Part shown: piece by piece, positions 1 to 64,000 of the stretch
Layout of the letters: the number at the start of each line of letters is the position of its first letter
Position numbering within the stretch: the first letter of the stretch is position 1
Assembly: GCA_002840245.1 (NCBI GenBank)
Contig: PHAA01000003.1
Span: forward strand, 1-64,000
Length of the DNA stretch: 64,000 bases
Reading direction: 5' to 3'
DNA from: Firmicutes bacterium HGW-Firmicutes-15
GTDB taxonomy: Bacteria > Bacillota > Syntrophomonadia > Syntrophomonadales > Syntrophomonadaceae
Notes under the pieces: model-generated
The model's input: the letters and a program-made list of their open reading frames with translations, nothing else
What the model was told of the DNA's origin: nothing
The model's database searches: none
Position numbers and translations under genes: made by a program

Positions 1-222
1 TTATAAAGCATCTTCCAACCTCAATTTTATTACAGTTCCCGGCTGGTACTTGCTGTCCATATAATCCATAGGATCGGTACTAATAATTTCAACAATTCTT
101 AGTTGGCCAAAATCTATGGGTTCCGCATTCATACTGCCTCCCGATGGCAATTTAATATTAATCAATTCATTTGTTTTACTATTCGCCAGGAGTTCCAGTG
201 GATCAGGTGTGTACAATATCAT
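1..222 (-). CDS. ylzJ: YlzJ-like small protein
   Basis: Encodes 73 residues with the start MILYTPDP. This resembles the YlzJ family of sporulating Firmicutes, whose biochemical role is not known. Its start overlaps the tepA stop by four bases (ATGA), which indicates translational coupling. The tepA-ylzJ order after RNase J and dapA is the same as in Bacillus, and that synteny is the main support. The stop codon is at the very first bases of the window, so the gene is complete. Confidence 0.75.
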
Positions 223-917
223 TGCAAAACACCCCTCGGCATATCCTTGAGTTCATGCAGTTTAACTACCGCATCATGCAACCCGCCCACTTGGTTAATG
301 AGTCCACATTCAACAGCATCCTTACCCACCAGGACAGTACCGATGTCGCGTGCCAAATCCCCGGTTCTAAACATGAGTTCCCTGAATTTCTTATCACTAA
401 TTCCCGAATGCTGGATTACAAAGTTCACCACCCGATCCTGCATTTTATCCAGGTACTCATAAGTCTGAGCGACTCCTATTACCAATCCTGTTAAACGAAT
501 CGGATGAATGGTCATAGTAGCGGAAGGCGCAATAAATGAATAGTCAGTACTTACGGCAATGCTGGAGCCGATAGAATGGCCACCGCCCAATACAATAGAG
601 ACCGTGGGCTTAGATAGACCGGCGATCATCTCCGCCAGCGCCAACCCAGCTTCCACGTCCCCCCCTACCGTATTTAATACTACCAGCAATCCTTTAATCT
701 GAGGGTTTTCCTCTACCGCTACCAACTGAGGTATGACATGTTCATAACGAGTAGTTTTATTTTGCGGTGGCAAGACCATATGCCCCTCTACCTGTCCGGC
801 AATTGTTAAGCAGTGTATATCACTTTTAAAGCTCGGGATTTCTATTTGCCCCAGTTCCTTAATATTTTCCAGCTTGGGGTTAGCTTCCGTCTCCTGTGGG
901 TTGGGATTATCTGTCAC
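219..917 (-). CDS. tepA: TepA/ClpP-like serine protease homologue
   Basis: A 232-aa ClpP-fold protein of the TepA (translocation-enhancing, YmfB) branch, without any ClpX-type partner nearby. The fold's signatures are visible: [14 protein letters not shown] (about residues 88-101), a serine in [11 protein letters not shown] (about 110-120) and TIHPIR around residue 137, which supplies the catalytic-type His. In Bacillus TepA cleaves signal peptides or small spore proteins; the exact substrate here is unknown. The start is GTG with an AGGGG ribosome site. It follows RNase J after a terminator and overlaps ylzJ. Base usage is like its neighbours. Confidence 0.85.
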
Positions 918-1003
918 AATTGAGAGCCCCTTTCATAAGCAGAATCCTTTTTCTTAGATTTGCCTCCATGAGCTAAAATAATACATTCCACCGTATTCTA
1001 TAA

Positions 1004-1045
1004 AAATAAAATCACCCTGCTGAGAATAAATCCAACAGGGTGATA
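1004..1045 (-). terminator. Terminator downstream of RNase J
   Basis: On the minus strand ATCACCCTG pairs with CAGGGTGAT (about 1011-1044), followed by TTTTATTTTT. It lies between the RNase J stop and tepA, so tepA-ylzJ may be separately expressed. Confidence 0.8.
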
Positions 1046-1072
1046 CTAGAATCTTATATTTATTGGCTCGCC

Positions 1073-2728
1073 TTAGGTCTCCATAATAATAGGCATTATC
1101 ATAGGTCTGCGACCTGTTTTTTCATATAGATGTTTCCCCAGTTTATCACGAATCTGTGATTTAATAATGGACCACTCGGTAATATTCTTACGCGAACAGT
1201 GTTCCAATGCTTCATTGATTTTGGCTTTAGCATTTTCAATTAACTGTTCCGATTCTCGTACATAGACAAAACCCCGGGTAACAATGTCCGGACCTGATAC
1301 CACCAGGCCATTGCTAATTGTCACTACTACTATTATGATACCATCCTGCGATAATTGCCTGCGGTCTCTAAGCACAATATTGCCCACGTCACCTACGCCC
1401 AGTCCATCAATCAGTACTCTGCCGGCAGTAACCTTACCAGATACATATGCCTTCTTCTTGCTAATCTCAATAATCTGACCGTTTTCAGCCACGAAAATCC
1501 GTGACCGGGGTATTCCTAGGCTTTCGGCCAATTGGGCATGTTTCACCAGATGGCGATATTCTCCATGGACCGGTATAAAATACTTGGGCTTAATGATATT
1601 AATGAGAAGCTTCAGTTCATCCTGCGAAGCATGCCCTGAAACATGTACCCCTGCTTCTCTCTCATAAATGACCTCTGCGCCCTGTTTGAAAAGCAAATCA
1701 ATGGTCTTGGAAACCAGTTTCTCATTGCCTGGTATGGGAGTGGCCGATATAATCACCGTGTCCCCCGGTTTAATTCCTACCCACCGATGGTCAGCGGTAG
1801 CCATCCTGGTTAGGGCCGACATCGGTTCTCCCTGGGAACCAGTCGTTGCAATAACGACCTTTTCGGGAGGATACTTGTTGATTTCTTCCATTTCAATAAG
1901 AATATCCTCGGGTATATCCAGATAACCCAGTTGGCTGGATATCTTCACATTATTAACCATACTGCGGCCTACAATTGCAACCTTACGGCCATATTTATCA
2001 GCAGTGCTTATTGCCTGCTGAATCCTGTGCACATTTGAAGCAAAGGTAGTAACTATAATGCGCCCCTCGCACTTGCCGAAGATTTCATCAAAGGCATTCC
2101 CTACCACCTTTTCAGACTTGGTAAATCCCGGTCTCTCAGCATTAGTGCTGTCACTGAACATAAGCAATACGCCTTTTTCGCCCAGTTCCGACATTTTGCG
2201 AAAATCAACTACCTGTCCATCTACCGGGGTCTGATCCAGTTTAATGTCTCCCGTATGGAATATAATTCCCAATGGGGTATGAATAGCAATACCCATACAA
2301 TCTGGTATGCTATGACTCACCCGAAAGAACTCTACTTTCAGAGGCCCAATTTCAACCATATCCCGTGGGCGCACAATATTCAATTGTACATTGCTAAGGC
2401 TATGTTCCTTGAGTTTACCTTCCACGATTCCCAAGGTTAATTTGCTGCCGTAAATCGGCGGGTTTATTTCTTTCAACACATACGGGAGGGCACCTACGTG
2501 GTCTTCATGCCCATGGGTCAAAAGAATGGCCTTCACTTTATCCTGATTTTCCACCAAAAAGGTAATATCAGGAATGACTAAATCAATCCCCAGAAGTTCA
2601 TCGTCAGGAAACATGAGTCCGGAATCGATGACCACAATGGTATCCTGGTATCTGATTGCCATCATGTTTTTGCCGATTTCCCCTAATCCGCCCAGAGGAA
2701 TAATCTGTAGTCGTGCATCATCTGACAC
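1073..2728 (-). CDS. rnj: Ribonuclease J
   Basis: A 551-aa metallo-beta-lactamase/beta-CASP RNase with both 5'-3' exo- and endonuclease activity in the family, acting in mRNA turnover and rRNA processing. The metal-binding motif THGHEDH is near residues 71-77. Further motifs include FHTGDIKLD near residue 158, TGSQGEP around 297 and PVHGEYRH near 390 in the beta-CASP part. Length is typical (about 550 aa). GTG start after AAGGAGGTG. Its location downstream of dapA and upstream of tepA matches Bacillus rnjB (ymfA); which paralogue it is cannot be fixed from one copy. Confidence 0.95.
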   Translation of the reverse strand: MSDDARLQIIPLGGLGEIGKNMMAIRYQDTIVVIDSGLMFPDDELLGIDLVIPDITFLVENQDKVKAILLTHGHEDHVGALPYVLKEINPPIYGSKLTLGIVEGKLKEHSLSNVQLNIVRPRDMVEIGPLKVEFFRVSHSIPDCMGIAIHTPLGIIFHTGDIKLDQTPVDGQVVDFRKMSELGEKGVLLMFSDSTNAERPGFTKSEKVVGNAFDEIFGKCEGRIIVTTFASNVHRIQQAISTADKYGRKVAIVGRSMVNNVKISSQLGYLDIPEDILIEMEEINKYPPEKVVIATTGSQGEPMSALTRMATADHRWVGIKPGDTVIISATPIPGNEKLVSKTIDLLFKQGAEVIYEREAGVHVSGHASQDELKLLINIIKPKYFIPVHGEYRHLVKHAQLAESLGIPRSRIFVAENGQIIEISKKKAYVSGKVTAGRVLIDGLGVGDVGNIVLRDRRQLSQDGIIIVVVTISNGLVVSGPDIVTRGFVYVRESEQLIENAKAKINEALEHCSRKNITEWSIIKSQIRDKLGKHLYEKTGRRPMIMPIIMET

Positions 2729-2865
2729 CCAAACACCTCCTTCTTATTCAATTTTTACTATAGCAGGAATCCGTACATTACCGCTTCGCTTATTATAGCC
2801 CAAAGGCAGATTGCATACAACTCAATTTATTACTAAAATATGTAAAATTGTTATTATTGGTAATA

Positions 2866-2891
2866 AAAATAGACCTTGCAAGGTCTATTTT
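2866..2891. terminator. Bidirectional terminator between dapA and rnj
   Basis: A perfect palindrome (AAAATAGACCTTG mirrored) with A- and T-runs on both sides lies between the dapA stop and the RNase J promoter region. It should terminate dapA transcripts on the minus strand. Confidence 0.8.
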
Positions 2892-2915
2892 CACACTATA
2901 TATTTATCGATTATA

Positions 2916-3797
2916 CTATTTCAATAAATTATATCTACTTAATAATTCCTTCAATTGGATTATTTCGCCTTCATTAGCATTGCATAAAGGCAAGCGCAAG
3001 CCTCCTACGCCCATCCCCAGTATATTTAATGCCTCTTTTACCGGCACTGGATTGGTGGTAATGAATAAACCTTTGAACATGGGAAAAAGGTAATTATGGA
3101 GTTGTTGGGCTTGGTTCACATCGCCTGCCGCAAAAAATTCCAGCATATGTTTAATCTCTTTTCCTACCAGATGTGATGCAATGCTGACCACCCCTGCAGC
3201 TCCCAAAGCTAGCATTGGCAGGGTAAGGGAATCATCTCCTGAAAAGATAGAGACAGTATCTGGCACTATATTCTTCAAAATCGATAATTGATCCATGTTG
3301 CCGCTTGATTCTTTAAGAGCCACAATGTTTTCTATGTCAGCCAAGCGGGCTACCGTTTCTGGAAGCATATTGGTTCCCGTCCGACCGGGAATATTATAAA
3401 GCATAATCGGTATAGATACGCTCTCTGCTATAGTTTTAAAATGCTGGTAAAGCCCCTCTTGTGAAGGCTTATTGTAATAGGGGGTAACGACCAACAGACC
3501 ATCCATTCCTACTTTCTCTGCTGCCTGGCTCAGACTTACTGAAGCCTTAGTATCGTAAGAGCCGGTTCCGGCCCAAACCTCAACCCGGCTGCCGACCTTG
3601 GCCTTTACCGCAGCAAATAACTCCAACTTCTCTTCCTTGCTAAGTACCGGTGATTCCCCAGTTGTTCCGCTAACCACAATCCCATCGCTGCCGGTATCGG
3701 CCAAATGTTCAGCAATTTCACCTGCCCGGGTATAATTCACTTGTAAATCAGAATGATAAGGGGTTATCATCGCCGTAAACATTTTAAGCATTGCCAT
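2916..3797 (-). CDS. dapA: 4-hydroxy-tetrahydrodipicolinate synthase
   Basis: Condenses pyruvate with aspartate semialdehyde in the lysine/diaminopimelate pathway, which also feeds dipicolinate for spores. It has 293 aa, the usual length. Catalytic features are present: SGTTGESP near residue 43, the tyrosine in YNIPGRTG near 134 and the Schiff-base lysine in ALKESSGN near 161. The start follows AGGAGG. It is the last gene before a strong terminator in the dpaA-dpaB-asd-dapG-dapA run, 23 bp after dapG, so it is probably cotranscribed. Confidence 0.96.
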   Translation of the reverse strand: MAMLKMFTAMITPYHSDLQVNYTRAGEIAEHLADTGSDGIVVSGTTGESPVLSKEEKLELFAAVKAKVGSRVEVWAGTGSYDTKASVSLSQAAEKVGMDGLLVVTPYYNKPSQEGLYQHFKTIAESVSIPIMLYNIPGRTGTNMLPETVARLADIENIVALKESSGNMDQLSILKNIVPDTVSIFSGDDSLTLPMLALGAAGVVSIASHLVGKEIKHMLEFFAAGDVNQAQQLHNYLFPMFKGLFITTNPVPVKEALNILGMGVGGLRLPLCNANEGEIIQLKELLSRYNLLK

Positions 3798-3820
3798 TTT
3801 GTCGCCACCTCCTACAACTA

Positions 3821-5050
3821 TTATTTATTACCCAGTTCAAATTTGTCGTGTAAGGCCTGAACCGCCTTTTTCATATGTTCCATTTTAACCAAACACCAGA
3901 TGTTAGTATATGAATCACCGGCCTGTAGTATTGGAATATTGCACTCTGCCAACGCTTCCACCATTTTATATATTATGCCTGGGACTCCCGTCATAGCTGC
4001 TCCTACGATAGCAACCTTGGCACAATTCGACTCCATTTCGGGATGCAAATCCAGGGTTTGCAAAACCCCCATAGCCTTCCCAGCTTTTTCACTGTGAACC
4101 GTAAACATAATGGCCTTTGGTTGAACAGTAATAAAATCCACGCTGACTCCTGCTAATGCCAGGGATTTAAAAACTTTAAGCTCAATGCCAGTTTGTTCGC
4201 CTAGACCACCGGTAGTAATTTTAATCTGGGCAATATCCGAGTTGTATGTGATGCCAGTAATTAGACGATCGCTAATAATTTTGACCGGTTCATCTAATTG
4301 GTAAGCCTGATTGGCAACCATAGTACCCAGCGTATCTGTGAATGTAGATCTAATTCTAATAGGAATCCCTTTTTGCATTGCTATTTCAATTGCCCGGGGA
4401 TGCACTACCTTAGCGCCATCACGGGCTAGTTGACAGATTTCATTGTAAGTAATGGCATCCAGCAAGCGTGCATTATCTACAATGCGCGGATCAGCTGTCA
4501 TTACCCCCTCAACATCCGTAAATATATCTATACACTCGGCGTTCAGAGCCACCCCCAAAGCACAGGCGGTGGTATCGCTCCCCCCTCGGCCCAGAGTGGT
4601 TAATTCGCCATTTTCACCTATCCCCTGGAATCCGGCTACAACTGCTACCATACCTTCTTGCAGGCATTCTTTGATTTTTTGGGGATTAACATAGCGGATA
4701 TGGGCGTTGCCATAATTGCCATCCGTAACAATCCCTGCCTGTTCGCCACTCAGAAATTTTGCTTTCATTCCCTTGGCAGTCAGTTGGTTGGCTAGCAAAA
4801 CCCCACAGATGGTCTCCCCGCAGGACATTAATATGTCTAACTCTCGTGCTAATGGCTCAGGATTGACTTCCTTAATCAAATTAATAAAAGTATCAGTAGC
4901 ATAAGCGGCATTCTCCCTGCCCATAGCAGATACCACTACTACCACCGAAAAACCTTCCTGTCTATTGGCATGGACAATTTCGCAAACCCTTGTTCTCAAT
5001 TCAGTAGTAGCCAGCGATGTCCCGCCAAACTTCTGAACCAGTATCCTCAA
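3821..5050 (-). CDS. dapG: Aspartate kinase (DapG type)
   Basis: Phosphorylates aspartate, the first step of the aspartate family. The 409-aa length fits monofunctional aspartokinase. The N-terminus carries KFGGTSLA (residues 7-14), the kinase core has GRGGSDTTA near 154, and two ACT regulatory domains occupy roughly residues 265-409. By position after asd it corresponds to Bacillus DapG, the diaminopimelate-responsive isozyme; the effector is inferred from synteny only. It is 12 bp downstream of asd. Confidence 0.93.
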   Translation of the reverse strand: MRILVQKFGGTSLATTELRTRVCEIVHANRQEGFSVVVVVSAMGRENAAYATDTFINLIKEVNPEPLARELDILMSCGETICGVLLANQLTAKGMKAKFLSGEQAGIVTDGNYGNAHIRYVNPQKIKECLQEGMVAVVAGFQGIGENGELTTLGRGGSDTTACALGVALNAECIDIFTDVEGVMTADPRIVDNARLLDAITYNEICQLARDGAKVVHPRAIEIAMQKGIPIRIRSTFTDTLGTMVANQAYQLDEPVKIISDRLITGITYNSDIAQIKITTGGLGEQTGIELKVFKSLALAGVSVDFITVQPKAIMFTVHSEKAGKAMGVLQTLDLHPEMESNCAKVAIVGAAMTGVPGIIYKMVEALAECNIPILQAGDSYTNIWCLVKMEHMKKAVQALHDKFELGNK

Positions 5051-5062
5051 TATTCACACTTC

Positions 5063-6079
5063 CTAAAAAAGGTTTTTATCAACAACGATTTCGGCTATCT
5101 GAATCGCATTTGTAGCTGCACCCTTCCTGATTTGATCTGCTGACACCCAGAAAGCCAGACCATTATCCAAGGATATATCTCTTCTAATTCGGCCTACATA
5201 TACCTCATCAGTATTTGAGGCATACAGCGGCATGGGATAAATATTATTAGCTGGGTCATCTTGCACAATCACACCCGGAGCTGAGGACAGTATTTTCCTA
5301 GCCTCTGCAACGCTTAAGTGCTTCTCGGTTTCCAGGTTTATTGATTCTGAATGACTTCTAAATACTGGCACCCTAACTGCGGTAGGCGCAATTCTCAAAT
5401 CGGGGACATGCATAATTTTTCTCGTTTCAAAGACCATCTTCATTTCTTCCCTGGTGTAATTATCCTCTCCAAAAACATCGATATGGGGTATCAGGTTAAA
5501 TGCAATCTGATGTTGAAAGACCTCTGATTTGGCCTCTTTATTCTCCAGATAATCTCGAGTATTTCTTTCCAACTCGTCAATGCCTGCCTTACCTGCTCCA
5601 GAAACTGCCTGATAGGTAGATACGATGACCCGTTTAAGCCCGGCAGCCTTGTGTATAGGATTTATGGCCACCACCATAATTATGGTAGAGCAATTAGGAT
5701 TAGCAATAATCCCCCGGTGGGAAGCTATATCCTCTGGATTAACCTCAGGTACTACCAGGGGTACACCCGCCTCCATCCGGAAAGCATAACTGTTATCGAT
5801 CACCAGGCAGTTATTATCCACCGCCATAGGTGCCAGTAGTTGGCTTATATCGGTTCCTACTGCGAATAAGGCCAGGTCGGATTGTTTAAATGCTTCGGGA
5901 CTGACACTCCTCACCGTAATGGTTTCACCTTTGAATTTTATTTTAGTTCCTGCTTCACGAGGGTCAGCTAACAATAAAATTTCTTTAATATTAAAATTTC
6001 TTTCTTCTAGAACTTTAAGCATTTCCTGACCCACAGCCCCTGTAGCTCCTACTATAGCCAATTTTACGCCATCTGCCAC
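5063..6079 (-). CDS. asd: Aspartate-semialdehyde dehydrogenase
   Basis: Reduces aspartyl phosphate to the semialdehyde using NADPH. The 338-aa protein has the N-terminal Rossmann motif GATGAVGQEML, the catalytic cysteine in NPNCSTI near residue 129 and the substrate region SGAGKAGIDEL near 160. Length is normal. It follows dpaB by 68 bp and precedes dapG closely, in the Bacillus spoVF-asd-dapG order. Confidence 0.95.
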   Translation of the reverse strand: MADGVKLAIVGATGAVGQEMLKVLEERNFNIKEILLLADPREAGTKIKFKGETITVRSVSPEAFKQSDLALFAVGTDISQLLAPMAVDNNCLVIDNSYAFRMEAGVPLVVPEVNPEDIASHRGIIANPNCSTIIMVVAINPIHKAAGLKRVIVSTYQAVSGAGKAGIDELERNTRDYLENKEAKSEVFQHQIAFNLIPHIDVFGEDNYTREEMKMVFETRKIMHVPDLRIAPTAVRVPVFRSHSESINLETEKHLSVAEARKILSSAPGVIVQDDPANNIYPMPLYASNTDEVYVGRIRRDISLDNGLAFWVSADQIRKGAATNAIQIAEIVVDKNLF

Positions 6080-6147
6080 AGTTAAAACCTCCTACCAACC
6101 ATCTGCGATTAATTTTTCCTAATATTCTAACACAAACGATTGAGCAA

Positions 6148-6744
6148 CTACAACGACCCTAGCAAAAGTGGCTGAATTTGTTTTCCCTGTAAGGCACATA
6201 AGGTAGTATCCATAACCAGTTCCAAATTAGCAAGTAAAGAATTGGCCTTTTGGTGAGGATCATCCTGCCGGAAAGGCACAAAATAGATATTCTTCATATT
6301 TAATAGCAAGCCAAGATTGCGGGCATTGATACCTAGCGCATCGTTAGTTGAAATTGCTATTACTACCGGGCGCTGATTTCTTAAATGGGCCTTAATTGCC
6401 ATTAGAGCAGGAGTATCAACGATACCTGCGGCAAGTTTTGCTATTGTATTCCCCGTAGCGGGCATAACAACGATCACATCCAGTATTTTTTGGGGACCTA
6501 TCGGTTCTGCCCCCACGATAGTGTTAATAATTGGCTTATCCGTTACCTGTTTTAAAAACTTCTTCAGGTCAGCAACTTTATAAAACCTGTTATCTGTGTC
6601 GTCAACCGTATAAGACACGATCGGATAAATTAGTGCCCCTTCTTCTTTCAATTTCTCAATCTGGGGCAAGACTCCTCCTATGGTGCAATGTGAGCCAGTT
6701 AACACTACACCAATCTTTACACCTGTCAAGCGTTCTTTTTGCAC
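6148..6744 (-). CDS. dpaB: Dipicolinate synthase subunit B
   Basis: A flavoprotein-like subunit of dipicolinate synthase (SpoVFB), which makes the spore-core chelator dipicolinic acid in the mother cell. Motifs include VLTGSHCTIGGVLPQIEKL, VMPATGNTIAKLA and ISTNDALG. I chose the GTG at 6744 because AAGGAGGT sits eight bases before it. This yields 198 aa, like the Bacillus protein; an ATG further upstream (6768) would overlap the dpaA end and lacks a ribosome site. It overlaps the end of the dpaA region by design of the operon. Confidence 0.9.
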   Translation of the reverse strand: MQKERLTGVKIGVVLTGSHCTIGGVLPQIEKLKEEGALIYPIVSYTVDDTDNRFYKVADLKKFLKQVTDKPIINTIVGAEPIGPQKILDVIVVMPATGNTIAKLAAGIVDTPALMAIKAHLRNQRPVVIAISTNDALGINARNLGLLLNMKNIYFVPFRQDDPHQKANSLLANLELVMDTTLCALQGKQIQPLLLGSL

Positions 6745-6760
6745 TGTTTGCACCTCCTTG

Positions 6761-7678
6761 CTAACCATAGAGCAAGTCTTTATCAAGTTCGGCAAATTCC
6801 TTGATAAGCAATCTGGGTATCACATCTGCCAGAATTTTACCGGCAAATACTGGAGCAACCTTGCCAGGAAGCCCCGGTGCCAAAATGGCCTTCAAGCCAA
6901 AGTTATTGGCGGCTTCAAAATCTGTTCCCCCGGGTTGGGTAGCAAGATCAACAATGAGCACTTCGGGATTGGCATACTTTAATATGCTGCTATCGAGTAC
7001 CATACTGGGAACCGTGTTAAATACTATATTGGTATGATTCATAATTTCATGCAGGTCTTCGTAACCGGCCCTGATACAGCCCATTTCATAAGCCCGAGCC
7101 AACTGCCCCGGATGCCGGGCCACTACTGTAACATCAGAACCAAGAGCCTTCAAGGTTCTGGCCATGGTTATCCCAACCCTCCCAAAACCAATCACACAAG
7201 TCTTGCTGCCATGAATGGTACTAGAGGTTTCTTCCATCGCTATTTGTAGCGCGCCTTCTGCCGTAGGAATGGAATTAAGTATGGCAATTTCGTCCATTTC
7301 CACTATTTCCATTAAAGTTAAACCATATTTAACGGCCCAATCCTTAAGATATTTTCGGGCTGAACCAATAATAATCAAAGCATTGCGAGCAACACCGGCT
7401 ATAGCCTTTTCTGTTAATTGCAATTCCTGATCAGCATATACGGCTCTTATTACCCCTTTCTCATTAGTGCCTGGCAAAGGCAGTATAAGCACTTCTGTAT
7501 CTTTACAGGCTTCCTCGACGCTATTGACAACAAACGCGCCATGACTGATTTTGTCCTTTGGAAATCCAGCTACTACAACCGTAGCTCCCTTTTTTACCAA
7601 TTCAGCCACCAAGATTAGCTCACGATCATCTCCCCCCAGTACGGCAATTTTTATTCCTGAAAGAACTGAACTCACCAT
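6761..7678 (-). CDS. dpaA: Dipicolinate synthase subunit A
   Basis: The NAD(P)-binding catalytic subunit of dipicolinate synthase (SpoVFA). It has an N-terminal flavodoxin-like start (KIAVLGGDDREL) and a central Rossmann motif CVIGFGRVG near residue 155. The start at 7678 follows AGGAGG and gives about 305 aa, the usual length; a longer frame exists to 7768 but lacks a ribosome site. A TATAAT/CATATAAT-like box at 7722-7727 could be part of a sporulation promoter (sigma E or K), but no convincing -35 is visible. The gene is divided from dapB by a terminator. Confidence 0.9.
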   Translation of the reverse strand: MVSSVLSGIKIAVLGGDDRELILVAELVKKGATVVVAGFPKDKISHGAFVVNSVEEACKDTEVLILPLPGTNEKGVIRAVYADQELQLTEKAIAGVARNALIIIGSARKYLKDWAVKYGLTLMEIVEMDEIAILNSIPTAEGALQIAMEETSSTIHGSKTCVIGFGRVGITMARTLKALGSDVTVVARHPGQLARAYEMGCIRAGYEDLHEIMNHTNIVFNTVPSMVLDSSILKYANPEVLIVDLATQPGGTDFEAANNFGLKAILAPGLPGKVAPVFAGKILADVIPRLLIKEFAELDKDLLYG

Positions 7679-7811
7679 TAGCCCTCCTCTGGGTTTTAGT
7701 TTTGTGACTACAGTTAATAGCATTATATGTACTCTGTTCAGACCTGTGCCTGTCCCCATAAAGCTCAATCCTGTTACTATCTGGCTATTTCGCTGCTCTC
7801 CTATTTGGGGA

Positions 7812-7837
7812 CAAAAAAAAAGAGAGCCTTGCTCTCT
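7812..7837 (-). terminator. Terminator downstream of dapB
   Basis: On the minus strand AGAGAG pairs with CTCTCT around a short loop (7821-7836), followed by an uninterrupted run of nine T. It isolates dapB from the dpaA-led operon. Confidence 0.85.
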
Positions 7838-7865
7838 TCAATCTAATTCGTAGCTAGAGAAGTAT

Positions 7866-8666
7866 TTACAGTAGGTTTTCCAGGCCATAAACCAAGCCCT
7901 TAATTCCCATCATTTTCTTGACTGTCATAAGTACTCCCGGCATAAAACCGACCCGGTCAAATGAATCATGACGTATTCTGAGACTTTGGCCTACCCCGCC
8001 AAAAATCACTTCCTGATGAGCCACAAAGCCCGGCAGCCTGACGCTGTGAATCCTGATCCCGTTAATTTCTCCGCCCCGAGCACCGGCAATCCTTTCATAC
8101 TCCCGGCTATTTCGAACCGGGTTAGGAACGCGGTTACTATTTATCATTTCCGCCGTCTTTATAGCTGTGCCAGAAGGAGCATCTATTTTATGATCATGGT
8201 GCATTTCTATGATCTCTACATCAGGAAAATACTGAGCCGCTTGCTGGGCTAGTTTCATCATCAAAACCGCACCGATTGCAAAATTGGGGATTATCGCTAC
8301 CCCTACCCCATTTTCCAGTGCCAGCTTTTCCAGCTGTTTTAGTTCTACCTCGTTTAAACCAGTAGTCCCCACAACACAGCTTATCCCACATTTCAGGGCT
8401 GTTTTGACATTATTATAGACTGCTTGCGGATTTGTAAAATCAACCATTACATTGGGACTTACTTTTTTTATAAGAATATCCAGATCATTTTCCACCTGCA
8501 CAGGGAATTCATGGTTTCCGACCGTGTTCCCCCCATGCTCCCCTCTGGCCCGAATATCTATTAAACCCACCAGATCTAACTCATCATCATTTTGAACTGC
8601 TCTAGCTGTTTCCATGCCCATTTTACCAAACGCTCCTGAGACTATTACCTTGATTTTTTCAGCCAT
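7866..8666 (-). CDS. dapB: 4-hydroxy-tetrahydrodipicolinate reductase
   Basis: Reduces the DapA product with NAD(P)H. The 266-aa protein has the N-terminal GAFGKMG nucleotide motif, GTTGLNE near residue 100, and the active-site region HHDHKIDAPSGTA near 156-168. Length is typical. It is transcribed separately from the dipicolinate operon because a strong terminator follows it. This allows vegetative lysine/cell-wall synthesis independent of sporulation, which is my inference. Confidence 0.95.
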   Translation of the reverse strand: MAEKIKVIVSGAFGKMGMETARAVQNDDELDLVGLIDIRARGEHGGNTVGNHEFPVQVENDLDILIKKVSPNVMVDFTNPQAVYNNVKTALKCGISCVVGTTGLNEVELKQLEKLALENGVGVAIIPNFAIGAVLMMKLAQQAAQYFPDVEIIEMHHDHKIDAPSGTAIKTAEMINSNRVPNPVRNSREYERIAGARGGEINGIRIHSVRLPGFVAHQEVIFGGVGQSLRIRHDSFDRVGFMPGVLMTVKKMMGIKGLVYGLENLL

Positions 8667-8811
8667 AACTCTGCCTCCCTTTCTCTCTACAACATTCTTA
8701 TATATTTTTAAATATTAGTCAAGAAATGACTTGCGGACGGCAGCAGTATGGAATTGTAAAGTTCTATAGTATACTAGTTGAAGAAATAGCCGGATGAAAT
8801 TTCAAGCTGGT

Positions 8812-8877
8812 GGACATTCCAATCGGGGGACATTCCCCCGCAAGGGGTGTGTCCCCCTACCTTATCGGGTGTGTCCC
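8812..8877. repeat. Compound GC-rich hairpin between dapB and rqcH
   Basis: GGGGGACA pairs with TGTCCCCC (8825-8857), enclosing CCCCC/GGGG. Short direct copies of GGACATTCC (8812, 8828) and GGGTGTGTCCC (8845, 8867) surround it. It looks like a degenerate mobile repeat or structured intergenic element; no poly-T tail marks a normal terminator. Confidence 0.55.
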
Positions 8878-8923
8878 ATAACAAACATTTGCTATTAAAT
8901 TTTTAACTAGAAGGAGCAATTCC

Positions 8924-10699
8924 ATGCCTTTTGACGGATTAGCTATTAGGGCTCTGACCAGAGAATTAAATTCCGAATTAATTGATGCTCGTATAGATAA
9001 AATATATCAACCCGAAAGAGATGAGATTTTTCTTTCCATCCGCCATGCCAAAACAGGGAATGTTCGTTTGGTAATATCCGCCAACTCCCGGTGGGCTCGG
9101 CTCCATATCAGCAGTGAAAAAAAGGCTAACCCCAGCCAGCCCTCCTCTTTTTGCATGCTGCTGCGCAAATACCTGGAAGGCGGAAAAATCAAGGAAATAA
9201 AGCAGGTTGGAATGGATCGTATTGTCCACATACGGATAGAGGCTCTGGACGATTTCAAGGAATGGAACGACCTACTGTTGATATGTGAGTTTATGGGGCG
9301 GCATTCCAATATCATTCTATTCAACCCTAAAACCGGATTAATCCTGGATGCCAATAAAAAATACAGCGGTGACGTACGCGAGGTTTTTCCCGGCAAGGAA
9401 TATGTCACCCCCCCTGCCCGGGGCAAAATGGAGCCGCTGAATGATACTTTCCAGGATTTCACTGCTGCTATGTGGAGCCAGGCAGAAGATACTAGCATCG
9501 CCTCAGCTCTGTTTAATGTTTATATTGGGCTTAGTCCTTACAGTGCCCGGGAGATTTGTGCTGTAGCCGGACTGGATTGCAAGCTGCCGGTGGATCAGTG
9601 TGGAGATTTTGAACTGAGCCAACTATATAATTCTATCCGCAACTTAATTATAAACATCGACCAGGGAAATATCAGCCCGACAATTCAGTACGAGAAAAAT
9701 ATCCCATTCGAATTAACACCGTACCAACCCTTAACTCACCACCCCGAAGCAGTGACTCGGGAATTTACATCCATGAATGAAGCTTGTGACGATTACTATT
9801 TACAGAAACTAAGCCAAATCCGGCTTGAATCCATGCAGGTCAATCTTTCCCGTAACATCAAAGAACACTTAAACCGGTCTTATAAAAAGAAGTTCCTCCA
9901 GGAAGGAGATCTTAGCCAAGCTCAGGAAAATGAGAAATTCAGGGTCTGGGGAGAACTACTGACCTCTTATGCCCACCAGTATAAAAAAGGTGATACCGTA
10001 GCTGTTTTAAATGATTTCTATACGGGGGAACAGCTAAGCCTTAACCTGGATGTACGTTATACCCCCATTCAGAATGCGCAACGATTTTTTAAAACCTATA
10101 ATAAGAGCCGAGGCGCCCAAAAGCACCTTGAACGTCTTATGGAAGAAAACCAACATGGCATAGACTACCTGGAATCAGTCCTGGTGGCCGTGGAACAGGC
10201 TGATAACCCGGCTCAGATAGAGGAGATAATCGAAGAATTAGAAAAAGAAGGCTACTTAAAAGCACGATCCACCCGTGGCAAAGGTAAACCAGAACGAAGT
10301 CAACCTCGAAAATATATATCCTCTGATGGATTAGAAATATTCGTAGGCAGGAACAATCTGCAGAATGACCGTTTAACCCTGCGGGAATCAGACCGCAATG
10401 ATCTGTGGCTGCATACCAAGAATATACCCGGCACCCATGTCATAGTCAGCTTGCCGCCTACTATTAAATCGATCAACCAAGTACCGGATCAGACCCTGGA
10501 GGAAGCTGCTGCCTTGGCAGCCTTTTATAGTAAAGCCAGCAGTTCTCCCAAGGTTGAGGTTGACTATACCTTCCGATTTAACGTAAAAAAGCCTAGCGGA
10601 GCTAGGCCAGGCATGGTTATCTATGATAATTACTGGACTATAATAGTCAAACCTAATTCTGATATCCTTCAGAACCTGTTAGATTCTCAAGCGGAATAA
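8924..10699 (+). CDS. rqcH: RqcH (NFACT family ribosome quality control protein)
   Basis: A 591-aa NFACT protein, the bacterial Rqc2/NEMF homologue that binds stalled 50S subunits and adds alanine tails to nascent chains. Older annotation calls it a fibronectin-binding protein. The N-terminal NFACT-N domain includes FMGRHSNIIL near residue 124; a long coiled coil occupies about 270-440. The C-terminal NFACT-R (DUF814) domain has SSDGLEIFVGRNN and DLWLHTKNIPGTHV. Length is typical. It is alone on the plus strand with an AAGGAG ribosome site and a shared terminator after it. Confidence 0.93.
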   Translation: MPFDGLAIRALTRELNSELIDARIDKIYQPERDEIFLSIRHAKTGNVRLVISANSRWARLHISSEKKANPSQPSSFCMLLRKYLEGGKIKEIKQVGMDRIVHIRIEALDDFKEWNDLLLICEFMGRHSNIILFNPKTGLILDANKKYSGDVREVFPGKEYVTPPARGKMEPLNDTFQDFTAAMWSQAEDTSIASALFNVYIGLSPYSAREICAVAGLDCKLPVDQCGDFELSQLYNSIRNLIINIDQGNISPTIQYEKNIPFELTPYQPLTHHPEAVTREFTSMNEACDDYYLQKLSQIRLESMQVNLSRNIKEHLNRSYKKKFLQEGDLSQAQENEKFRVWGELLTSYAHQYKKGDTVAVLNDFYTGEQLSLNLDVRYTPIQNAQRFFKTYNKSRGAQKHLERLMEENQHGIDYLESVLVAVEQADNPAQIEEIIEELEKEGYLKARSTRGKGKPERSQPRKYISSDGLEIFVGRNNLQNDRLTLRESDRNDLWLHTKNIPGTHVIVSLPPTIKSINQVPDQTLEEAAALAAFYSKASSSPKVEVDYTFRFNVKKPSGARPGMVIYDNYWTIIVKPNSDILQNLLDSQAE

Positions 10700-10703
10700 T
10701 ACC

Positions 10704-10753
10704 AAAAAAACTGAGTAACCAACCTCTCCTAACCCACGGAAAATTGGTTACTC
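10704..10753. terminator. Bidirectional terminator between rqcH and the GGDEF gene
   Basis: GAGTAACCAA (10713-10722) pairs with TTGGTTACTC (10744-10753), and an A-run lies on the left. On the minus strand this gives a hairpin followed by seven T. It overlaps the last codons of the convergent GGDEF gene. Confidence 0.8.
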
Positions 10754-12094
10754 TGGTTTAAGCTTGGTTAACATTTCATCAAAAAGCACTCTGAACATTT
10801 CCCGGTTCTTGGGTTTTTCACTATACATCTGGTTATCGGCTTCTTTGAAAATATCTTGCATGCTTTTGGACGAATCATTCTTTACCGCCCATCCTACCGA
10901 TATACTCAAAGGAAATGGCGGTGACGAAGCCCGGTAATTAGCAGTGATTTCACGAATACGATTACAGGCAGTTTCAACCATCAATGGGGGGCAATTAGGC
11001 AGTATAACCGCAAATTCATCTCCCCCAATTCGTGATACTACATCACTATCCCGGAAGCATTGCAATAACATTTGAGCGACAGTAGAAATTAGAACATCTC
11101 CCGTGTCATGTCCCAGGTTATCGTTAACCAGTTTCAAACCGTCCACATCACAGATGACAATTCCTACTGGGTCAAATCGCCCCGTCTGCATACGATGCAG
11201 CTCCTCTTCGAAATAGGTGCGGTTATATAGTCCGGTGGGCTTGTCATGCATGCTTATATATCTCAGCCTTTCTTCCATCTGTTTGCGCTCAGTAATATCA
11301 CGCATAATGACCTGAATCATTTCCTTCCCCTGTAAACTAATAGAATTAAGACTTACTTCTGTATCAAAGGCGGTTCCATCGTAACGATAAAGACCTACTT
11401 CAAATGCCGCCAGTTGCCCCTGTAAACTTTTCTCAATTTTATCCGTCAGCATTTCTATTGTAACCCTGCCATCAGCCTGAGCAGGCGGTATAAAAGTTTC
11501 CACTGATCTTCCAATAATCTGTTCTCGGCTGCAACCGAGCATATTCAAAGCCTGGTGGTTGCAATCCAACACATTTCTCCCATCCATTAATAAAATAGCA
11601 TCATTGGCGCATTCAAATAATGAGCGGTACCTGTATTCGCTCTCGCGTAGTTTTCTTTCTGATTCCAAACGGTCGGTCAGATCAAGATCAATACAAAACA
11701 TAATCGTGTCCCTGCCTTCAATAACCACCACGGCATGGATGGAATACACCGTAATCGTGGTTCCATCTTTGCGCAATAATTCAATTTCACCGGCGGGGAA
11801 TAGCTCGCCTGATGCAGTGGCTTGGACTCCTAATTCCAGACAAGACTGGAAAACCGACTTAATGACGGAAGGTATAATGAGGTCAGCAAGATTTTTACCC
11901 ACAGCTTCTTCAGCAGTGTAGCCATATATTATTTCGCTCGCCTTATTCCAATACTGAACGATTCCGTCAACCCCATAACCCTGAATAGATAAACCCGGAA
12001 TAAATTCTATCAGATTTCGGAATCTAGCCTCGCTTTGCTGCAGAGCCTCTGCCATAACCGGAACGATGTTGTTCGCCAGTTTTTCATTATTCAT
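10748..12094 (-). CDS. PAS-PAS-GGDEF diguanylate cyclase
   Basis: A soluble 448-aa sensor enzyme predicted to make c-di-GMP. Two PAS domains lie at about residues 15-135 and 145-270, with PAC-like ends (RDITERKQ). The GGDEF domain starts at SMHDKPTGLYNRTYF and holds an intact RIGGDEFAVIL signature. An RDSD I-site lies five residues before GGDEF, which suggests product inhibition. No membrane segments are visible. The neighbouring HD-GYP protein could degrade the same messenger. The ligand of the PAS domains is not deducible. Confidence 0.9.
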   Translation of the reverse strand: MNNEKLANNIVPVMAEALQQSEARFRNLIEFIPGLSIQGYGVDGIVQYWNKASEIIYGYTAEEAVGKNLADLIIPSVIKSVFQSCLELGVQATASGELFPAGEIELLRKDGTTITVYSIHAVVVIEGRDTIMFCIDLDLTDRLESERKLRESEYRYRSLFECANDAILLMDGRNVLDCNHQALNMLGCSREQIIGRSVETFIPPAQADGRVTIEMLTDKIEKSLQGQLAAFEVGLYRYDGTAFDTEVSLNSISLQGKEMIQVIMRDITERKQMEERLRYISMHDKPTGLYNRTYFEEELHRMQTGRFDPVGIVICDVDGLKLVNDNLGHDTGDVLISTVAQMLLQCFRDSDVVSRIGGDEFAVILPNCPPLMVETACNRIREITANYRASSPPFPLSISVGWAVKNDSSKSMQDIFKEADNQMYSEKPKNREMFRVLFDEMLTKLKPE

Positions 12095-12233
12095 ATATCT
12101 ACCTTCCTGTTAAAAAAATTAAGCTATTTGATTACCTCTGCCGCCATCCGGGTTAGACCTGACCTCATTGCCTTATCTTAGTCATCCCCAAGTCCTGAAA
12201 TCCTTCAGAAAATCTTAGATACGCAAACAGCCT

Positions 12234-14483
12234 CTACTCAAACTTAAATCCCTTATTAGTAAATAATGCTAAGCAAGCTTGGACTACATCTAGATCAAAC
12301 CGGGTACCCTTATTTTGCTTAATTTCTTCCAAAGCCCTGTCAAGCCCTAATGCAGAGCGGTAAGGGCGATGAAATGTCATGGCCTCAACGACGTCAGCAA
12401 CAGCAATAATTCGCGCCTCCATAATAATATCGGAACCAGAAATACCATTAGGATAACCGCTGCCATCCAATCGTTCATGATGCTGCAATATTATCTGACC
12501 AATCAAATGATGAAAGGCTATGGGTTTCACGATATCATAGCCAGCTTGGGGATGAGTTTTAATCATTAGCATTTCAATGTCATTCAGCTCACCCGGTTTG
12601 CTCAGAATATCGTTTGGGATAAACATTTTACCTAAATCATGTAGGATAGCGCCAATGCGGATAGTCTCCATATCCTCTTCGCAAATCCCCATTTCTTTGG
12701 CAATAGCACAAGCCAAATCGGCTACCCGCCGCTGGTGACCTGCAGTATAAGGATCTCTCTTTTCGGCGGTCATGGATAAGGCATTTACGGTTCCTTCCAA
12801 TATGTGACGTACGGTTTCATAGCTGTTCTTTAATTCAAATTCAGCATTTTTTTTATCGGTTATATTTCTTACAGACTCAATAGCGCCAATCCTTTTACCG
12901 CTGGTGTTACGAAGAGTAGAGGCCGTACCGAATAAATACTCGCCTGATTTTCCTATATTAGGGCAGAAACTTTCCCCCGCTAGGATTTGGTCTTCTTGGT
13001 GGATAGATTCGTATTTTTGCTCTAGTTCACTGTCGGGATGCAGTACTAAATCAATCAATGTAGGTCGACGGACACCATAAAAAGGCAAAGCATATTCATA
13101 ATCACCTTTACCCAACATATCTGCAGCCTTAATCCCGGTCATCTTTTCCACAGCCCGGTTCCAGGCAATAACTTTGCTTTCCAGATCAATAACCACCGTA
13201 GCATCCGGTAGGAATTCTATAATATCCGCCATTCGTTGACGGGTCTCCAATAGCTCCTTCTCAGCCGCTTTACGATCAGTAATATTTCTTATGGACTCAA
13301 TAGCACCAGTCAGTTGACCGCTGGTATTATAAAGAGTACGTGCCGTACCCCACATGTATTCGCCAGATTCTCCTAGCGCAGAACATAAACTCTCACCAAC
13401 CAGGATGTTGCCTTCCCTGTAAACGGCTCCGTAAACTCGCTCCGGTTTAATACCAGGATGCAATACCAGATCAATTAATATGGGCCTGCGGATACCATAG
13501 AAGGGTAAGGCATATTCATAGTCACCCTTCCCCAGCATATCAGCGGCTTTAATCCCAGTCGTCTTCTCCATGGCTCGATTCCAGGCAATAACCTTGCCTT
13601 CCAGATCGATTACCAAGGTGGCATCAGGCAGAAACTCGATAATATCAACCATTCTTTGGCGAGTTTCCTTCAGAGCCTTCTCGGCTTCCTTGCGTATGGA
13701 GATATCACGACTGGCCAGTATTCCCCCACAAACCTGTCCATTTTCAAGCAGGACGTCACCAACTGTTTCCAGCCATAAATACGTGCCATTGGCGCAAAGA
13801 AAACGATATTCCATTCTTTCAATAGATTTATTATTAATTGCCTGTAAGAAAACTGCTGAAACTGCGGCTGTATCATCCGGATGCAAAAAAGCATAAAATG
13901 TTTGGCCCAATAAATTCTGGCTATCATAACCAAGAATACACTTATATGATGAATTGACAGAGATATATTTACCTGCCAGATCAACCTGCGCCACCAGGAC
14001 TTCCATGTTTTCAGTAATTACTTGCATTTGGGCATTTTTTTTATTTAAAGCGTCCTCCAATTGCTTGGATTCTGTTATATCCTCAACAATTACTATCCCG
14101 CCCTGAATCTCGCCATTTTTTATCAAGGGTGCTGAATTAATGCGGAAAATTCGGCAGGTGCTATCCTTAGTAATTAGTGAAAGCTCATAGGAAGCCTCTG
14201 CGCCAAAATCCAACCTGGATCGCATTTCTGCCTGAACCTTTTCCTTCTCGATATCAACTACGAAATCCAGAACATACCTGCCAATAATATTCTTTGGTTC
14301 ATAACCTAATAGTTTTAATAATTTAGCATTTAAATAAGTAAATTTTTCCTGGGTATCGTATGTAAATATTAAGCCATTTAAACTTTCCAACAAATAATTT
14401 ATATCGTTAGACGGTTCCTCTAGATCAATATTGATCTCTTCCATTTTATCGCTGCTCTTGTTATTATCGCTAGCATCAAACAA
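12234..14483 (-). CDS. Multi-PAS HD-GYP phosphodiesterase
   Basis: A 749-aa protein with four PAS-type units and a C-terminal HD-GYP domain, predicted to hydrolyse c-di-GMP. PAS units are at about residues 25-145, 150-265, 270-410 and 410-550. The last two are close tandem duplicates, each with IEFLPDAT, IAWNRA and MLGKGDYEYALPFYG. The HD-GYP part has ILHDLGKMFIPND, THPQAGYDI and HHERLDGSGYP, so the metal and GYP-type motifs are intact. TTG start after GGAGGT. No membrane segment is visible. It pairs functionally with the adjacent GGDEF gene. Confidence 0.9.
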   Translation of the reverse strand: MFDASDNNKSSDKMEEINIDLEEPSNDINYLLESLNGLIFTYDTQEKFTYLNAKLLKLLGYEPKNIIGRYVLDFVVDIEKEKVQAEMRSRLDFGAEASYELSLITKDSTCRIFRINSAPLIKNGEIQGGIVIVEDITESKQLEDALNKKNAQMQVITENMEVLVAQVDLAGKYISVNSSYKCILGYDSQNLLGQTFYAFLHPDDTAAVSAVFLQAINNKSIERMEYRFLCANGTYLWLETVGDVLLENGQVCGGILASRDISIRKEAEKALKETRQRMVDIIEFLPDATLVIDLEGKVIAWNRAMEKTTGIKAADMLGKGDYEYALPFYGIRRPILIDLVLHPGIKPERVYGAVYREGNILVGESLCSALGESGEYMWGTARTLYNTSGQLTGAIESIRNITDRKAAEKELLETRQRMADIIEFLPDATVVIDLESKVIAWNRAVEKMTGIKAADMLGKGDYEYALPFYGVRRPTLIDLVLHPDSELEQKYESIHQEDQILAGESFCPNIGKSGEYLFGTASTLRNTSGKRIGAIESVRNITDKKNAEFELKNSYETVRHILEGTVNALSMTAEKRDPYTAGHQRRVADLACAIAKEMGICEEDMETIRIGAILHDLGKMFIPNDILSKPGELNDIEMLMIKTHPQAGYDIVKPIAFHHLIGQIILQHHERLDGSGYPNGISGSDIIMEARIIAVADVVEAMTFHRPYRSALGLDRALEEIKQNKGTRFDLDVVQACLALFTNKGFKFE

Positions 14484-14637
14484 TATGCTACCTCCACCCT
14501 CTGTATAGAATACATCTGGTTGTCAGCTTCCCTAAAATATCCTGTAGATAGATAAAATAAAACTTAATACCGCATCAAAAAAGCTTCCATCATAACAATC
14601 AAGCAGCAGTTCAAATAACTGACATTCAAGCTTAACC

Positions 14638-14937
14638 CTATTTCAGTATATCTACCGATCCGTCCGGGTTAGCCCTGAACTCATTGCCTTCTTCCAAGAT
14701 GTATATCTTGTTATTGAGAGTGTCTATAGCTATCTCCCTATTGATAATCGTGGCTACTTCCTCTTTAGTAATTAACGTTCTTATCTGTACACCATTATCA
14801 TAAAACTCTATATGCATTTTGTCACCATTTTCCTTGTTTACCGTATTCTCTTTAAAATGCTGGTATGGCTTCATAAAAACATATTTATAACCACCCTCAG
14901 CGAATTGCATTTCTATTCCGTTTAAAAATATTTTCAT
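14638..14937 (-). CDS. Small protein of unknown function after pyrE
   Basis: A 99-aa acidic protein without recognised family. It lies 17 bp downstream of pyrE on the same strand and is probably the last cistron of the pyr operon. The start is ATG at 14937. It appears mostly beta-strand with no membrane segment and no cysteines. The C-terminus reads FRANPDGSVDILK. I cannot assign a function. Confidence 0.6.
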   Translation of the reverse strand: MKIFLNGIEMQFAEGGYKYVFMKPYQHFKENTVNKENGDKMHIEFYDNGVQIRTLITKEEVATIINREIAIDTLNNKIYILEEGNEFRANPDGSVDILK

Positions 14938-14954
14938 ATTTATAACCCCCGCTA

Positions 14955-15530
14955 TTAGCTGCGACTGCCAGGTTTAATGGCCTCGCCCTGTCCTGCCTTA
15001 CACAATGGGCAGTCCGATCCCTCCCAGGACTCAATATCCATGGTCAAAACAGCCTCTGTCTTTACTCCAAAATCAACCTTGCCACCACTTCGGTCAACCA
15101 GAACCGCTACCCCAACTACTATGGCTCCTGATTGGCGGACAATTTCCATAACTTCTACTACTGAGCCACCGGTGGTTACAACATCTTCTACCACCAGAAC
15201 CTTGTCGCCTGCTTCCAGTTTAAAACCCCTTCTAAGTTCCATTTTCCCATCCTGACGTTCGCAGAAGATACTGGGAACCTTCAGCTGTCTGGCTACCTCA
15301 TAAGAAACAATAATTCCACCCATAGCCGGTCCGATAACCCAATCTATCTTTTCCGAAGCATATTTTTCGGCAATATGGGCGGCCAATTTTTCCGTATACT
15401 GAGGATATTGTAATACCTGAGCACATTGCATATACTGGTTACTGTGCCTTCCGGAGGTAAGCTTAAAGTGTCCTTCCATCAAGGCTCCTGATGCTAGAAA
15501 TATCTGAGTTGCTTCTTCTTTAGTTAACAT
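14955..15530 (-). CDS. pyrE: Orotate phosphoribosyltransferase
   Basis: Transfers phosphoribosyl from PRPP to orotate. The 191-aa protein shows the PRPP loop VLVVEDVVTTGGSVVEVM near residues 112-129 and an N-terminal TSGRHSNQYMQ substrate motif. Length is usual for the thermophile/clostridial type. It is four bases from pyrF in the operon. Confidence 0.95.
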   Translation of the reverse strand: MLTKEEATQIFLASGALMEGHFKLTSGRHSNQYMQCAQVLQYPQYTEKLAAHIAEKYASEKIDWVIGPAMGGIIVSYEVARQLKVPSIFCERQDGKMELRRGFKLEAGDKVLVVEDVVTTGGSVVEVMEIVRQSGAIVVGVAVLVDRSGGKVDFGVKTEAVLTMDIESWEGSDCPLCKAGQGEAIKPGSRS

Positions 15531-15533
15531 TAT

Positions 15534-16253
15534 TTATGCCTCCAATTCATCAATAATCATTTGTGCAGCTTCGCAGGGGTTTTTCGCCTGGACAATAGGC
15601 CTGCCAATAACCATATAATCGGCTCCCTGATCAAGTGCCTGGCGTGGGGTAGTGATACGTTTCTGATCGTTGGCTGCTGACCAAAGCGGCCTAATTCCGG
15701 GTGTGACGATCTTGAAATCAGGTCCGCAGGCTTGCCGGATAGGAACAATTTCCTGGGGGGAGCATACTACCCCTCCCAATCCCGATTCTTGTGCCATTAA
15801 GGCCCATTTTACCACCAGGTCTTCTACTTTCATGTCTGAAACAAACATTTCTTCCGCCAGTTCTTTCTCAGATATGCTGGTTAACACTGTAACCGCCAAT
15901 ATCAATGGAGCATCGATTCCCATTTTTAAGGCTTCCGCGCTGGAATCCTGTGCTGCCTTACGCATCATTTCCCTTCCGCCGGCAGCATGAACATTAAACA
16001 TAAAACTGTTCATGCGAGTCAGGACCTTTCCGGCAGAGCCTACGGTATTAGGTATGTCATGCAATTTCAAATCTACGAATACCTTACCGCCCAGATCATG
16101 GACCTGGTGTACTATATTAGGACCAGCGCTGTTAAACAACTGCATACCGATCTTAAAAACACCCACATAACCAGTCAATTGTTTGACTAAGGCTATTGCC
16201 TCTTCTCTCGTATCAACATCCAATGCCAACACAATTCTATCCTTGGCCTGCAC
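15534..16253 (-). CDS. pyrF: Orotidine 5'-phosphate decarboxylase
   Basis: Final step to UMP. The 239-aa protein has the catalytic cluster FVDLKLHDIPNTV near residues 59-71 and the phosphate-binding end YMVIGRPIV near 214. Length is typical of class I enzymes. It lies between pyrD and pyrE. Confidence 0.95.
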   Translation of the reverse strand: MQAKDRIVLALDVDTREEAIALVKQLTGYVGVFKIGMQLFNSAGPNIVHQVHDLGGKVFVDLKLHDIPNTVGSAGKVLTRMNSFMFNVHAAGGREMMRKAAQDSSAEALKMGIDAPLILAVTVLTSISEKELAEEMFVSDMKVEDLVVKWALMAQESGLGGVVCSPQEIVPIRQACGPDFKIVTPGIRPLWSAANDQKRITTPRQALDQGADYMVIGRPIVQAKNPCEAAQMIIDELEA

Positions 16254-16297
16254 AAATATTCCTCCTTCTTATTAGGGTATATACTTAAAATCCAGAT

Positions 16298-17236
16298 TTA
16301 CTTTTGTACCGCTATTCCTACTATCTCATTCAAGCTTTTCATATCGTTTTCCTGCATATAATAATACAATTCTGCTAAAATATCGCCAGCCATCTGCGGA
16401 TTTACAAAATTACCAGTTCCTATGGATACTGCTGCAGCCCCTACCATAATAAACTCCAGGGCATCCGTCGCATTCATAATTCCGCCTCCGCCCAGTATGG
16501 GTATGTCAACCTCCCGGTATACCTGGTAGATCATGCGCAATGCCACAGGCTTAATTGCTGGACCCGATAGACCGCCAAAGATATTGGCCAGAACTGGCTT
16601 TCTAGTCCTTACATCCACCGCCATTCCCATCAGGGTGTTGATCATGGACAGAGCATCCGCTCCGCCCTCTTGAGCTGCTAGAGCAATCTCCACAATATTG
16701 GTGACATTGGGACTCAGTTTGGGCATCACCGGCAAAGATGTCTCCGCTTTCACAGCCTGCACCACATTCTTAACCATAACCGGGTCGGTTCCAAATTGCA
16801 GGCCACCCTGTTTCACATTGGGACACGAAATATTTAACTCAATCCCCGCTATACCCTGACATCCTTCCAGCCTGGCGGCAATGGTCGCATATTCCTCAAT
16901 GGTATTGCCTGCAATGTTAGCAATAACCGTTACTTTTTTTTCAAACAGGTAAGGGAGATACTGGTTCACAAATACGTCCACCCCAGGATTCTCTAATCCG
17001 ATGGCATTTAACATACCAGCAGCTGTTTCAATAATGCGCGGAGGAGGATTGCCATGACGTGGTTCCAGCGTAGTTCCCTTTACAATTACTGCCCCCAGCC
17101 CGGCTATATCGATATAATCTTCATATTCCCGTCCATAGCCAAAGGTACCCGAGGCTACTGCCACGGGATTATTCATCAAAATACCACCCAGATTCACCCT
17201 TAAATCAATATCCTGTCCAGCGCTTATATTTTTCAA
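16298..17236 (-). CDS. pyrD: Dihydroorotate dehydrogenase, class 1B catalytic subunit
   Basis: Oxidises dihydroorotate with electrons passed to NAD through the PyrK partner. It has 312 aa. [10 protein letters not shown] near residue 130 carries the class 1 active-site cysteine, and GGGGI and SIGTGNF form the FMN site. The neighbouring pyrK gene confirms class 1B (NAD-dependent), suited to anaerobes. Confidence 0.95.
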
Positions 17237-17259
17237 ATTAATACCTCCACAGTTACACG

Positions 17260-18042
17260 TTAAAATTCTACTTCCTTCATGTTAAAGACCGGACCGTCTT
17301 TACATACTTTCGCATAAGTTTCGTCACTCGCTTTAAGCCGACGGGCACAGCCCAGACAGGCACCAACACCGCAGGCCATATGTTCTTCCAAAGACACTTC
17401 TCCCCATATATGATGTATTGCTGCGTATAGTGCCACCAAGTCCATCATGGGTTCGGGGCCACATGTATATATAATATCGAATCCACCTGGCTTTACCTGG
17501 GTAACCAGCAGGTCGGTCACCAATCCTTTATAACCTGCGCTTCCGTCTATGGTAGCTGACAGGAAAGTAATATCCAGCTGTTGAAATTTATCATCCACTA
17601 CCAGTTGACCCGCATTAGCTGCTCCGCACATGACCGTAACCTGGCACTCCCGTTCTTTCAAGACCCGCCCCAGGTAGACCAGAGGAGCGATACCCACCCC
17701 TCCTCCTACCAGCAAAGCATTTTTGGGGCTTTCAGGAAGGGAGAAACCCCGTCCCAGCGGTCCCATTATGTCAATATAATCATTTACTTTAAGCCCGGTT
17801 AACAGGTCAGTTCCTTTGCCTACTACCCTATACAGCAAGGAAATGCTCCCTTTTTCCTGGTCTACATCATAAAGACTTAAGGGACGTCTTAATAACGGAT
17901 CATTTGTATTGCCCGGCCTAACATGCAAGAATTGACCCGGCTTGCATTCCTTAGCAATACTAGGAGCTAGAAACTCCATGACATACATATCCTGGGCAAG
18001 CTGTTGGTGATTTATCACCAATCCTTTTTCCATTATAGGCAT
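17260..18042 (-). CDS. pyrK: Dihydroorotate dehydrogenase electron transfer subunit
   Basis: The FAD and [2Fe-2S] subunit that links PyrD to NAD. The FAD-binding motif [10 protein letters not shown] is present. The C-terminal cluster cysteines are intact in [13 protein letters not shown] and VCKDGPVF. I chose the ATG at 18042 because GGAGGA sits before it; a longer frame reaches 18084 inside the carB end. This gives 260 aa, the usual size. Confidence 0.93.
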
Positions 18043-18067
18043 CTTTTCATTCCTCCGGACATCAGTA

Positions 18068-21000
18068 TTACTTAAATGAACCATTCACATATTCCTGCAA
18101 TGAATTACACTGCATATCTTTAATATTTTCACCTTCCTGAATAACTTCCTGCATAACCTTCAAAGTATCCAGCGAGGTCAAACAAGGCACATTCAGCTCC
18201 ACCGCTACCCGGCGAATTTGGAAGCCGTCACTGAATTGCAGACGTCCGTGGGTAAGGGTATTGACGATAAAGTCTACCTTCCCGGCGCGCAGCAAATCTA
18301 CGATATTAGGAGAGCCTTCCTTTATCTTCTTGACGGTCTCCACCTCAATGCCAACTGCCATTAACGCCTGAGCCGTGCCCTCGGTAGCTATTAGCTTAAA
18401 GCCCAGGTCGACAAATCCTTTAAGGATGGGCAATGCTTCTTCTTTATCCTTGTCAGCAATGGTGGCGACAATAGTTCCTTGGCGGGGAATTTCCATTCCA
18501 GCCGCAATCAAACCCTTATATAAAGCGGTTTTTAAGGATTTGTCGATACCCATTACTTCACCGGTGGACTTCATCTCCGGTCCCAGGGTTATATCCACCT
18601 GTTCCAGTTTATTAAATGAAAACACTGGCACCTTAACGGCGTAAAAATCAGGCTTAGGCTGTAGTCCTCCGCTGTATCCCAACTGCTGCAGGGTTCTTCC
18701 CAACGCCACCTCAGTAGCCAGTTTTACCAGGGGGATACCAGTTATTTTGCTAAGGAATGGTACAGTTCGGCTGGAACGAGGGTTTACCTCAATTACATAC
18801 AATTCATCCTGGAACTCTACAAACTGGATATTAATCATCCCTTTGACCTTCAGCGCCAATGCCAGGCGGGTGGTGTAGTCTATAACCTTCGCTTGAATCT
18901 CCGGAGTAATATCATGGGCCGGGAATACCGCCATACTATCACCAGAATGTACCCCAGCTCTCTCAATATGCTGCATGATACCAGGGATTAAGACATCTTT
19001 GCCGTCTCCGACTGCATCCACTTCGATTTCCCTGCCCAGCAGGTACTTGTCTACCAGTACCGGGTGCTCGCGGTTGACCTTCACGGCTGTTGCCATATAC
19101 TGTTCCAGTTCCTCCTGGTTATAAACGATTTCCATCGCTCGGCCGCCCAGTACATAAGAGGGCCGCACCAAAACCGGATAACCAACCCGATCCGCAGCCT
19201 TAACCGCATCAACAACTGTGAACACGCTCTTTCCAGGCGGACGGGGAATGCCCAATTCTTCAACCAGCGTGTCAAAACGGTCGCGATCTTCAGCTCGATC
19301 GATACTATCATTAGATGTCCCTAGAATTCTTACCCCTACATTGTTCAAGGGGTTGGCCAGGTTAATGGCTGTCTGTCCGCCGAACTGAACGATAACCCCT
19401 TCCGGTTTCTCTTCTTCGATAATGTTCATGACATCCTCAAACACCAGGGGTTCGAAATATAGTCGGTCAGACGTATCGAAATCGGTGCTTACGGTTTCCG
19501 GGTTATTATTCACGATAATCGCCTTAATACCTGCTTCCTGCAAAGCCCAGACGCAGTGTACCGAACAATAATCAAACTCTACCCCCTGCCCAATGCGAAT
19601 AGGTCCGGAACCAATCACCAGTTCCTTTCTGACCGTCTTATCATGAACCGCTTCATTTTCTTCCTCATAACAGGAGTAAAAATAAGGGGTCTCCGCATCA
19701 AACTCAGCCGCACAGGTATCTACCAGTTTATAGGTAGGAATTACCCCTTTGTCCTGGCGCAGTCGGTGAATATGAACCTCTTGCACTCCCCCCTGGAGAT
19801 TAGCAATCTCAATATCCGAAAATCCCATTTTCTTAGCTTCCCTGAGCAGCTCTTCGTCCAACTCTTCGTCCTTGAGTCGCAGCGAAAAATCCATAATGTT
19901 CTTAATTTTCTTTAAAAAGAATTTATCAATCTGGGTAATCTCCCAGATTTCATTTATACTCATACCCCGGCTAAGAGCCTCGGCCACAATAAATATTCTT
20001 TCGTCGTCAGCATGAATCAAACGATCACGCAGTTCCTCGTTCGCTAGATTCAGCAATTCCGGAAGTCTCATGCCATTAATACCCAGTTCCAGGCAACGGA
20101 TGGATTTCAAAAATGCCGCTTCAAAACTGCGGTCAATCGCCATCACTTCGCCGGTAGCCTTCATCTGGGTACCTAACTTGCGGTCTCCAAATACAAACTT
20201 GTCAAAGGGCCAGCGGGGCATCTTTAAAACCACATAATCTATGGCTGGTTCGAAACAGGCGGTGGTCTTGCCGGTTACGGCATTAGGAATCTCATCCAGA
20301 TTGAAACCAATCGCAATCTTGGTAGTTACTTTAGCGATGGGATACCCGGTAGCCTTGGAAGCCAGGGCACTGGACCGGCTGACACGGGGGTTTACTTCAA
20401 TCACATAATATTTTTTGCTGAAGGGATCCAGGGCGAACTGAATATTGCAGCCACCCGCAATTTTTAAGGCGCGAATGATTTTAATAGAAGCGGCTCTGAG
20501 CATCTGGAATTCTTCATCGGTAAGCGTTTGAGCCGGAGCCACTACAATACTGTCCCCAGTATGGATTCCTACCGGGTCAACGTTTTCCATGCTGCAAATG
20601 ATAATGCAGTTATCATTGTTATCCCGCATTACCTCGAACTCAATCTCCTTGTATCCAGCAACGCTTCTTTCAATCAAGGCCTGGCTTATCGGACTGACTT
20701 TCAGCCCTTTGTTTACTATGTTTCTGAGTTCTTCCTCATCCCTCGTATTTCCACCTCCGCTGCCTCCCATAGTATAGGCGGGACGGACAATAAGCGGGTA
20801 TCCTATTTGGTTCGCAAATTCAACAGCGGCCTCCACCGACGTCACAATAACGCTTTCAGCAACCGGCTCACCGATTTCCTCCATCGTTTGCTTAAACAGT
20901 TCCCGATCCTCAGCTCTGGCAATCGCTTCTAAGGGAGTGCCCAATAGTGGAACCCCGAATTTCTCCAGGATACCTTCACGGTCAAGGGCCAGAGCCATAT

Positions 21001-21289
21001 TGAGACCTATTTGTCCACCCAGGGTAGCAATAATACCGTCCGGTTTTTCCTTTTCCAGTATCTTGCTTACGGTATCAATGGTGATCGGTTCAATATATAC
21101 ATGATCTGCAATATGGGTATCGGTCATTATGGTGGCTGGATTGCTATTTAAAAGCACCACCTGAATACCCTCTTCTTTAAGAGCCCGGCAGGCCTGGGTT
21201 CCAGCATAATCAAATTCTGCCGCCTGACCTATAATAATTGGGCCAGAGCCTATAACCAGGATCTTTTTCAATCCTTCCTTAATTGGCAT
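18068..21289 (-). CDS. carB: Carbamoyl-phosphate synthase large subunit
   Basis: Makes carbamoyl phosphate from bicarbonate, two ATP and ammonia. The 1073-aa protein contains the two homologous ATP-grasp halves, each introduced by IGSGPI (residues 12 and about 560), and a C-terminal allosteric MGS-like domain from about 930. The protein appears complete. The partner CarA lacks a working glutaminase triad (see carA), so this subunit may work mainly with free ammonia; that is inference. Confidence 0.96.
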
Positions 21290-21343
21290 CTAATTTCCTC
21301 CATCTCAGTGATTTAAAAACTTTCACCCTTCACCCTTCGGGTA

Positions 21344-22441
21344 CTACCGATGTTCCCGATGGTCACCTATTAAGGTTGCGATAAACTGGTCAAAGAAAAA
21401 TCCTGTGTCACTATATCCAGGATAACCCTCCGGATCAAACTGCAGTGAGAATACCGGCAACGTCCGGTGTTTAATCCCCTCAATGCTGTTGTCATTCAGG
21501 CTTCTCATGGTTACTTCAATATCAGTACTGGCCAGAGATATATCATCAATAGTGAAGCCGTGGTTTTGCGTAGTGATATATACCCGGTTATTGTTTAAAT
21601 TCTTTACCGGGTGGTTGCTCCCCCGATGACCATTCTCTAGTTTATACACATCTGCACCCATGGCCATGGCCATGATCTGGTGTCCGAGGCCAACGCCAAA
21701 CAACGGTATCTTTCCCACCAGACCCCGAGTCGTTTCAATAATATACGGCAAGGCCTGAGGATCGCCCGGACCATCGGATATAAAAACCCCATCTGGTTTT
21801 AAGGCCATAATATCTTCCATACTAGTTGTCGCAGGTATGGCGATAACTTCACAATCCCTGCTCAAAAATGAATCCAATACCCCTCGCTTCGTGCCTAAAT
21901 CCAACATGACCACTTTCTTATTACCGTCACCATATTTCATTATATTTTTACGGGTCACATACTTCACCAGATCCCCCTGCAATCCCTGGGAAGCCTTGTG
22001 AGCTCTCTCCATCGACCACTCCAGATCGTCCAGGTTATCCGTGATGATTCCTCCCATTATGCCATGTTCGCGTATAAACCTGGTTAAGGCCCTGGTATCA
22101 ACCTCGGTTAAGACAGCTACTTCATTGTCATTAAGAAAGCTTATTATATCGGTCTGAATTTCATAGTGGCTGGCAAAATCAGCTAATTGCCGAAGAACAA
22201 GTCCCTGAACCATGGCACCCTGGGAAGCAAAGCTCTTTTCATTAAAACCTACATTTCCTACCAACGGATAAGTCATCACCACAATCTGACCATAATATGA
22301 GGGATCGGTAATAATATCCTGATAACTGATCATGGCGGTAGTAAAAACCACCTCTCCACCTGCCATCTGGCAATTGTTTAACAACTTCCCTTTAAAAACC
22401 TTGCCGGTTTCCAAAACCAGGTAGCCCTTCAATGTCATCAC
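21344..22441 (-). CDS. carA: Carbamoyl-phosphate synthase small subunit with degenerate glutaminase triad
   Basis: A 365-aa CarA by length, N-terminal domain and operon position. The class I glutaminase normally has Cys in GICLGHQ and a His-Pro-Glu in QYHPEA. Here residue 251 is Gly (GVGLGHQ; codon GGC at 21691-21689) and residue 336 is Asp (QFDPEG; codon at 21436-21434), while Glu338 remains. Both the nucleophile and the general base are therefore absent. The surrounding sequence, including GHRGSNHPVK and TQNHGF, is well conserved, so this is not general decay. I predict no glutamine hydrolysis and an ammonia-dependent complex. Start may be GTG 22441 or ATG 22438. Confidence 0.93.
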   Translation of the reverse strand: MMTLKGYLVLETGKVFKGKLLNNCQMAGGEVVFTTAMISYQDIITDPSYYGQIVVMTYPLVGNVGFNEKSFASQGAMVQGLVLRQLADFASHYEIQTDIISFLNDNEVAVLTEVDTRALTRFIREHGIMGGIITDNLDDLEWSMERAHKASQGLQGDLVKYVTRKNIMKYGDGNKKVVMLDLGTKRGVLDSFLSRDCEVIAIPATTSMEDIMALKPDGVFISDGPGDPQALPYIIETTRGLVGKIPLFGVGLGHQIMAMAMGADVYKLENGHRGSNHPVKNLNNNRVYITTQNHGFTIDDISLASTDIEVTMRSLNDNSIEGIKHRTLPVFSLQFDPEGYPGYSDTGFFFDQFIATLIGDHREHR

Positions 22442-22443
22442 TC

Positions 22444-23730
22444 CTAAACAATTTTGCCTCCGTTGACAATAATTGTACCTTTAACTATAGTCATCCAAGG
22501 CCAGCCCTTCAAGGTTTGACCTTTAAAGGGGGTATTTTTACCTTTGGAATAAAAATTAGCTGGGTCTACTACCTTCACCATCGTCGGATCAAGTATTGTA
22601 ATATCTGCATCTGCACCAACATCCAGGGTTCCCTTGTCAATCCCTAAGACTTCAGCCGGACCGATAGTAAATAGCTGCACCATCTGCTCCACATCGAGCA
22701 AACCCTGGTTTACCAGACCATCCATTACGGCAGCCACGGCAGTCTCCAGTCCTGATATCCCAAAAGAAGCCAGGTTGTATTCACAGTCTTTGCTTTCCAT
22801 ATGATGAGGAGCATGATCGGTCGCTATGCAGTCCACCGTACCGTCCAGCAAGCCTCGGCGGAGAGCCTGTACATGTTCTGTTGAACGCAGTGGTGGATTA
22901 ACCTTGGTATCCGCATCATAGCTGCCCACGATTTCATCCGTTAAAAGCAGGTGATGAGGAGTAACCTCGCAGGTCACATCTACTCCCATGGCTTTGGCCT
23001 CCCGTATCATTTCCAAAGAACCCCGGGTGGAAGCATGACATATATGAACATGGGCACCGGTCAGCTCAGCCAATATTATTTCGCGGCTTACCATCAGTTC
23101 TTCAGCCGCCGCAGGAATTCCCTTAAAACCATACAGGGTTGAATAATAACCCTCGTGCATTTGTCCATCCGCGGCCAGACTCTGTTCCTCACAATGCGAT
23201 AAAACCGGCAGATCAAACATCTTCGCATAATCCATCGCGTTACGCATTAGAGCCGCATTCTTCACCGGCTTGCCATCATCTGATACCGCCACACAACCAG
23301 CTGCGATCAGCTCAGCCATCTCGGTCAACTCACTGCCAGCCTGCCCTTTGCTGATGCATCCAATGGGCAGCACATTAACTACTCCAGATTTCGCAGCCCT
23401 TTCTCTAACAAAAATAGCTGTGCTAGCATTATCTATTACCGGATCGGTATTAGGCATGCAGCAAACTGTAGTAAATCCCCCTGCTGCCGCTGCTCTGGTA
23501 CCGGAAGCAATATCCTCCTTATACTCAAAACCTGGTTCCCGCAGGTGAACATGCATATCAATAAATCCCGGACAAACTATTTTTCCCCCGGCATCAACCA
23601 ACACATATCCTTCATCACTAATGTTTTCATTAACCTCTATTATCTTGCCATCGGCAACTAAAATATCCATTATCCCATCTATGTCATTAGCAGGATCTAT
23701 GACCCTTCCACCTCTAATTAGTAATTTCAT
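22444..23730 (-). CDS. pyrC: Dihydroorotase
   Basis: Cyclises carbamoyl aspartate. The 428-aa enzyme has the zinc motif DMHVHLREPGFEYKED near residue 58 and the ATDHAPHH motif near 303, typical of the type I amidohydrolase. The start at ATG 23730 overlaps the pyrB end and follows GGAGG by eight bases. It is coupled to carA downstream. Confidence 0.95.
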   Translation of the reverse strand: MKLLIRGGRVIDPANDIDGIMDILVADGKIIEVNENISDEGYVLVDAGGKIVCPGFIDMHVHLREPGFEYKEDIASGTRAAAAGGFTTVCCMPNTDPVIDNASTAIFVRERAAKSGVVNVLPIGCISKGQAGSELTEMAELIAAGCVAVSDDGKPVKNAALMRNAMDYAKMFDLPVLSHCEEQSLAADGQMHEGYYSTLYGFKGIPAAAEELMVSREIILAELTGAHVHICHASTRGSLEMIREAKAMGVDVTCEVTPHHLLLTDEIVGSYDADTKVNPPLRSTEHVQALRRGLLDGTVDCIATDHAPHHMESKDCEYNLASFGISGLETAVAAVMDGLVNQGLLDVEQMVQLFTIGPAEVLGIDKGTLDVGADADITILDPTMVKVVDPANFYSKGKNTPFKGQTLKGWPWMTIVKGTIIVNGGKIV

Positions 23731-24655
23731 CACGCGAACCTCCCATCATCAGGAAAAGCAGTGCCATTCTTACCGCCACCCCATTAGTGACCTGTTCATT
23801 AATGACCGATTGTACGCCATCAGCTACCTGGGAAGATATCTCCACCCCTCGGTTCATAGGCCCTGGGTGCAGTACCAGCACATCGTCCTTAGCCCGCAAA
23901 AGCCTGTCCGGGCTAAGCATGTAGAGATTAGCATATTCGTCCAAGGAAGGGAATAAGCCACTTTGCTGACGTTCTTTCTGAATCCTCAGGACGTTTATCA
24001 CGTCCACTCCATCCAACGCCTGATCCAAGCTGTAATAACTTTTCACTCCCAGTTTCTCGATTTCCGGCGGCATCAAGGTAGAGGGACCTGCCACTCTAAT
24101 CTCACAGCCAAATTTGCTCAGACCGTAAATATTCGAGCGAGCTACCCGGCTGTGTAAAATATCGCCTACGATAGCTACCTTCAGACCTTCCAAAGTACCC
24201 TTCTTCTCACGGATGCTATACATATCCAGCAAGGCCTGAGTGGGGTGTTCATTGGTTCCATCTCCAGCATTAATTACGCGCATATTAGTATTACGAGCCA
24301 CATAATGGGCGGTACCAGTCATAGCATGACGGATTACCATCAGGTCAAAACCCATAACCTCTATAGTCTTAATAGTATCCCGCAAACTCTCACCCTTTTG
24401 AACACTGCTGGTGGCAACGGCCAGATTGACCGTATCTGCGCTCAGATATTTGCCTGCTATTTCAAAGGAAGTCCGAGTCCGAGTGCTGTTCTCATAAAAT
24501 ACCGTAACCATAGCCTTGCCGCGCAGAGCAGGCACCTTTTTAACATCTCTCTTTATTATGTCTTTCATGGGTATTGCCGTATCCAGAATCAGTTCCAGTT
24601 CTTCGCGGCTCATGTCTCTAATTCCTAATAAATCCTTCCGCTGTTCCAATTTCAC
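23714..24655 (-). CDS. pyrB: Aspartate carbamoyltransferase
   Basis: Transfers the carbamoyl group to aspartate. The 313-aa protein has the carbamoyl-phosphate loop STRTRTSFE near residue 56, HPTQALLD near 136 and HPGPMNRGVEI near 266, all intact. No PyrI regulatory subunit is present. It is the first structural gene after the second PyrR attenuator. Confidence 0.96.
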   Translation of the reverse strand: MKLEQRKDLLGIRDMSREELELILDTAIPMKDIIKRDVKKVPALRGKAMVTVFYENSTRTRTSFEIAGKYLSADTVNLAVATSSVQKGESLRDTIKTIEVMGFDLMVIRHAMTGTAHYVARNTNMRVINAGDGTNEHPTQALLDMYSIREKKGTLEGLKVAIVGDILHSRVARSNIYGLSKFGCEIRVAGPSTLMPPEIEKLGVKSYYSLDQALDGVDVINVLRIQKERQQSGLFPSLDEYANLYMLSPDRLLRAKDDVLVLHPGPMNRGVEISSQVADGVQSVINEQVTNGVAVRMALLFLMMGGSRDEITN

Positions 24656-24699
24656 CGCTTAACCTCCTTTTACTTTTTAGTACGAAAATAGCTTTTAGT

Positions 24700-24770
24700 G
24701 TCATTCTGAACGCAGTGAAGAATCTTCCTTACGGTGAGGGGTAAGATCCTTCGCTGATGCTCAGGATGAC
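24700..24770. repeat. Imperfect palindromic intergenic element
   Basis: The left arm starts at 24700 (GTCATTCTGAACGCAGTGAA) and the right arm, ending at 24770, is its near-complement (TTCGCTGATGCTCAGGATGAC-like). This is the shape of a widespread REP/MITE-type repeat of Clostridia. It lies in the leader between pyrR and pyrB. Confidence 0.65.
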
Positions 24771-24799
24771 ATAAAACCGCTCAGGATGACATAAAACCG
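24760..24799. repeat. Two tandem 20-bp copies
   Basis: The unit CTCAGGATGACATAAAACCG is repeated exactly twice (24760-24779 and 24780-24799). The first copy shares its left end with the palindromic element, so it likely arose by slippage at that element's edge. Confidence 0.8.
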
Positions 24800-24854
24800 T
24801 TCTACGCAGAACATTTTCATCGATGGTTGTGTACTTCGGGCATGAGGGGTTACA

Positions 24855-24933
24855 CAAAAAAGCCTTCCTTGCTATAACTGGCAAGAAAGGCGTACCCTCC
24901 TAAAGGATCTTTCCCTTGCCAGCCTCTCGGACT
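24855..24933 (-). promoter_or_regulatory. PyrR-dependent attenuator before pyrB
   Basis: In the minus-strand RNA, AGUCCGAGAGGCU (24933-24921) matches the PyrR-binding loop consensus ARUCCNGNGAGGYU. It is followed by a terminator stem GCCTTTCTTGC/GCAAGGAAGGC (24891-24862) and six T. UMP-bound PyrR should stabilise the box and favour termination. It lies just after pyrR and regulates pyrB onward. Confidence 0.88.
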
Positions 24934-24951
24934 AGTTTAAAGGGTTAGGGG

Positions 24952-25626
<675 letters not shown>

Positions 25627-25646
25627 AACTTAAAGGTTCTTAAGAA

Positions 25647-25675
25647 ATTCTACTTAACCGAGTGTGCAATGTCAA
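25647..25675 (-). promoter_or_regulatory. pyr operon sigma-A promoter
   Basis: On the minus strand TTGACA (25675-25670) is separated by exactly 17 bp from TAGAAT (25652-25647). The -35 overlaps the last codon and stop of rluD. The predicted start near 25640 leads straight into the first PyrR attenuator. Confidence 0.85.
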
Positions 25676-26589
25676 CCCAATTTTGCCAGTTCGGCCAGTA
25701 TCTCCTCGAAATATTTCGGCAAGGGACTGGTAAACGCCATGTACTCTCCAGTGCGCGGATGGTTAAATCCCAGCAGATGCGCATGGAGGGCCTGGGTTTC
25801 CAAATTAAAATGTTTTCTCGCTGATCCGTAAAGCGGATCTCCCACCACCGAATGCTTAATATAGGCAAAATGCACCCTTATCTGGTGAGTTCTTCCCGTC
25901 ATCAAGCCTACCTTTACCAGAGAATAATTAGTGAACCTCTTCAAAACCTCATAATTACTGATGGCAGTCCTGCCGTCAGCAACTACCGCCATCTTCTTGC
26001 GGTCCAGCTTACTTCTGCCAATGGGCGCATCTATTACACCCAGATTTTCCTTGATTACCCCATGAACCAGAGTGGTATATTCCCGTTTTATACTGTGTAT
26101 CCGGATCTGTTCAGCCAGGTTGCGGTGAGCAACATCATTCTTCGCTACCACCATCACCCCGGAAGTATCCTTGTCCAAGCGATGAACAATTCCCGGTCTC
26201 AGTTCCCCGTTTATCCCTGACAAATCCTTAATATGATATAGAAGCGCGTTGACCATAGTATGATCCCAATTACCATGCGCCGGGTGCACCACCAGACCCT
26301 TGGGTTTATCCACTATCGCCAGATCTTCGTCCTGATAAATGATATGAAGCGGAATATCCTGCGCTTCAATCGCTACCTTGGTAGGTTCCGGTAATTCCAC
26401 CTCAACCTCTTCCCCTAACTTAAGATGATAACTGGCCTTCAATGGCCGGCCATTCACCAATACCTTACCCGCTTTGATTAGATTCTGTACCAGGGCACGA
26501 GAGATATCTTCCATATTCTCAGTTACAAACATATCGAGCCGCTCGCCCTCCATGTCCTCTAAAACCATAAATTGCTCCTTGGTTACCAT
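25672..26589 (-). CDS. rluD: RluD-type 23S rRNA pseudouridine synthase
   Basis: A 305-aa pseudouridine synthase of the RluA/RluD family. It has an N-terminal S4 RNA-binding domain (about residues 16-75) and the catalytic aspartate in HRLDKDTSGVMVVAKN near residue 138. GRTHQIRVH follows near 230. Members modify the 23S rRNA helix 69 or similar sites; the exact target is not certain. It precedes the pyr operon, as in many Clostridia. Confidence 0.92.
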   Translation of the reverse strand: MVTKEQFMVLEDMEGERLDMFVTENMEDISRALVQNLIKAGKVLVNGRPLKASYHLKLGEEVEVELPEPTKVAIEAQDIPLHIIYQDEDLAIVDKPKGLVVHPAHGNWDHTMVNALLYHIKDLSGINGELRPGIVHRLDKDTSGVMVVAKNDVAHRNLAEQIRIHSIKREYTTLVHGVIKENLGVIDAPIGRSKLDRKKMAVVADGRTAISNYEVLKRFTNYSLVKVGLMTGRTHQIRVHFAYIKHSVVGDPLYGSARKHFNLETQALHAHLLGFNHPRTGEYMAFTSPLPKYFEEILAELAKLG

Positions 26590-26739
26590 CCAGCCAACAC
26601 CTTTCAGACTATTGCATAATGCGGTATTAGTTTATGCTGTTTTTTTCAATATATCAATGTTAAGAGGGTGATAATTGAAAAACCGGTCGTCCCAGGTACA
26701 GGATGGACCGGAATGCTGTCATTCCGCTGCACATAAAGA

Positions 26740-26757
26740 CAGCCCGCTAACGGGCTG
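26740..26757. terminator. Stem-loop downstream of relE copy 1
   Basis: CAGCCCG pairs with CGGGCTG around a CTAA loop, between relE copy 1 and rluD. The minus-strand tail is GTCTTTAT, so its termination strength is moderate. Confidence 0.6.
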
Positions 26758-26782
26758 CCATTGATCATGATATATTATCTGG

Positions 26783-27085
26783 TCAGAATTGACTTTTGGA
26801 ATATCTAACCGTTACAATGACAACCTGTTTTTTGGTCTCGTCCACACGGTAGATCAAAGTGAAGTTTTTAGTGAAAAGCTGACGATAGCCTTTGTTGGCA
26901 TACGCGCCATTTTTTCTTGGTGCACCCCGCTTAGGCAGTTCCTCCAAACTGAAGATCGCTTTTTCCAACACATCAAGCAACTTTTGCGCCGTACTCGTCT
27001 CCAGCAGTGTTTCGGCAATATAGGCATAGATGCCATCCAAATCCCTATAGGCGCGCGAAAGCAATCTTACGACGTATTTATCCAA
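26783..27085 (-). CDS. RelE/ParE-type toxin, copy 1
   Basis: A 100-aa toxin of the RelE/ParE superfamily, which either cleaves mRNA on the ribosome or poisons gyrase. Visible motifs are SRAYRDLDGIYAYIAE at the N-terminus and FTLIYRVDETKKQVVIVTVRYSK at the end, common to the family. It overlaps its antitoxin by eight bases. A second copy about 3 kb away (29832-30134) is roughly four-fifths identical. Target not determined. Confidence 0.88.
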   Translation of the reverse strand: MDKYVVRLLSRAYRDLDGIYAYIAETLLETSTAQKLLDVLEKAIFSLEELPKRGAPRKNGAYANKGYRQLFTKNFTLIYRVDETKKQVVIVTVRYSKSQF

Positions 27086-27341
27086 AGTGTCGCCTTCTTA
27101 ATGTGGATAGGGCTTTTCTTGCATCTAATAGTTGGCTGTCATGCGCATACTCGGCTTCGGCTTCCGCGATGGCGGCGTCAAGCTCCTGTTCTCCTAACAT
27201 GGCTTCATAAGTTTCAATGCTCATAATTACCAGATCTCCATACCCGTTTTTTGTAATAAAAACTGGTTCTTTCTTGGCATGGCAGATGTCAGAGATTTCG
27301 TTGGTATTTCTCAAATCCGTGATCGGTCTGATCTGTGGCAT
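27078..27341 (-). CDS. Phd/YefM-type antitoxin, copy 1
   Basis: An 87-aa antitoxin starting MPQIRPITDLR after AAGGAGG. The PITDLR and VFITKNGYGDLVIMS motifs are those of the Phd/YefM family. The C-terminus is charged and should mask the toxin. It precedes and overlaps relE, giving the usual autoregulated order. A TATAAT-like box (27366-27371) lies upstream. Confidence 0.88.
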   Translation of the reverse strand: MPQIRPITDLRNTNEISDICHAKKEPVFITKNGYGDLVIMSIETYEAMLGEQELDAAIAEAEAEYAHDSQLLDARKALSTLRRRHFG

Positions 27342-27384
27342 AAGCGCGCCTCCTTCCATGTACATTATTATAGCATTATTATGA

Positions 27385-27580
27385 TCAAAATACAAAGCTA
27401 TACTTGTCTTCAATTTTTCTCATTTTTCCCTTCCATTCCTCATTCAAATATATTGAAATTGGAGCACGTTGGATCATTAGAGACATCCTGGCTGAAGTAG
27501 GAATATCAATTTCTGCCGGACACGGAAGACAATATCCGCAGCCCCGGCAAAATCCCCCACTCAATACCTTCCTGTTTATC
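27385..27580 (-). pseudogene. Aldo/keto reductase C-terminal fragment
   Basis: The reading frame contains GGFCRGCGYCLPCPAEIDIP, followed by ISIYLNEEWKGKMRKIED. This is the C-terminal ferredoxin-like tail of clostridial aldo/keto reductases. The barrel domain is missing upstream and the last cysteines downstream, so only a remnant of about 60 residues survives between relB copy 1 and the GGDEF gene. Confidence 0.65.
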
Positions 27581-27584
27581 ATCC

Positions 27585-28769
27585 TCAAAAAGATGACAGA
27601 CAAACATGGTTACGTTTTATTTTAGCTCGATACATCGCACTATCTGCTCTCGATATAAATTTATCGATATTTTCATTATATGTAGGTTCCAAAGCGGCTA
27701 CGCCCAAGCTTATAGTAAAATTAATAGTATTTGAGTCAAAAATTATTTTTGTTTCTTCAATAATACAACGAAAACGTTCGGCTACCTCAGATGCAACACT
27801 AAGATTAGTATTCGGCAAACATATAATAAACTCTTCTCCGCCAAATCTACCTATAAAATCATAGTTTCGACTTGAATTGTTAAAGAGGTTAATAACTTGT
27901 TTCAAAACACAATCCCCAGCTAAGTGACCAAATCTATCATTAACCTGCTTAAAATAATCAATATCAAACAGCAGAATTGAGATAGTTGTTTGCTCACGCT
28001 GGGCTCTTTCGATTTCCTGTCCGAGCTGATTAATAAATGCTCGTCTATTAAGACATCCCGTCAGGTAATCAATACTAGCATAAATTTCTAGCCCCTTCTT
28101 ATTTAAAAAGTCCCTTACTCTCGTATTAAATAAAGTTACCGAAAATATCCACCCTATCATTACCAAAAATGAGCTGTTAATATAATGACCGTCTAAAATT
28201 TCAGGGTTTGTTTGCACTTGAGATAACCCGGCAAGAAATATTACGAAAGATAATAAGTAGATAAATAGACTTGTTACCGGTTTAAGATAGACAGTGGCTG
28301 CAACTCCTAGAACTCCTATAATATAGGCGGTAATTTCTCCGCTAGTTTTTTGATCTGCCATTGAAATAATTGCGGTATCAATGAGAATTAATATTAAAAA
28401 ACAAATAAGGCAAGCCCTCTGCCAAAGATATTTTTTATATTCGGAATCAGGCTTAATAATTGGGACAATAATTAATGGTATTAACATGACTAACATCAAT
28501 AGAACATGGCCGCAGAATAATAAACGATAGCCGATAACATTGATCCACATGCCACCTAAGTAATTAAAAAAGTCCATGTATAATAACGGGATTGCCGCAA
28601 TCAATAAAACAATTGCAACAATCTTACTATGGTACAAATTTGTTTTTAATAAATCCTTATTAAATTCATCTTTAAATTCTGGAGGAATTTCATGCCAATT
28701 TTCTTTCACTATACAAATTTTTTGACCTAAATATCTCCTAATACCCAAATACAATTGTTCTTCCCCCAA
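27585..28769 (-). CDS. Membrane-bound GGDEF diguanylate cyclase
   Basis: A 394-aa protein with about six hydrophobic segments in the first 210 residues and a C-terminal GGDEF domain. The domain begins SIDYLTGCLNRRAF, and the active site reads RFGGEEF, an accepted variant. An RNYD I-site lies five residues before it. It is predicted to synthesise c-di-GMP at the membrane. The start is unsettled: TTG 28769 has no clear ribosome site, and TTG 28754 follows GGGGGA. Third c-di-GMP enzyme of the window. Confidence 0.87.
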   Translation of the reverse strand: MGEEQLYLGIRRYLGQKICIVKENWHEIPPEFKDEFNKDLLKTNLYHSKIVAIVLLIAAIPLLYMDFFNYLGGMWINVIGYRLLFCGHVLLMLVMLIPLIIVPIIKPDSEYKKYLWQRACLICFLILILIDTAIISMADQKTSGEITAYIIGVLGVAATVYLKPVTSLFIYLLSFVIFLAGLSQVQTNPEILDGHYINSSFLVMIGWIFSVTLFNTRVRDFLNKKGLEIYASIDYLTGCLNRRAFINQLGQEIERAQREQTTISILLFDIDYFKQVNDRFGHLAGDCVLKQVINLFNNSSRNYDFIGRFGGEEFIICLPNTNLSVASEVAERFRCIIEETKIIFDSNTINFTISLGVAALEPTYNENIDKFISRADSAMYRAKIKRNHVCLSSF

Positions 28770-28974
28770 TAAACAAATATATTACTAAATAGTTTTTAAT
28801 TGTTGTATGTCTGGTGCAAAACTACCAAATTTCAATTTATAAAAATGGTAATTTTTTGTATAGATAAGATATTTCGACAACCTTGACGATAATCCTGCTT
28901 ATTTTGCTTATACGCGAGGAAGTTCGCAAATACTTGGATTAGACGTTGGATGGTAGTATTTAGGTAAGAACCTG

Positions 28975-29277
28975 GCGGAAAGAAATATAAGAAGTGTTGT
29001 GGAAAATAGGGTCAATAACTCGGGGGCTGACCCCGAGTTATTGGTTCTTTCTTGGCACGGCAGATGTCGGAGATTTCGTATTAAAAGCAGGCGAAAAAGA
29101 GCAGGCATTGGAAAACAAACAGAAGCTTTATAATAAATATGCAAATAGGCCGACCTTATTTTACATTTCGTTTGTTGCTTTTCGTTTTGTCCAACACTTG
29201 AATTTGAATGTCATGTTTTCCTACTTTATCCTCGATGCGTTGTAAGCGTTCAGTATGGTTGACCAGAATACTAGAAT
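28975..29277. repeat. Duplicated 300-bp block, copy 1
   Basis: Nearly identical to 32969-33266. It contains the last codons of a SEC-C motif protein, a palindrome (ATAACTCGGGG mirrored), a 39-bp piece of the relB coding strand and the 3' end of the coiled-coil gene seen intact at 33145. The copies differ chiefly by five bases in the palindrome loop. Copy 1 ends inside the thioesterase stop region. The 200 bp to its left (28770-28974) hold no gene; a weaker shared segment (CTGGTGCAAAAC, 28811) also occurs at 32648. Confidence 0.9.
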
Positions 29278-29693
29278 AGCTCCTCGGGTATATAATACGG
29301 TTTAATCATTTCCAGGAAGTCCTGGGGCATGGCTGTCGGTTTGCCATTTTTAATACAGGCACAGGTAACAGCCGCCGTCGCGATCAACTCCCCGCAACCC
29401 GAGAGCCTTATTTCCTGTTGAAATTTCACCTGCGCCCTTTTCATGACCGGGACCCAGATGAATACGTCCAGGCGGTCCCCCGTAACGGCTGGTTTCCGGT
29501 ACTTGATATGAATTTCAGTCACTGTGATGTACAGCCCTTGTTTAAGGTAGGTTTCCAGCGGACAACCAAGGTCGTCCATAAACTGGGTGCGGGCTTCCTC
29601 CAGCAGGATTAAATACTGGGCATTATTCACGTGACCATAAGAGTCACAATGATAATTGCGGACCTTCAGCGGGACCATGTATTTTTCAGCCAT
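29271..29693 (-). CDS. YbgC/4-hydroxybenzoyl-CoA-type acyl-CoA thioesterase
   Basis: A 140-aa hotdog-fold protein of the YbgC-like thioesterase group. It has the catalytic-type motif YHCDSYGHVNNAQYLILLEEAR near residue 15. These enzymes hydrolyse acyl-CoA esters; the substrate is unknown. The last codons coincide with the boundary of the duplicated block (29277), so the original C-terminus may have been replaced or trimmed. Length is still normal. Confidence 0.82.
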   Translation of the reverse strand: MAEKYMVPLKVRNYHCDSYGHVNNAQYLILLEEARTQFMDDLGCPLETYLKQGLYITVTEIHIKYRKPAVTGDRLDVFIWVPVMKRAQVKFQQEIRLSGCGELIATAAVTCACIKNGKPTAMPQDFLEMIKPYYIPEELF

Positions 29694-29831
29694 AGTTATT
29701 GAGCCCTCTCTTTTTATGAATAGCGTCTTCCAGATCCCACGAATCTATCTCACCAGACTTCCAAGATTGAAATCCAGCAAATAGTTTATTTTTACTGCAG
29801 AGTTTTTGATGTTTACATGATGTGGATTTTG

Positions 29832-30134
29832 TCAAAATTGGCTTTTGGAGTACCGTACCGTCACGATAACGACCTGTTTGCTGATCTCGTCCACACGGTA
29901 AATCACAGTAAAATTGTTGATGAGAATCTGGCGATAGCCTTTGTTGGCATATACGCCATTTTTTCTAGGAGCACCTCGCTGAGGCAGCTTCTCCAAACTG
30001 AAAATTGCTTCTTCCAGTGCATCCAATAGTCTTTGCGCCGTACCTGGCTCCAGCAGAGTTTCTGCAATGTAGGCATAGATGCCATCCAAATCCCGATAGG
30101 CGCGTGAAAGCAATTTTACGGTATGTTTATCCAA
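29832..30134 (-). CDS. RelE/ParE-type toxin, copy 2
   Basis: A 100-aa toxin closely similar to copy 1 throughout, with SRAYRDLDGIYAYIAETLLE and IYRVDE conserved. Differences cluster in residues 28-37 and around residues 68-86. It overlaps the antitoxin by eight bases. The operon arrangement is identical to copy 1, which points to duplication. Confidence 0.88.
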   Translation of the reverse strand: MDKHTVKLLSRAYRDLDGIYAYIAETLLEPGTAQRLLDALEEAIFSLEKLPQRGAPRKNGVYANKGYRQILINNFTVIYRVDEISKQVVIVTVRYSKSQF

Positions 30135-30390
30135 AGTGCCGCTTCCTTAATGTGGAGAGGGCTTTTCTTGCATCCAACAGCTGGTTTTCAGATGCATACC
30201 CGGCCTCGGCTTCTGCGATGGCGACGTCAATTTCCCGTTCCTCCAGCATGGCTTCGTAAGTTTCGATGCTCATAACGACCAGATCGCCATATCCGTTTTT
30301 TGTAATGAAGATAGGCTCTTTCTTGGCGTGGCAGATGTCGGAGATTTCGTTGGTTTTTCTCAAATCCGTAATTGGTCTGATCTGTGGCAT
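30127..30390 (-). CDS. Phd/YefM-type antitoxin, copy 2
   Basis: An 87-aa antitoxin with the same start MPQIRPITDLR and the same FITKNGYGDLV core as copy 1. The two differ in the C-terminal part, which usually contacts the toxin. A 12-bp triple repeat lies upstream (30452-30487). Confidence 0.88.
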   Translation of the reverse strand: MPQIRPITDLRKTNEISDICHAKKEPIFITKNGYGDLVVMSIETYEAMLEEREIDVAIAEAEAGYASENQLLDARKALSTLRKRHFG

Positions 30391-30451
30391 AGAAGCGCCC
30401 CCCTTTCATGTACATAATTTTAGCATTATTACGTACAATGCACAAGGCCGC

Positions 30452-30487
30452 ATTCATTGTTTCATTCATTGTTTCATTCATTGTTTA
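30452..30487. repeat. Three tandem 12-bp repeats upstream of relB copy 2
   Basis: The unit ATTCATTGTTTC occurs three times (30452, 30464, 30476), the last with one change. It is not a CRISPR because there are no spacers. It lies in the promoter region of relB copy 2 and could be slippage or operator spacing. Confidence 0.8.
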
Positions 30488-30558
30488 TCTCGTTAATCAG
30501 CACTGTATAGTTCTATGACCCCCAGTTTATTTATTCGATCATTTGTTCTATTTTCGTG

Positions 30559-30588
30559 TTGAATTATTGCCTTTTATGGTATCATATA
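30559..30588 (+). promoter_or_regulatory. Probable promoter of the type I toxin
   Basis: TTGAAT at 30559-30564 is followed by TATCAT (30580) or CATATA (30583) as the -10. Transcription would begin near 30591, exactly at the 5' arm that is complementary to the RNA's 3' part. Confidence 0.6.
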
Positions 30589-30643
30589 ACAGGAGTTGCC
30601 GTTGGGTGGTTGGTCATTTCCCTTTAGAAGGGAGGTGACGCTT

Positions 30644-30724
30644 ATGGTTACTTGGGCAGGAATATTTGGTTTCTGTTTGGTAATTATAGGAGTTGTTTCC
30701 TTGTGTTTTAATCACAAGAAATAG
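30644..30724 (+). CDS. 26-aa holin-like type I toxin
   Basis: Encodes MVTWAGIFGFCLVIIGVVSL followed by CFNHKK: one hydrophobic membrane segment with a short positive tail. MVTW plus this pattern is that of the putative holin-like toxins (TxpA/Fst-type peptides) of Firmicutes, which depolarise the membrane. A strong GGGAGGTGA site lies before it and is partly locked in the hairpin CCCTT/AAGGG (30620-30632). The 5' end AGGAGTTGCCG (30591-30601) is perfectly complementary to 30785-30795, so the mRNA can circularise. It is too short for ordinary gene finding. Confidence 0.8.
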   Translation: MVTWAGIFGFCLVIIGVVSLCFNHKK

Positions 30725-30725
30725 C

Positions 30726-30800
30726 AAAAAGGCCACCTTGCAGGGTGGCCTAGCCTAATTTAGGACTAACCGCCACGCAAAAAGCGGCAACTCCTTTTGT
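30726..30800 (-). ncRNA. Antisense RNA antitoxin
   Basis: A minus-strand RNA of about 75 nt convergent to the toxin. It is initiated by a consensus promoter (30807-30835) and ends in the GGCCACC/GGTGGCC hairpin (30731-30750) followed by five T on that strand. It overlaps the toxin mRNA 3' region and contains the same AGGAGTTGCCG motif as the toxin 5' end. The layout is that of RatA/SR4-type antitoxin RNAs. Confidence 0.75.
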
Positions 30801-30806
30801 AAGTAT

Positions 30807-30835
30807 ATGTTAGCATTTTAAATAATATACGTCAA
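30807..30835 (-). promoter_or_regulatory. Antisense RNA promoter
   Basis: On the minus strand TTGACG (30835-30830), a 17-bp spacer and TAACAT (30812-30807) form a good sigma-A promoter. It is stronger on paper than the toxin promoter, as expected for an antitoxin RNA. Confidence 0.75.
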
Positions 30836-30975
30836 TTTATTCCATTTAACCATCCAGTATTGGGACCAGGAGATGTGATGTTAGGATAACTCAGAATCAG
30901 CAGTCTAGTTAATGAGCTCATTTCCCACCTTTGCAACCCCCTTCGCTAAAGTCTTCGCATCTTTTCAGAAGTGCT

Positions 30976-31004
30976 TTGACAAAATTATTTGCATATGGCA
31001 TTAT
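30976..31004 (+). promoter_or_regulatory. Sigma-A promoter for the 182-aa protein gene
   Basis: TTGACA (30976-30981), a 17-bp spacer and CATTAT (30999-31004). Transcripts would carry a leader of about 245 nt before the 31256 gene. Confidence 0.7.
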
Positions 31005-31040
31005 ACAATTGTATTTTAATACTGAAAGGACATTACATAC

Positions 31041-31199
31041 ATGCTTGATCCAATCTATCGCTAATTTTTGAATGAAATTTGTTAATTGAGGCTATCTAAT
31101 ATGGCCTTTGTTTGCTATGCGTTTGAACAATAGCGGATGGTGGAAAAGTTGTGTGTAAATGCCTTATTGCGGCTACACACTAACCAGGTGTGTTTTTTT
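31041..31199 (+). promoter_or_regulatory. Attenuator-like leader with possible leader peptides
   Basis: A terminator CACAC/GTGTG with six to seven T (31175-31199) can alternate with the stem GTGTGTA..GCC/GGC..TACACAC (31151-31180), since both use the same ACACAC. Two tiny frames with weak ribosome sites precede it: MLDPIYR (31041-31064) and MAFVCYAFEQ (31101-31133). The arrangement resembles ribosome-mediated attenuation of antibiotic-response genes; the inducing signal is unknown. Confidence 0.5.
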
Positions 31200-31255
31200 A
31201 TTCATACAACTTTTAAAACCACTGCTCACATAAAATTGAGAATTGAGGTTTTATT

Positions 31256-31804
31256 ATGTTTGATATTAGAAAAATTCAAGAGCAAGTCATTTTTGGTGCC
31301 ATAACGGCAGCCAGCAACGATGAAACAGCAGCAACAATTGTATATGGAGACCACGGGCTGTCTTCAACTGAGGACAATGCGACATGGGTAAAATCTACCA
31401 TGACCAGATTGGAAAACCACTTTGCCAGGTCTGCCGTTAAACAGATTAGAATGAACTGTCAATGCGGATATGGAATGGACGAAAAATTAGCGCTGGTGAA
31501 AGACCTGATGGAATCATCGTCTAATTTAGAAGAATTCGCAAACCAGGATAAAGCAAAGGCCGCCGGTCTGTCATACACAAATGGGGAGCTCTACCTGCAG
31601 TTCCCGTTTTGCCCTTGTCCGATGCTTGCCGAGGTGGACAAATTAGATACCGATACATGGTGTCAATGCACTACAGGATATAGTAAAGTCCTTTTCGAAA
31701 AAGCCTTTGGCTGTGAAGTTGACGTGGAACTAATAAAAAGCATAAAAATGGGTGACGATATATGTCTTATGAAAATCATTCCTCGCGGTTCTATTTGGAG
31801 ATAG
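31256..31804 (+). CDS. Cysteine-rich protein of unknown function
   Basis: A 182-aa soluble protein with eight or more cysteines in pairs: CQCGYG near 64, FCPCPM near 122, WCQCTTGY near 136 and a final ICLMKIIP. The pattern suggests bound metal or thiol chemistry and recalls DUF6144 / thiazoline-carboxylate hydrolase-like proteins, but I am not sure. It is single-gene with its own promoter, attenuator-like leader and terminator. Confidence 0.7.
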   Translation: MFDIRKIQEQVIFGAITAASNDETAATIVYGDHGLSSTEDNATWVKSTMTRLENHFARSAVKQIRMNCQCGYGMDEKLALVKDLMESSSNLEEFANQDKAKAAGLSYTNGELYLQFPFCPCPMLAEVDKLDTDTWCQCTTGYSKVLFEKAFGCEVDVELIKSIKMGDDICLMKIIPRGSIWR

Positions 31805-31880
31805 GCAAATAGGTTTCATTATTTGCCTGGCAGCTTTGACCGCCCGATAATGTTTAAAAGAGGTCCAGCCATTATAACCA

Positions 31881-31922
31881 AAAAAGCCACATGCTCAGAA
31901 TATTCTGACACATGTGGTTTTA
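31881..31922 (+). terminator. Terminator after the cysteine-rich protein gene
   Basis: CCACATG (31887-31893) pairs with CATGTGG (31911-31917), and the loop holds the palindrome TCAGAATATTCTGA. A T-run follows. The region from 31805 to 32058 contains no credible gene. Confidence 0.7.
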
Positions 31923-32058
31923 AAATTATAGTTGGGAAATGCCTTGCGGAAAGCAAAGGTACGACGGTAAAGATGTATATTAATCTCCGCATGTCACATT
32001 TTTTAATGGTATGATGAAAGAAATGGGTTAGGCTAATAAAACGAACATGTTCCTATGA

Positions 32059-32597
32059 TCAAATTGCTGCGGTTACATAGGCTCCATAGTATTTTGCGAA
32101 CTGTATCGCATACACCCCGACCCCACCGGAGGCGCCATTGATAAGTATTTTTTGGCCTTTTCTAATGTTTCCGCTGTCTCTCAGGAAAGGCAATGCGGTC
32201 AATGAGCCTTCACTTATAGCAGCAGCTTCTTCATACGTGATAGACGCCGGTTTAATTGCAAGAGCTTCCTCCTCCGACATGGCGATATACTCGGCATTGG
32301 TACCCATCTTGTCTCCGGAAGAACCATATACTGCATCGCCCGTTTTAAACAGTGATACATTTTTGCCTGTTTTTTCTATGATACCTGCAAGTACGTCTCC
32401 CGGAATTTTCTTGGGACGGGTTAGTCCCGTAAAAAATCGTGAAATAAACGGATCACCTTTTCGAAAAGCACAGTCCGGCGGAGCAACAACCGTCGCTATA
32501 ATTCTTACCAGCACTTCATTATCTCCGGTCGTGGGTTTCTCCGCTTCGATTAATTGACCTCCGGAGGTCCGTATTTCTTATATACGATTGCCTTCAT
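32059..32597 (-). pseudogene. Medium-chain (quinone reductase-type) alcohol dehydrogenase, broken
   Basis: The N-terminal half of a zinc-free MDR oxidoreductase. The start MKAIVYKKYGPPEV (ATG at 32597, GGAGGGAG before it) is separated by a frameshift near 32555 from the rest (LVRIIATVVAPPDCAFRKGD to INGASGGVGVYAIQFAKYYG). The frame then stops at 32059, just after the NADP motif, so the second half is missing. Both lesions make it nonfunctional. Confidence 0.85.
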
Positions 32598-32712
32598 AAT
32601 TGTTCTCCCTCCCTTTACTGCTCAATCGGTTGCCCAGCTCATCAACGTATACCTGGTGCAAAACCACCAAATTTCATATAAATGGTAATTTTTTGTAATT
32701 TTTTGTATAGAT

Positions 32713-33003
32713 CTGTGCGCAGCCGAGGCAAGAACGCAGGAATACTTTGATTTGCTGGATTCAGTCGGAGTCATATTTGATGATATACGACAAGCCAATA
32801 AAACAATTCAGCTTATTGTTGATGTACAGAATAGTACCCGTCTCTGGAGTAATTTTGGTCACACCCCAAAAGAGCTTGTTGCAGAGAAATCTAATTTGAT
32901 TCCCTTCCCCTCTTCACAACCCACACGAAATGAAAAAGTCGGCAGAAATGACCCGTGCCCTTGCGGGAGCGGAAAGAAATATAAGAAGTGTTGTGGAAAA
33001 TAG
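32713..33003 (+). pseudogene. SEC-C motif protein, 3' fragment
   Basis: About 95 residues ending in [18 protein letters not shown], the zinc-binding SEC-C motif found at the end of SecA and many small proteins. There is no start codon with a ribosome site, and the frame opens directly after AT-rich sequence, so the 5' part is lost. The end of this frame is inside the duplicated block. Confidence 0.7.
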
Positions 33004-33266
33004 GGTCAATAACTCGGGGGCCCGAGTTATTGGTTCTTTCTTGGCACGGCAGATGTCGGAGATTTCGTATAAAAAGCAGACGGAAAAGAGCAGGCATTGG
33101 AAAACAAACAGAAGCTTTATAATAAATATGCAAATAAGCCGGCCTTATTTTACATTTCGTTTGTTGCTTTTCGTTTTGTCCAACACTTGAATTTGAATGT
33201 CATGTTTTCCTACTTTATCTTCGATGCGTTGTAAGCGTTCAGTATGGTTGACCAGAATACTAGAAT
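32969..33266. repeat. Duplicated 300-bp block, copy 2
   Basis: The near-identical partner of 28975-29277. Here both flanks are continuous with coding sequence (SEC-C fragment on the left, coiled-coil gene on the right), so this is probably the older context and copy 1 the derived one. It includes the relB-derived stretch and a palindrome with the shorter loop. Confidence 0.9.
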
Positions 33267-33432
33267 GCTCATCTAGCTTATCATTCATGGTCTTATACCC
33301 ATCAAAGAGGTCATCAATTTTTTCGGCAAGGGTAAATTCAACCCGGACAAGATTCTGGCGCAGATCGGTAACATCGTCAGATAGTTTGGTCATGTGTTTA
33401 ATCATGAATGCCTGGAAATCTTTATCGGTCAT
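33145..33432 (-). CDS. Coiled-coil protein of unknown function
   Basis: A 95-aa protein starting MTDKDFQAFM after GGAGGGAA. Heptad-like helices run through the chain (VTDLRQNLVRVE, LDEHSSILVNHTERLQRIEDK). The pattern is common in phage and mobile-element proteins. Its 3' part is duplicated at 29155-29277. Function unknown. Confidence 0.65.
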   Translation of the reverse strand: MTDKDFQAFMIKHMTKLSDDVTDLRQNLVRVEFTLAEKIDDLFDGYKTMNDKLDEHSSILVNHTERLQRIEDKVGKHDIQIQVLDKTKSNKRNVK

Positions 33433-33512
33433 CACTGTTCCCTCCAATCCAATTCTCTTCGGCGGCCTCTTCATCCTTAAACCATCTTTATGTTTGCACA
33501 TAATGGCCTTGC

Positions 33513-33566
33513 TCTATCGCGGTGTCCAATCAAAACTATTTTTACACTTCGGGCAAGTAACTTTAA
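33513..33566 (-). pseudogene. Short CPKC zinc-knuckle C-terminal fragment
   Basis: The frame ends in VTCPKCKNSFDWTPR before a stop at 33513. It joins the truncated IS66 tnpC abruptly near 33565, so it is the tail of another gene cut by the rearrangement. Family unknown. Confidence 0.45.
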
Positions 33567-33832
33567 TTGAGACGTGTCCGTTTGCGGTAATGGGCCTTTA
33601 CCTCAGTAATTTTCGGTTCCGGTATGGTCATATCCCCGTTTGATTCGGCTTCGTTGAATATGGACAACTGAGCACAGTCAGTTTTTTCACTTGAGACGCC
33701 AAATTGCTTGTGCTTAGCAAGGCGGATCTGTGACATAAACCACTGTAACTGCTGCTCTAATTCAGCGATCCTGCGATCTTTTTCTTCAATTACTTCCAGC
33801 AGTTTTTCTGCTAAATCAGCTTGTGTTTTCAT
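33563..33832 (-). pseudogene. tnpC: IS66 transposase (TnpC) N-terminal fragment
   Basis: Residues 1-85 of the IS66 transposase: the N-terminal coiled coil (LLEVIEEKDRRIAELEQQLQ) and the KHKQFGVSSEKTD motif that precedes the zinc finger. The rest, including the DDE catalytic part, is missing. Confidence 0.85.
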
Positions 33833-33908
33833 AAGAAAATTATACCAAAAAAGCTGCTAAAAAGCTAGATTTTATGCGCCTTGAAGACCTTTTTTGAGAT
33901 ATATGTTT

Positions 33909-34256
33909 TTAAGAAATTTGCCGCTCGAAAACTTCTTTCCTCTTAAGCTTTTTCTCTAGTTTAGTACCTTCTATTAAGTATGATAGTTCCCTGGTCTCAA
34001 GCAGCATAATGGCGCTGTCTCCTTTTGCCGGCCAGCGAAAATGACCACGCTCCAGGCGCTTGAAATACAGCCAGAAATCGCCGTCCCATTCCAGGATTTT
34101 TATTCTATCCCGGTTCCTATTGCAGAATACAAACAGTGCTTCCGAAAATGGATCAAGGGAAAAGCTGTCTTTAACCAGTGTCATTAGACCGTTAATCGAT
34201 TTTCTCATATCTGTATGCCCACAGCATATGTACACGGGTTTGTTACTCCATCTCAT
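33909..34256 (-). CDS. tnpB: IS66 Orf2 (TnpB) accessory protein
   Basis: A 115-aa IS66 Orf2 protein. Visible features are DMRKSINGL near the start and the conserved ILEWDGDFWLYFKRLERG. ATG 34256 overlaps the tnpA stop (TAATG), the usual coupling. Role in IS66 transposition is known only in outline. Confidence 0.88.
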   Translation of the reverse strand: MRWSNKPVYICCGHTDMRKSINGLMTLVKDSFSLDPFSEALFVFCNRNRDRIKILEWDGDFWLYFKRLERGHFRWPAKGDSAIMLLETRELSYLIEGTKLEKKLKRKEVFERQIS

Positions 34257-34603
34257 TACAGCACCCTTAATATGCGGCAAACCTTTTTTAAAAGCTCCGG
34301 GTCAGTCTCGTTATTTACGCTAATGTGGCACCCGCCTACTTCAATTTTCAATGACGAATTCATTGGGCTAACAGTTGCAAATTGCACCCAGCCGCCTGGG
34401 ATCGTGCCTGCCGATTCCTCTGGCTTTGCCAGCTGGGAACAGGCGACATTTCTCAATTTCCGTTGCCAGTAATAGTATGCGTGTCTGCTTATTCCTGTTG
34501 CCTGACAGAATTCCTTGATGTTTTGCCCGCTATTTTGCCGTTCTTGTATCACTTTCATCCATTGTGATAATCTATATTCTGCAGTAACTTTTAGCGTAGC
34601 CAT
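34256..34603 (-). CDS. tnpA: IS66 TnpA helix-turn-helix protein
   Basis: A 115-aa protein with the N-terminal helix-turn-helix pattern NIKEFCQATGISRHAYYYWQRKLR near residues 28-51, as in IS66 TnpA. It appears intact, although the element has lost its transposase. Confidence 0.85.
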   Translation of the reverse strand: MATLKVTAEYRLSQWMKVIQERQNSGQNIKEFCQATGISRHAYYYWQRKLRNVACSQLAKPEESAGTIPGGWVQFATVSPMNSSLKIEVGGCHISVNNETDPELLKKVCRILRVL

Positions 34604-34719
34604 ACAATCACTCCGTTTCGTGTTAAAAAAGTTGGCCTACTTTTTCAACTTTCTCAACCTTTTTTTGTGATTGTATTACTTTTACAACTTCTATACTATG
34701 TGACGCTGCCCTTGACGCT

Positions 34720-34782
34720 TACCTGGATTTAGCAGAAAAGATTGGGTTTAGAAAATTGAAACCTTTGATTGGTCCTTATTAG
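34720..34782 (+). pseudogene. Short gene tail cut by the IS66 edge
   Basis: Immediately beyond the IS66 end an open frame continues with DLAEKIGFRKLKPLIGPY and a stop at 34780. It is probably the 3' end of the gene into which the element inserted. The family is not recognised. Confidence 0.35.
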
Positions 34783-35041
34783 AGGCCAGTGGCCTAAACC
34801 AGATTTGCGGAAAACTATTGACGGTACCAGGTTGGGGTAAATTAAAAGGTTTAACCTTGATATGTTTCTTCTTACCGTCTGGCACGCTAGGCTCACTTTG
34901 ATGTCTGGGCTGTATTTTCATTCTATCCGTTTTTGGTAATAGGTCGATAGTGACTTTTATGTGGTATTTCTGTCCTTGGAAACATATCCCAGTATTTAAT
35001 AGTATGCATTCATTCTTGGAAATAAGTCGATATAGCTTCAT
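34748..35041 (-). CDS. Unrecognised 97-aa open frame
   Basis: A basic 97-aa frame between the IS66 end and the desulfurase gene. No clear ribosome site and no known motif. The beginning weakly recalls the C-terminal barrel of some transposases. It may be a remnant; it overlaps the antisense gene tail at 34748-34782. Confidence 0.25.
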   Translation of the reverse strand: MKLYRLISKNECILLNTGICFQGQKYHIKVTIDLLPKTDRMKIQPRHQSEPSVPDGKKKHIKVKPFNLPQPGTVNSFPQIWFRPLASNKDQSKVSIF

Positions 35042-35079
35042 ATTCTAATATTTTCAAAAAGTAAAAGTAGTTTTATTAC

Positions 35080-36234
35080 TCACTTTTTCATATATAAATT
35101 TACTGCTATAATTTTATTGTAAGCATTACAAATGGTCTCTACAATAGATTCCACTTCATTCATATCATTGTACCTTCCATATGAAATACGAATTGCAGAT
35201 TTCGCTTGCTGTTCCGTTAAGCCTAATGCTGTTAGCACATGTGAAGGTTTATCACTTCCCGATGTACAAGCTGAACTTGTAGACACACAGATACCTTTCA
35301 AATCCAATAAGTGCATAAGTGATTCGCCGGAAGCACCATCGAAACTGAGATTGACGGTTCCGGGTAGTCGCTTTTCGGAATTGCCATTAACACGCACGGT
35401 CGGTATCCTTGTTTGAATAGCATTGACCGTTGTATCGACCATAGCTTTCAGTCGTTTTGCGGTTTCGCTCATTTTGGCAATACTCTCTTCAATAGCATAT
35501 CCCGCCGCAACTATACCCGCAACATTCTCAGTTCCCGCACGAAGTCCTCGCTCTTGTTCACCTCCGAATACCAAAGGAGATAATTTTATCATTGATTGCT
35601 TATATAGTATCCCCGTACCTTTTGCTCCATTAAACTTGTGGGCAGAAGCGGTCAAAAAATCCACCTTTAGCTCACCAACATCCACTGGGATATGACCGAC
35701 CGCCTGAACTGCATCGGTATGAAATATAATATCCCGCTTGTGCAAAAACTCTCCGATTTCCGCTATCGGTTGAATTGTTCCAATTTCGTTGTTGGCAAGC
35801 ATGATGGTTACGAGCTTTGTATTCGGTCTAACAGCAGACTTTACATCCTCAATCGAAACCCGACCGTTACTTTCAACAGGCAAATATGTGACCTCAACGC
35901 CCAATAACTCAAGCGCGCGACAAGCGTTAAGCACAGAATGATGCTCGATTGCAGAAGTGATAATGTGGATGGATTTGCCACGATAATTATCCGCAATACT
36001 ACGCAATATCCAACTATTCGCTTCGGAACCGCTGGAGGTGAACGTGATATCAGAAGACGTTGCCCCAATAGCTGCCGCAACCTGTTTGCGTGCCTGTTCA
36101 ATGGCATGTTTAGCTTTTGCCCCAAGGGAATACTGACTGGAGGCATTACCGTATTGCTCCTGTAAATACGGTAGCAATTTTTTCAAGACGCTATCCGATA
36201 TTCTTGTCGTGGCAGCATTATCGGCGTAAATCAC
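35080..36234 (-). CDS. IscS/DndA-type cysteine desulfurase
   Basis: A PLP enzyme that takes sulfur from cysteine. The start is GTG 36234 (IYADNAATT) behind AAAGGAG; a frame open to 36360 only overlaps the zinc-ribbon gene. It gives 384 aa. The PLP lysine lies in ASAHKFNGAKG near residue 197 and the catalytic cysteine in STSSACTSGSD near residue 317. It is the last gene of the BREX operon, 13 bp after the zinc-ribbon gene, so it likely supplies sulfur to BrxP, by analogy with DndA/SspA. A housekeeping Fe-S role cannot be excluded. Confidence 0.92.
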   Translation of the reverse strand: MIYADNAATTRISDSVLKKLLPYLQEQYGNASSQYSLGAKAKHAIEQARKQVAAAIGATSSDITFTSSGSEANSWILRSIADNYRGKSIHIITSAIEHHSVLNACRALELLGVEVTYLPVESNGRVSIEDVKSAVRPNTKLVTIMLANNEIGTIQPIAEIGEFLHKRDIIFHTDAVQAVGHIPVDVGELKVDFLTASAHKFNGAKGTGILYKQSMIKLSPLVFGGEQERGLRAGTENVAGIVAAGYAIEESIAKMSETAKRLKAMVDTTVNAIQTRIPTVRVNGNSEKRLPGTVNLSFDGASGESLMHLLDLKGICVSTSSACTSGSDKPSHVLTALGLTEQQAKSAIRISYGRYNDMNEVESIVETICNAYNKIIAVNLYMKK

Positions 36235-36247
36235 ACGCTCACTCCTT

Positions 36248-36445
36248 TTAGAACAAATCGCAGCCCTGTGCCTTGAACTCTTCAACTTTTTCAAGAAGGC
36301 ATTCGGTATCCACTTCCAGATACTCGGCAAGGCACTCAAGGCAATAATAGGTTTTTGCATCTTTACTCAACAGTTTTTTCGTAAGTCCTATCTCGTTTTT
36401 GTTGAGATTTTCTTTGCCGCAAACATAGCAAACCTTGCCCTTCAT
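36248..36445 (-). CDS. 65-aa zinc-ribbon protein in BREX operon
   Basis: Small protein with CYVC (C6, C9) and CLEC (C35, C38), the four ligands of a zinc ribbon, followed by an acidic helix ending in CDLF. ATG 36445 is preceded by AGAGGTG. It starts four bases after the brxL stop and is clearly a cistron of the operon. It may help the desulfurase or a nucleic-acid step; function unknown. Confidence 0.75.
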   Translation of the reverse strand: MKGKVCYVCGKENLNKNEIGLTKKLLSKDAKTYYCLECLAEYLEVDTECLLEKVEEFKAQGCDLF

Positions 36446-36449
36446 ATTG

Positions 36450-37931
36450 TTACACCTCTTTAATGCCGAAAACAGGCACATCTTTACCTTTGTATTCGCT
36501 GTCGAGAATACCGAGTTGAGTCTTTATCGTATCACGCATTCGATACGCCCGTTGCAGGCAGTATCTCTTGAAATCGGCGGCAGATATTTCGCTTGCCGAG
36601 CGGACATTCGGAAATAGTAATTTTAAGTATGCTGTGGCAATGCGCTTAACCGCTTCTGTATCGCGGGTATCCGATGCATCAGGCACTTCAACAAGTTCAT
36701 CAACGATTGCGCGATAACTCATATCGCTGCGCAGTTCGTGAAGAATAGAGCAGAAGTATTCTGAATTCAAAGCCCAACCCGATATTTTCATGTCCTCGTT
36801 CATTCGCGGAATGTTCCATCCTTTGATAAAACCATGGAAACGGTCAATCAAAGCAGATTCGTGAAATGACTTCGGCAATTCCTCAAACATATTACTAAAC
36901 CCGCCGTTATCCATAGTTTCCTTGCGAATGTTGCCGCAGAGGATAAATCCCGCATCAGCGGCACGTTCGTATGAATCAATCTTTATTATTCCGGATTCAA
37001 GGTAAGCTTTTAAGATGGTGCGCATTTCGTCCACATCGCCGAATTGTATCGTTTGTATTTCGTCCAAAACAACAAAGTCATTGTTTGCTACCAAACCCTC
37101 CGTGTGTTTGGCTTTATGGTAAAACAACGTAGCGCGACTTATTTTGCTATCGGTAGGCAAGGCACCGAAACGGCTGACACGCCCGAATAGATATGATTTA
37201 CCCGTGCCTTTGGGTGCAAGCTCAATAAGATTCAATCGCTTTTCCAAAAATGGAAGCAAACGGGTAAGCATTGTGAGTTTAGTTTCCTCGTCGGCATAAC
37301 CACTCGCGTTATAGTCTACCGCACCGAGCAGAATGTCAATCCATTCAGAAGTCGAAAATTCGGCTCTCGCATCTTTATAGTATTCAATGTCAACTGTATA
37401 AGGACAGAACGGCTTGAACGCCGTAAGCTTAATTTTGCCTTTATTGGCCCCTTTCGCTGTTGAACCGCTACCTGTTTCGGGTGAGAACAGAAAGTCCGCG
37501 TCTTCCGGTGAACGATAACCGAGTTCAACCATACCCCAAGTTTCGCCGTGAAGCAGGTCTTCCTTGCAGTTATCCCATACGCCCTCTTCGATTATACTGT
37601 CCTTGTATGTCAAACCGTAGTCCGGTAGAGCAAAGTACACCTGTTTCTTTTCCACGCTAATCTCAACTGAGATTTTTGCAAGAAAACGCACCCGCTCGTT
37701 TTCCATAACGACGCGGTTCTTAATTGAAATCCAGTCGTCTTTGCGCGGCAAGTAAGTTTGAACGAACTGCAATACCTCTTCGGCGTCAAACTGTCCACTT
37801 TCGTCTTCAAACTTCTTCAAGAGCCAGTCGCGCATAAATGACGGCAGGCTCAAAGCGGAGAAAAAGTTGCTTTTCCTCAAATCCTTATAAACGACCATTT
37901 CGTCAAAACAATTCCGCAATTTTTCAATCAT
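36450..37931 (-). CDS. brxL: BREX BrxL, short form
   Basis: A 493-aa BrxL-family AAA+ protein. The N-terminal part is of the BrxL type (FFSALSLPSFMRDWLLKKF). The Walker A is APKGTGKSYLFGR near residue 243 and Walker B VVLDEIQTI near 287. No Lon-type Ser-Lys protease domain follows, and the length fits the short BrxL group rather than the ~680-aa type 1 protein. In BREX it is needed for phage exclusion, possibly as a DNA motor. ATG follows AGGAGG. Confidence 0.85.
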   Translation of the reverse strand: MIEKLRNCFDEMVVYKDLRKSNFFSALSLPSFMRDWLLKKFEDESGQFDAEEVLQFVQTYLPRKDDWISIKNRVVMENERVRFLAKISVEISVEKKQVYFALPDYGLTYKDSIIEEGVWDNCKEDLLHGETWGMVELGYRSPEDADFLFSPETGSGSTAKGANKGKIKLTAFKPFCPYTVDIEYYKDARAEFSTSEWIDILLGAVDYNASGYADEETKLTMLTRLLPFLEKRLNLIELAPKGTGKSYLFGRVSRFGALPTDSKISRATLFYHKAKHTEGLVANNDFVVLDEIQTIQFGDVDEMRTILKAYLESGIIKIDSYERAADAGFILCGNIRKETMDNGGFSNMFEELPKSFHESALIDRFHGFIKGWNIPRMNEDMKISGWALNSEYFCSILHELRSDMSYRAIVDELVEVPDASDTRDTEAVKRIATAYLKLLFPNVRSASEISAADFKRYCLQRAYRMRDTIKTQLGILDSEYKGKDVPVFGIKEV

Positions 37932-37942
37932 TACGCGACCTC

Positions 37943-40228
37943 CTAAAACAAATTGTCAAAAGCGTCATTCTTTTTACCAGTTTCGCTTTGGACATTGATT
38001 GTAATTTTGCCTACCAAATTATCGCCGTCAAACACATCGGCGAGATACTCACCTGCTTTTGTGATGTCGGTAACAATGCGATGGTGGTTTTTGTCTATCC
38101 TTTCGGCAGGATAGGGTTTGCCTTTAATTATGATGATCACATTCCCAAGTTCCGACTTCGAGAACAAGGTAAATGCCGCTGGTTTTGCCTTGGCTTTCAG
38201 AGGGTTAGCAGTGATTATCTTCTCGACAATTTCAACCGTAGTGTCAGGGTTGGCAAGCGTCAATTCTATAATAGGAATCACAACTTCTTCCAAAGATGCG
38301 CCGCCGTGAACTTCGACGTTGGCAGCACGACTTCCCTTAAATCTGCCGTAATCAGCAAGTACTAAGTAACCGTTCCCCTCGGTAGCAAATGGTAGGTCGT
38401 ATTCGGTAGGCGAATAGTTTGGCGGTGTCTTACAGCAACGTCCACTGTGTTGGCCCTTGGTATCGGTCTCGTATTTTTCCTCTTGCTCTTTTATAACGGC
38501 AATGCGGCTCGCACCGTGGTCGCTAACAATAAGTACTTTCTTGCATTGATGAAGGGCAAGCATAGTGGCTGCTTTTTCTAAAATCTTGCCAAGAACATCT
38601 AATTCTTCGGCAAGATGAAGAGGGAGTTTTTCGTGCTGATAATCATACCCGCCGCTTTCTTTGTGCTTCAAACTGTCGAGCCGTTCGTCCTTTTCTTTTT
38701 GACCTGTCCAATCAGCAAAAAATCCTTTGTTAATCGCAGTTATTGTGGGCAAGTCAGCCTGTGCAATGTGTATGCGGAGAGAAATCCCTTTGTGCTCACA
38801 TTGCTGTTGGATAAAGCCGAGGAATTCCACACCAAGCGCATCAATCCAGTAAAGGAACGTGTCCGTCTTATCAATAGCACTTATTACTTCATTGCAGCTA
38901 CGCAAACGTGTAAATATGCGCTTTTTAGCGAGTTCCTCGACTTGTGATAAAAAGTCATCATCTATTCCATTCAGAACCTTTTGCCATTTATAACGGTCGA
39001 AGTAATTCGTGAACAGCGTGTTTAATTCGTCTCCGACTTTCCGGTCGTTAAATGTGTATTTCCAAAGGTAGTCGCTCAACGCTGAATAAGCCGATTGGGT
39101 GCGTTGTAACACAGCTTGTTTATCAATATTGGAAAACAGTGCAACAAACTCTTTCCTCTCCACCAAGGTCTGGTCAGTAAGCTTATACACACTCTCGGCG
39201 TGGTTAATCCTGTTTTCTGCGACAAATGCAGCAACATCCGATTCGGTCAGTTTCTCAACAAGGATTTTCCGCTCCTCATAGAATTTATCGAAGCGCTTAT
39301 CCGTGTGCTGTATACTAATTATCGCATCAAGAATATTGCGTTTGAAATCCGTGAACGAAGTCGTAATCTCCAACACATATCTCAAATACGAGTTCTCAAT
39401 TTCGTTTTCTTTAAGTTTTAGTGCAATGAAAAACAGCCAATTCTTATAGGAATTCCCCTTAATCCACTGAGTTAAGTTGTTCTCAGGATTACTGCCAAAT
39501 TCGTCAACAACAACACATATATCTCCATTCGCTTTTGTAAGGTCGGCAAGGAACGCAGTCCATTGACTCTCATCTCCGCAAGCCTCGTCAAGCAGAAAAA
39601 TGGGGCTGAAATGCTTAATGCCATCATATGCCGAATTTATCCTGCTTGTCGTTAGAAGTGAATTATCAAAAACTATGTTCGATTTAACACTCAAACTTAC
39701 ATAGCCGTTTTCAAGTTTAGCGATAAGTGCCTTTATGCCATCTTCAGCAGGCAAATTCAGATTAGCCGGAACAAAAACAACATTAGCATTGGTATCAGTG
39801 CTTTCGGTAAATAAAACTCTACGGATGTCAAAGCGTTTCGAATCGGCTGATTGTAGTTTGCGAATTATTTCAGACACGCCGCGAAACAGCAAAACGACAC
39901 GCGCATTGCCAATCTTCTTATCCTTAATTTCTGAAAGCCTTGTAAAAGCTATATCTTCGCCACAGAGGGCAAGATATTCGCCCAAACCCAGAACAACGAT
40001 TTTTTTGTCATTGCTTTGACTGTCAATATCAGCAAAATCAAATGTGCCAATTAGATTGTCGAGATTAGGACGTTTATCGGCGTTCCCGCAACAATCGCTG
40101 ACGCTGACAGCCTTAAGTCCTTTTTCGAGCAGAGCCGCTTTAATGTTAGTATAATTTTCATCACCAACAACGAGGAAAAAAGGCGCATTAACGCTGCTAT
40201 TAGACAGATATTTATCTACTGCGTCCAC
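37943..40228 (-). CDS. pglZ: BREX PglZ alkaline-phosphatase-fold protein
   Basis: A 761-aa PglZ with the alkaline-phosphatase fold. The metal-binding motifs are WIDALGVEFL near residue 460, SDHGASR near 572 and HGGASLEEVVIPI near 643. Members of the family are the shared marker of all BREX types. GTG start. It lies two bases downstream of brxC and is followed directly by brxL. Confidence 0.9.
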   Translation of the reverse strand: MDAVDKYLSNSSVNAPFFLVVGDENYTNIKAALLEKGLKAVSVSDCCGNADKRPNLDNLIGTFDFADIDSQSNDKKIVVLGLGEYLALCGEDIAFTRLSEIKDKKIGNARVVLLFRGVSEIIRKLQSADSKRFDIRRVLFTESTDTNANVVFVPANLNLPAEDGIKALIAKLENGYVSLSVKSNIVFDNSLLTTSRINSAYDGIKHFSPIFLLDEACGDESQWTAFLADLTKANGDICVVVDEFGSNPENNLTQWIKGNSYKNWLFFIALKLKENEIENSYLRYVLEITTSFTDFKRNILDAIISIQHTDKRFDKFYEERKILVEKLTESDVAAFVAENRINHAESVYKLTDQTLVERKEFVALFSNIDKQAVLQRTQSAYSALSDYLWKYTFNDRKVGDELNTLFTNYFDRYKWQKVLNGIDDDFLSQVEELAKKRIFTRLRSCNEVISAIDKTDTFLYWIDALGVEFLGFIQQQCEHKGISLRIHIAQADLPTITAINKGFFADWTGQKEKDERLDSLKHKESGGYDYQHEKLPLHLAEELDVLGKILEKAATMLALHQCKKVLIVSDHGASRIAVIKEQEEKYETDTKGQHSGRCCKTPPNYSPTEYDLPFATEGNGYLVLADYGRFKGSRAANVEVHGGASLEEVVIPIIELTLANPDTTVEIVEKIITANPLKAKAKPAAFTLFSKSELGNVIIIIKGKPYPAERIDKNHHRIVTDITKAGEYLADVFDGDNLVGKITINVQSETGKKNDAFDNLF

Positions 40229-40230
40229 AC

Positions 40231-43200
40231 CTATTCACCACCTCTTGTTATGATTTCAATGCCTACTGATATATTTTCGGTTACGAGTCTCTTGATGTAT
40301 TCATCACGTTGCTCAGAGGTCATAGCACTAAGGATAGCTAAGGCACGGTCAGAACCACCTGCATTGTATTCTGCTTCAGCAAGTTTGCGGATTGTTTCTT
40401 TAACTTGTGGGTGTGAAAACCAATCATAAGGCTCAATCGTCAAGCGGTCGAGTTTATCCAGCACAACCCCAATATCTTTCAATATTTTGGAATACTCTCC
40501 GAAGATGTGCTTGCGGAACGCCTCTTTGCATTTTGAATCGTCGCTCAAGTCCGCAAAGAATGTCGCAGTTTCAAGGTGAGCCAACGCGGTCTTGATTGCG
40601 AATTCAGGCGGATTATGCTGGTTAAGCGTTTCAAATACTTTCTTTGAGTTGTCATAGTCGTTGCCTACGACAAGACATAAAATTGGTATCTTGTGGTTCC
40701 GCGACCACTCTTTCGGGTTGTTTGTGCCTGTTTTTTCTTTCCACAATGCAAACAGCTTTTCTTTAAGCTGCCCCTTGCGGAATTCCTCCGCTTTTTCCTT
40801 GACTTTGACATTGCATTCGCTTGGCGAGAGCGAGAACATTCCAAGAGGAAGCTTGCTAATAATATCGTCAATGTCGTCAGGACTGAAACCTTCAAGGTAT
40901 GGAGAATAGACATCGTCGAACACCGGCTTTTCATCACTCAAGAAGGCGGCAAGCCGACTGCTGTTTGCTTGAAGCTCAGCTTGGAACGCTTTCAACTGGT
41001 CGGGCAGTATCTCATTTTGTGCGTAGATTTTCGATAGGAAATCAAACAGCTTAGTCAGTTCCGGGCATTTCACTTTCGCATGTTCGGAGGAAACGTGGAT
41101 AAATTTCAGCTTTTCACGCCAGTCGCTAAAGCACTTCTGACGTGAATTGGCATTCACTCCGAGGATGTTGTTACTTTCAAGAACAACCCCATATTCGGTA
41201 AGCAGTTTGCGAATTTCGCTTTCGCCCGTGGATATAATCCACAAGCAGGAACGCTCCACATTAAACCGTTTGCGAATGTCGTTAATCAAATTTCCTTCAG
41301 CGCCTATCGCTTTCGCAAGGTCGAGGATTTTGCCATCTTCAAACGTTTTGAGGAATTCGAGCATTCCTTTTTGGCAGTTCCCTTTTGTGATAAGCGCATG
41401 AAGATTGTCACCAAGGTTCGATTTAACTTCAGCGACCTTGCCGATTTCAATCGCAACTTGGTGTGCTTCTTTGCCCTCTTTTTGCACAAGGGTTATGTAT
41501 TTCTCAACAATATCATAAACACCATAATCATCAACCTCTGAAAGAACCCATACCGGCAATCCAAGCAAACGCATTTTCGTTTCTACAGCATGAGCTGCCT
41601 GCCCCGCCGTTGCACAGGAATTTGGCAACACTTCAAATGCTTTTTCGGTAAGGGCATAGAATGCCATTTCCGCAGAAGTCATATTGACGATATAGGTGTC
41701 TTTATATTTTGCATGATTTGTGTTGCCAATATAGATTCCAAGCATTTCGGCAAGTTTGTCTGGGCTCATTGATTCATGCCCGTTCTGTGAATCCCAGTAG
41801 CGATACGGCTCGCCGCCGTATTCTTTCAGCAAGAAGCCCGCAAGAAAAGCCGACAGGTTGCTTGGGGCAAACCCATAATCGTTCTCTAAAACATCATAGA
41901 GTTCACGAATGGAAATCTGCCCATCACGATTGAAGGCCTCTGTTATCTTTTCTTCAATGCGGATTTTAATCTTTGAGATTAGAAGCGAGGAAAGTGTCGG
42001 CTGTTCCCAGTATCTGTCCACTTTCCATACGCTGTTCGGTAGGATTGCTAAGGTGTATTTTTCAATGCCGCCGACTGCGTTGCCGGAGGTCTGTAAAGCA
42101 CCGTGTTTCGCACTCGCTCTCCCTTGAGTGAGTTTTAACATATTCTCGTTCAAACCCTTTTTGAAATCAAATATCGAGGGAAACTTCATAATGACCGTGC
42201 TCTCCAAAGCAGCTATAACTCCGTTCGCATTCGGATAACGTTCGCCGTCTTTATTGGAGTAGGAAGATACGATAAACGCACCTTTTTCAATGCGGTCTTT
42301 CCAGTCTGTATCAAGGACACGCTTTGCCTTGTTGTTGTAGTCTTTCGAGAGCGTGTCATCGTTTCTGCTGTAATACATCGACACTGCTGAAAATTCCACA
42401 TACTGCTCAAAAGCATCTGCCCCAAGTGGTGTGGAAAGCGCGTCGATAAAGGTGATATGCGTGTATTCAGGATTTGCCGCAGCTTCTTTTATAGCTTTAC
42501 GGAAATTCGGCACTTCCGCATCATCTTTGGCAAAAGCGATAACGGCAAAGAAACGCCAATTGCTCTGCTTGTCGCGGAGCGCATTTATTGTCTTTGTGAA
42601 GTCGGGATACGTTACCACAAGTAGCTTCCCATTCGGCGGGTCAACATCAAAGCGCAGTTTTAGAGCCGACGTAAGCGGAAGCACGCTCGCAAGCCCTCCC
42701 TCGGTTACGAGCTTGGCGGTCGTTGTGGACGTGCGAATGTCCTTCTTGTGCTTATCAATTTTAGTTTGGTCTCCCGCAAGCGCAGCGGCAGCGTAGACTT
42801 CAATGCCATTCCCGATAGGTTTCTTATACAGAACTCCGTCCTTAACAAGTTTCTTGGCAATGTTAACAGCAGAGTTGCCCTCTAACGCATTCACACCCTC
42901 GAACGCAAGCGAAAGGTTTTTATCCGTCACGCGGAACAATTCCATTTCGCCACGCGTGCGTTGGTCGATTGCCTGTATGATGAGTATAGTCTTCAATACG
43001 GCCTTTTCTTTTTCCTGCAAATCTTGTTGACGCGGGAACGTATCGAGAATAGATTGAATGTCGGGTGTAAGATTGTTCCTGCCTTTCTCATAGAAAAAGT
43101 TCCACAGCAAATCAACCGTCAAGAGCGGGCGGTCATCCTCCGGTGTGTTGTTGGCTATAAACCATTGAAACGCCTTAACATCGTCGTTATTGGTCGTTTT

Positions 43201-44397
43201 GATGAAATCAAACATACTGCGTTGATTCGCCTCAAACGCAGTCGCTATATACTTCAAAACCATGGCCGCATAAGGGTGGAGCGGCATAATCTTTTTAATG
43301 ACATTCGGATTGGTGATACCCGCAGCTTTCATAACAGCTGTACGGGATTCCGGCACCCAACTGTTGATATCATCTGCGATTTTATTCCAACTCGTCTGAG
43401 CAGACGGGATAACTTCAAGCGCACTGCCGATAAGGTCGAACGCTATGCTGTCAGGCAAGGTGATTTCCGTGAACTCATACCTTTGCTGGACGACCTTCCA
43501 TGCTTGGTCTTCCTTGTTCGCAATGACACTGGAAGTCTGATGGGTTACGATAACAAAATAGAACGATGTACTCTGCGCAAGGCTAGCAATTTTTTGGAAC
43601 TCGTCAAGCGAGTTGCGGTTATTCTTGAAGAAAGAGGAAAACTCGTCCCAAACAAGAACGATTTTGATGTCGTTCTTGGTGATTATATCCTTTATCCAGT
43701 CAATTAGTCTATCGGTGTTTAGTTCAAACGCCGTTATGCCTCGCTTGTCAGAAAGATAGAAGATGTTCTCCATTAACTCTTTCAATTCGCCGCCCTTACG
43801 CAGATCTTTCAGGACTTCATCGGCAGTTGACTGGGAAAAACGGCTCGTAAACTCCGGCAATTCCAAATACTCGTCAAAGTGCTTCTTATTCAGCGGATCT
43901 TCAAGCCAAGCAATAACGCTTTCTTTTAACGTGTTCTCGCCTGTGTATTCAACGCCCGATTCGACAAGTGCGGCTTTTATACTGTCCTGTACAGCAAGTA
44001 GCAGGTCGCGAGTGCCGTTAATGCCACCGCTCGCATAGCGATACGCTGTGACAATACGACGAAACTTATGCCCGATAAGTTTTTCGAGCAGGTCTTTATT
44101 CGTGTTCGTTTGGAGCGCGTCAAACTTGTCCCAATAGGCACGAAGTTCAGGTTCCGGCACTTCGAGGATCTTCTTCAAGGCATAGCCGCATTGGCTCTTT
44201 CCCGTGCCGTATGCGCCGTGAATCCACACAGGCTTTTTATCACCCGAAAGCATACGCTCAACGTGGCGCAGGAGCGTGATGAAGGTTTCGTGAGGATATG
44301 TATTCGCCCAAGGAGCGCCAGCGCGGATTGCCTCCTCGTCGATGCAGGGGAAATACAGCTCGTTTATATTGAAATACTCAATATACTTATTGGCCAT
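40231..44397 (-). CDS. brxC: BREX BrxC/PglY-type P-loop ATPase
   Basis: A 1388-aa P-loop protein. The Walker A is GAYGTGKS at residues 61-68 and a Walker B-like VLVWDEFSSFF is near 247. The remainder is helical. BrxC proteins are large ATPases of BREX that probably organise the complex. The start follows AAGGAGGG and lies directly after the brxP stop. A 248-aa frame on the opposite strand inside it is only a shadow. Confidence 0.9.
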   Translation of the reverse strand: MANKYIEYFNINELYFPCIDEEAIRAGAPWANTYPHETFITLLRHVERMLSGDKKPVWIHGAYGTGKSQCGYALKKILEVPEPELRAYWDKFDALQTNTNKDLLEKLIGHKFRRIVTAYRYASGGINGTRDLLLAVQDSIKAALVESGVEYTGENTLKESVIAWLEDPLNKKHFDEYLELPEFTSRFSQSTADEVLKDLRKGGELKELMENIFYLSDKRGITAFELNTDRLIDWIKDIITKNDIKIVLVWDEFSSFFKNNRNSLDEFQKIASLAQSTSFYFVIVTHQTSSVIANKEDQAWKVVQQRYEFTEITLPDSIAFDLIGSALEVIPSAQTSWNKIADDINSWVPESRTAVMKAAGITNPNVIKKIMPLHPYAAMVLKYIATAFEANQRSMFDFIKTTNNDDVKAFQWFIANNTPEDDRPLLTVDLLWNFFYEKGRNNLTPDIQSILDTFPRQQDLQEKEKAVLKTILIIQAIDQRTRGEMELFRVTDKNLSLAFEGVNALEGNSAVNIAKKLVKDGVLYKKPIGNGIEVYAAAALAGDQTKIDKHKKDIRTSTTTAKLVTEGGLASVLPLTSALKLRFDVDPPNGKLLVVTYPDFTKTINALRDKQSNWRFFAVIAFAKDDAEVPNFRKAIKEAAANPEYTHITFIDALSTPLGADAFEQYVEFSAVSMYYSRNDDTLSKDYNNKAKRVLDTDWKDRIEKGAFIVSSYSNKDGERYPNANGVIAALESTVIMKFPSIFDFKKGLNENMLKLTQGRASAKHGALQTSGNAVGGIEKYTLAILPNSVWKVDRYWEQPTLSSLLISKIKIRIEEKITEAFNRDGQISIRELYDVLENDYGFAPSNLSAFLAGFLLKEYGGEPYRYWDSQNGHESMSPDKLAEMLGIYIGNTNHAKYKDTYIVNMTSAEMAFYALTEKAFEVLPNSCATAGQAAHAVETKMRLLGLPVWVLSEVDDYGVYDIVEKYITLVQKEGKEAHQVAIEIGKVAEVKSNLGDNLHALITKGNCQKGMLEFLKTFEDGKILDLAKAIGAEGNLINDIRKRFNVERSCLWIISTGESEIRKLLTEYGVVLESNNILGVNANSRQKCFSDWREKLKFIHVSSEHAKVKCPELTKLFDFLSKIYAQNEILPDQLKAFQAELQANSSRLAAFLSDEKPVFDDVYSPYLEGFSPDDIDDIISKLPLGMFSLSPSECNVKVKEKAEEFRKGQLKEKLFALWKEKTGTNNPKEWSRNHKIPILCLVVGNDYDNSKKVFETLNQHNPPEFAIKTALAHLETATFFADLSDDSKCKEAFRKHIFGEYSKILKDIGVVLDKLDRLTIEPYDWFSHPQVKETIRKLAEAEYNAGGSDRALAILSAMTSEQRDEYIKRLVTENISVGIEIITRGGE

Positions 44398-44399
44398 CT

Positions 44400-46691
44400 T
44401 TAGTTGCCCTCCTTAAACAGTTCCAGCACGTCGGCAGACGTTTTGTCGTCTTTAAGCGAGATTTTATCAAGGTCATTGCTGAACGTGGCGTTGATGAAGT
44501 CCGGTTTGCTTGCCGAAAGCCCCAAGAGTATGGGTATCATAGCTTCGCGGTCAAGCCCGAAAATGCGTGTGGGCGACACGCCGTCACGTTCGATGTTGTC
44601 GGAGAGCAGTTCGTTTAGTGTAAACTCCTTATGGTCGTTGCACTTCTCGGCGAACTTGTAAAGAGCATAGAGGATTACACGGAGGTCGGATACTGAGCAG
44701 GTTGTCCGCGCCAAGTTATCGCCATCTACATAGCCAAAGTTCAGCTTTGTCCCGAGCGGAGTTTCTGTGAGACGTCTAAATGCGCCACATATCGACTTTG
44801 TAACAGGTGGCTTTACGTCAAATGAAACAAGCATACTTTCAACAGTCTTTCTGTCATATACTCTGCCTATATCAAGATTCCGAATATACCAATCCACTTG
44901 CGGATTTTCATTCACAAGGTTAATCAGTATAAGCCCCATTGCAGTCGCGGTATCCCAACCATTTGCTAATATTGTGTCGGCAAAATCGGTGAGTGCATTT
45001 TTGTCTGCAATTCCAGCGTCTTTAAGAAAACGCTTGAAGAATGAAATCTGCTCAGGACCCAACCCGTGATCGGTAAAGAAACCATTGCCTTTCTCGAATA
45101 GTTTCTTGAACCATTCAGTTTTTGGTGCGTGGTTTGACATAGTGTTCAGGCTTTTCATAGTTTTCCCTCCTCCTGTTGGATGTCTTAATGAATGATACCT
45201 TAGGCAGCCGGTTTCTATTTGGTGACATTCATGGCAATGCAAACAACCATCAATTTTTACATCGGCGGTTTCAAACGAAATACATTGGCTCGGACAATTT
45301 GCTTCACAGACTTTGCATCCCACACAATAAGCCGCTTTGTGTGCCGTTTGCCGAAACAACCTGCTAAATAGTGGTTGCTCCTTTAACAATCTTTCTGCGA
45401 CACTTACGATAAAACCATTCTTGGTTTTATTATAGCTAATCAATTCTTGGTCTGCATCGGAAAGGGTTTTTACCCATTCGTCCCAACTCGAAGTCGGACT
45501 AACAACGTCAATGATAAATCTGCCGTTTTCATTCTTTTCAGTATATCGAATTTCATTGTCACTCAAATCGCGTCCATTCTTTCGTGCATTCCAACCGCCA
45601 TTCGAGATATAATCTTCGCCCGATATGTTTTTTCTCCCGTTTGAATGCTTTATCAAGTCAAAATAGTTATTTACCTCTGTTGAGTAATTCGTATATTCTA
45701 TGTAGCTTGATTTTCCACCGCCCATGGGACAGCAGATGCAACCTACCCTTGAACTGCCCTTCTTGTATGCCTCGTTAATAATTACATTCCTCGAATATAT
45801 ATATAACCAAACCTCAGCGGAAGTCCATTCTAATATTGAATTGTGGCTGTATTGTCCCTTTTGTTTCTTGCCGTAATTCTCATAATCGTACTCGGCACGT
45901 GTGGCACTTTCTTCGGCACGAACACCTACATAAGCAAGACCCGTGTAATTTTGCTTACCAGTCACTTCACGGAGTTTAAGCGTTTGCGGTGTGGATTTAT
46001 GCACGGAACAACACCAACGCAATACCCTCGACGGCGGCGCAAATAAATCCCAACTTTCACTTGGTGATAAATGCGAAGCCGATCGATAGAATTTTATACC
46101 TTCTTCGCGGCATTGCTCCTCGAATTTATTGATAACCTCGTAAGTATCAGGGAATTCCATACCGGTGTCACCGAATACCACAACAAAACTGTCGTGCGGC
46201 AAAACTCTTTTAACGAGGTCAAGCAAAACACAACTGTCTTTCCCACCAGAGAATGCGACGTGGAAGATATCGAGTTTGTCCTTATACTTTTCATATACTG
46301 AGAGGATTTTCTTTGCGGTCGTCCCCTCAAGCCAGCCGAGTATTTCTCGGTTCGCCTCCACCATTCCCGCTATGTCAACAGGGCGGAGTTTGGTATTCTT
46401 CGGCTCCGGCATTACGGGTTTGCCGTCCTCGTTGTTCAGAATTATAATTTCGGGTGCTTGGTAGACGTTGCCGCCGCGCAGTTGCGCCACCATTCGCCCG
46501 TAGTAGAAGTAACGGTTTGCCTCTGCCCACATATAAGGCGTGTCTGACTGTTTGTCATACTGCCAATATTTATCGAAACCGAGCAAATCAAGCTCAGGAG
46601 CATAAACGGGACGGGGCTCTTTTGAAAAACCTGTCGGCGTGGAATTCAGCAGAATCCCGCCGGTCTTATTGCAATAGGTATATGAATACAT
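44400..46691 (-). CDS. brxP: BREX type 4 BrxP, PAPS-reductase/DndC-like
   Basis: A 763-aa fusion. An N-terminal region is followed by an ATP-pyrophosphatase PP-loop with SGGKDS at residues 148-153 and Fe-S-type cysteines C227/C228 and C318/C320/C321 (GCICCP). A ferredoxin-like module then carries CxxCxxCxxxC at 456-466 and CxxCxxC plus C496 (483-496). A C-terminal domain from about 520 is unnamed by me, perhaps DUF4007-like. The DndC/SspD relatives insert sulfur into the DNA backbone. First of the four BREX type 4 core genes. Confidence 0.88.
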   Translation of the reverse strand: MYSYTYCNKTGGILLNSTPTGFSKEPRPVYAPELDLLGFDKYWQYDKQSDTPYMWAEANRYFYYGRMVAQLRGGNVYQAPEIIILNNEDGKPVMPEPKNTKLRPVDIAGMVEANREILGWLEGTTAKKILSVYEKYKDKLDIFHVAFSGGKDSCVLLDLVKRVLPHDSFVVVFGDTGMEFPDTYEVINKFEEQCREEGIKFYRSASHLSPSESWDLFAPPSRVLRWCCSVHKSTPQTLKLREVTGKQNYTGLAYVGVRAEESATRAEYDYENYGKKQKGQYSHNSILEWTSAEVWLYIYSRNVIINEAYKKGSSRVGCICCPMGGGKSSYIEYTNYSTEVNNYFDLIKHSNGRKNISGEDYISNGGWNARKNGRDLSDNEIRYTEKNENGRFIIDVVSPTSSWDEWVKTLSDADQELISYNKTKNGFIVSVAERLLKEQPLFSRLFRQTAHKAAYCVGCKVCEANCPSQCISFETADVKIDGCLHCHECHQIETGCLRYHSLRHPTGGGKTMKSLNTMSNHAPKTEWFKKLFEKGNGFFTDHGLGPEQISFFKRFLKDAGIADKNALTDFADTILANGWDTATAMGLILINLVNENPQVDWYIRNLDIGRVYDRKTVESMLVSFDVKPPVTKSICGAFRRLTETPLGTKLNFGYVDGDNLARTTCSVSDLRVILYALYKFAEKCNDHKEFTLNELLSDNIERDGVSPTRIFGLDREAMIPILLGLSASKPDFINATFSNDLDKISLKDDKTSADVLELFKEGN

Positions 46692-46724
46692 TGCAGGGTT
46701 CCACCACTTTTCATTTTAATATAG

Positions 46725-49247
46725 TTAAGCCCGGAGGGCTGTAGCCTGCTTTATTAGTTCAACGATTTTCGCATATCGCCGCTGCGATGTGTACCCACTT
46801 GTCGCCAAGAAATTAAACACCGTCTGATTATCAAGGCTTATTCCTGACTTCGCTACAGCGTCAGCCATAATATCGAAATACGTCAATCGGCTGTGCTTGC
46901 GTACGATGACACCCGCGTTTGTGGAGTTGACCGATAGCTCCTCAAATCGAAAGTTATCCGAAAACCGCCGACAGTAGCTTTCAAGCAGGAATAAGTTCCA
47001 AGGTTGTCCGCAATGCGGGAAGAGTGCGAACGTCGTCACGGTTCGAAGCGGCGTATACTCGCCGCCGTTCACAAACTGATCGATGGCTTTATCAATCGCG
47101 CTTTTATCAAAATCAACATATCTCTCTGCAACGAAGGCGTTCTCGTAGGTGCGAACCATCACGTCGTAACCAGCTTCCATTGGTATCCAACGGTGGCATT
47201 CGCCTGTTAAGTGTTTTTCAAATTTGAGCAAGTCGTCCAGCGTACATCGGTCAAGCATTCTGCAATGTTCTTCCATAATGGATTTAGCGTCAATGCCATC
47301 GCCTTTTCGCGTTATAATCTTGCCGTGCTGTTCATAATTGCGTGATAGACATATATGATACACGGCATTATGTATGGCGGTTACGCTGAGACCGTAATTC
47401 TTTTCAGGGATTTCACCAAGCGGAGCATAGGCGATAGACGCATATTTATGCGTTTTGATTTCAGTATCAGCAAAACGCACTATTTCTGTGGTTTCATCGT
47501 CTGTGATGTCAATCTTGCTGACGTGCGTAAATTCGCCCGTGTTGTTCCAAATGAAGTCTGCATTCTGCCCAAGGGCGTGCTTTATCCTCTCTATGGGGAC
47601 GTATTCTAACCGTTCGGCAAGTTGCTCATAGGTCAGCAACACATAATCGCCCCAAACGCGGAGGATTTCTCTTTCCAGTACATTAAAGACCGACTCGGTT
47701 GTGTAACCGAAATAAGTCTGCGTGAAAGATAGCCTTGGGAACACTTCTCTCAAAATGCCCACCAACACATCCTCCGAGATAACGCTTTCGTCAAATAGCC
47801 AGTTTTCATTCTTGGCGTAGAACTCGGCGTAGAATATGGCTTGCGCTCCGTCAGCAAAATAATTCTCGACAAGACCTTTAATTTGTTCTTTCGTCTCTGA
47901 CGAAACGGAATAGATTTTGCCGTCAAAGGTAGTCCCGGACGCCACAATGTACTTATTTAGTTCCTCGTCAGACAGCGATATTTCCTCGCCTAACTCGTTA
48001 GAGTAAAAAGTCCGAAACCTTGATAACTCTATCGAAGAGTTCAGCCTAAAGCCATTAGCAAAGCGCGCAGAGATTACGTCTGCCACTTTTTCAATCACTG
48101 CAAGGTCAAAGTTTTCTTTTGCCAATGTCGTAACTGGATCGGGGTGCCTTAAAAGGAACTCCTTAAACATTCTCAATGTTCGTATGTAGCCGTTTGCACC
48201 ATTTTCAGGATTGCCGACCTTGTTCACATCTCTTAAGTAGTCCCTAATCTTATCACGAGCAACCAAAAGTGCTTCTTCATTAGTGAGGACTTCAGTTAAA
48301 CTGATTCCAACATCGTTATTCTTAAGGAAATACGCATCGGATTTATGCATATCAACAGTCGAATCAGCCCACTCAGGATGTTGTAGACGAATATAGTTCC
48401 TAAACTCATCTTTGAGACCGTACAGATATCCGTCATCCATCACAGTGTCCGCAACAGAATCCTTTGCTTCACTGCTGATATTCGGTTGAGGAAAAGAAAC
48501 TAAATTACCGCTATTTATGTTTTCCCCAAGAGCAGACAGATGTTCCAAGTACCTCCTGTATACAGCTAACCCCGCAGAAAGCGAACCCGATGTGACGCTG
48601 TTTACTGTTTTATAATTCAACGCACTTCTAAATGCATCCCAAAGCGCATCCAATTCGGCAACCGTATGGCAAGAAAACGCATCTCTGTTCTCAAGTGTAA
48701 GCGCGAGTTTTCGTGGTGCGGAGCGCAAGGCCCTGATATATGAACGAGCCACATTTTCCAAATATAACGTCCCATTCGCATTGGGTTGGGTCACCAACCA
48801 AGCGATAACATCATCCGGATTCATAGGCTTCAGTGATTCATCTTTTCCTTTTTCAACACCCGCCCCTGCAACATCTTCAGTACTAGTGGCTTTTCGTGTC
48901 CACGGTTTTTCTTTAAGGAATTTCAAATATAACTGCCCGGCAACGATGAAGACCTTATATGTATTCTTTTCAGTAACACGAAGCAGCTTGGTCTCCAACA
49001 ATCTATTGTAAACGGGTTTAAAAACGCTGTGTTGTGTAATGTCCCAAACGCTAACAAAACTTATTTTCTTGCGAAGAGCATACTCGGAAATTTTGTCCAG
49101 GCAGGCTACGCACACAGAGGGGGAGTATTTTTTTGCATTGCCAACGGACAGCCATTCAAGAAACCCATCTCTTAATGAAACAGATGGTAAGATAGTATGC
49201 TGATTGGCATATGCGTTTTCATTATTAAAGGTCTCGCGACCTGTCAT
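46725..49247 (-). CDS. 840-aa protein of unknown function heading the BREX operon
   Basis: A large, mostly helical protein with no motif I can name. There are weak core-binding-domain-like stretches at the N-terminus and around residue 300 (RTLRMFKEFLLRHPD). A region resembling a winged helix (TYEQLAERLEYVPIERI) is near residue 590, and a conserved-looking tail reads FNFLATSGYTSQRRY. I chose ATG 49247 with GGGGAGG ten bases before; the frame reaches 49283. It is 33 bp before brxP and on the same strand. A DNA-recognition or recruitment role is a guess. Confidence 0.75.
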   Translation of the reverse strand: MTGRETFNNENAYANQHTILPSVSLRDGFLEWLSVGNAKKYSPSVCVACLDKISEYALRKKISFVSVWDITQHSVFKPVYNRLLETKLLRVTEKNTYKVFIVAGQLYLKFLKEKPWTRKATSTEDVAGAGVEKGKDESLKPMNPDDVIAWLVTQPNANGTLYLENVARSYIRALRSAPRKLALTLENRDAFSCHTVAELDALWDAFRSALNYKTVNSVTSGSLSAGLAVYRRYLEHLSALGENINSGNLVSFPQPNISSEAKDSVADTVMDDGYLYGLKDEFRNYIRLQHPEWADSTVDMHKSDAYFLKNNDVGISLTEVLTNEEALLVARDKIRDYLRDVNKVGNPENGANGYIRTLRMFKEFLLRHPDPVTTLAKENFDLAVIEKVADVISARFANGFRLNSSIELSRFRTFYSNELGEEISLSDEELNKYIVASGTTFDGKIYSVSSETKEQIKGLVENYFADGAQAIFYAEFYAKNENWLFDESVISEDVLVGILREVFPRLSFTQTYFGYTTESVFNVLEREILRVWGDYVLLTYEQLAERLEYVPIERIKHALGQNADFIWNNTGEFTHVSKIDITDDETTEIVRFADTEIKTHKYASIAYAPLGEIPEKNYGLSVTAIHNAVYHICLSRNYEQHGKIITRKGDGIDAKSIMEEHCRMLDRCTLDDLLKFEKHLTGECHRWIPMEAGYDVMVRTYENAFVAERYVDFDKSAIDKAIDQFVNGGEYTPLRTVTTFALFPHCGQPWNLFLLESYCRRFSDNFRFEELSVNSTNAGVIVRKHSRLTYFDIMADAVAKSGISLDNQTVFNFLATSGYTSQRRYAKIVELIKQATALRA

Positions 49248-49415
49248 TGATCCGTGCCTCCCCGTTCGATAATTTTTAACCATGCGCTGGTTCTCAGTGT
49301 CACCTTAGAACCAACCTTTAAGACTTCTATGTTAATGCATTCTATTCCTGCATATAATCCCATATTTCATCATTTATCGGTAATTAAATACATTATGGTC
49401 AGATAATCATACTAT

Positions 49416-52400
49416 TTATACCGTCACTGCCTCTTTCAATACAAACCCCGGCATTGGCTCGCGCATTTTCCACACAATACTTAAAGGGGCGGACCCATAA
49501 TGGCTTACATAATCGGCTAAACCGATACATGTGTAGGGTACAGCTGCCTGTCCTTCTTTCTTATAATCCCGAACGAAAATAAGCACCCGATTGCCATTGC
49601 GTTGTTGATTAATGTATCTTTGGCCGGTGGCCGACTCCACACTGGTTATACTTTGTGATTGCCAGTGGAACTGCTCTTCATTAATGGCATAATCCCGGTA
49701 CATGGTAGACGGCGAATAATCCTTATCGGATTTATTCAGCGTAACAAAGAATACATCTAACCCCTTATCTGGGAGATATAGTACCCCTTCCTGAAAATGT
49801 TTCCGTTTCCTTTCGGTGTGCCGACCTAAAGCAACCAGTATTTGGTCCAGCGTATAACTGCAATATAAGTCTAGAGGGCATTCAAAATCTAAATCCAATG
49901 GCTTATCCACGAATTCTATGCGTTCGTATTGATACTGCAATAAGCCCATCAACTCGTTGTAGGTCAGGTCATCTTTTATCACCGCATAAATGGCCTCTTC
50001 CATGTTCGCAAAGGTCGTGTCCAAATCATCCAGGCCTTTGCTATAAACCGTATAATGTAACATGGTCAGCATAGTTCGTTCTACTCCGGTAATTGCCTCC
50101 CCCATATGACTATGTTTCAGTTTGATTTTGGGCAATATGTCTAACAAAAATTTTATCCAACGTCGGGAATTGGCGCCCGACAATCGCAGAAAAGCATTGG
50201 CAAACATCCGCACGTACAGATCATTTTCCGGGTATTTATCAACTAACCCCGCCTCGGACGCTAGTGAACCTAACGTACAACGTTTTGAATATAAGTCTTT
50301 AGGCTGGACATGATAGCTCGCAAAAAATTCATTGGCATCTATCCCGGCATGAATTTGCATATAATCTCTCAGTTTCAGTTTTATATTGCGTTTATTATTA
50401 ATGGTATTTTTGATATTCTCCAAGATATATTCCTGGGCCTGACGTTCCATCTGGATCGAGCACCCACGTGGCGTATGAATAAAGCCATGTTCAATTTCGT
50501 ACTCCACCGTCCTGCGAGTTCGAGCCAACAGCGCCCGAAAGCGTTCTTCAAAGTTGAACTTTCTATTAGCCTGTCCCACAAAATCAAGTACGGTCAGGGC
50601 TTCTTTCCCTTCGCAAAGTCTTAAACCTCGGCCCAGTTGCTGAATGAATACGGTTAAACTTTCGGTTGGCCGTAAGAATAGAACTGTGTTTATTTCGGGA
50701 ATATCTACACCTTCATTATAGAGGTCCACTACAAAAATAAAATTTATCTCCTTCTTAACCAGTCGTTGTTTTACGGTGCTGCGTAATGATTCTTCTGATT
50801 CGGCAACTAAATAGTCAGCTGCAATCCCGGCCTGGTTGAAATTATCTGCCATATAGCGTGCATGTTCTTTGGAAACACAAAATCCTATCCCGATGATGTC
50901 CGATAAATCTCCACAGTAACGATCTATGGCCTGAACTATATTACTGACCCGACGCTCGGCTTGAGCTGCTTCAAATACAAATAAATTATCAAGTTGTTTT
51001 TGATCATATTTACCAGCCGACCAACGTACATTTTGCAAGCTCACCGTATCGGTCACACAGAAGTAATGAAATGAACTCAACAATTTCCGTTCTATGGCTT
51101 CATTCAATCGCAGTTCAGCCGCAATGCGGCCATTGAAATATTGGAACACGTCTTTGCCATCCGGCCTTTCTGGGGTGGCGGTTAAACCCAGTAATACTCG
51201 GGGCTGATAGTATTCCAGTAAGTCCTCATAGGAAGGAGCAGCGGCATGGTGGAATTCATCGATAATAATAAAATCATAATAATCTGGGGCAGCAATAGTA
51301 GTAAGCTCCTTGGAATTGAGTGACTGAATGGATACAAAGAGGTGGTCCAGGCTATCCGCGTAACTACCTCCCACCATCAGGGAACCGAAGTTATAATCCT
51401 TTAATATAGCACGAAAACAGTCGCGGCTTTGTTGAAGAATTTCTTTGCGATGGGCTACAAAAAGCAACCGATTAAGCTTGCCCGGATTCTCCTGAATAAA
51501 CCGTTTATAATCAAAAGCAGCTACAACGGTTTTTCCGGTACCTGTAGCTGCTATAACCAAATTTCTATAGGAATTATGAATCTCTCTTTCCGCCTTGAGT
51601 TTATCCAATATCTCTTGTTGAAAATAATAGGGTGTGATATCAAAATTGAAAGCGAATTTCCCGTCTTCTTCCTGGGCATTATAGCGTTCTGATTTAAGAG
51701 CTTTACGCAATCTGTCCGAATCCAACTCTGGGACAAAATTTATGAATTCCCGGCTGTACCAATAGGATTCAAAGGTAGCTTGGATTTTCTTTAGGATATC
51801 CTTGGAATCATATTCACTCAGCTTAATGTTCCATTCCAAACCGCTAGTCATCGCTGATTCAGAAATATTGGATGAACCGATGTAGGCTGAACTAAACCCA
51901 CTATCGCGCCAGAATACATAGGTCTTGGCATGCAGACGAGTCCTTTCCGTGTCATAGGAAATGCGTATCTCCGTATTGGGTAAGCTGCTGAGCTTCTCAA
52001 CCGCCTTGAAATCAGTAGCTCCCAGATAGGAGGTGGTAATAACGCGTAAACTTCCGCCGCGGTATGTAAATTCTTTAAGTTCATCCAGAATCAGCCGCAG
52101 TCCGCTCCACTTAATAAATGAAACGAGCAACTCTATACGATCACAGGATAAGATCTCTTTTTTTAACTCAGACACCATGCTAGGTTCATGGGTTGCTCCG
52201 GTGAAAAGGGAGTTTTCTGCAATAGAGGTATCAGGACGAATTATGGATTTTTTCTTATCAACTAAAGCCAGCAACAACTTGGCATCCTGGTGGATAATAT
52301 GATTTCTAACCATAAGCGCCAGTTCCCTATTATGTCTAAATCCTCTCTCGCCCTTTTCTATAACAGTTGCAATATGCTCGATTAAACTGTTACACAAGCT

Positions 52401-52607
52401 TATTCGATTATCGACGGCCTCATTTTCGCCCTCAATATAGTCCAAAACATCTCTGATAAGAAGCGCCAGGTATTCCGCCAAAATCTTGGATGACTCCGCT
52501 GAATCTATCGGACTAGTTTGAATCCTGGTCATCTCATTATTAATGCGATCCAGGTGCTGGTTTATTATTTGATTAATGACTTGTTCATATAGGCCAAACT
52601 GTAACAT
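49416..52607 (-). CDS. PLD nuclease-SF2 helicase protein (DUF3427 type)
   Basis: A 1063-aa protein. The phospholipase-D motif is near 225-250 (RLHAKTYVF, YIGSSNISES). The SF2 helicase has AATGTGKT near 356, IIDEFHH near 452, TATPERPDG near 482 and a QQLGRGLR motif VI near 655. A C-terminal DUF3427-like domain follows. This type is common in defence islands; DNA degradation is plausible. It is 42 bp downstream of the Nudix gene and on the strand of the BREX operon. Confidence 0.87.
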   Translation of the reverse strand: MLQFGLYEQVINQIINQHLDRINNEMTRIQTSPIDSAESSKILAEYLALLIRDVLDYIEGENEAVDNRISLCNSLIEHIATVIEKGERGFRHNRELALMVRNHIIHQDAKLLLALVDKKKSIIRPDTSIAENSLFTGATHEPSMVSELKKEILSCDRIELLVSFIKWSGLRLILDELKEFTYRGGSLRVITTSYLGATDFKAVEKLSSLPNTEIRISYDTERTRLHAKTYVFWRDSGFSSAYIGSSNISESAMTSGLEWNIKLSEYDSKDILKKIQATFESYWYSREFINFVPELDSDRLRKALKSERYNAQEEDGKFAFNFDITPYYFQQEILDKLKAEREIHNSYRNLVIAATGTGKTVVAAFDYKRFIQENPGKLNRLLFVAHRKEILQQSRDCFRAILKDYNFGSLMVGGSYADSLDHLFVSIQSLNSKELTTIAAPDYYDFIIIDEFHHAAAPSYEDLLEYYQPRVLLGLTATPERPDGKDVFQYFNGRIAAELRLNEAIERKLLSSFHYFCVTDTVSLQNVRWSAGKYDQKQLDNLFVFEAAQAERRVSNIVQAIDRYCGDLSDIIGIGFCVSKEHARYMADNFNQAGIAADYLVAESEESLRSTVKQRLVKKEINFIFVVDLYNEGVDIPEINTVLFLRPTESLTVFIQQLGRGLRLCEGKEALTVLDFVGQANRKFNFEERFRALLARTRRTVEYEIEHGFIHTPRGCSIQMERQAQEYILENIKNTINNKRNIKLKLRDYMQIHAGIDANEFFASYHVQPKDLYSKRCTLGSLASEAGLVDKYPENDLYVRMFANAFLRLSGANSRRWIKFLLDILPKIKLKHSHMGEAITGVERTMLTMLHYTVYSKGLDDLDTTFANMEEAIYAVIKDDLTYNELMGLLQYQYERIEFVDKPLDLDFECPLDLYCSYTLDQILVALGRHTERKRKHFQEGVLYLPDKGLDVFFVTLNKSDKDYSPSTMYRDYAINEEQFHWQSQSITSVESATGQRYINQQRNGNRVLIFVRDYKKEGQAAVPYTCIGLADYVSHYGSAPLSIVWKMREPMPGFVLKEAVTV

Positions 52608-52649
52608 AACTAACTACTCCTAACATGGATAGGTGTAAGTATTTTACTA

Positions 52650-53054
52650 TTATAGTAATTCACCGTACTCCATCCTTAACTTCTCAACTAGCGGTCTATC
52701 CGCGGGTGCAAAGGTATATTGATCTAACTCTTTTACAGCCACCCATAAATAATCCTGGTGTACTGTAGAACGAATCTCCCCTCCAGTCCACCTACACATA
52801 TAGGTTAACAACCTTATGGTCCCTTTATCATACTGGAAGGTACTACTATCAAAGAATTCTCCGACCTCAACATCAATGCAGAACTCTTCCTGCATTTCCC
52901 GAATCAGACTTTCCTCAGGACTTTCCCCATCCTCTACCTTTCCACCAGGAAATTCCCATAGGCCTGCTAGTGGATCATGATTTGCCCGTTGAGCAATCAA
53001 AACCTTCTCGTCTTTGAAAAGGATTGCTGCTACCACGTCATTTACTGCTTCCAA
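52650..53054 (-). CDS. Nudix hydrolase (MutT/NTP pyrophosphohydrolase)
   Basis: A 134-aa Nudix enzyme with the complete box GKVEDGESPEESLIREMQEE around residues 36-55. It hydrolyses nucleoside triphosphate-like substrates, perhaps oxidised or modified nucleotides. The frame starts at 53069; TTG 53054 is preferred since GGAGGAG lies before it. It is directly upstream of the helicase and probably cotranscribed, a pairing that hints at a joint defence role (inference). Confidence 0.85.
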   Translation of the reverse strand: MEAVNDVVAAILFKDEKVLIAQRANHDPLAGLWEFPGGKVEDGESPEESLIREMQEEFCIDVEVGEFFDSSTFQYDKGTIRLLTYMCRWTGGEIRSTVHQDYLWVAVKELDQYTFAPADRPLVEKLRMEYGELL

Positions 53055-53218
53055 TTTGTGCTCCTCCAAAATTCACGTTTCAATGATCCGCCCTATTTTT
53101 ACATCTTTTGGCTAATTTCGGTTTCGGCACCTTTAATTCCTGCAAACTCGCAAAATAAATCGGCAGCTATTTATATGGTTGATTCGACTTTAGGCCTTAA
53201 GATATCCAGAAAATAAAT

Positions 53219-53246
53219 AACAGCGGATGCTTACCATTCCGCTGTT
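53219..53246. terminator. Terminator downstream of the PIN toxin remnant
   Basis: AACAGCGGA pairs with TCCGCTGTT around an 11-base loop, with AT-rich flanks on both sides. Bases 53055-53303 contain no gene apart from this. Confidence 0.65.
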
Positions 53247-53303
53247 AAGATAGCTTATTAATATTCTTGGGGAACTGTAATTTGTAATATCAGTGACCCT
53301 CTT

Positions 53304-53822
53304 CTAATCCGCCAATATTTCATCGACTTCTATTAGGATTTCTTTATAAAGCCTCTTGGAAATTCTATGGTTATTTTCAATTAACCTATCTAGGCAATCC
53401 TTAAGGCTTTCAATCTTTCCGGTGAGTTTGGCAAGTCTCAAAAGGCCTATCAATCCCGTCGGATAAAGGATCATAGCCTCGGCCAGTACCCGTGCAGCTT
53501 TGTCGTCAATCAAAACATATGGTGTATTCAATTCCTTGGCACCTGCCATTACTTCCAATTCGCCGCGGTGCAATTTCCCAATAAAACGATTTATAAATAG
53601 CTCATCTTTAACCGCATGGATCTATATATAGCCTTGTTCGACAGCTGTTTCCAATTCTTCCTTACCAAGACGATTACATCCCTGGCGAACAACCTCTGTA
53701 TAGACTGCTTCCGTTACAAATACACTGTCAAAAAGCTCCCACAAAAGGTTCAACATTCCCAACGAGGCAAGCCCGATTACCGGACTGGAATTGCATACCA
53801 CCGTTCCTAACTTTCGGATCAT
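53304..53822 (-). pseudogene. DUF3368-type PIN toxin with in-frame stop
   Basis: Two open segments in the same frame, 53622-53822 (66 aa) and 53304-53573, are joined by readable sequence (IHAVKDELFINRF) across a single TAG at 53622-53624. The first carries CNSSPVIGLASLG and the second HRGELEVMAGAKEL and VLIDDKAARVLAE, the acidic residues of PIN/DUF3368 RNases. Without the stop the product would be full length. The antitoxin upstream is intact. Confidence 0.85.
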
Positions 53823-53827
53823 TTCTG

Positions 53828-54115
53828 CTAACCTATTTCTTTCAACATCTTTTTAATTACCATATCGTCCTGGCCCATATGTTCTTCCGTATATTCACCC
53901 CAAGGAAGTCCTTGTTCCTTTAAAATATCCATAAAATCCACCAATGTTTCGCCCGAAAGCTCCGCTGCTTTTTCCAAGGAAACTGCCTTTTTGGCAAATA
54001 GATTAATTACAAAAGCTAATCTAACCTTTTGGTCAATTGAATCCCCATTGATCTTATCTAAAAGTGGCAAAAATTCTGCCGGTAACTGCAGTTGGAAGAT
54101 AGATTGATTTAACAT
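53828..54115 (-). CDS. UPF0175-type antitoxin
   Basis: A 95-aa UPF0175 protein with the core FAKKAVSLEKAAELSGETLVDFMDIL, the helix-turn-helix-like part of the family. Partners with DUF3368 PIN toxins. Start ATG 54115 follows GAGGTG. It ends five bases before the toxin frame. Confidence 0.85.
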   Translation of the reverse strand: MLNQSIFQLQLPAEFLPLLDKINGDSIDQKVRLAFVINLFAKKAVSLEKAAELSGETLVDFMDILKEQGLPWGEYTEEHMGQDDMVIKKMLKEIG

Positions 54116-54315
54116 AATCATCACCTCATATTTATTATATCATAAACTTCATTTCCTCTTCCTAATTTCTGTAAAATTACGTTGTTTTCAGTTGTCCTTT
54201 TTGGGCAACTGACTCCTATGCTGATCGATTTTTCTTTTACTTGCAGGTATGTGGTAAATTAATAGAAGTTAGTCCAAACAGTTGGCGTGAACGCATTCAA
54301 ACAGAGGTGATGAGA

Positions 54316-55002
54316 ATGAATAGTATATTGCTAGTAGAAGATGATTTGAGTTTGATTGACGGACTTGAATTTTCCCTGCGCAAGAATGGGTTTGATATTG
54401 ATATAGCCAGAACTGTAAACGAAGCATTTTCGATGGTTCAGGATAAACAGCATGATTTACTGATTCTTGATTTGACCTTGCCTGATGGCCGCGGTTTTGA
54501 TATTTGTAAGAAAGTACGGCAATCGTCGACTGTACCAATAATATTTTTAACCGCTTCTGATGAGGAAGTAAATGTTGTAATGGGCCTTGATATCGGCGGG
54601 GATGACTATATCACTAAACCCTTTAAGTTGAACGAACTTATATCACGAATCAACGCCTTACTCCGCCGTGCTAAAATATCCGGCCCGGAACAAACAGAGC
54701 TTAAATCAAACCATATTACAGTCAAGCTGCCGGAAAGCCGGGTGTTTAAGGATAATCATGAAATAGAACTTACTACCGCTGAATACCGGTTGTTGTGTAT
54801 GTTTATGCAGAACCCTAACAGCGTTTTAACCAGAGAAGTGATTCTGAACAAGCTTTGGGATGGCAGCGGCAGCTTTGTTGATGACAATACCCTGTCCGTA
54901 TATGTGCGCAGACTTAGAAGCAAAATTGAAGATGATCCTGAGAACCCAGCATTTCTGTTAACTATACGGAGACTGGGTTATAAATGGAACGTCATAAAGT
55001 GA
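54316..55002 (+). CDS. OmpR/PhoB-family response regulator
   Basis: A 228-aa regulator beginning MNSILLVEDD after AGAGGTG; the frame is open further upstream. The receiver has the phospho-acceptor aspartate in LLILDLTLPDG near residue 52 and the lysine in TKPFKLNEL. The C-terminal winged helix carries LTREVILNKLWDG and VYVRRLRSKIE. It pairs with the kinase nine bases downstream and likely controls the adjacent ABC transporter genes. Confidence 0.93.
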   Translation: MNSILLVEDDLSLIDGLEFSLRKNGFDIDIARTVNEAFSMVQDKQHDLLILDLTLPDGRGFDICKKVRQSSTVPIIFLTASDEEVNVVMGLDIGGDDYITKPFKLNELISRINALLRRAKISGPEQTELKSNHITVKLPESRVFKDNHEIELTTAEYRLLCMFMQNPNSVLTREVILNKLWDGSGSFVDDNTLSVYVRRLRSKIEDDPENPAFLLTIRRLGYKWNVIK

Positions 55003-55011
55003 GGTCAGGTT

Positions 55012-56256
55012 ATGAATATTTTTGCCATTAAGGATGTGAAAAAACTCTTTGTTACTATAACAATCATTCTTCTAGGCTGTATTGCGATCGGACAGGCTGC
55101 GGTTGCTATCATTGCCAATGACTATAAAAAAGAGATTATCGCCCATGATTATGCAGTGGCGGGCTATTTACTGAGGAATGATTTAGGCAAGTCACAAATT
55201 ACAACTGCTTTTACTGGTGACAAGACAGCCGAAGATTTGACGGTGGGACAGGCAGTTCTAGGGGCCTCCGGATATGACGAAAGTATAAATAATACCCTCC
55301 TCCCCGAAGTGAACAGCTTTCATCAAAGGTACGCAGTGTTGGCACTGGTGCTATCCGTTGTATTTGCATTGACGATTATTGCGGTATTATTGATTTTCTT
55401 TGTCCCGCAAGACAAAAAGCTTATAAAGGCCAATACCGACCTTTTGAATTTTATGAATGGCGATCAAAACGTACGCTTGGATGACAATGAAGAAGGAAGT
55501 TTATCACAGCTTTTTTCGTCCATCAATGTAATGGCGACCTCGTTGACTACCCATATAGCCAAAGAAAAGCAGCACAAAGAGTTTCTAAGAGATACCATTT
55601 CAGATATATCTCATCAGCTAAAAACACCTCTGGCTGCGCTGCAAATGTACAATGAAATCATCCAGGATGAAAACACCGGCAATGAAGTGGTGGGCAGCTT
55701 CACCCAGAAAAGCAGCAATGAATTGAACCGGATGGAAAATCTGATTCAAAATCTGCTGAAGCTGGCCAGACTGGATGTTGGAACGATTGAAATTGAGAAA
55801 AGAAATCATAATCTCAAAGATTTTCTCGCAAGCACGATCGGCAGATTTCTCACCCGCGCCGAAACGGAACGCAAATCGATTTCTCTGGACTGTGATAACG
55901 GTATTATTCTAAATTGCGATGAGGAATGGTTATTAGAGGCTGTCAGCAACATTATCAAAAACGCCTTGGATCATACTAATCCCGGTGACGCAATTAATAT
56001 TGGGTGCGATGAAACGCCGGTTGTTACCAGAATTACGATTGAAGACAACGGCCTGGGTATCCACCCCGAGGATATTCATTCTATTTTCAAAAGATTTTAT
56101 AGAAGCCGTTTTTCCAAGGATAAGCAGGGTATCGGTATAGGCCTTACCCTCTCTAAATCCATCGTGGAAAAGCATGGAGGCTCAATCATGGTTGAGAGCG
56201 AATTGAGCAAAGGTACCACTTTCCATTTAGTTTTTCCCAAGCTTACAAATCTGTAA
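55012..56256 (+). CDS. Sensor histidine kinase
   Basis: A 414-aa kinase with two membrane segments (about residues 12-35 and 110-136) and an extracytoplasmic stretch of about 75 residues between them, then a HAMP region. The H-box SDISHQLKTPLAALQMYNEII holds the phospho-histidine near residue 199. N-box NIIKNALDH and G-boxes DNGLGI and GIGIGLTLSK are intact. It forms a two-component system with the preceding regulator. Confidence 0.92.
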   Translation: MNIFAIKDVKKLFVTITIILLGCIAIGQAAVAIIANDYKKEIIAHDYAVAGYLLRNDLGKSQITTAFTGDKTAEDLTVGQAVLGASGYDESINNTLLPEVNSFHQRYAVLALVLSVVFALTIIAVLLIFFVPQDKKLIKANTDLLNFMNGDQNVRLDDNEEGSLSQLFSSINVMATSLTTHIAKEKQHKEFLRDTISDISHQLKTPLAALQMYNEIIQDENTGNEVVGSFTQKSSNELNRMENLIQNLLKLARLDVGTIEIEKRNHNLKDFLASTIGRFLTRAETERKSISLDCDNGIILNCDEEWLLEAVSNIIKNALDHTNPGDAINIGCDETPVVTRITIEDNGLGIHPEDIHSIFKRFYRSRFSKDKQGIGIGLTLSKSIVEKHGGSIMVESELSKGTTFHLVFPKLTNL

Positions 56257-56325
56257 GATACGATTCATCTGCCGGTAAGGTTAGAGTGATATCATCTCAT
56301 TGAAGTAAAAAGTGAGGTGGATATA

Positions 56326-57009
56326 TTGGAGATATTAACAACTACAGGTCTATGTAAAACATATGGAATTGGTGAAACCAAGGTAGAGGCGTTAAAGGAC
56401 GTGACCTTTTCCGTTTCCAAAGGAGAATTTGTTTCTATCGTAGGGCCGTCAGGTTCAGGAAAAAGTACGCTTCTCAATATGCTGGGAGCATTGGATTTTC
56501 CAACCTCCGGAAATGTGTTTATTGACGGCCGGGACATTTTCACGATGAATGAAGAGGAACTGTCAGTCTTTCGCAGACGCAACATAGGCTTTATATTTCA
56601 GGCCTACAATCTGGTGCCTGAATTAAATGTTGAGGAAAACATTACTCTTCCGCTCCTGCTCGACTATAAAAAGCCGGACCAGCAGTATATTGATGAAATA
56701 GTTGATATTTTGGGCCTGGCGGACAGGAAGCATCATCTGCCTAACCAGCTTTCGGGAGGGCAGCAGCAGCGGGTTGCTATTGGGCGGGCGCTTTCAGCTC
56801 GGCCGGCAATTATTCTGGCTGACGAGCCCACTGGAAATCTGGATAGTAAAAACAGCAAAGATGTCATCAATCTCTTAAAGCTGTCGGTTGACAGGTATAA
56901 TCAGACTTTAATTATGATAACCCATAATCATAATTATGCATCATTTGCCGACAGGGTATTGAATGTGGAGGACGGTATCGTAACTGAGCTGGGAGGTGCC
57001 GTGCGATGA
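56326..57009 (+). CDS. ABC transporter ATP-binding protein (MacB/LolD type)
   Basis: A 227-aa ATPase. Walker [13 protein letters not shown]-loop [10 protein letters not shown], signature [15 protein letters not shown] and Walker [12 protein letters not shown] are all present. The start TTG 56326 lies five bases after GAGGTGG; GTG 56317 is the alternative. It overlaps the permease gene by four bases. Confidence 0.92.
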
Positions 57010-59408
57010 AAGATTATCTTGCCCTCGCCCCCCAATATCTGGCCGCCCATAAAAAGAAAACCCGCCTGACCATTCTGAGCGTTGTCATATCGGTTGCCCT
57101 TATTACAGGTGTTTTCTCCATGCTGGATGCGCTTTTGCAGTTTGAAAAGATTCAGGTCATCCATGACTATGGAAATTATCATATTGCGGTAAAAGATGCG
57201 ACTGATGAAGAAATGCAAGCTATCGGCGGCCGAATCGATGTTAAAAATACCGGTCGATGGAAAACGCTGGGCGAGGCGAATATCAATGGTATGACATGCG
57301 CACTAGGGGCACTTGATGAGAATTTTACCGAAAACTTAAACATCGAGGTTATCCAGGGCAAATATCCGACTGGTCAAAATGAAATCATGCTTGAAAAGTG
57401 GGCGGCCGAAAGTATTCAGCTGAATTTGAAAGTAGGTGACACCGTTAATATTGCGGTAGCCGACGGAACCAGGCGGGAATATACAGTAACCGGGATATAT
57501 AATGACTTGGGAAATATGAAGGCTCAGGGCATACCCGGAGTATTTTTATCTATGGATGACGCCGAATTAATGCCGGCGCAGCAAAACGTTTATCTAATTG
57601 AATTTAAAGGCGAAGCCGACATGATCAAAGCGCGGCAGCAAATTCAGACCAGTTTAAATATTCCCGAAGACAGAATCGGACGTAATGATCGCTTGCTGGC
57701 CGTTATAGGGCAAAGTGACTACAAAGCTGCGGTCGGCATCTATCAGATAGGTGGAATTTTATTTTTCATCGTCCTCCTGGCCGGGGTAGTTATGATTTAC
57801 AACACCTTTAACATCTCCGTTATGGAGAGGGTTCGACATTTCGGGCTTTTAAGGTGTATCGGCGCGTCGCCCGCCCAGATCAAAAAAATCGTAAAAAGAG
57901 AAGGACTTACCATAACCTTAAAGGCCATCCCTTTGGGAGTGCTGCTGGGGATGATAATGACCTTCGTCTGCTGTGCACTGCTCAAGTTCTATAACACTAG
58001 TCTTTTCGGAGACATTCAGCTTTTTTATATCAGCACCATAGGTATAATCGCAGGAATTGTGGTCGGCTTTATGACGGTTTTTATAGCCTCCCTGCTGCCT
58101 GCGAAAAAAGCGGCCCAGGTTTCACCGGTTAACGCCGTGACTGGCAGCAATGATATAAAAGTATCAAAGAACAAAAAACGGGGTTTGCTGACCAAAATGT
58201 TTCCGGTGGAAATTGCGCTGGGGATGAATAATGCCATTATGAAAAAGAAAACGCTTTTTTGGATGTCGTGTTCCATTGCTATAAGCATTATCATGTTTAT
58301 GGGGTTCAATGTATTTGTCGATTTTATGCATGCCGGCCTTAAAACCAACAAGCCCTATACTCCCGATATTACCTTAACTTCCAAGCAGGGTATCAGTGAA
58401 GAACTATCTGCCAGGGCAGCAGGCATCGACGGTGTAAAAAAGGTTTACGGCAGGATGTTTGGTTATGTTGACGCCACTTTTGATGCAGCCCGGCTTAGCG
58501 ATGCCTATAAAGAAAGCATGGGGGGCATTGAGGCAACCGAGGGCGGTTTATTTACCCCTTCAGCTAGTTCCTGGCTCATTTCCTATGAAGAAAACCAATT
58601 AAACTGGGCTAAAGATAAATTAATGGCCGGAGAGCTTTCCGAGGATAAAATGAATACCCAGAACGGAATCATAGCGGTTGCTGCAAATGCTTCAAACGGC
58701 CGAAACGCAAATCTGCAATTGGGTGATAAAGTCTATGTTAGGACTCCCTCCGGCACCAAAGAGTTTACAGTTATGGGGATACTGAACTCCGTACCTTTCC
58801 AGGATAACAAGCAGAATCTAACCACCTTTATAACTACCGAAAAGATATTTACAGAGCTCACCGGCAAAACCTTATATGATGCTCTGGATATTCAATTAAG
58901 CAGTAAAAATCAGGAGCAAACTGTTGCTGCCATAAAAGGTATGATGGATAGTTCCATTAATTTCCTGGATTCGCGTCAAAAGAACGCCGAGATAGACCAA
59001 ACCTTTTTAACTATGGCAATCTTTATATATGGATTTGTAGCGGTAATCGCTCTGATCAGTATTTTGAATATTATAAGTACGATGAATACCAGTGTAGCAT
59101 CTAAAACAAAATATCTGGGAGTTATGCGGGCGGTCGGTATGTCAGGAAAACAGTTGAATAAAATGGTTTTGATAGAAGCCATCACCTACGGGCTGACCGG
59201 CTGTTTGGCCGGGTGCATTCTCGGGGTTATACTGCAAAAGCAATTGATTGAAAATTTGCTGACCAGTTTTCATATCATTTGGAAATTCCCTGTAGGCCAG
59301 ATCGTTTTAATACTAATCTTTACCATTTTCGTAACGGCGTTATCCGTAATAAGTCCGCTTAAGCGGATTAAAGCTAAGGGCATTTCCGAAGTAATCGGGG
59401 CGCTGTAA
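57006..59408 (+). CDS. FtsX-like ABC transporter permease
   Basis: An 800-aa permease of the FtsX/MacB class with a membrane segment at about 20-40, large extracytoplasmic domains and two FtsX cores (about 250-390 and 680-800). RLTILSVVISVALITGVFS opens the protein. Such permeases with adjacent regulators often sense or extrude peptide antibiotics or signal peptides. Substrate unknown. Confidence 0.88.
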   Translation: MKDYLALAPQYLAAHKKKTRLTILSVVISVALITGVFSMLDALLQFEKIQVIHDYGNYHIAVKDATDEEMQAIGGRIDVKNTGRWKTLGEANINGMTCALGALDENFTENLNIEVIQGKYPTGQNEIMLEKWAAESIQLNLKVGDTVNIAVADGTRREYTVTGIYNDLGNMKAQGIPGVFLSMDDAELMPAQQNVYLIEFKGEADMIKARQQIQTSLNIPEDRIGRNDRLLAVIGQSDYKAAVGIYQIGGILFFIVLLAGVVMIYNTFNISVMERVRHFGLLRCIGASPAQIKKIVKREGLTITLKAIPLGVLLGMIMTFVCCALLKFYNTSLFGDIQLFYISTIGIIAGIVVGFMTVFIASLLPAKKAAQVSPVNAVTGSNDIKVSKNKKRGLLTKMFPVEIALGMNNAIMKKKTLFWMSCSIAISIIMFMGFNVFVDFMHAGLKTNKPYTPDITLTSKQGISEELSARAAGIDGVKKVYGRMFGYVDATFDAARLSDAYKESMGGIEATEGGLFTPSASSWLISYEENQLNWAKDKLMAGELSEDKMNTQNGIIAVAANASNGRNANLQLGDKVYVRTPSGTKEFTVMGILNSVPFQDNKQNLTTFITTEKIFTELTGKTLYDALDIQLSSKNQEQTVAAIKGMMDSSINFLDSRQKNAEIDQTFLTMAIFIYGFVAVIALISILNIISTMNTSVASKTKYLGVMRAVGMSGKQLNKMVLIEAITYGLTGCLAGCILGVILQKQLIENLLTSFHIIWKFPVGQIVLILIFTIFVTALSVISPLKRIKAKGISEVIGAL

Positions 59409-59473
59409 TTGTAAACGACCCTGGTTTGTCACATATGCAGGCGCAGATATTTAAACGGAGATGTAAGAAGGTC

Positions 59474-60667
59474 TCAATCTCCATGATCATGTCTATGCAA
59501 AAGACTTGCCCTGGTTATAATTTTTTCTCCGAAACGATCCCGGATTTGATCCAACGCATGGTCAAGGTTCTCATTCTTTTTGTCTTGCACCGACGCAAAG
59601 AGATCGCCCTGCATTAAATTAGAAGCATTATCCAGACCGCTGGCATACAAACCCAGGAGCCTGATACTGCTGCCCGCCGCAAACACTTTCTTGAATAAGT
59701 CATTGGCCGCCTGAAAAATAGCCTCTTCGTTGCTGGTGGCCAATGGCAAAGTGATGCGGCGGGTCAAGGTTTTGAAATTACTGTATCTCAACTTCAAGGT
59801 AACTGTTCTCGCCACTATCTGTTGGCGCCGCAATCGTCTGCTTACTTGACCGGCCAAGTCTAAAAGTACGGTCTCCAGTTCGTTATCATCATCAATATCC
59901 TGTTGGAAAGTAATCTCTCTGCCCACCGATTTGCGTTCATGACCTACTTCCACCACTCGTTTATCAATCCCATGCGCCAATTCCCAGTAAACACGAGCAT
60001 GCAACCCCATCTGCTGTTCCAACGCTGCCGGGTTCATCTCAGCCAGTTCGCCAATCGTACTAATGCCCATTCTCTGCAATTGCTGCCGACTTTTTTCCCC
60101 TACTCCCCACAGATATGAGACCGGGAGTGGACCCAGCACCGCCGCTGTATCTGCATAAGTGATTATACGCAGACCATCCGGCTTACCCAGTTCAGTGGCC
60201 AGTTTGGCCAAAAATTTATTGTAAGAGATACCAACGGATATATTTAGACCCACTTCTGATTTGATGCGGGTTTTGATCTGCCGAGCAATATTCTCCACGG
60301 AACCAAAAACACCGGTGCACCCGGTGAGATCAAGAAAGGCTTCATCTATGGAAAGGGGTTCGATAAGGGGAGTATAGGTACTGAAGACTTGAAAAACCTG
60401 ACGTGATGCCTCCTGATAACGCGACATAGCCACCGGCAGGAAAATAGCCTCGGGACATAAACGGCGAGCTTGGGCCAGCGGCATAGCCGATTTGATTCCG
60501 AATTTGCGTGCCTCATAAGAACAGGTGGAAACCACCCCACGAGTATCTGGCTGCCCACCCACAATTACCGGTTTCCCCACCAACTCAGGATTATCCCGCT
60601 CCTCAACCGCCGCAAAAAACGCGTCCAGATCACAATGCATAATTGTTAGCGCATCATCCAATTTCAC
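59474..60667 (-). CDS. dinB: DNA polymerase IV
   Basis: A 397-aa Y-family polymerase for translesion synthesis. Catalytic motifs MHCDLDAFFAAVEERDNPEL (residues 10-29) and LSIDEAFLDLTG near 104 are intact, as is the little-finger domain. Start GTG 60667 with a GGAG-like site. Terminates 65 bp from the convergent ABC permease gene. Confidence 0.94.
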   Translation of the reverse strand: MKLDDALTIMHCDLDAFFAAVEERDNPELVGKPVIVGGQPDTRGVVSTCSYEARKFGIKSAMPLAQARRLCPEAIFLPVAMSRYQEASRQVFQVFSTYTPLIEPLSIDEAFLDLTGCTGVFGSVENIARQIKTRIKSEVGLNISVGISYNKFLAKLATELGKPDGLRIITYADTAAVLGPLPVSYLWGVGEKSRQQLQRMGISTIGELAEMNPAALEQQMGLHARVYWELAHGIDKRVVEVGHERKSVGREITFQQDIDDDNELETVLLDLAGQVSRRLRRQQIVARTVTLKLRYSNFKTLTRRITLPLATSNEEAIFQAANDLFKKVFAAGSSIRLLGLYASGLDNASNLMQGDLFASVQDKKNENLDHALDQIRDRFGEKIITRASLLHRHDHGD

Positions 60668-60816
60668 TGCTCACCGACTCCATTTCAATGACTTCCTGCC
60701 AACCTTGGTATTAGCTTAATTATACTATAAATATCTGGGTATCCGTCCTTTCTCAGTATACGCTCTGAAAAAAATGGTTAATCTATGGATGAGATTACAT
60801 TTAGGAGGAATACTGT

Positions 60817-61887
60817 TTGAGCGACAATCTATCATCCACATCACCCGAGGGCATTTCTCCAGAGACAGCCCATTATCTAAATATTGAGCATTCTCCTCGC
60901 CTAACAACCACCGAAATTGCGAAACTTTGGGCCAGTTACATGCAGCACACCATGCTAAGATGTCAATTGAAATATTTTCAGGCAACAACAAAATCCCCTA
61001 TTATAAGGGAGTTAGAAAGCGAAATGCTTGATCGAATAGAGAAACGCATTGGAATTATTACCGGCTTTTTGGAAATGGATAGTTTTCCAATTCCGGTTGG
61101 CTTTTCTGACAATGATATTAATATTGATGCTCCACCTTTATTCTCGGAAACCTTCCTTCTCCATTTTTTAAGCGCTGAGCTCAAAACGAGCCTGACTTTT
61201 AACAGCCTTAATATTGGTATATCCACCCGCCCAGATGTTAGAGACTTTTACGCAGCCTGTGTAGAGTCATCGATCCGTTTAAATACCAAAGTTACCGATT
61301 ATATGCTATCTGAGGGTATACTTTCCAAACCCCCAACCGCTGATTTTTCCGCTGGGATTGAGTTTATCAACAAACCATCTTTTCTGTCCGGTTTTATCGG
61401 TGAGAAACGACCTTTACTAGCAATAGAACTTGCTCACTTATATAATAACGCTCTGTCAAACGATATTGGCCGGATTCTATTGATAGGGTTTAAACAGGTG
61501 GCCCCCAGCCCAGAAGTGCAAGCATATATGGATAAGGGTATCAAATTATGCGGTGATTTCATAGACACCCTGTCCGGCAAGGCTATGGAGGATCAGATCA
61601 ATTTATCTTTTACCAGGGATACAGATGTAACAACCTCAACCATTTCACCGTTTTCCGAGAAGCTAATAATGTTTACAGTTACCGTTTTGAATACCAAAGC
61701 AATAGGTGAATACGGCGTTTCAATCGCAGCTAGCTCGAGACACGATTTAGCCAAAACCTATGCTCAAATGATCGTAGAATCTGGGCAGTTTGCTGAACAG
61801 GGTTCAAAACTCATGATGAAGCATGGCTGGCTGGAGGAGCCCCCACAGGTACCGAACCGAGAAGCGTTGGCGAGGAAGCAGCATTGA
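60817..61887 (+). CDS. DUF3231 family protein
   Basis: A 356-aa protein with two tandem copies of the four-helix DUF3231 domain: LTTTEIAKLWASYMQHTM near residue 29 and the second beginning near 205 (AIELAHLYNNALSNDIG). Family members are found in spore formers, but their role is unknown. TTG start after TAGGAGGA. It has its own strong terminator. Confidence 0.85.
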   Translation: MSDNLSSTSPEGISPETAHYLNIEHSPRLTTTEIAKLWASYMQHTMLRCQLKYFQATTKSPIIRELESEMLDRIEKRIGIITGFLEMDSFPIPVGFSDNDINIDAPPLFSETFLLHFLSAELKTSLTFNSLNIGISTRPDVRDFYAACVESSIRLNTKVTDYMLSEGILSKPPTADFSAGIEFINKPSFLSGFIGEKRPLLAIELAHLYNNALSNDIGRILLIGFKQVAPSPEVQAYMDKGIKLCGDFIDTLSGKAMEDQINLSFTRDTDVTTSTISPFSEKLIMFTVTVLNTKAIGEYGVSIAASSRHDLAKTYAQMIVESGQFAEQGSKLMMKHGWLEEPPQVPNREALARKQH

Positions 61888-61896
61888 GTGCCAAAG

Positions 61897-61934
61897 CTAT
61901 CCCGTCCGAATTAACGGACGAGATAGTTTTTTTT
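61897..61934 (+). terminator. Terminator after the DUF3231 gene
   Basis: CTATC.CGTCCG pairs with CGGACG.GATAG around AATTAA and is followed by eight T. It also sits just beyond the convergent secF stop. Confidence 0.9.
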
Positions 61935-61939
61935 AGCAG

Positions 61940-62866
61940 TTATGCCTTGGCCAGATTTATTGGCCTTTTGCGGTTTTGCCACATGGTCCATAATGGTCCG
62001 GCAATGCAGATGGTGGAGTAGCAGCCAGAAACCGTCCCAAACATCATAGGCAGAGCAAATGACCTTATGGATTCAATATTATAGATCTGAGCAAAGATAT
62101 ATACAATGGTGATACTTACAAAAACAGCGACATTGGTATTGATGGAGCGCATAATTGACTGATTGATACTCTTGTCAACCAGTTCCTCGGTGGATATTTT
62201 TGCTCCGTATAGGTGTTTGTTTTCCCTTATACGGTCATATATGACAATGGTATCATTGATGGAAAAGCCGATGATAGTCAGTACTGCCGCAATAAACGAG
62301 TCGTTTATGGGTATCTTAAAGACAATAAAGGCAGCAGTTACGATGAGTGCATCGTGAATCAGTGCTATAATGGCCATCGTGCCCGCTGAAAGTCCTCCCA
62401 TATTCTTAAACCGGAACCCTACATACACCAACACCAACAAGAACGAAAGACCGATGGCAATCATTCCGTTTTTAAAAAAGCGTGCTCCCAGGAATGGTTC
62501 GATGGTCAGCGATTCTGACAAAGCCAGATTGGCATTGGGAAATGCTTGGTTGAGTGCGGCTGATACAGCCTCTTGCTCCTGTGAGGTTATGGCTTCATTG
62601 TCTGCCAGGCTTAAAATAAGCATCTGTTCCTTTGTCCCTATATTGGATTGCAGCTGCCCATTAGTTGTTCTTCCCACCGCCAGTTCAACCACATTTTGGG
62701 CTTTTTCTTCATCAATTGTTCCTGTATAAGTGTACTTGAATATGGTGCCGCCTTTAAACTGAATATCCAACTGAATACCATTCACAAAAGCGGCCACAAC
62801 TCCTGCTAAAATCAGAAATATTGAAATTGTAAAATATTTATATCTATGCTTATAAAATTTTATCAT
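61940..62866 (-). CDS. secF: Protein translocase subunit SecF
   Basis: A 308-aa membrane protein of the SecDF complex, which uses the proton or sodium gradient to help pull secreted proteins. Six membrane segments are visible, and the signature DTIVIYDRIRENKHLYG is near residue 205. The start overlaps secD by four bases (ATGA). Confidence 0.94.
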   Translation of the reverse strand: MIKFYKHRYKYFTISIFLILAGVVAAFVNGIQLDIQFKGGTIFKYTYTGTIDEEKAQNVVELAVGRTTNGQLQSNIGTKEQMLILSLADNEAITSQEQEAVSAALNQAFPNANLALSESLTIEPFLGARFFKNGMIAIGLSFLLVLVYVGFRFKNMGGLSAGTMAIIALIHDALIVTAAFIVFKIPINDSFIAAVLTIIGFSINDTIVIYDRIRENKHLYGAKISTEELVDKSINQSIMRSINTNVAVFVSITIVYIFAQIYNIESIRSFALPMMFGTVSGCYSTICIAGPLWTMWQNRKRPINLAKA

Positions 62867-64000
62867 GACTTAATTATCCTCCTTGCTCCGAAAAATTGCG
62901 GCTGGCGCAATGAATCAAACGTGCTAAGTGACCGTATCATAAGCCGGGATGCGGTAACTCCGGCAATAAAGTTCATGATGACGCCGGTCACCAGCGTGTA
63001 ACCAAAGGACAGTAAGGAACCGGAACCAAACTTAATCAAAATAAGGGCCACAATTATAACCGTTATATTACCATCGAAAACAGAGGAAAAGGCTTTGTTA
63101 AAGCCTGCGTCGATTGCTGCCCGCAGACTTTTGCCCGAGTTGATCTCTTCCTTGATTCTCTCCGATATTATCACGTTAGCATCAACGCCCATGCCAATGG
63201 ACAATATTAGGCCGGCAATTCCGGCCAGGGTGAGCGTGAACTGTGGTACGGATAGGGCCAGCAACTGACCGCTTACTTGTAAAAGCAGAGCTATGCAGGC
63301 TACCAGGCCAGGCAGGCGATAATAGGCCAGCATGAAAAGGCACACCAACGCAAATGCCACCTTGCCAGCCAGCACCATAACCGCAAGGGCGTTACTACCC
63401 AGCGTGGGACTTATTATATTACAGTTTTTAGCGACCAGGGAAAACGGCAGGGAGCCAGAATTAATTCTATTAGCCAGAAGAGAGGCTGCCTCCATGCTCT
63501 GGATTTTGGTAATACTCGCTTCCCCGCCGATAATCTGTGACTCTACGATTGGCCAAGAAATCATGGTATCATCCATATAAATGTAGATCGTTTGTCCGAT
63601 CAATCGGCCGGTAGCGTCTGCAAATTTTTTAGCCCCTTCAGCTGATAGCTGCAGCACGACCACTGGTTTTTGATCTATCTGACTTATTAGTGCATAGCTC
63701 TTTTTCACATCGTTTCCCTCTAAGATAACCCTGCCATCCGGATCTCTAAAGGTAAGATGGGCGGTTTCGCCTAGTTCGGACACTGCCTTTTGGGGATTGA
63801 AATCAGCTTCATTAGATTTCCAGGGAAACCTAACCAGTATTTTGCCGTTGGTCTTGTCTATGCTAACATCGCGATCAGTAATATTAATGGCATCCATACG
63901 AGTTTCAATAATAGCTCTGATCGCCTCCAGTTCCTCTCCTGTAGGTGCTCGCCCCAAATCCTTTGGTTCAAAGGTGGCATCCACTCCGCCGCGAATATCT
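62863..64000 (-). CDS. secD: Protein translocase subunit SecD, partial
   Basis: The C-terminal 378 or so residues of SecD; the 5' end lies beyond the window. The frame continues to the window edge with DIRGGVDATF, the SecD LDIRGG motif. The periplasmic P1 region and the membrane domain with IGMGVDANVIISERIKEE near the end are recognisable. It is coupled to secF. Confidence 0.93.
   Translation of the reverse strand, partial: DIRGGVDATFEPKDLGRAPTGEELEAIRAIIETRMDAINITDRDVSIDKTNGKILVRFPWKSNEADFNPQKAVSELGETAHLTFRDPDGRVILEGNDVKKSYALISQIDQKPVVVLQLSAEGAKKFADATGRLIGQTIYIYMDDTMISWPIVESQIIGGEASITKIQSMEAASLLANRINSGSLPFSLVAKNCNIISPTLGSNALAVMVLAGKVAFALVCLFMLAYYRLPGLVACIALLLQVSGQLLALSVPQFTLTLAGIAGLILSIGMGVDANVIISERIKEEINSGKSLRAAIDAGFNKAFSSVFDGNITVIIVALILIKFGSGSLLSFGYTLVTGVIMNFIAGVTASRLMIRSLSTFDSLRQPQFFGARRIIKS

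What the first reader, a model, noticed from the sequence alone, without database searches (positions are those of the whole stretch)
35080..49247. BREX type 4 operon linked to its own sulfur source
Seven genes run without gaps over 14 kb: unknown 840-aa protein, brxP, brxC, pglZ, short brxL, zinc ribbon, cysteine desulfurase. The core order is that of BREX type 4. There is no PglX methyltransferase, and the two ends of the operon contribute sulfur chemistry (desulfurase; PP-loop/ferredoxin BrxP). I infer self-marking by a phosphorothioate or related sulfur modification instead of methylation.
Basis: partly seen in the sequence, partly recalled or inferred. Interest (0 to 1): 0.85.

Follow-up and report, generated by a model that had tools for sequence, protein, structure and literature searches.

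The report
Sulfur-type BREX operon with unlisted gene
This is an anti-phage operon of a known kind (BREX type 4, which marks host DNA with sulfur), but its first gene encodes an unnamed, mix-and-match DNA-binding-like protein found in about half of the related operons sampled, and no database used here has a model for it.

Summary
The minus-strand operon at 49,283-35,080 is BREX type 4: unknown ORF, BrxP, BrxC, PglZ, short BrxL, zinc ribbon and cysteine desulfurase. Every gap inside it is 33 nt or less.

Type-4 BREX is described as phosphorothioate-making, and the desulfurase and zinc finger are reported as common extra genes.

What is not in the papers I could read is the first gene (852 aa). 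It matches nothing in Pfam, PADLOC or NCBIfam. Across 733 genomes of three phyla, all 13 full-length matches to its C-terminal core lie directly upstream of brxP. Its N-terminal modules are swapped between near relatives: four loci with 82-90% identical BrxP carry B-D, A-B, A or no modules. One module is shared with a McrB-type protein. Other members carry sigma-70 region-4 or integrase-SAM-like domains. The core is predicted, at low confidence, to be a winged-helix array. In every intact locus that has the desulfurase, this gene is present.

My best reading is a DNA-recognition subunit feeding the BrxP/BrxC machine. A transcription regulator is the main rival. Function is untested.

The parts
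46725..49283 (-). Unknown first gene (852 aa; 840 aa if it starts at 49247): N-terminal modules A, B, C plus a conserved C-terminal core
   Evidence: No Pfam/PADLOC/NCBIfam match. Homologues directly upstream of brxP.
48891..49196 (-). Module A (residues 30-131), shared with relatives and with the HARE-HTH protein of L056
48510..48836 (-). Module B (residues 150-258), homologous to the N-terminus of a McrB-type AAA protein in L006
   Evidence: hhalign 97.5%, 7e-12; AAA_5 in L006
48144..48434 (-). Module C (residues 284-380), seen in the window and, by BLAST, in the protein of L005
46728..48143 (-). Conserved C-terminal core (residues 381-852), predicted helical/winged-helix array
   Evidence: Alignment A2; AlphaFold2 mean pLDDT 55.6, pTM 0.31; secondary structure only
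44400..46691 (-). BrxP: PP-loop/PAPS-reductase domain, two ferredoxin-type Cys clusters, C-terminal SspB/DUF4007-type domain
   Evidence: PADLOC BrxP 5.4e-257; PAPS_reduct 3e-31; SspB-like C-terminus and 12 invariant Cys
40231..44397 (-). BrxC ATPase, 1388 aa
   Evidence: PADLOC BrxC, 1705.7 bits
37943..40228 (-). PglZ, type-4 class, 761 aa
   Evidence: NCBIfam BREX_PglZ_4 4.3e-144; PADLOC 1.6e-198
36450..37931 (-). Short BrxL (493 aa): N-terminal domain and ATPase, no room for the Lon domain
   Evidence: PF13337, PF20442; PADLOC BrxL model of 482 positions, 1.5e-211
36248..36445 (-). Small zinc-ribbon protein (CxxC..CxxC)
   Evidence: ORF and ribosome-binding site; conserved downstream of brxL in relatives
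35080..36234 (-). DndA/SspA/NifS-type cysteine desulfurase with SSACTSG
   Evidence: PADLOC DndA 2.3e-140; GTG start after AAGGAG; 68-75% identical to BREX-linked enzymes elsewhere
49416..52607 (-). Neighbour, probably auxiliary and not core: PLD + SF2 helicase + DUF3427 restriction-type protein
   Evidence: Pfam; PADLOC mREase_IV 1.5e-210; 132 nt upstream of the unknown gene

Best explanation
The locus is a type-4 BREX operon. By homology and published work, the desulfurase takes sulfur from cysteine, BrxP (with its PP-loop, Fe-S clusters and SspB-like domain) puts it into the DNA backbone as a phosphorothioate, guided by BrxC, and PglZ and BrxL act on unmarked phage DNA. These steps are inferred for this organism. 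The added proposal concerns the first gene. It most likely encodes a DNA-recognition subunit of this machine: a conserved multi-winged-helix core that works with BrxP/BrxC, carrying exchangeable N-terminal modules that read a DNA sequence or DNA state. It would supply the target choice that the PglX target-recognition domain supplies in the other BREX types. That it is a conserved modular component of one branch of type-4 BREX is shown. The role in recognition is inferred.
For: Type-4 identity. Phosphorothioate chemistry: PMC11931770 and PMC12839542. First gene: in 733 genomes of three phyla, all 13 full-core matches are immediately upstream of brxP (with contexts). In many loci its stop overlaps the brxP start (e.g. 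L008, L013, L088). On a BrxP tree of 31 loci the gene needs 2 changes, against a shuffled mean of 10.4 and 0 of 500 shuffles as low. Module turnover at a near-constant partner: L008, L010, L013 and L090 share 82-90% BrxP identity and 70-81% core identity, but carry B-D, A-B, A and no modules. Module B is homologous to the N-terminus of a McrB-type protein. Other members have Sigma70_r4 or Phage_int_SAM_1. The core has no conserved catalytic-type residue pattern, and its predicted secondary structure is a winged-helix array.
Against: About a third of the sampled type-4 loci have no such gene, so it is not needed for phosphorothioation in general. SspB/DUF4007 in BrxP could supply specificity alone. 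L088 and L090 carry the core with no N-terminal module. Sigma-70 region-4 and alpha-CTD-like modules are also what a transcription regulator would carry. The structure models are poor (pLDDT 43.6 and 55.6) and the fold search found nothing at E <= 0.001. The core of L014/L015 is only about 50% identical to its neighbours' cores while BrxP is 67-75% identical, so core and BrxP do not evolve strictly together.
Confidence: 0.5

Rival explanations
1. The first gene is a large transcription regulator (sigma/alpha-CTD/winged-helix type) that controls expression of the BREX operon, for example on infection. It takes no part in modification or restriction.
For: Sigma70_r4 in L049, L050 and L061. A distant relative in L100 adds an RNA polymerase alpha-CTD-like domain. 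Two sampled type-4 loci (L052, L060) have instead a full sigma-70 gene (regions 1.1, 1.2, 2, 3, 4) about 28 nt upstream of brxP. It is the first gene of the operon.
Against: Very long for an operon regulator (500-1225 aa). It is encoded tightly against brxP, often overlapping its start codon, which suggests stoichiometric production. N-terminal modules turn over fast while the operon genes stay constant. One module is shared with a McrB-type AAA protein.
Confidence: 0.25
2. The first gene is a sensor or activator that recognises features of incoming DNA (for example phage-modified bases) and triggers PglZ/BrxL. The desulfurase and BrxP do the marking independently.
For: Module B is shared with a McrB-type protein. 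A HARE-HTH domain is fused to module A in L056; PMC10853773 describes HARE-HTH as recognising DNA with modified bases.
Against: No nuclease or NTPase domain of its own. McrB N-terminal modules are varied and not all bind modified DNA (general knowledge). Hard to separate from the recognition-subunit model by sequence alone.
Confidence: 0.2
3. An ordinary, fully explained type-4 BREX operon. The first gene is a loosely linked accessory defence gene of no special role.
For: Six of the seven genes are described in PMC12839542. The gene is absent from one branch of type-4 BREX.
Against: 13 of 13 full-core matches adjacent to brxP, across bacteria and archaea. Tree clustering. In 9 intact loci with the desulfurase the gene is always present.
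Confidence: 0.05

Closest known systems
BREX type 4 (brxPCZL)
   Same: Gene set and order BrxP-BrxC-PglZ-BrxL, type-4 PglZ class, no PglX, zinc finger and cysteine desulfurase downstream as in PMC12839542
   Different: Has an extra first gene that neither the type-4 section nor the passages I searched of PMC12839542 list; its supplements could not be read
Ssp system (SspABCD)
   Same: BrxP corresponds to SspD plus SspB fused (C-terminus matches SspB); BrxC resembles SspC; desulfurase matches SspA
   Different: PglZ and BrxL in place of SspE or SspFGH; fused BrxP; extra multi-domain first gene
Dnd and CxC-DndE (PbeABCD) systems
   Same: DndA-like desulfurase. In L100 and L109 a distant relative of the first gene (sigma r4 + wHTH-type core) lies directly upstream of PbeA-type helicase and PbeC/DndD-type ATPase genes
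   Different: No DndD/DndE here; the relation of the cores is partial (7e-12 and 5e-8)
McrB-type restriction proteins
   Same: Module B is homologous to the N-terminal module of the AAA protein in L006
   Different: No GTPase/AAA domain in the BREX protein
HsdS / PglX target-recognition domains
   Same: By analogy only: variable recognition part on a constant partner
   Different: No family match to such domains found; not a member

Membership tests
BREX type 4 | BrxP (PAPS-reductase type) in place of PglX | tested here: met
   PADLOC BrxP 5.4e-257; no methyltransferase ORF in the operon
BREX type 4 | BrxC ATPase, PglZ of the type-4 class and BrxL in the order P-C-Z-L | tested here: met
   (BREX_PglZ_4 4.3e-144)
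BREX type 4 | DUF4007/SspB-like domain fused to the reductase | tested here: met
   hhalign of the BrxP C-terminus with SspB, 97.2%, 1E-10 over 249 columns; Pfam DUF4007 itself does not reach threshold
BREX type 4 | Phosphorothioate in host DNA | not testable with these tools
   Needs LC-MS/MS or PT-seq
BREX type 4 | Restriction of phage | not testable with these tools
   Needs plating assays
DndA/SspA cysteine desulfurase | Class-V aminotransferase fold with the SSACTSG active-site loop | tested here: met
   PF00266 3.7e-86; PADLOC DndA 2.3e-140; motif visible in the ORF. The TIGR03235 DndA equivalog cut-off is not reached (353 against 480 bits), so it is DndA-like rather than canonical DndA
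Family of the first gene (unnamed) | C-terminal core directly upstream of brxP | tested here: met
McrB | GTP-hydrolysing AAA domain | tested here: not met
   No AAA match in the 852-aa protein; only module B is shared
Sigma-70 factor | Sigma70 region 2 and region 4 | tested here: not met
   Window protein has no sigma domain; some relatives have region 4 only
BrxA / DUF4007 tandem wHTH | Sequence-profile similarity to DUF4007 | tested here: not met
   hhalign of the core with BrxP C-terminus 1.0% and with SspB 0.2%; BrxA itself was not tested

The most novel reading that the evidence does not exclude
Type-4 BREX has a branch in which sequence (or DNA-state) specificity of phosphorothioation is set by a dedicated, swappable multi-domain recognition protein, a phosphorothioate counterpart of HsdS or the PglX target-recognition domain, with distant relatives also serving CxC-DndE (Pbe) systems.
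Probability: 0.35. Interest if true: 0.75.

Novelty: new variant of a known kind. Interest (0 to 1): 0.48.

Why it matters
How type-4 BREX chooses its modification sites without PglX is, as far as I know, open. A co-encoded protein whose modules differ between loci with nearly identical BrxP gives a direct test: swap the first gene and see whether the phosphorothioate motif changes. If it does, this is a swappable specificity subunit for DNA backbone modification. If it does not, the gene is still a conserved component missing from the curated models of defence systems searched here. The sulfur-marking part of the finding is already established.

Tried and rejected
Pfam, PADLOC and NCBIfam for the first gene: no match. 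PHROGs: none for the window protein, and single weak matches in other members.

PDB by sequence profile: best E 0.17-0.3, a designed protein and an ATP synthase subunit, rejected as chance.

AlphaFold2 of the full protein (pLDDT 43.6) and of the core (55.6) with nine sequences: too poor for domain claims beyond secondary structure. Foldseek gave no hit at E <= 0.001; many of the weak hits are winged-helix repressors (DtxR, MntR, YodB), not significant.

Relatedness of the core to SspB/DUF4007: rejected. Modules A, B and C as copies of one repeat: rejected by hhalign.

Viral contigs and plasmids for the first gene: none.

Pfam PglZ (PF08665) misses this PglZ, so its absence from that search says nothing.

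The PADLOC BrxP model at E <= 0.001 rings in 92% of genomes through PAPS-reductase and ferredoxin domains; only matches around 1e-120 or stronger, or split copies with BREX neighbours, were treated as BrxP.

Promoter and terminator scans in the region: no more than chance.
Full report
OBSERVATION. The seven genes are present on the minus strand, in the order given: unknown protein (46,725-49,283), BrxP (44,400-46,691), BrxC (40,231-44,397), PglZ (37,943-40,228), BrxL (36,450-37,931), zinc ribbon (36,248-36,445) and cysteine desulfurase (35,080-36,234). Gaps inside the operon are 33, 2, 2, 11, 4 and 13 nt. Most starts have a clear ribosome-binding site. PADLOC and NCBIfam assign BrxP, BrxC, PglZ of the type-4 class, BrxL and a DndA/SspA-type desulfurase with very strong scores. 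BrxL is short (493 aa), as is the PADLOC model it matches best (482 positions).

BrxP. It holds the PP-loop SGGKDS and a PAPS-reductase domain. Across 18 BrxP aligned here, 12 cysteines are invariant: 227, 228, 318, 321 (a CC...CxxC pattern) and the eight of two ferredoxin-like clusters (456, 459, 462, 466, 483, 486, 489, 496). Its C-terminal third matches SspB over its whole length (hhalign 97.2%, 1E-10).

INTERPRETATION. Sulfur marking in place of methylation is published. PMC11931770 lists brxPCZL among phosphorothioate-synthesis families. PMC12839542 calls type-4 BREX phosphorothioation-based, and reports a cysteine desulfurase in 255 of 457 taxa, often with a small zinc finger. The desulfurase is a dedicated lineage: BREX-linked enzymes in Deltaproteobacteria, Synergistaceae, Clostridia and a Methanoregula MAG are 68-75% identical to it, while the host's next desulfurase is 44% identical. 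That other enzyme could in principle substitute, as the authors of PMC12839542 argue for loci without one.

THE FIRST GENE. The 852-aa protein matches no model in Pfam, PADLOC or NCBIfam. A homology search of genome contigs with it alone returned eight loci in bacteria and an archaeon, all directly upstream of brxP. Those eight were found through this gene, so they cannot be used for prevalence. I therefore also sampled loci through BrxP in three phyla and read upstream. About half of the BrxP-sampled loci have a relative of the first gene there; two have a related protein with a different C-terminus (L056, L059); two have a complete sigma-70 gene (L052, L060); about a third have nothing recognisable. 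In the reverse direction, a profile of the C-terminal core (19 sequences) found 13 full-length matches in 733 genomes, all 13 immediately upstream of brxP. Several of these sequences were in the profile, but their position next to brxP is independent of that.

TREE. On a BrxP tree of 31 loci the presence of the gene needs two changes (shuffled mean 10.4; 0 of 500 shuffles as low). BrxP splits into a branch mainly with and a branch mainly without the gene. This is a quick tree with SH-aLRT support only, and it includes the loci found through the first gene. The desulfurase was found at nine intact loci, all of which have the first gene; loci without the first gene never had it. The converse fails (L050, L051, L054, L056, L089).

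MODULES. The N-terminus is modular and the C-terminal core constant: window A-B-C-core; L010, L014, L015, L051 A-B-core; L013 A-core; L011 B-D-core; L008 and L009 B-D-core; L072 B-core; L074 several B copies; L088 and L090 core only. L049, L050 and L061 carry Sigma70_r4 and L054 Phage_int_SAM_1 before the core. L056 has module A with HARE-HTH before a different C-terminus. Module B is homologous to the N-terminus of a McrB-type AAA protein in an unrelated locus (hhalign 97.5%, 7e-12). L008, L010, L013 and L090 have BrxP 82-90% identical and cores 70-81% identical, yet four different architectures. Some ORFs are broken by stops or frameshifts (L008, L009, L072, L074), which in draft assemblies may be errors.

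STRUCTURE. AlphaFold2 with nine sequences gave pLDDT 43.6 for the full protein and 55.6 for the core. The core's secondary structure reads as a series of helix-helix-helix-strand-strand units typical of winged helices. The PDB fold search had no hit at E <= 0.001, and many of its weak hits are winged-helix regulators. I treat this as a hint only. The core has few invariant residues across divergent members and no acid/His/Lys/Cys pattern that would suggest catalysis.

MECHANISM. Shown: a conserved, modular protein encoded against BrxP in one branch of type-4 BREX. Inferred from homology and literature: desulfurase to BrxP to DNA sulfur transfer, and PglZ/BrxL restriction. Inferred more weakly: the first gene reads DNA and sets the target, because constant core plus fast-changing recognition modules is the pattern of specificity determinants, and because this BREX type lacks PglX and its target-recognition domain. 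The strongest rival is a transcription regulator, given sigma-region-4 and alpha-CTD-like modules in some members and complete sigma-70 genes in the same slot in two loci. A sensor of incoming DNA is the third.

WIDER LINK. Distant relatives lie directly upstream of PbeA-type helicase and PbeC/DndD-type ATPase genes in L100 (PADLOC PbeA 5e-225, PbeC 8e-174) and, by reading the ORFs, in L109. The core similarity there is partial (7e-12, 5e-8). The main text I read of the two surveys (PMC12839542, PMC10853773) does not describe such a protein. Their supplements and the Yuan et al. paper were not available, so priority is unverified.

VERDICT. The first gene is the part that is new relative to what I could check: a new variant of a known kind, of moderate interest, with a clear swap experiment to test it.

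Noticed in passing
window 49416-52607 (-): PLD + SF2 helicase + DUF3427 protein (type IV restriction-like; also a weaker match to PbeA) 132 nt upstream of the first gene, same strand; probably an auxiliary restriction enzyme.
   Followed up: partly
L052:14127-15608 (-) and L060:4978-6423 (+): A complete sigma-70 factor (regions 1.1 to 4) encoded about 28 nt upstream of brxP in type-4 BREX loci of two families; a sigma factor inside a defence operon is unusual.
   Followed up: partly
L100:7041-14246 and L109:253-8473: Large protein with sigma region-4-like HTH (and alpha-CTD/HhH in L100) directly upstream of PbeA-type helicase and PbeC/DndD-type ATPase genes; possibly a shared regulator or recognition subunit of phosphorothioate-linked systems.
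   Followed up: partly
L049:6162-6878 (+): A 238-aa gene between the first gene and brxP with a CxxC...CPxCH pattern that looks like an HNH-type nuclease (read by eye; no significant Pfam match).
   Followed up: no
L090:4634-8352: brxP of an archaeal locus is interrupted after about 110 codons by a segment carrying a 375-aa ORF on the other strand; looks like an insertion into the modification gene.
   Followed up: no
L056:4856-6463 and L059:4710-6101: A second class of protein in the same slot upstream of brxP: modules A + HARE-HTH, or D, with a shared but different C-terminus.
   Followed up: partly
L062:904-3963 (+): 1019-aa protein without family match upstream of a UvrD-like helicase and an SspB/C/D-type cluster.
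   Followed up: no
L074:3272-6239: A relative of the first gene with several tandem copies of module B next to a broken brxP (no BrxC, PglZ or BrxL match follows); looks like a decaying locus.
   Followed up: no
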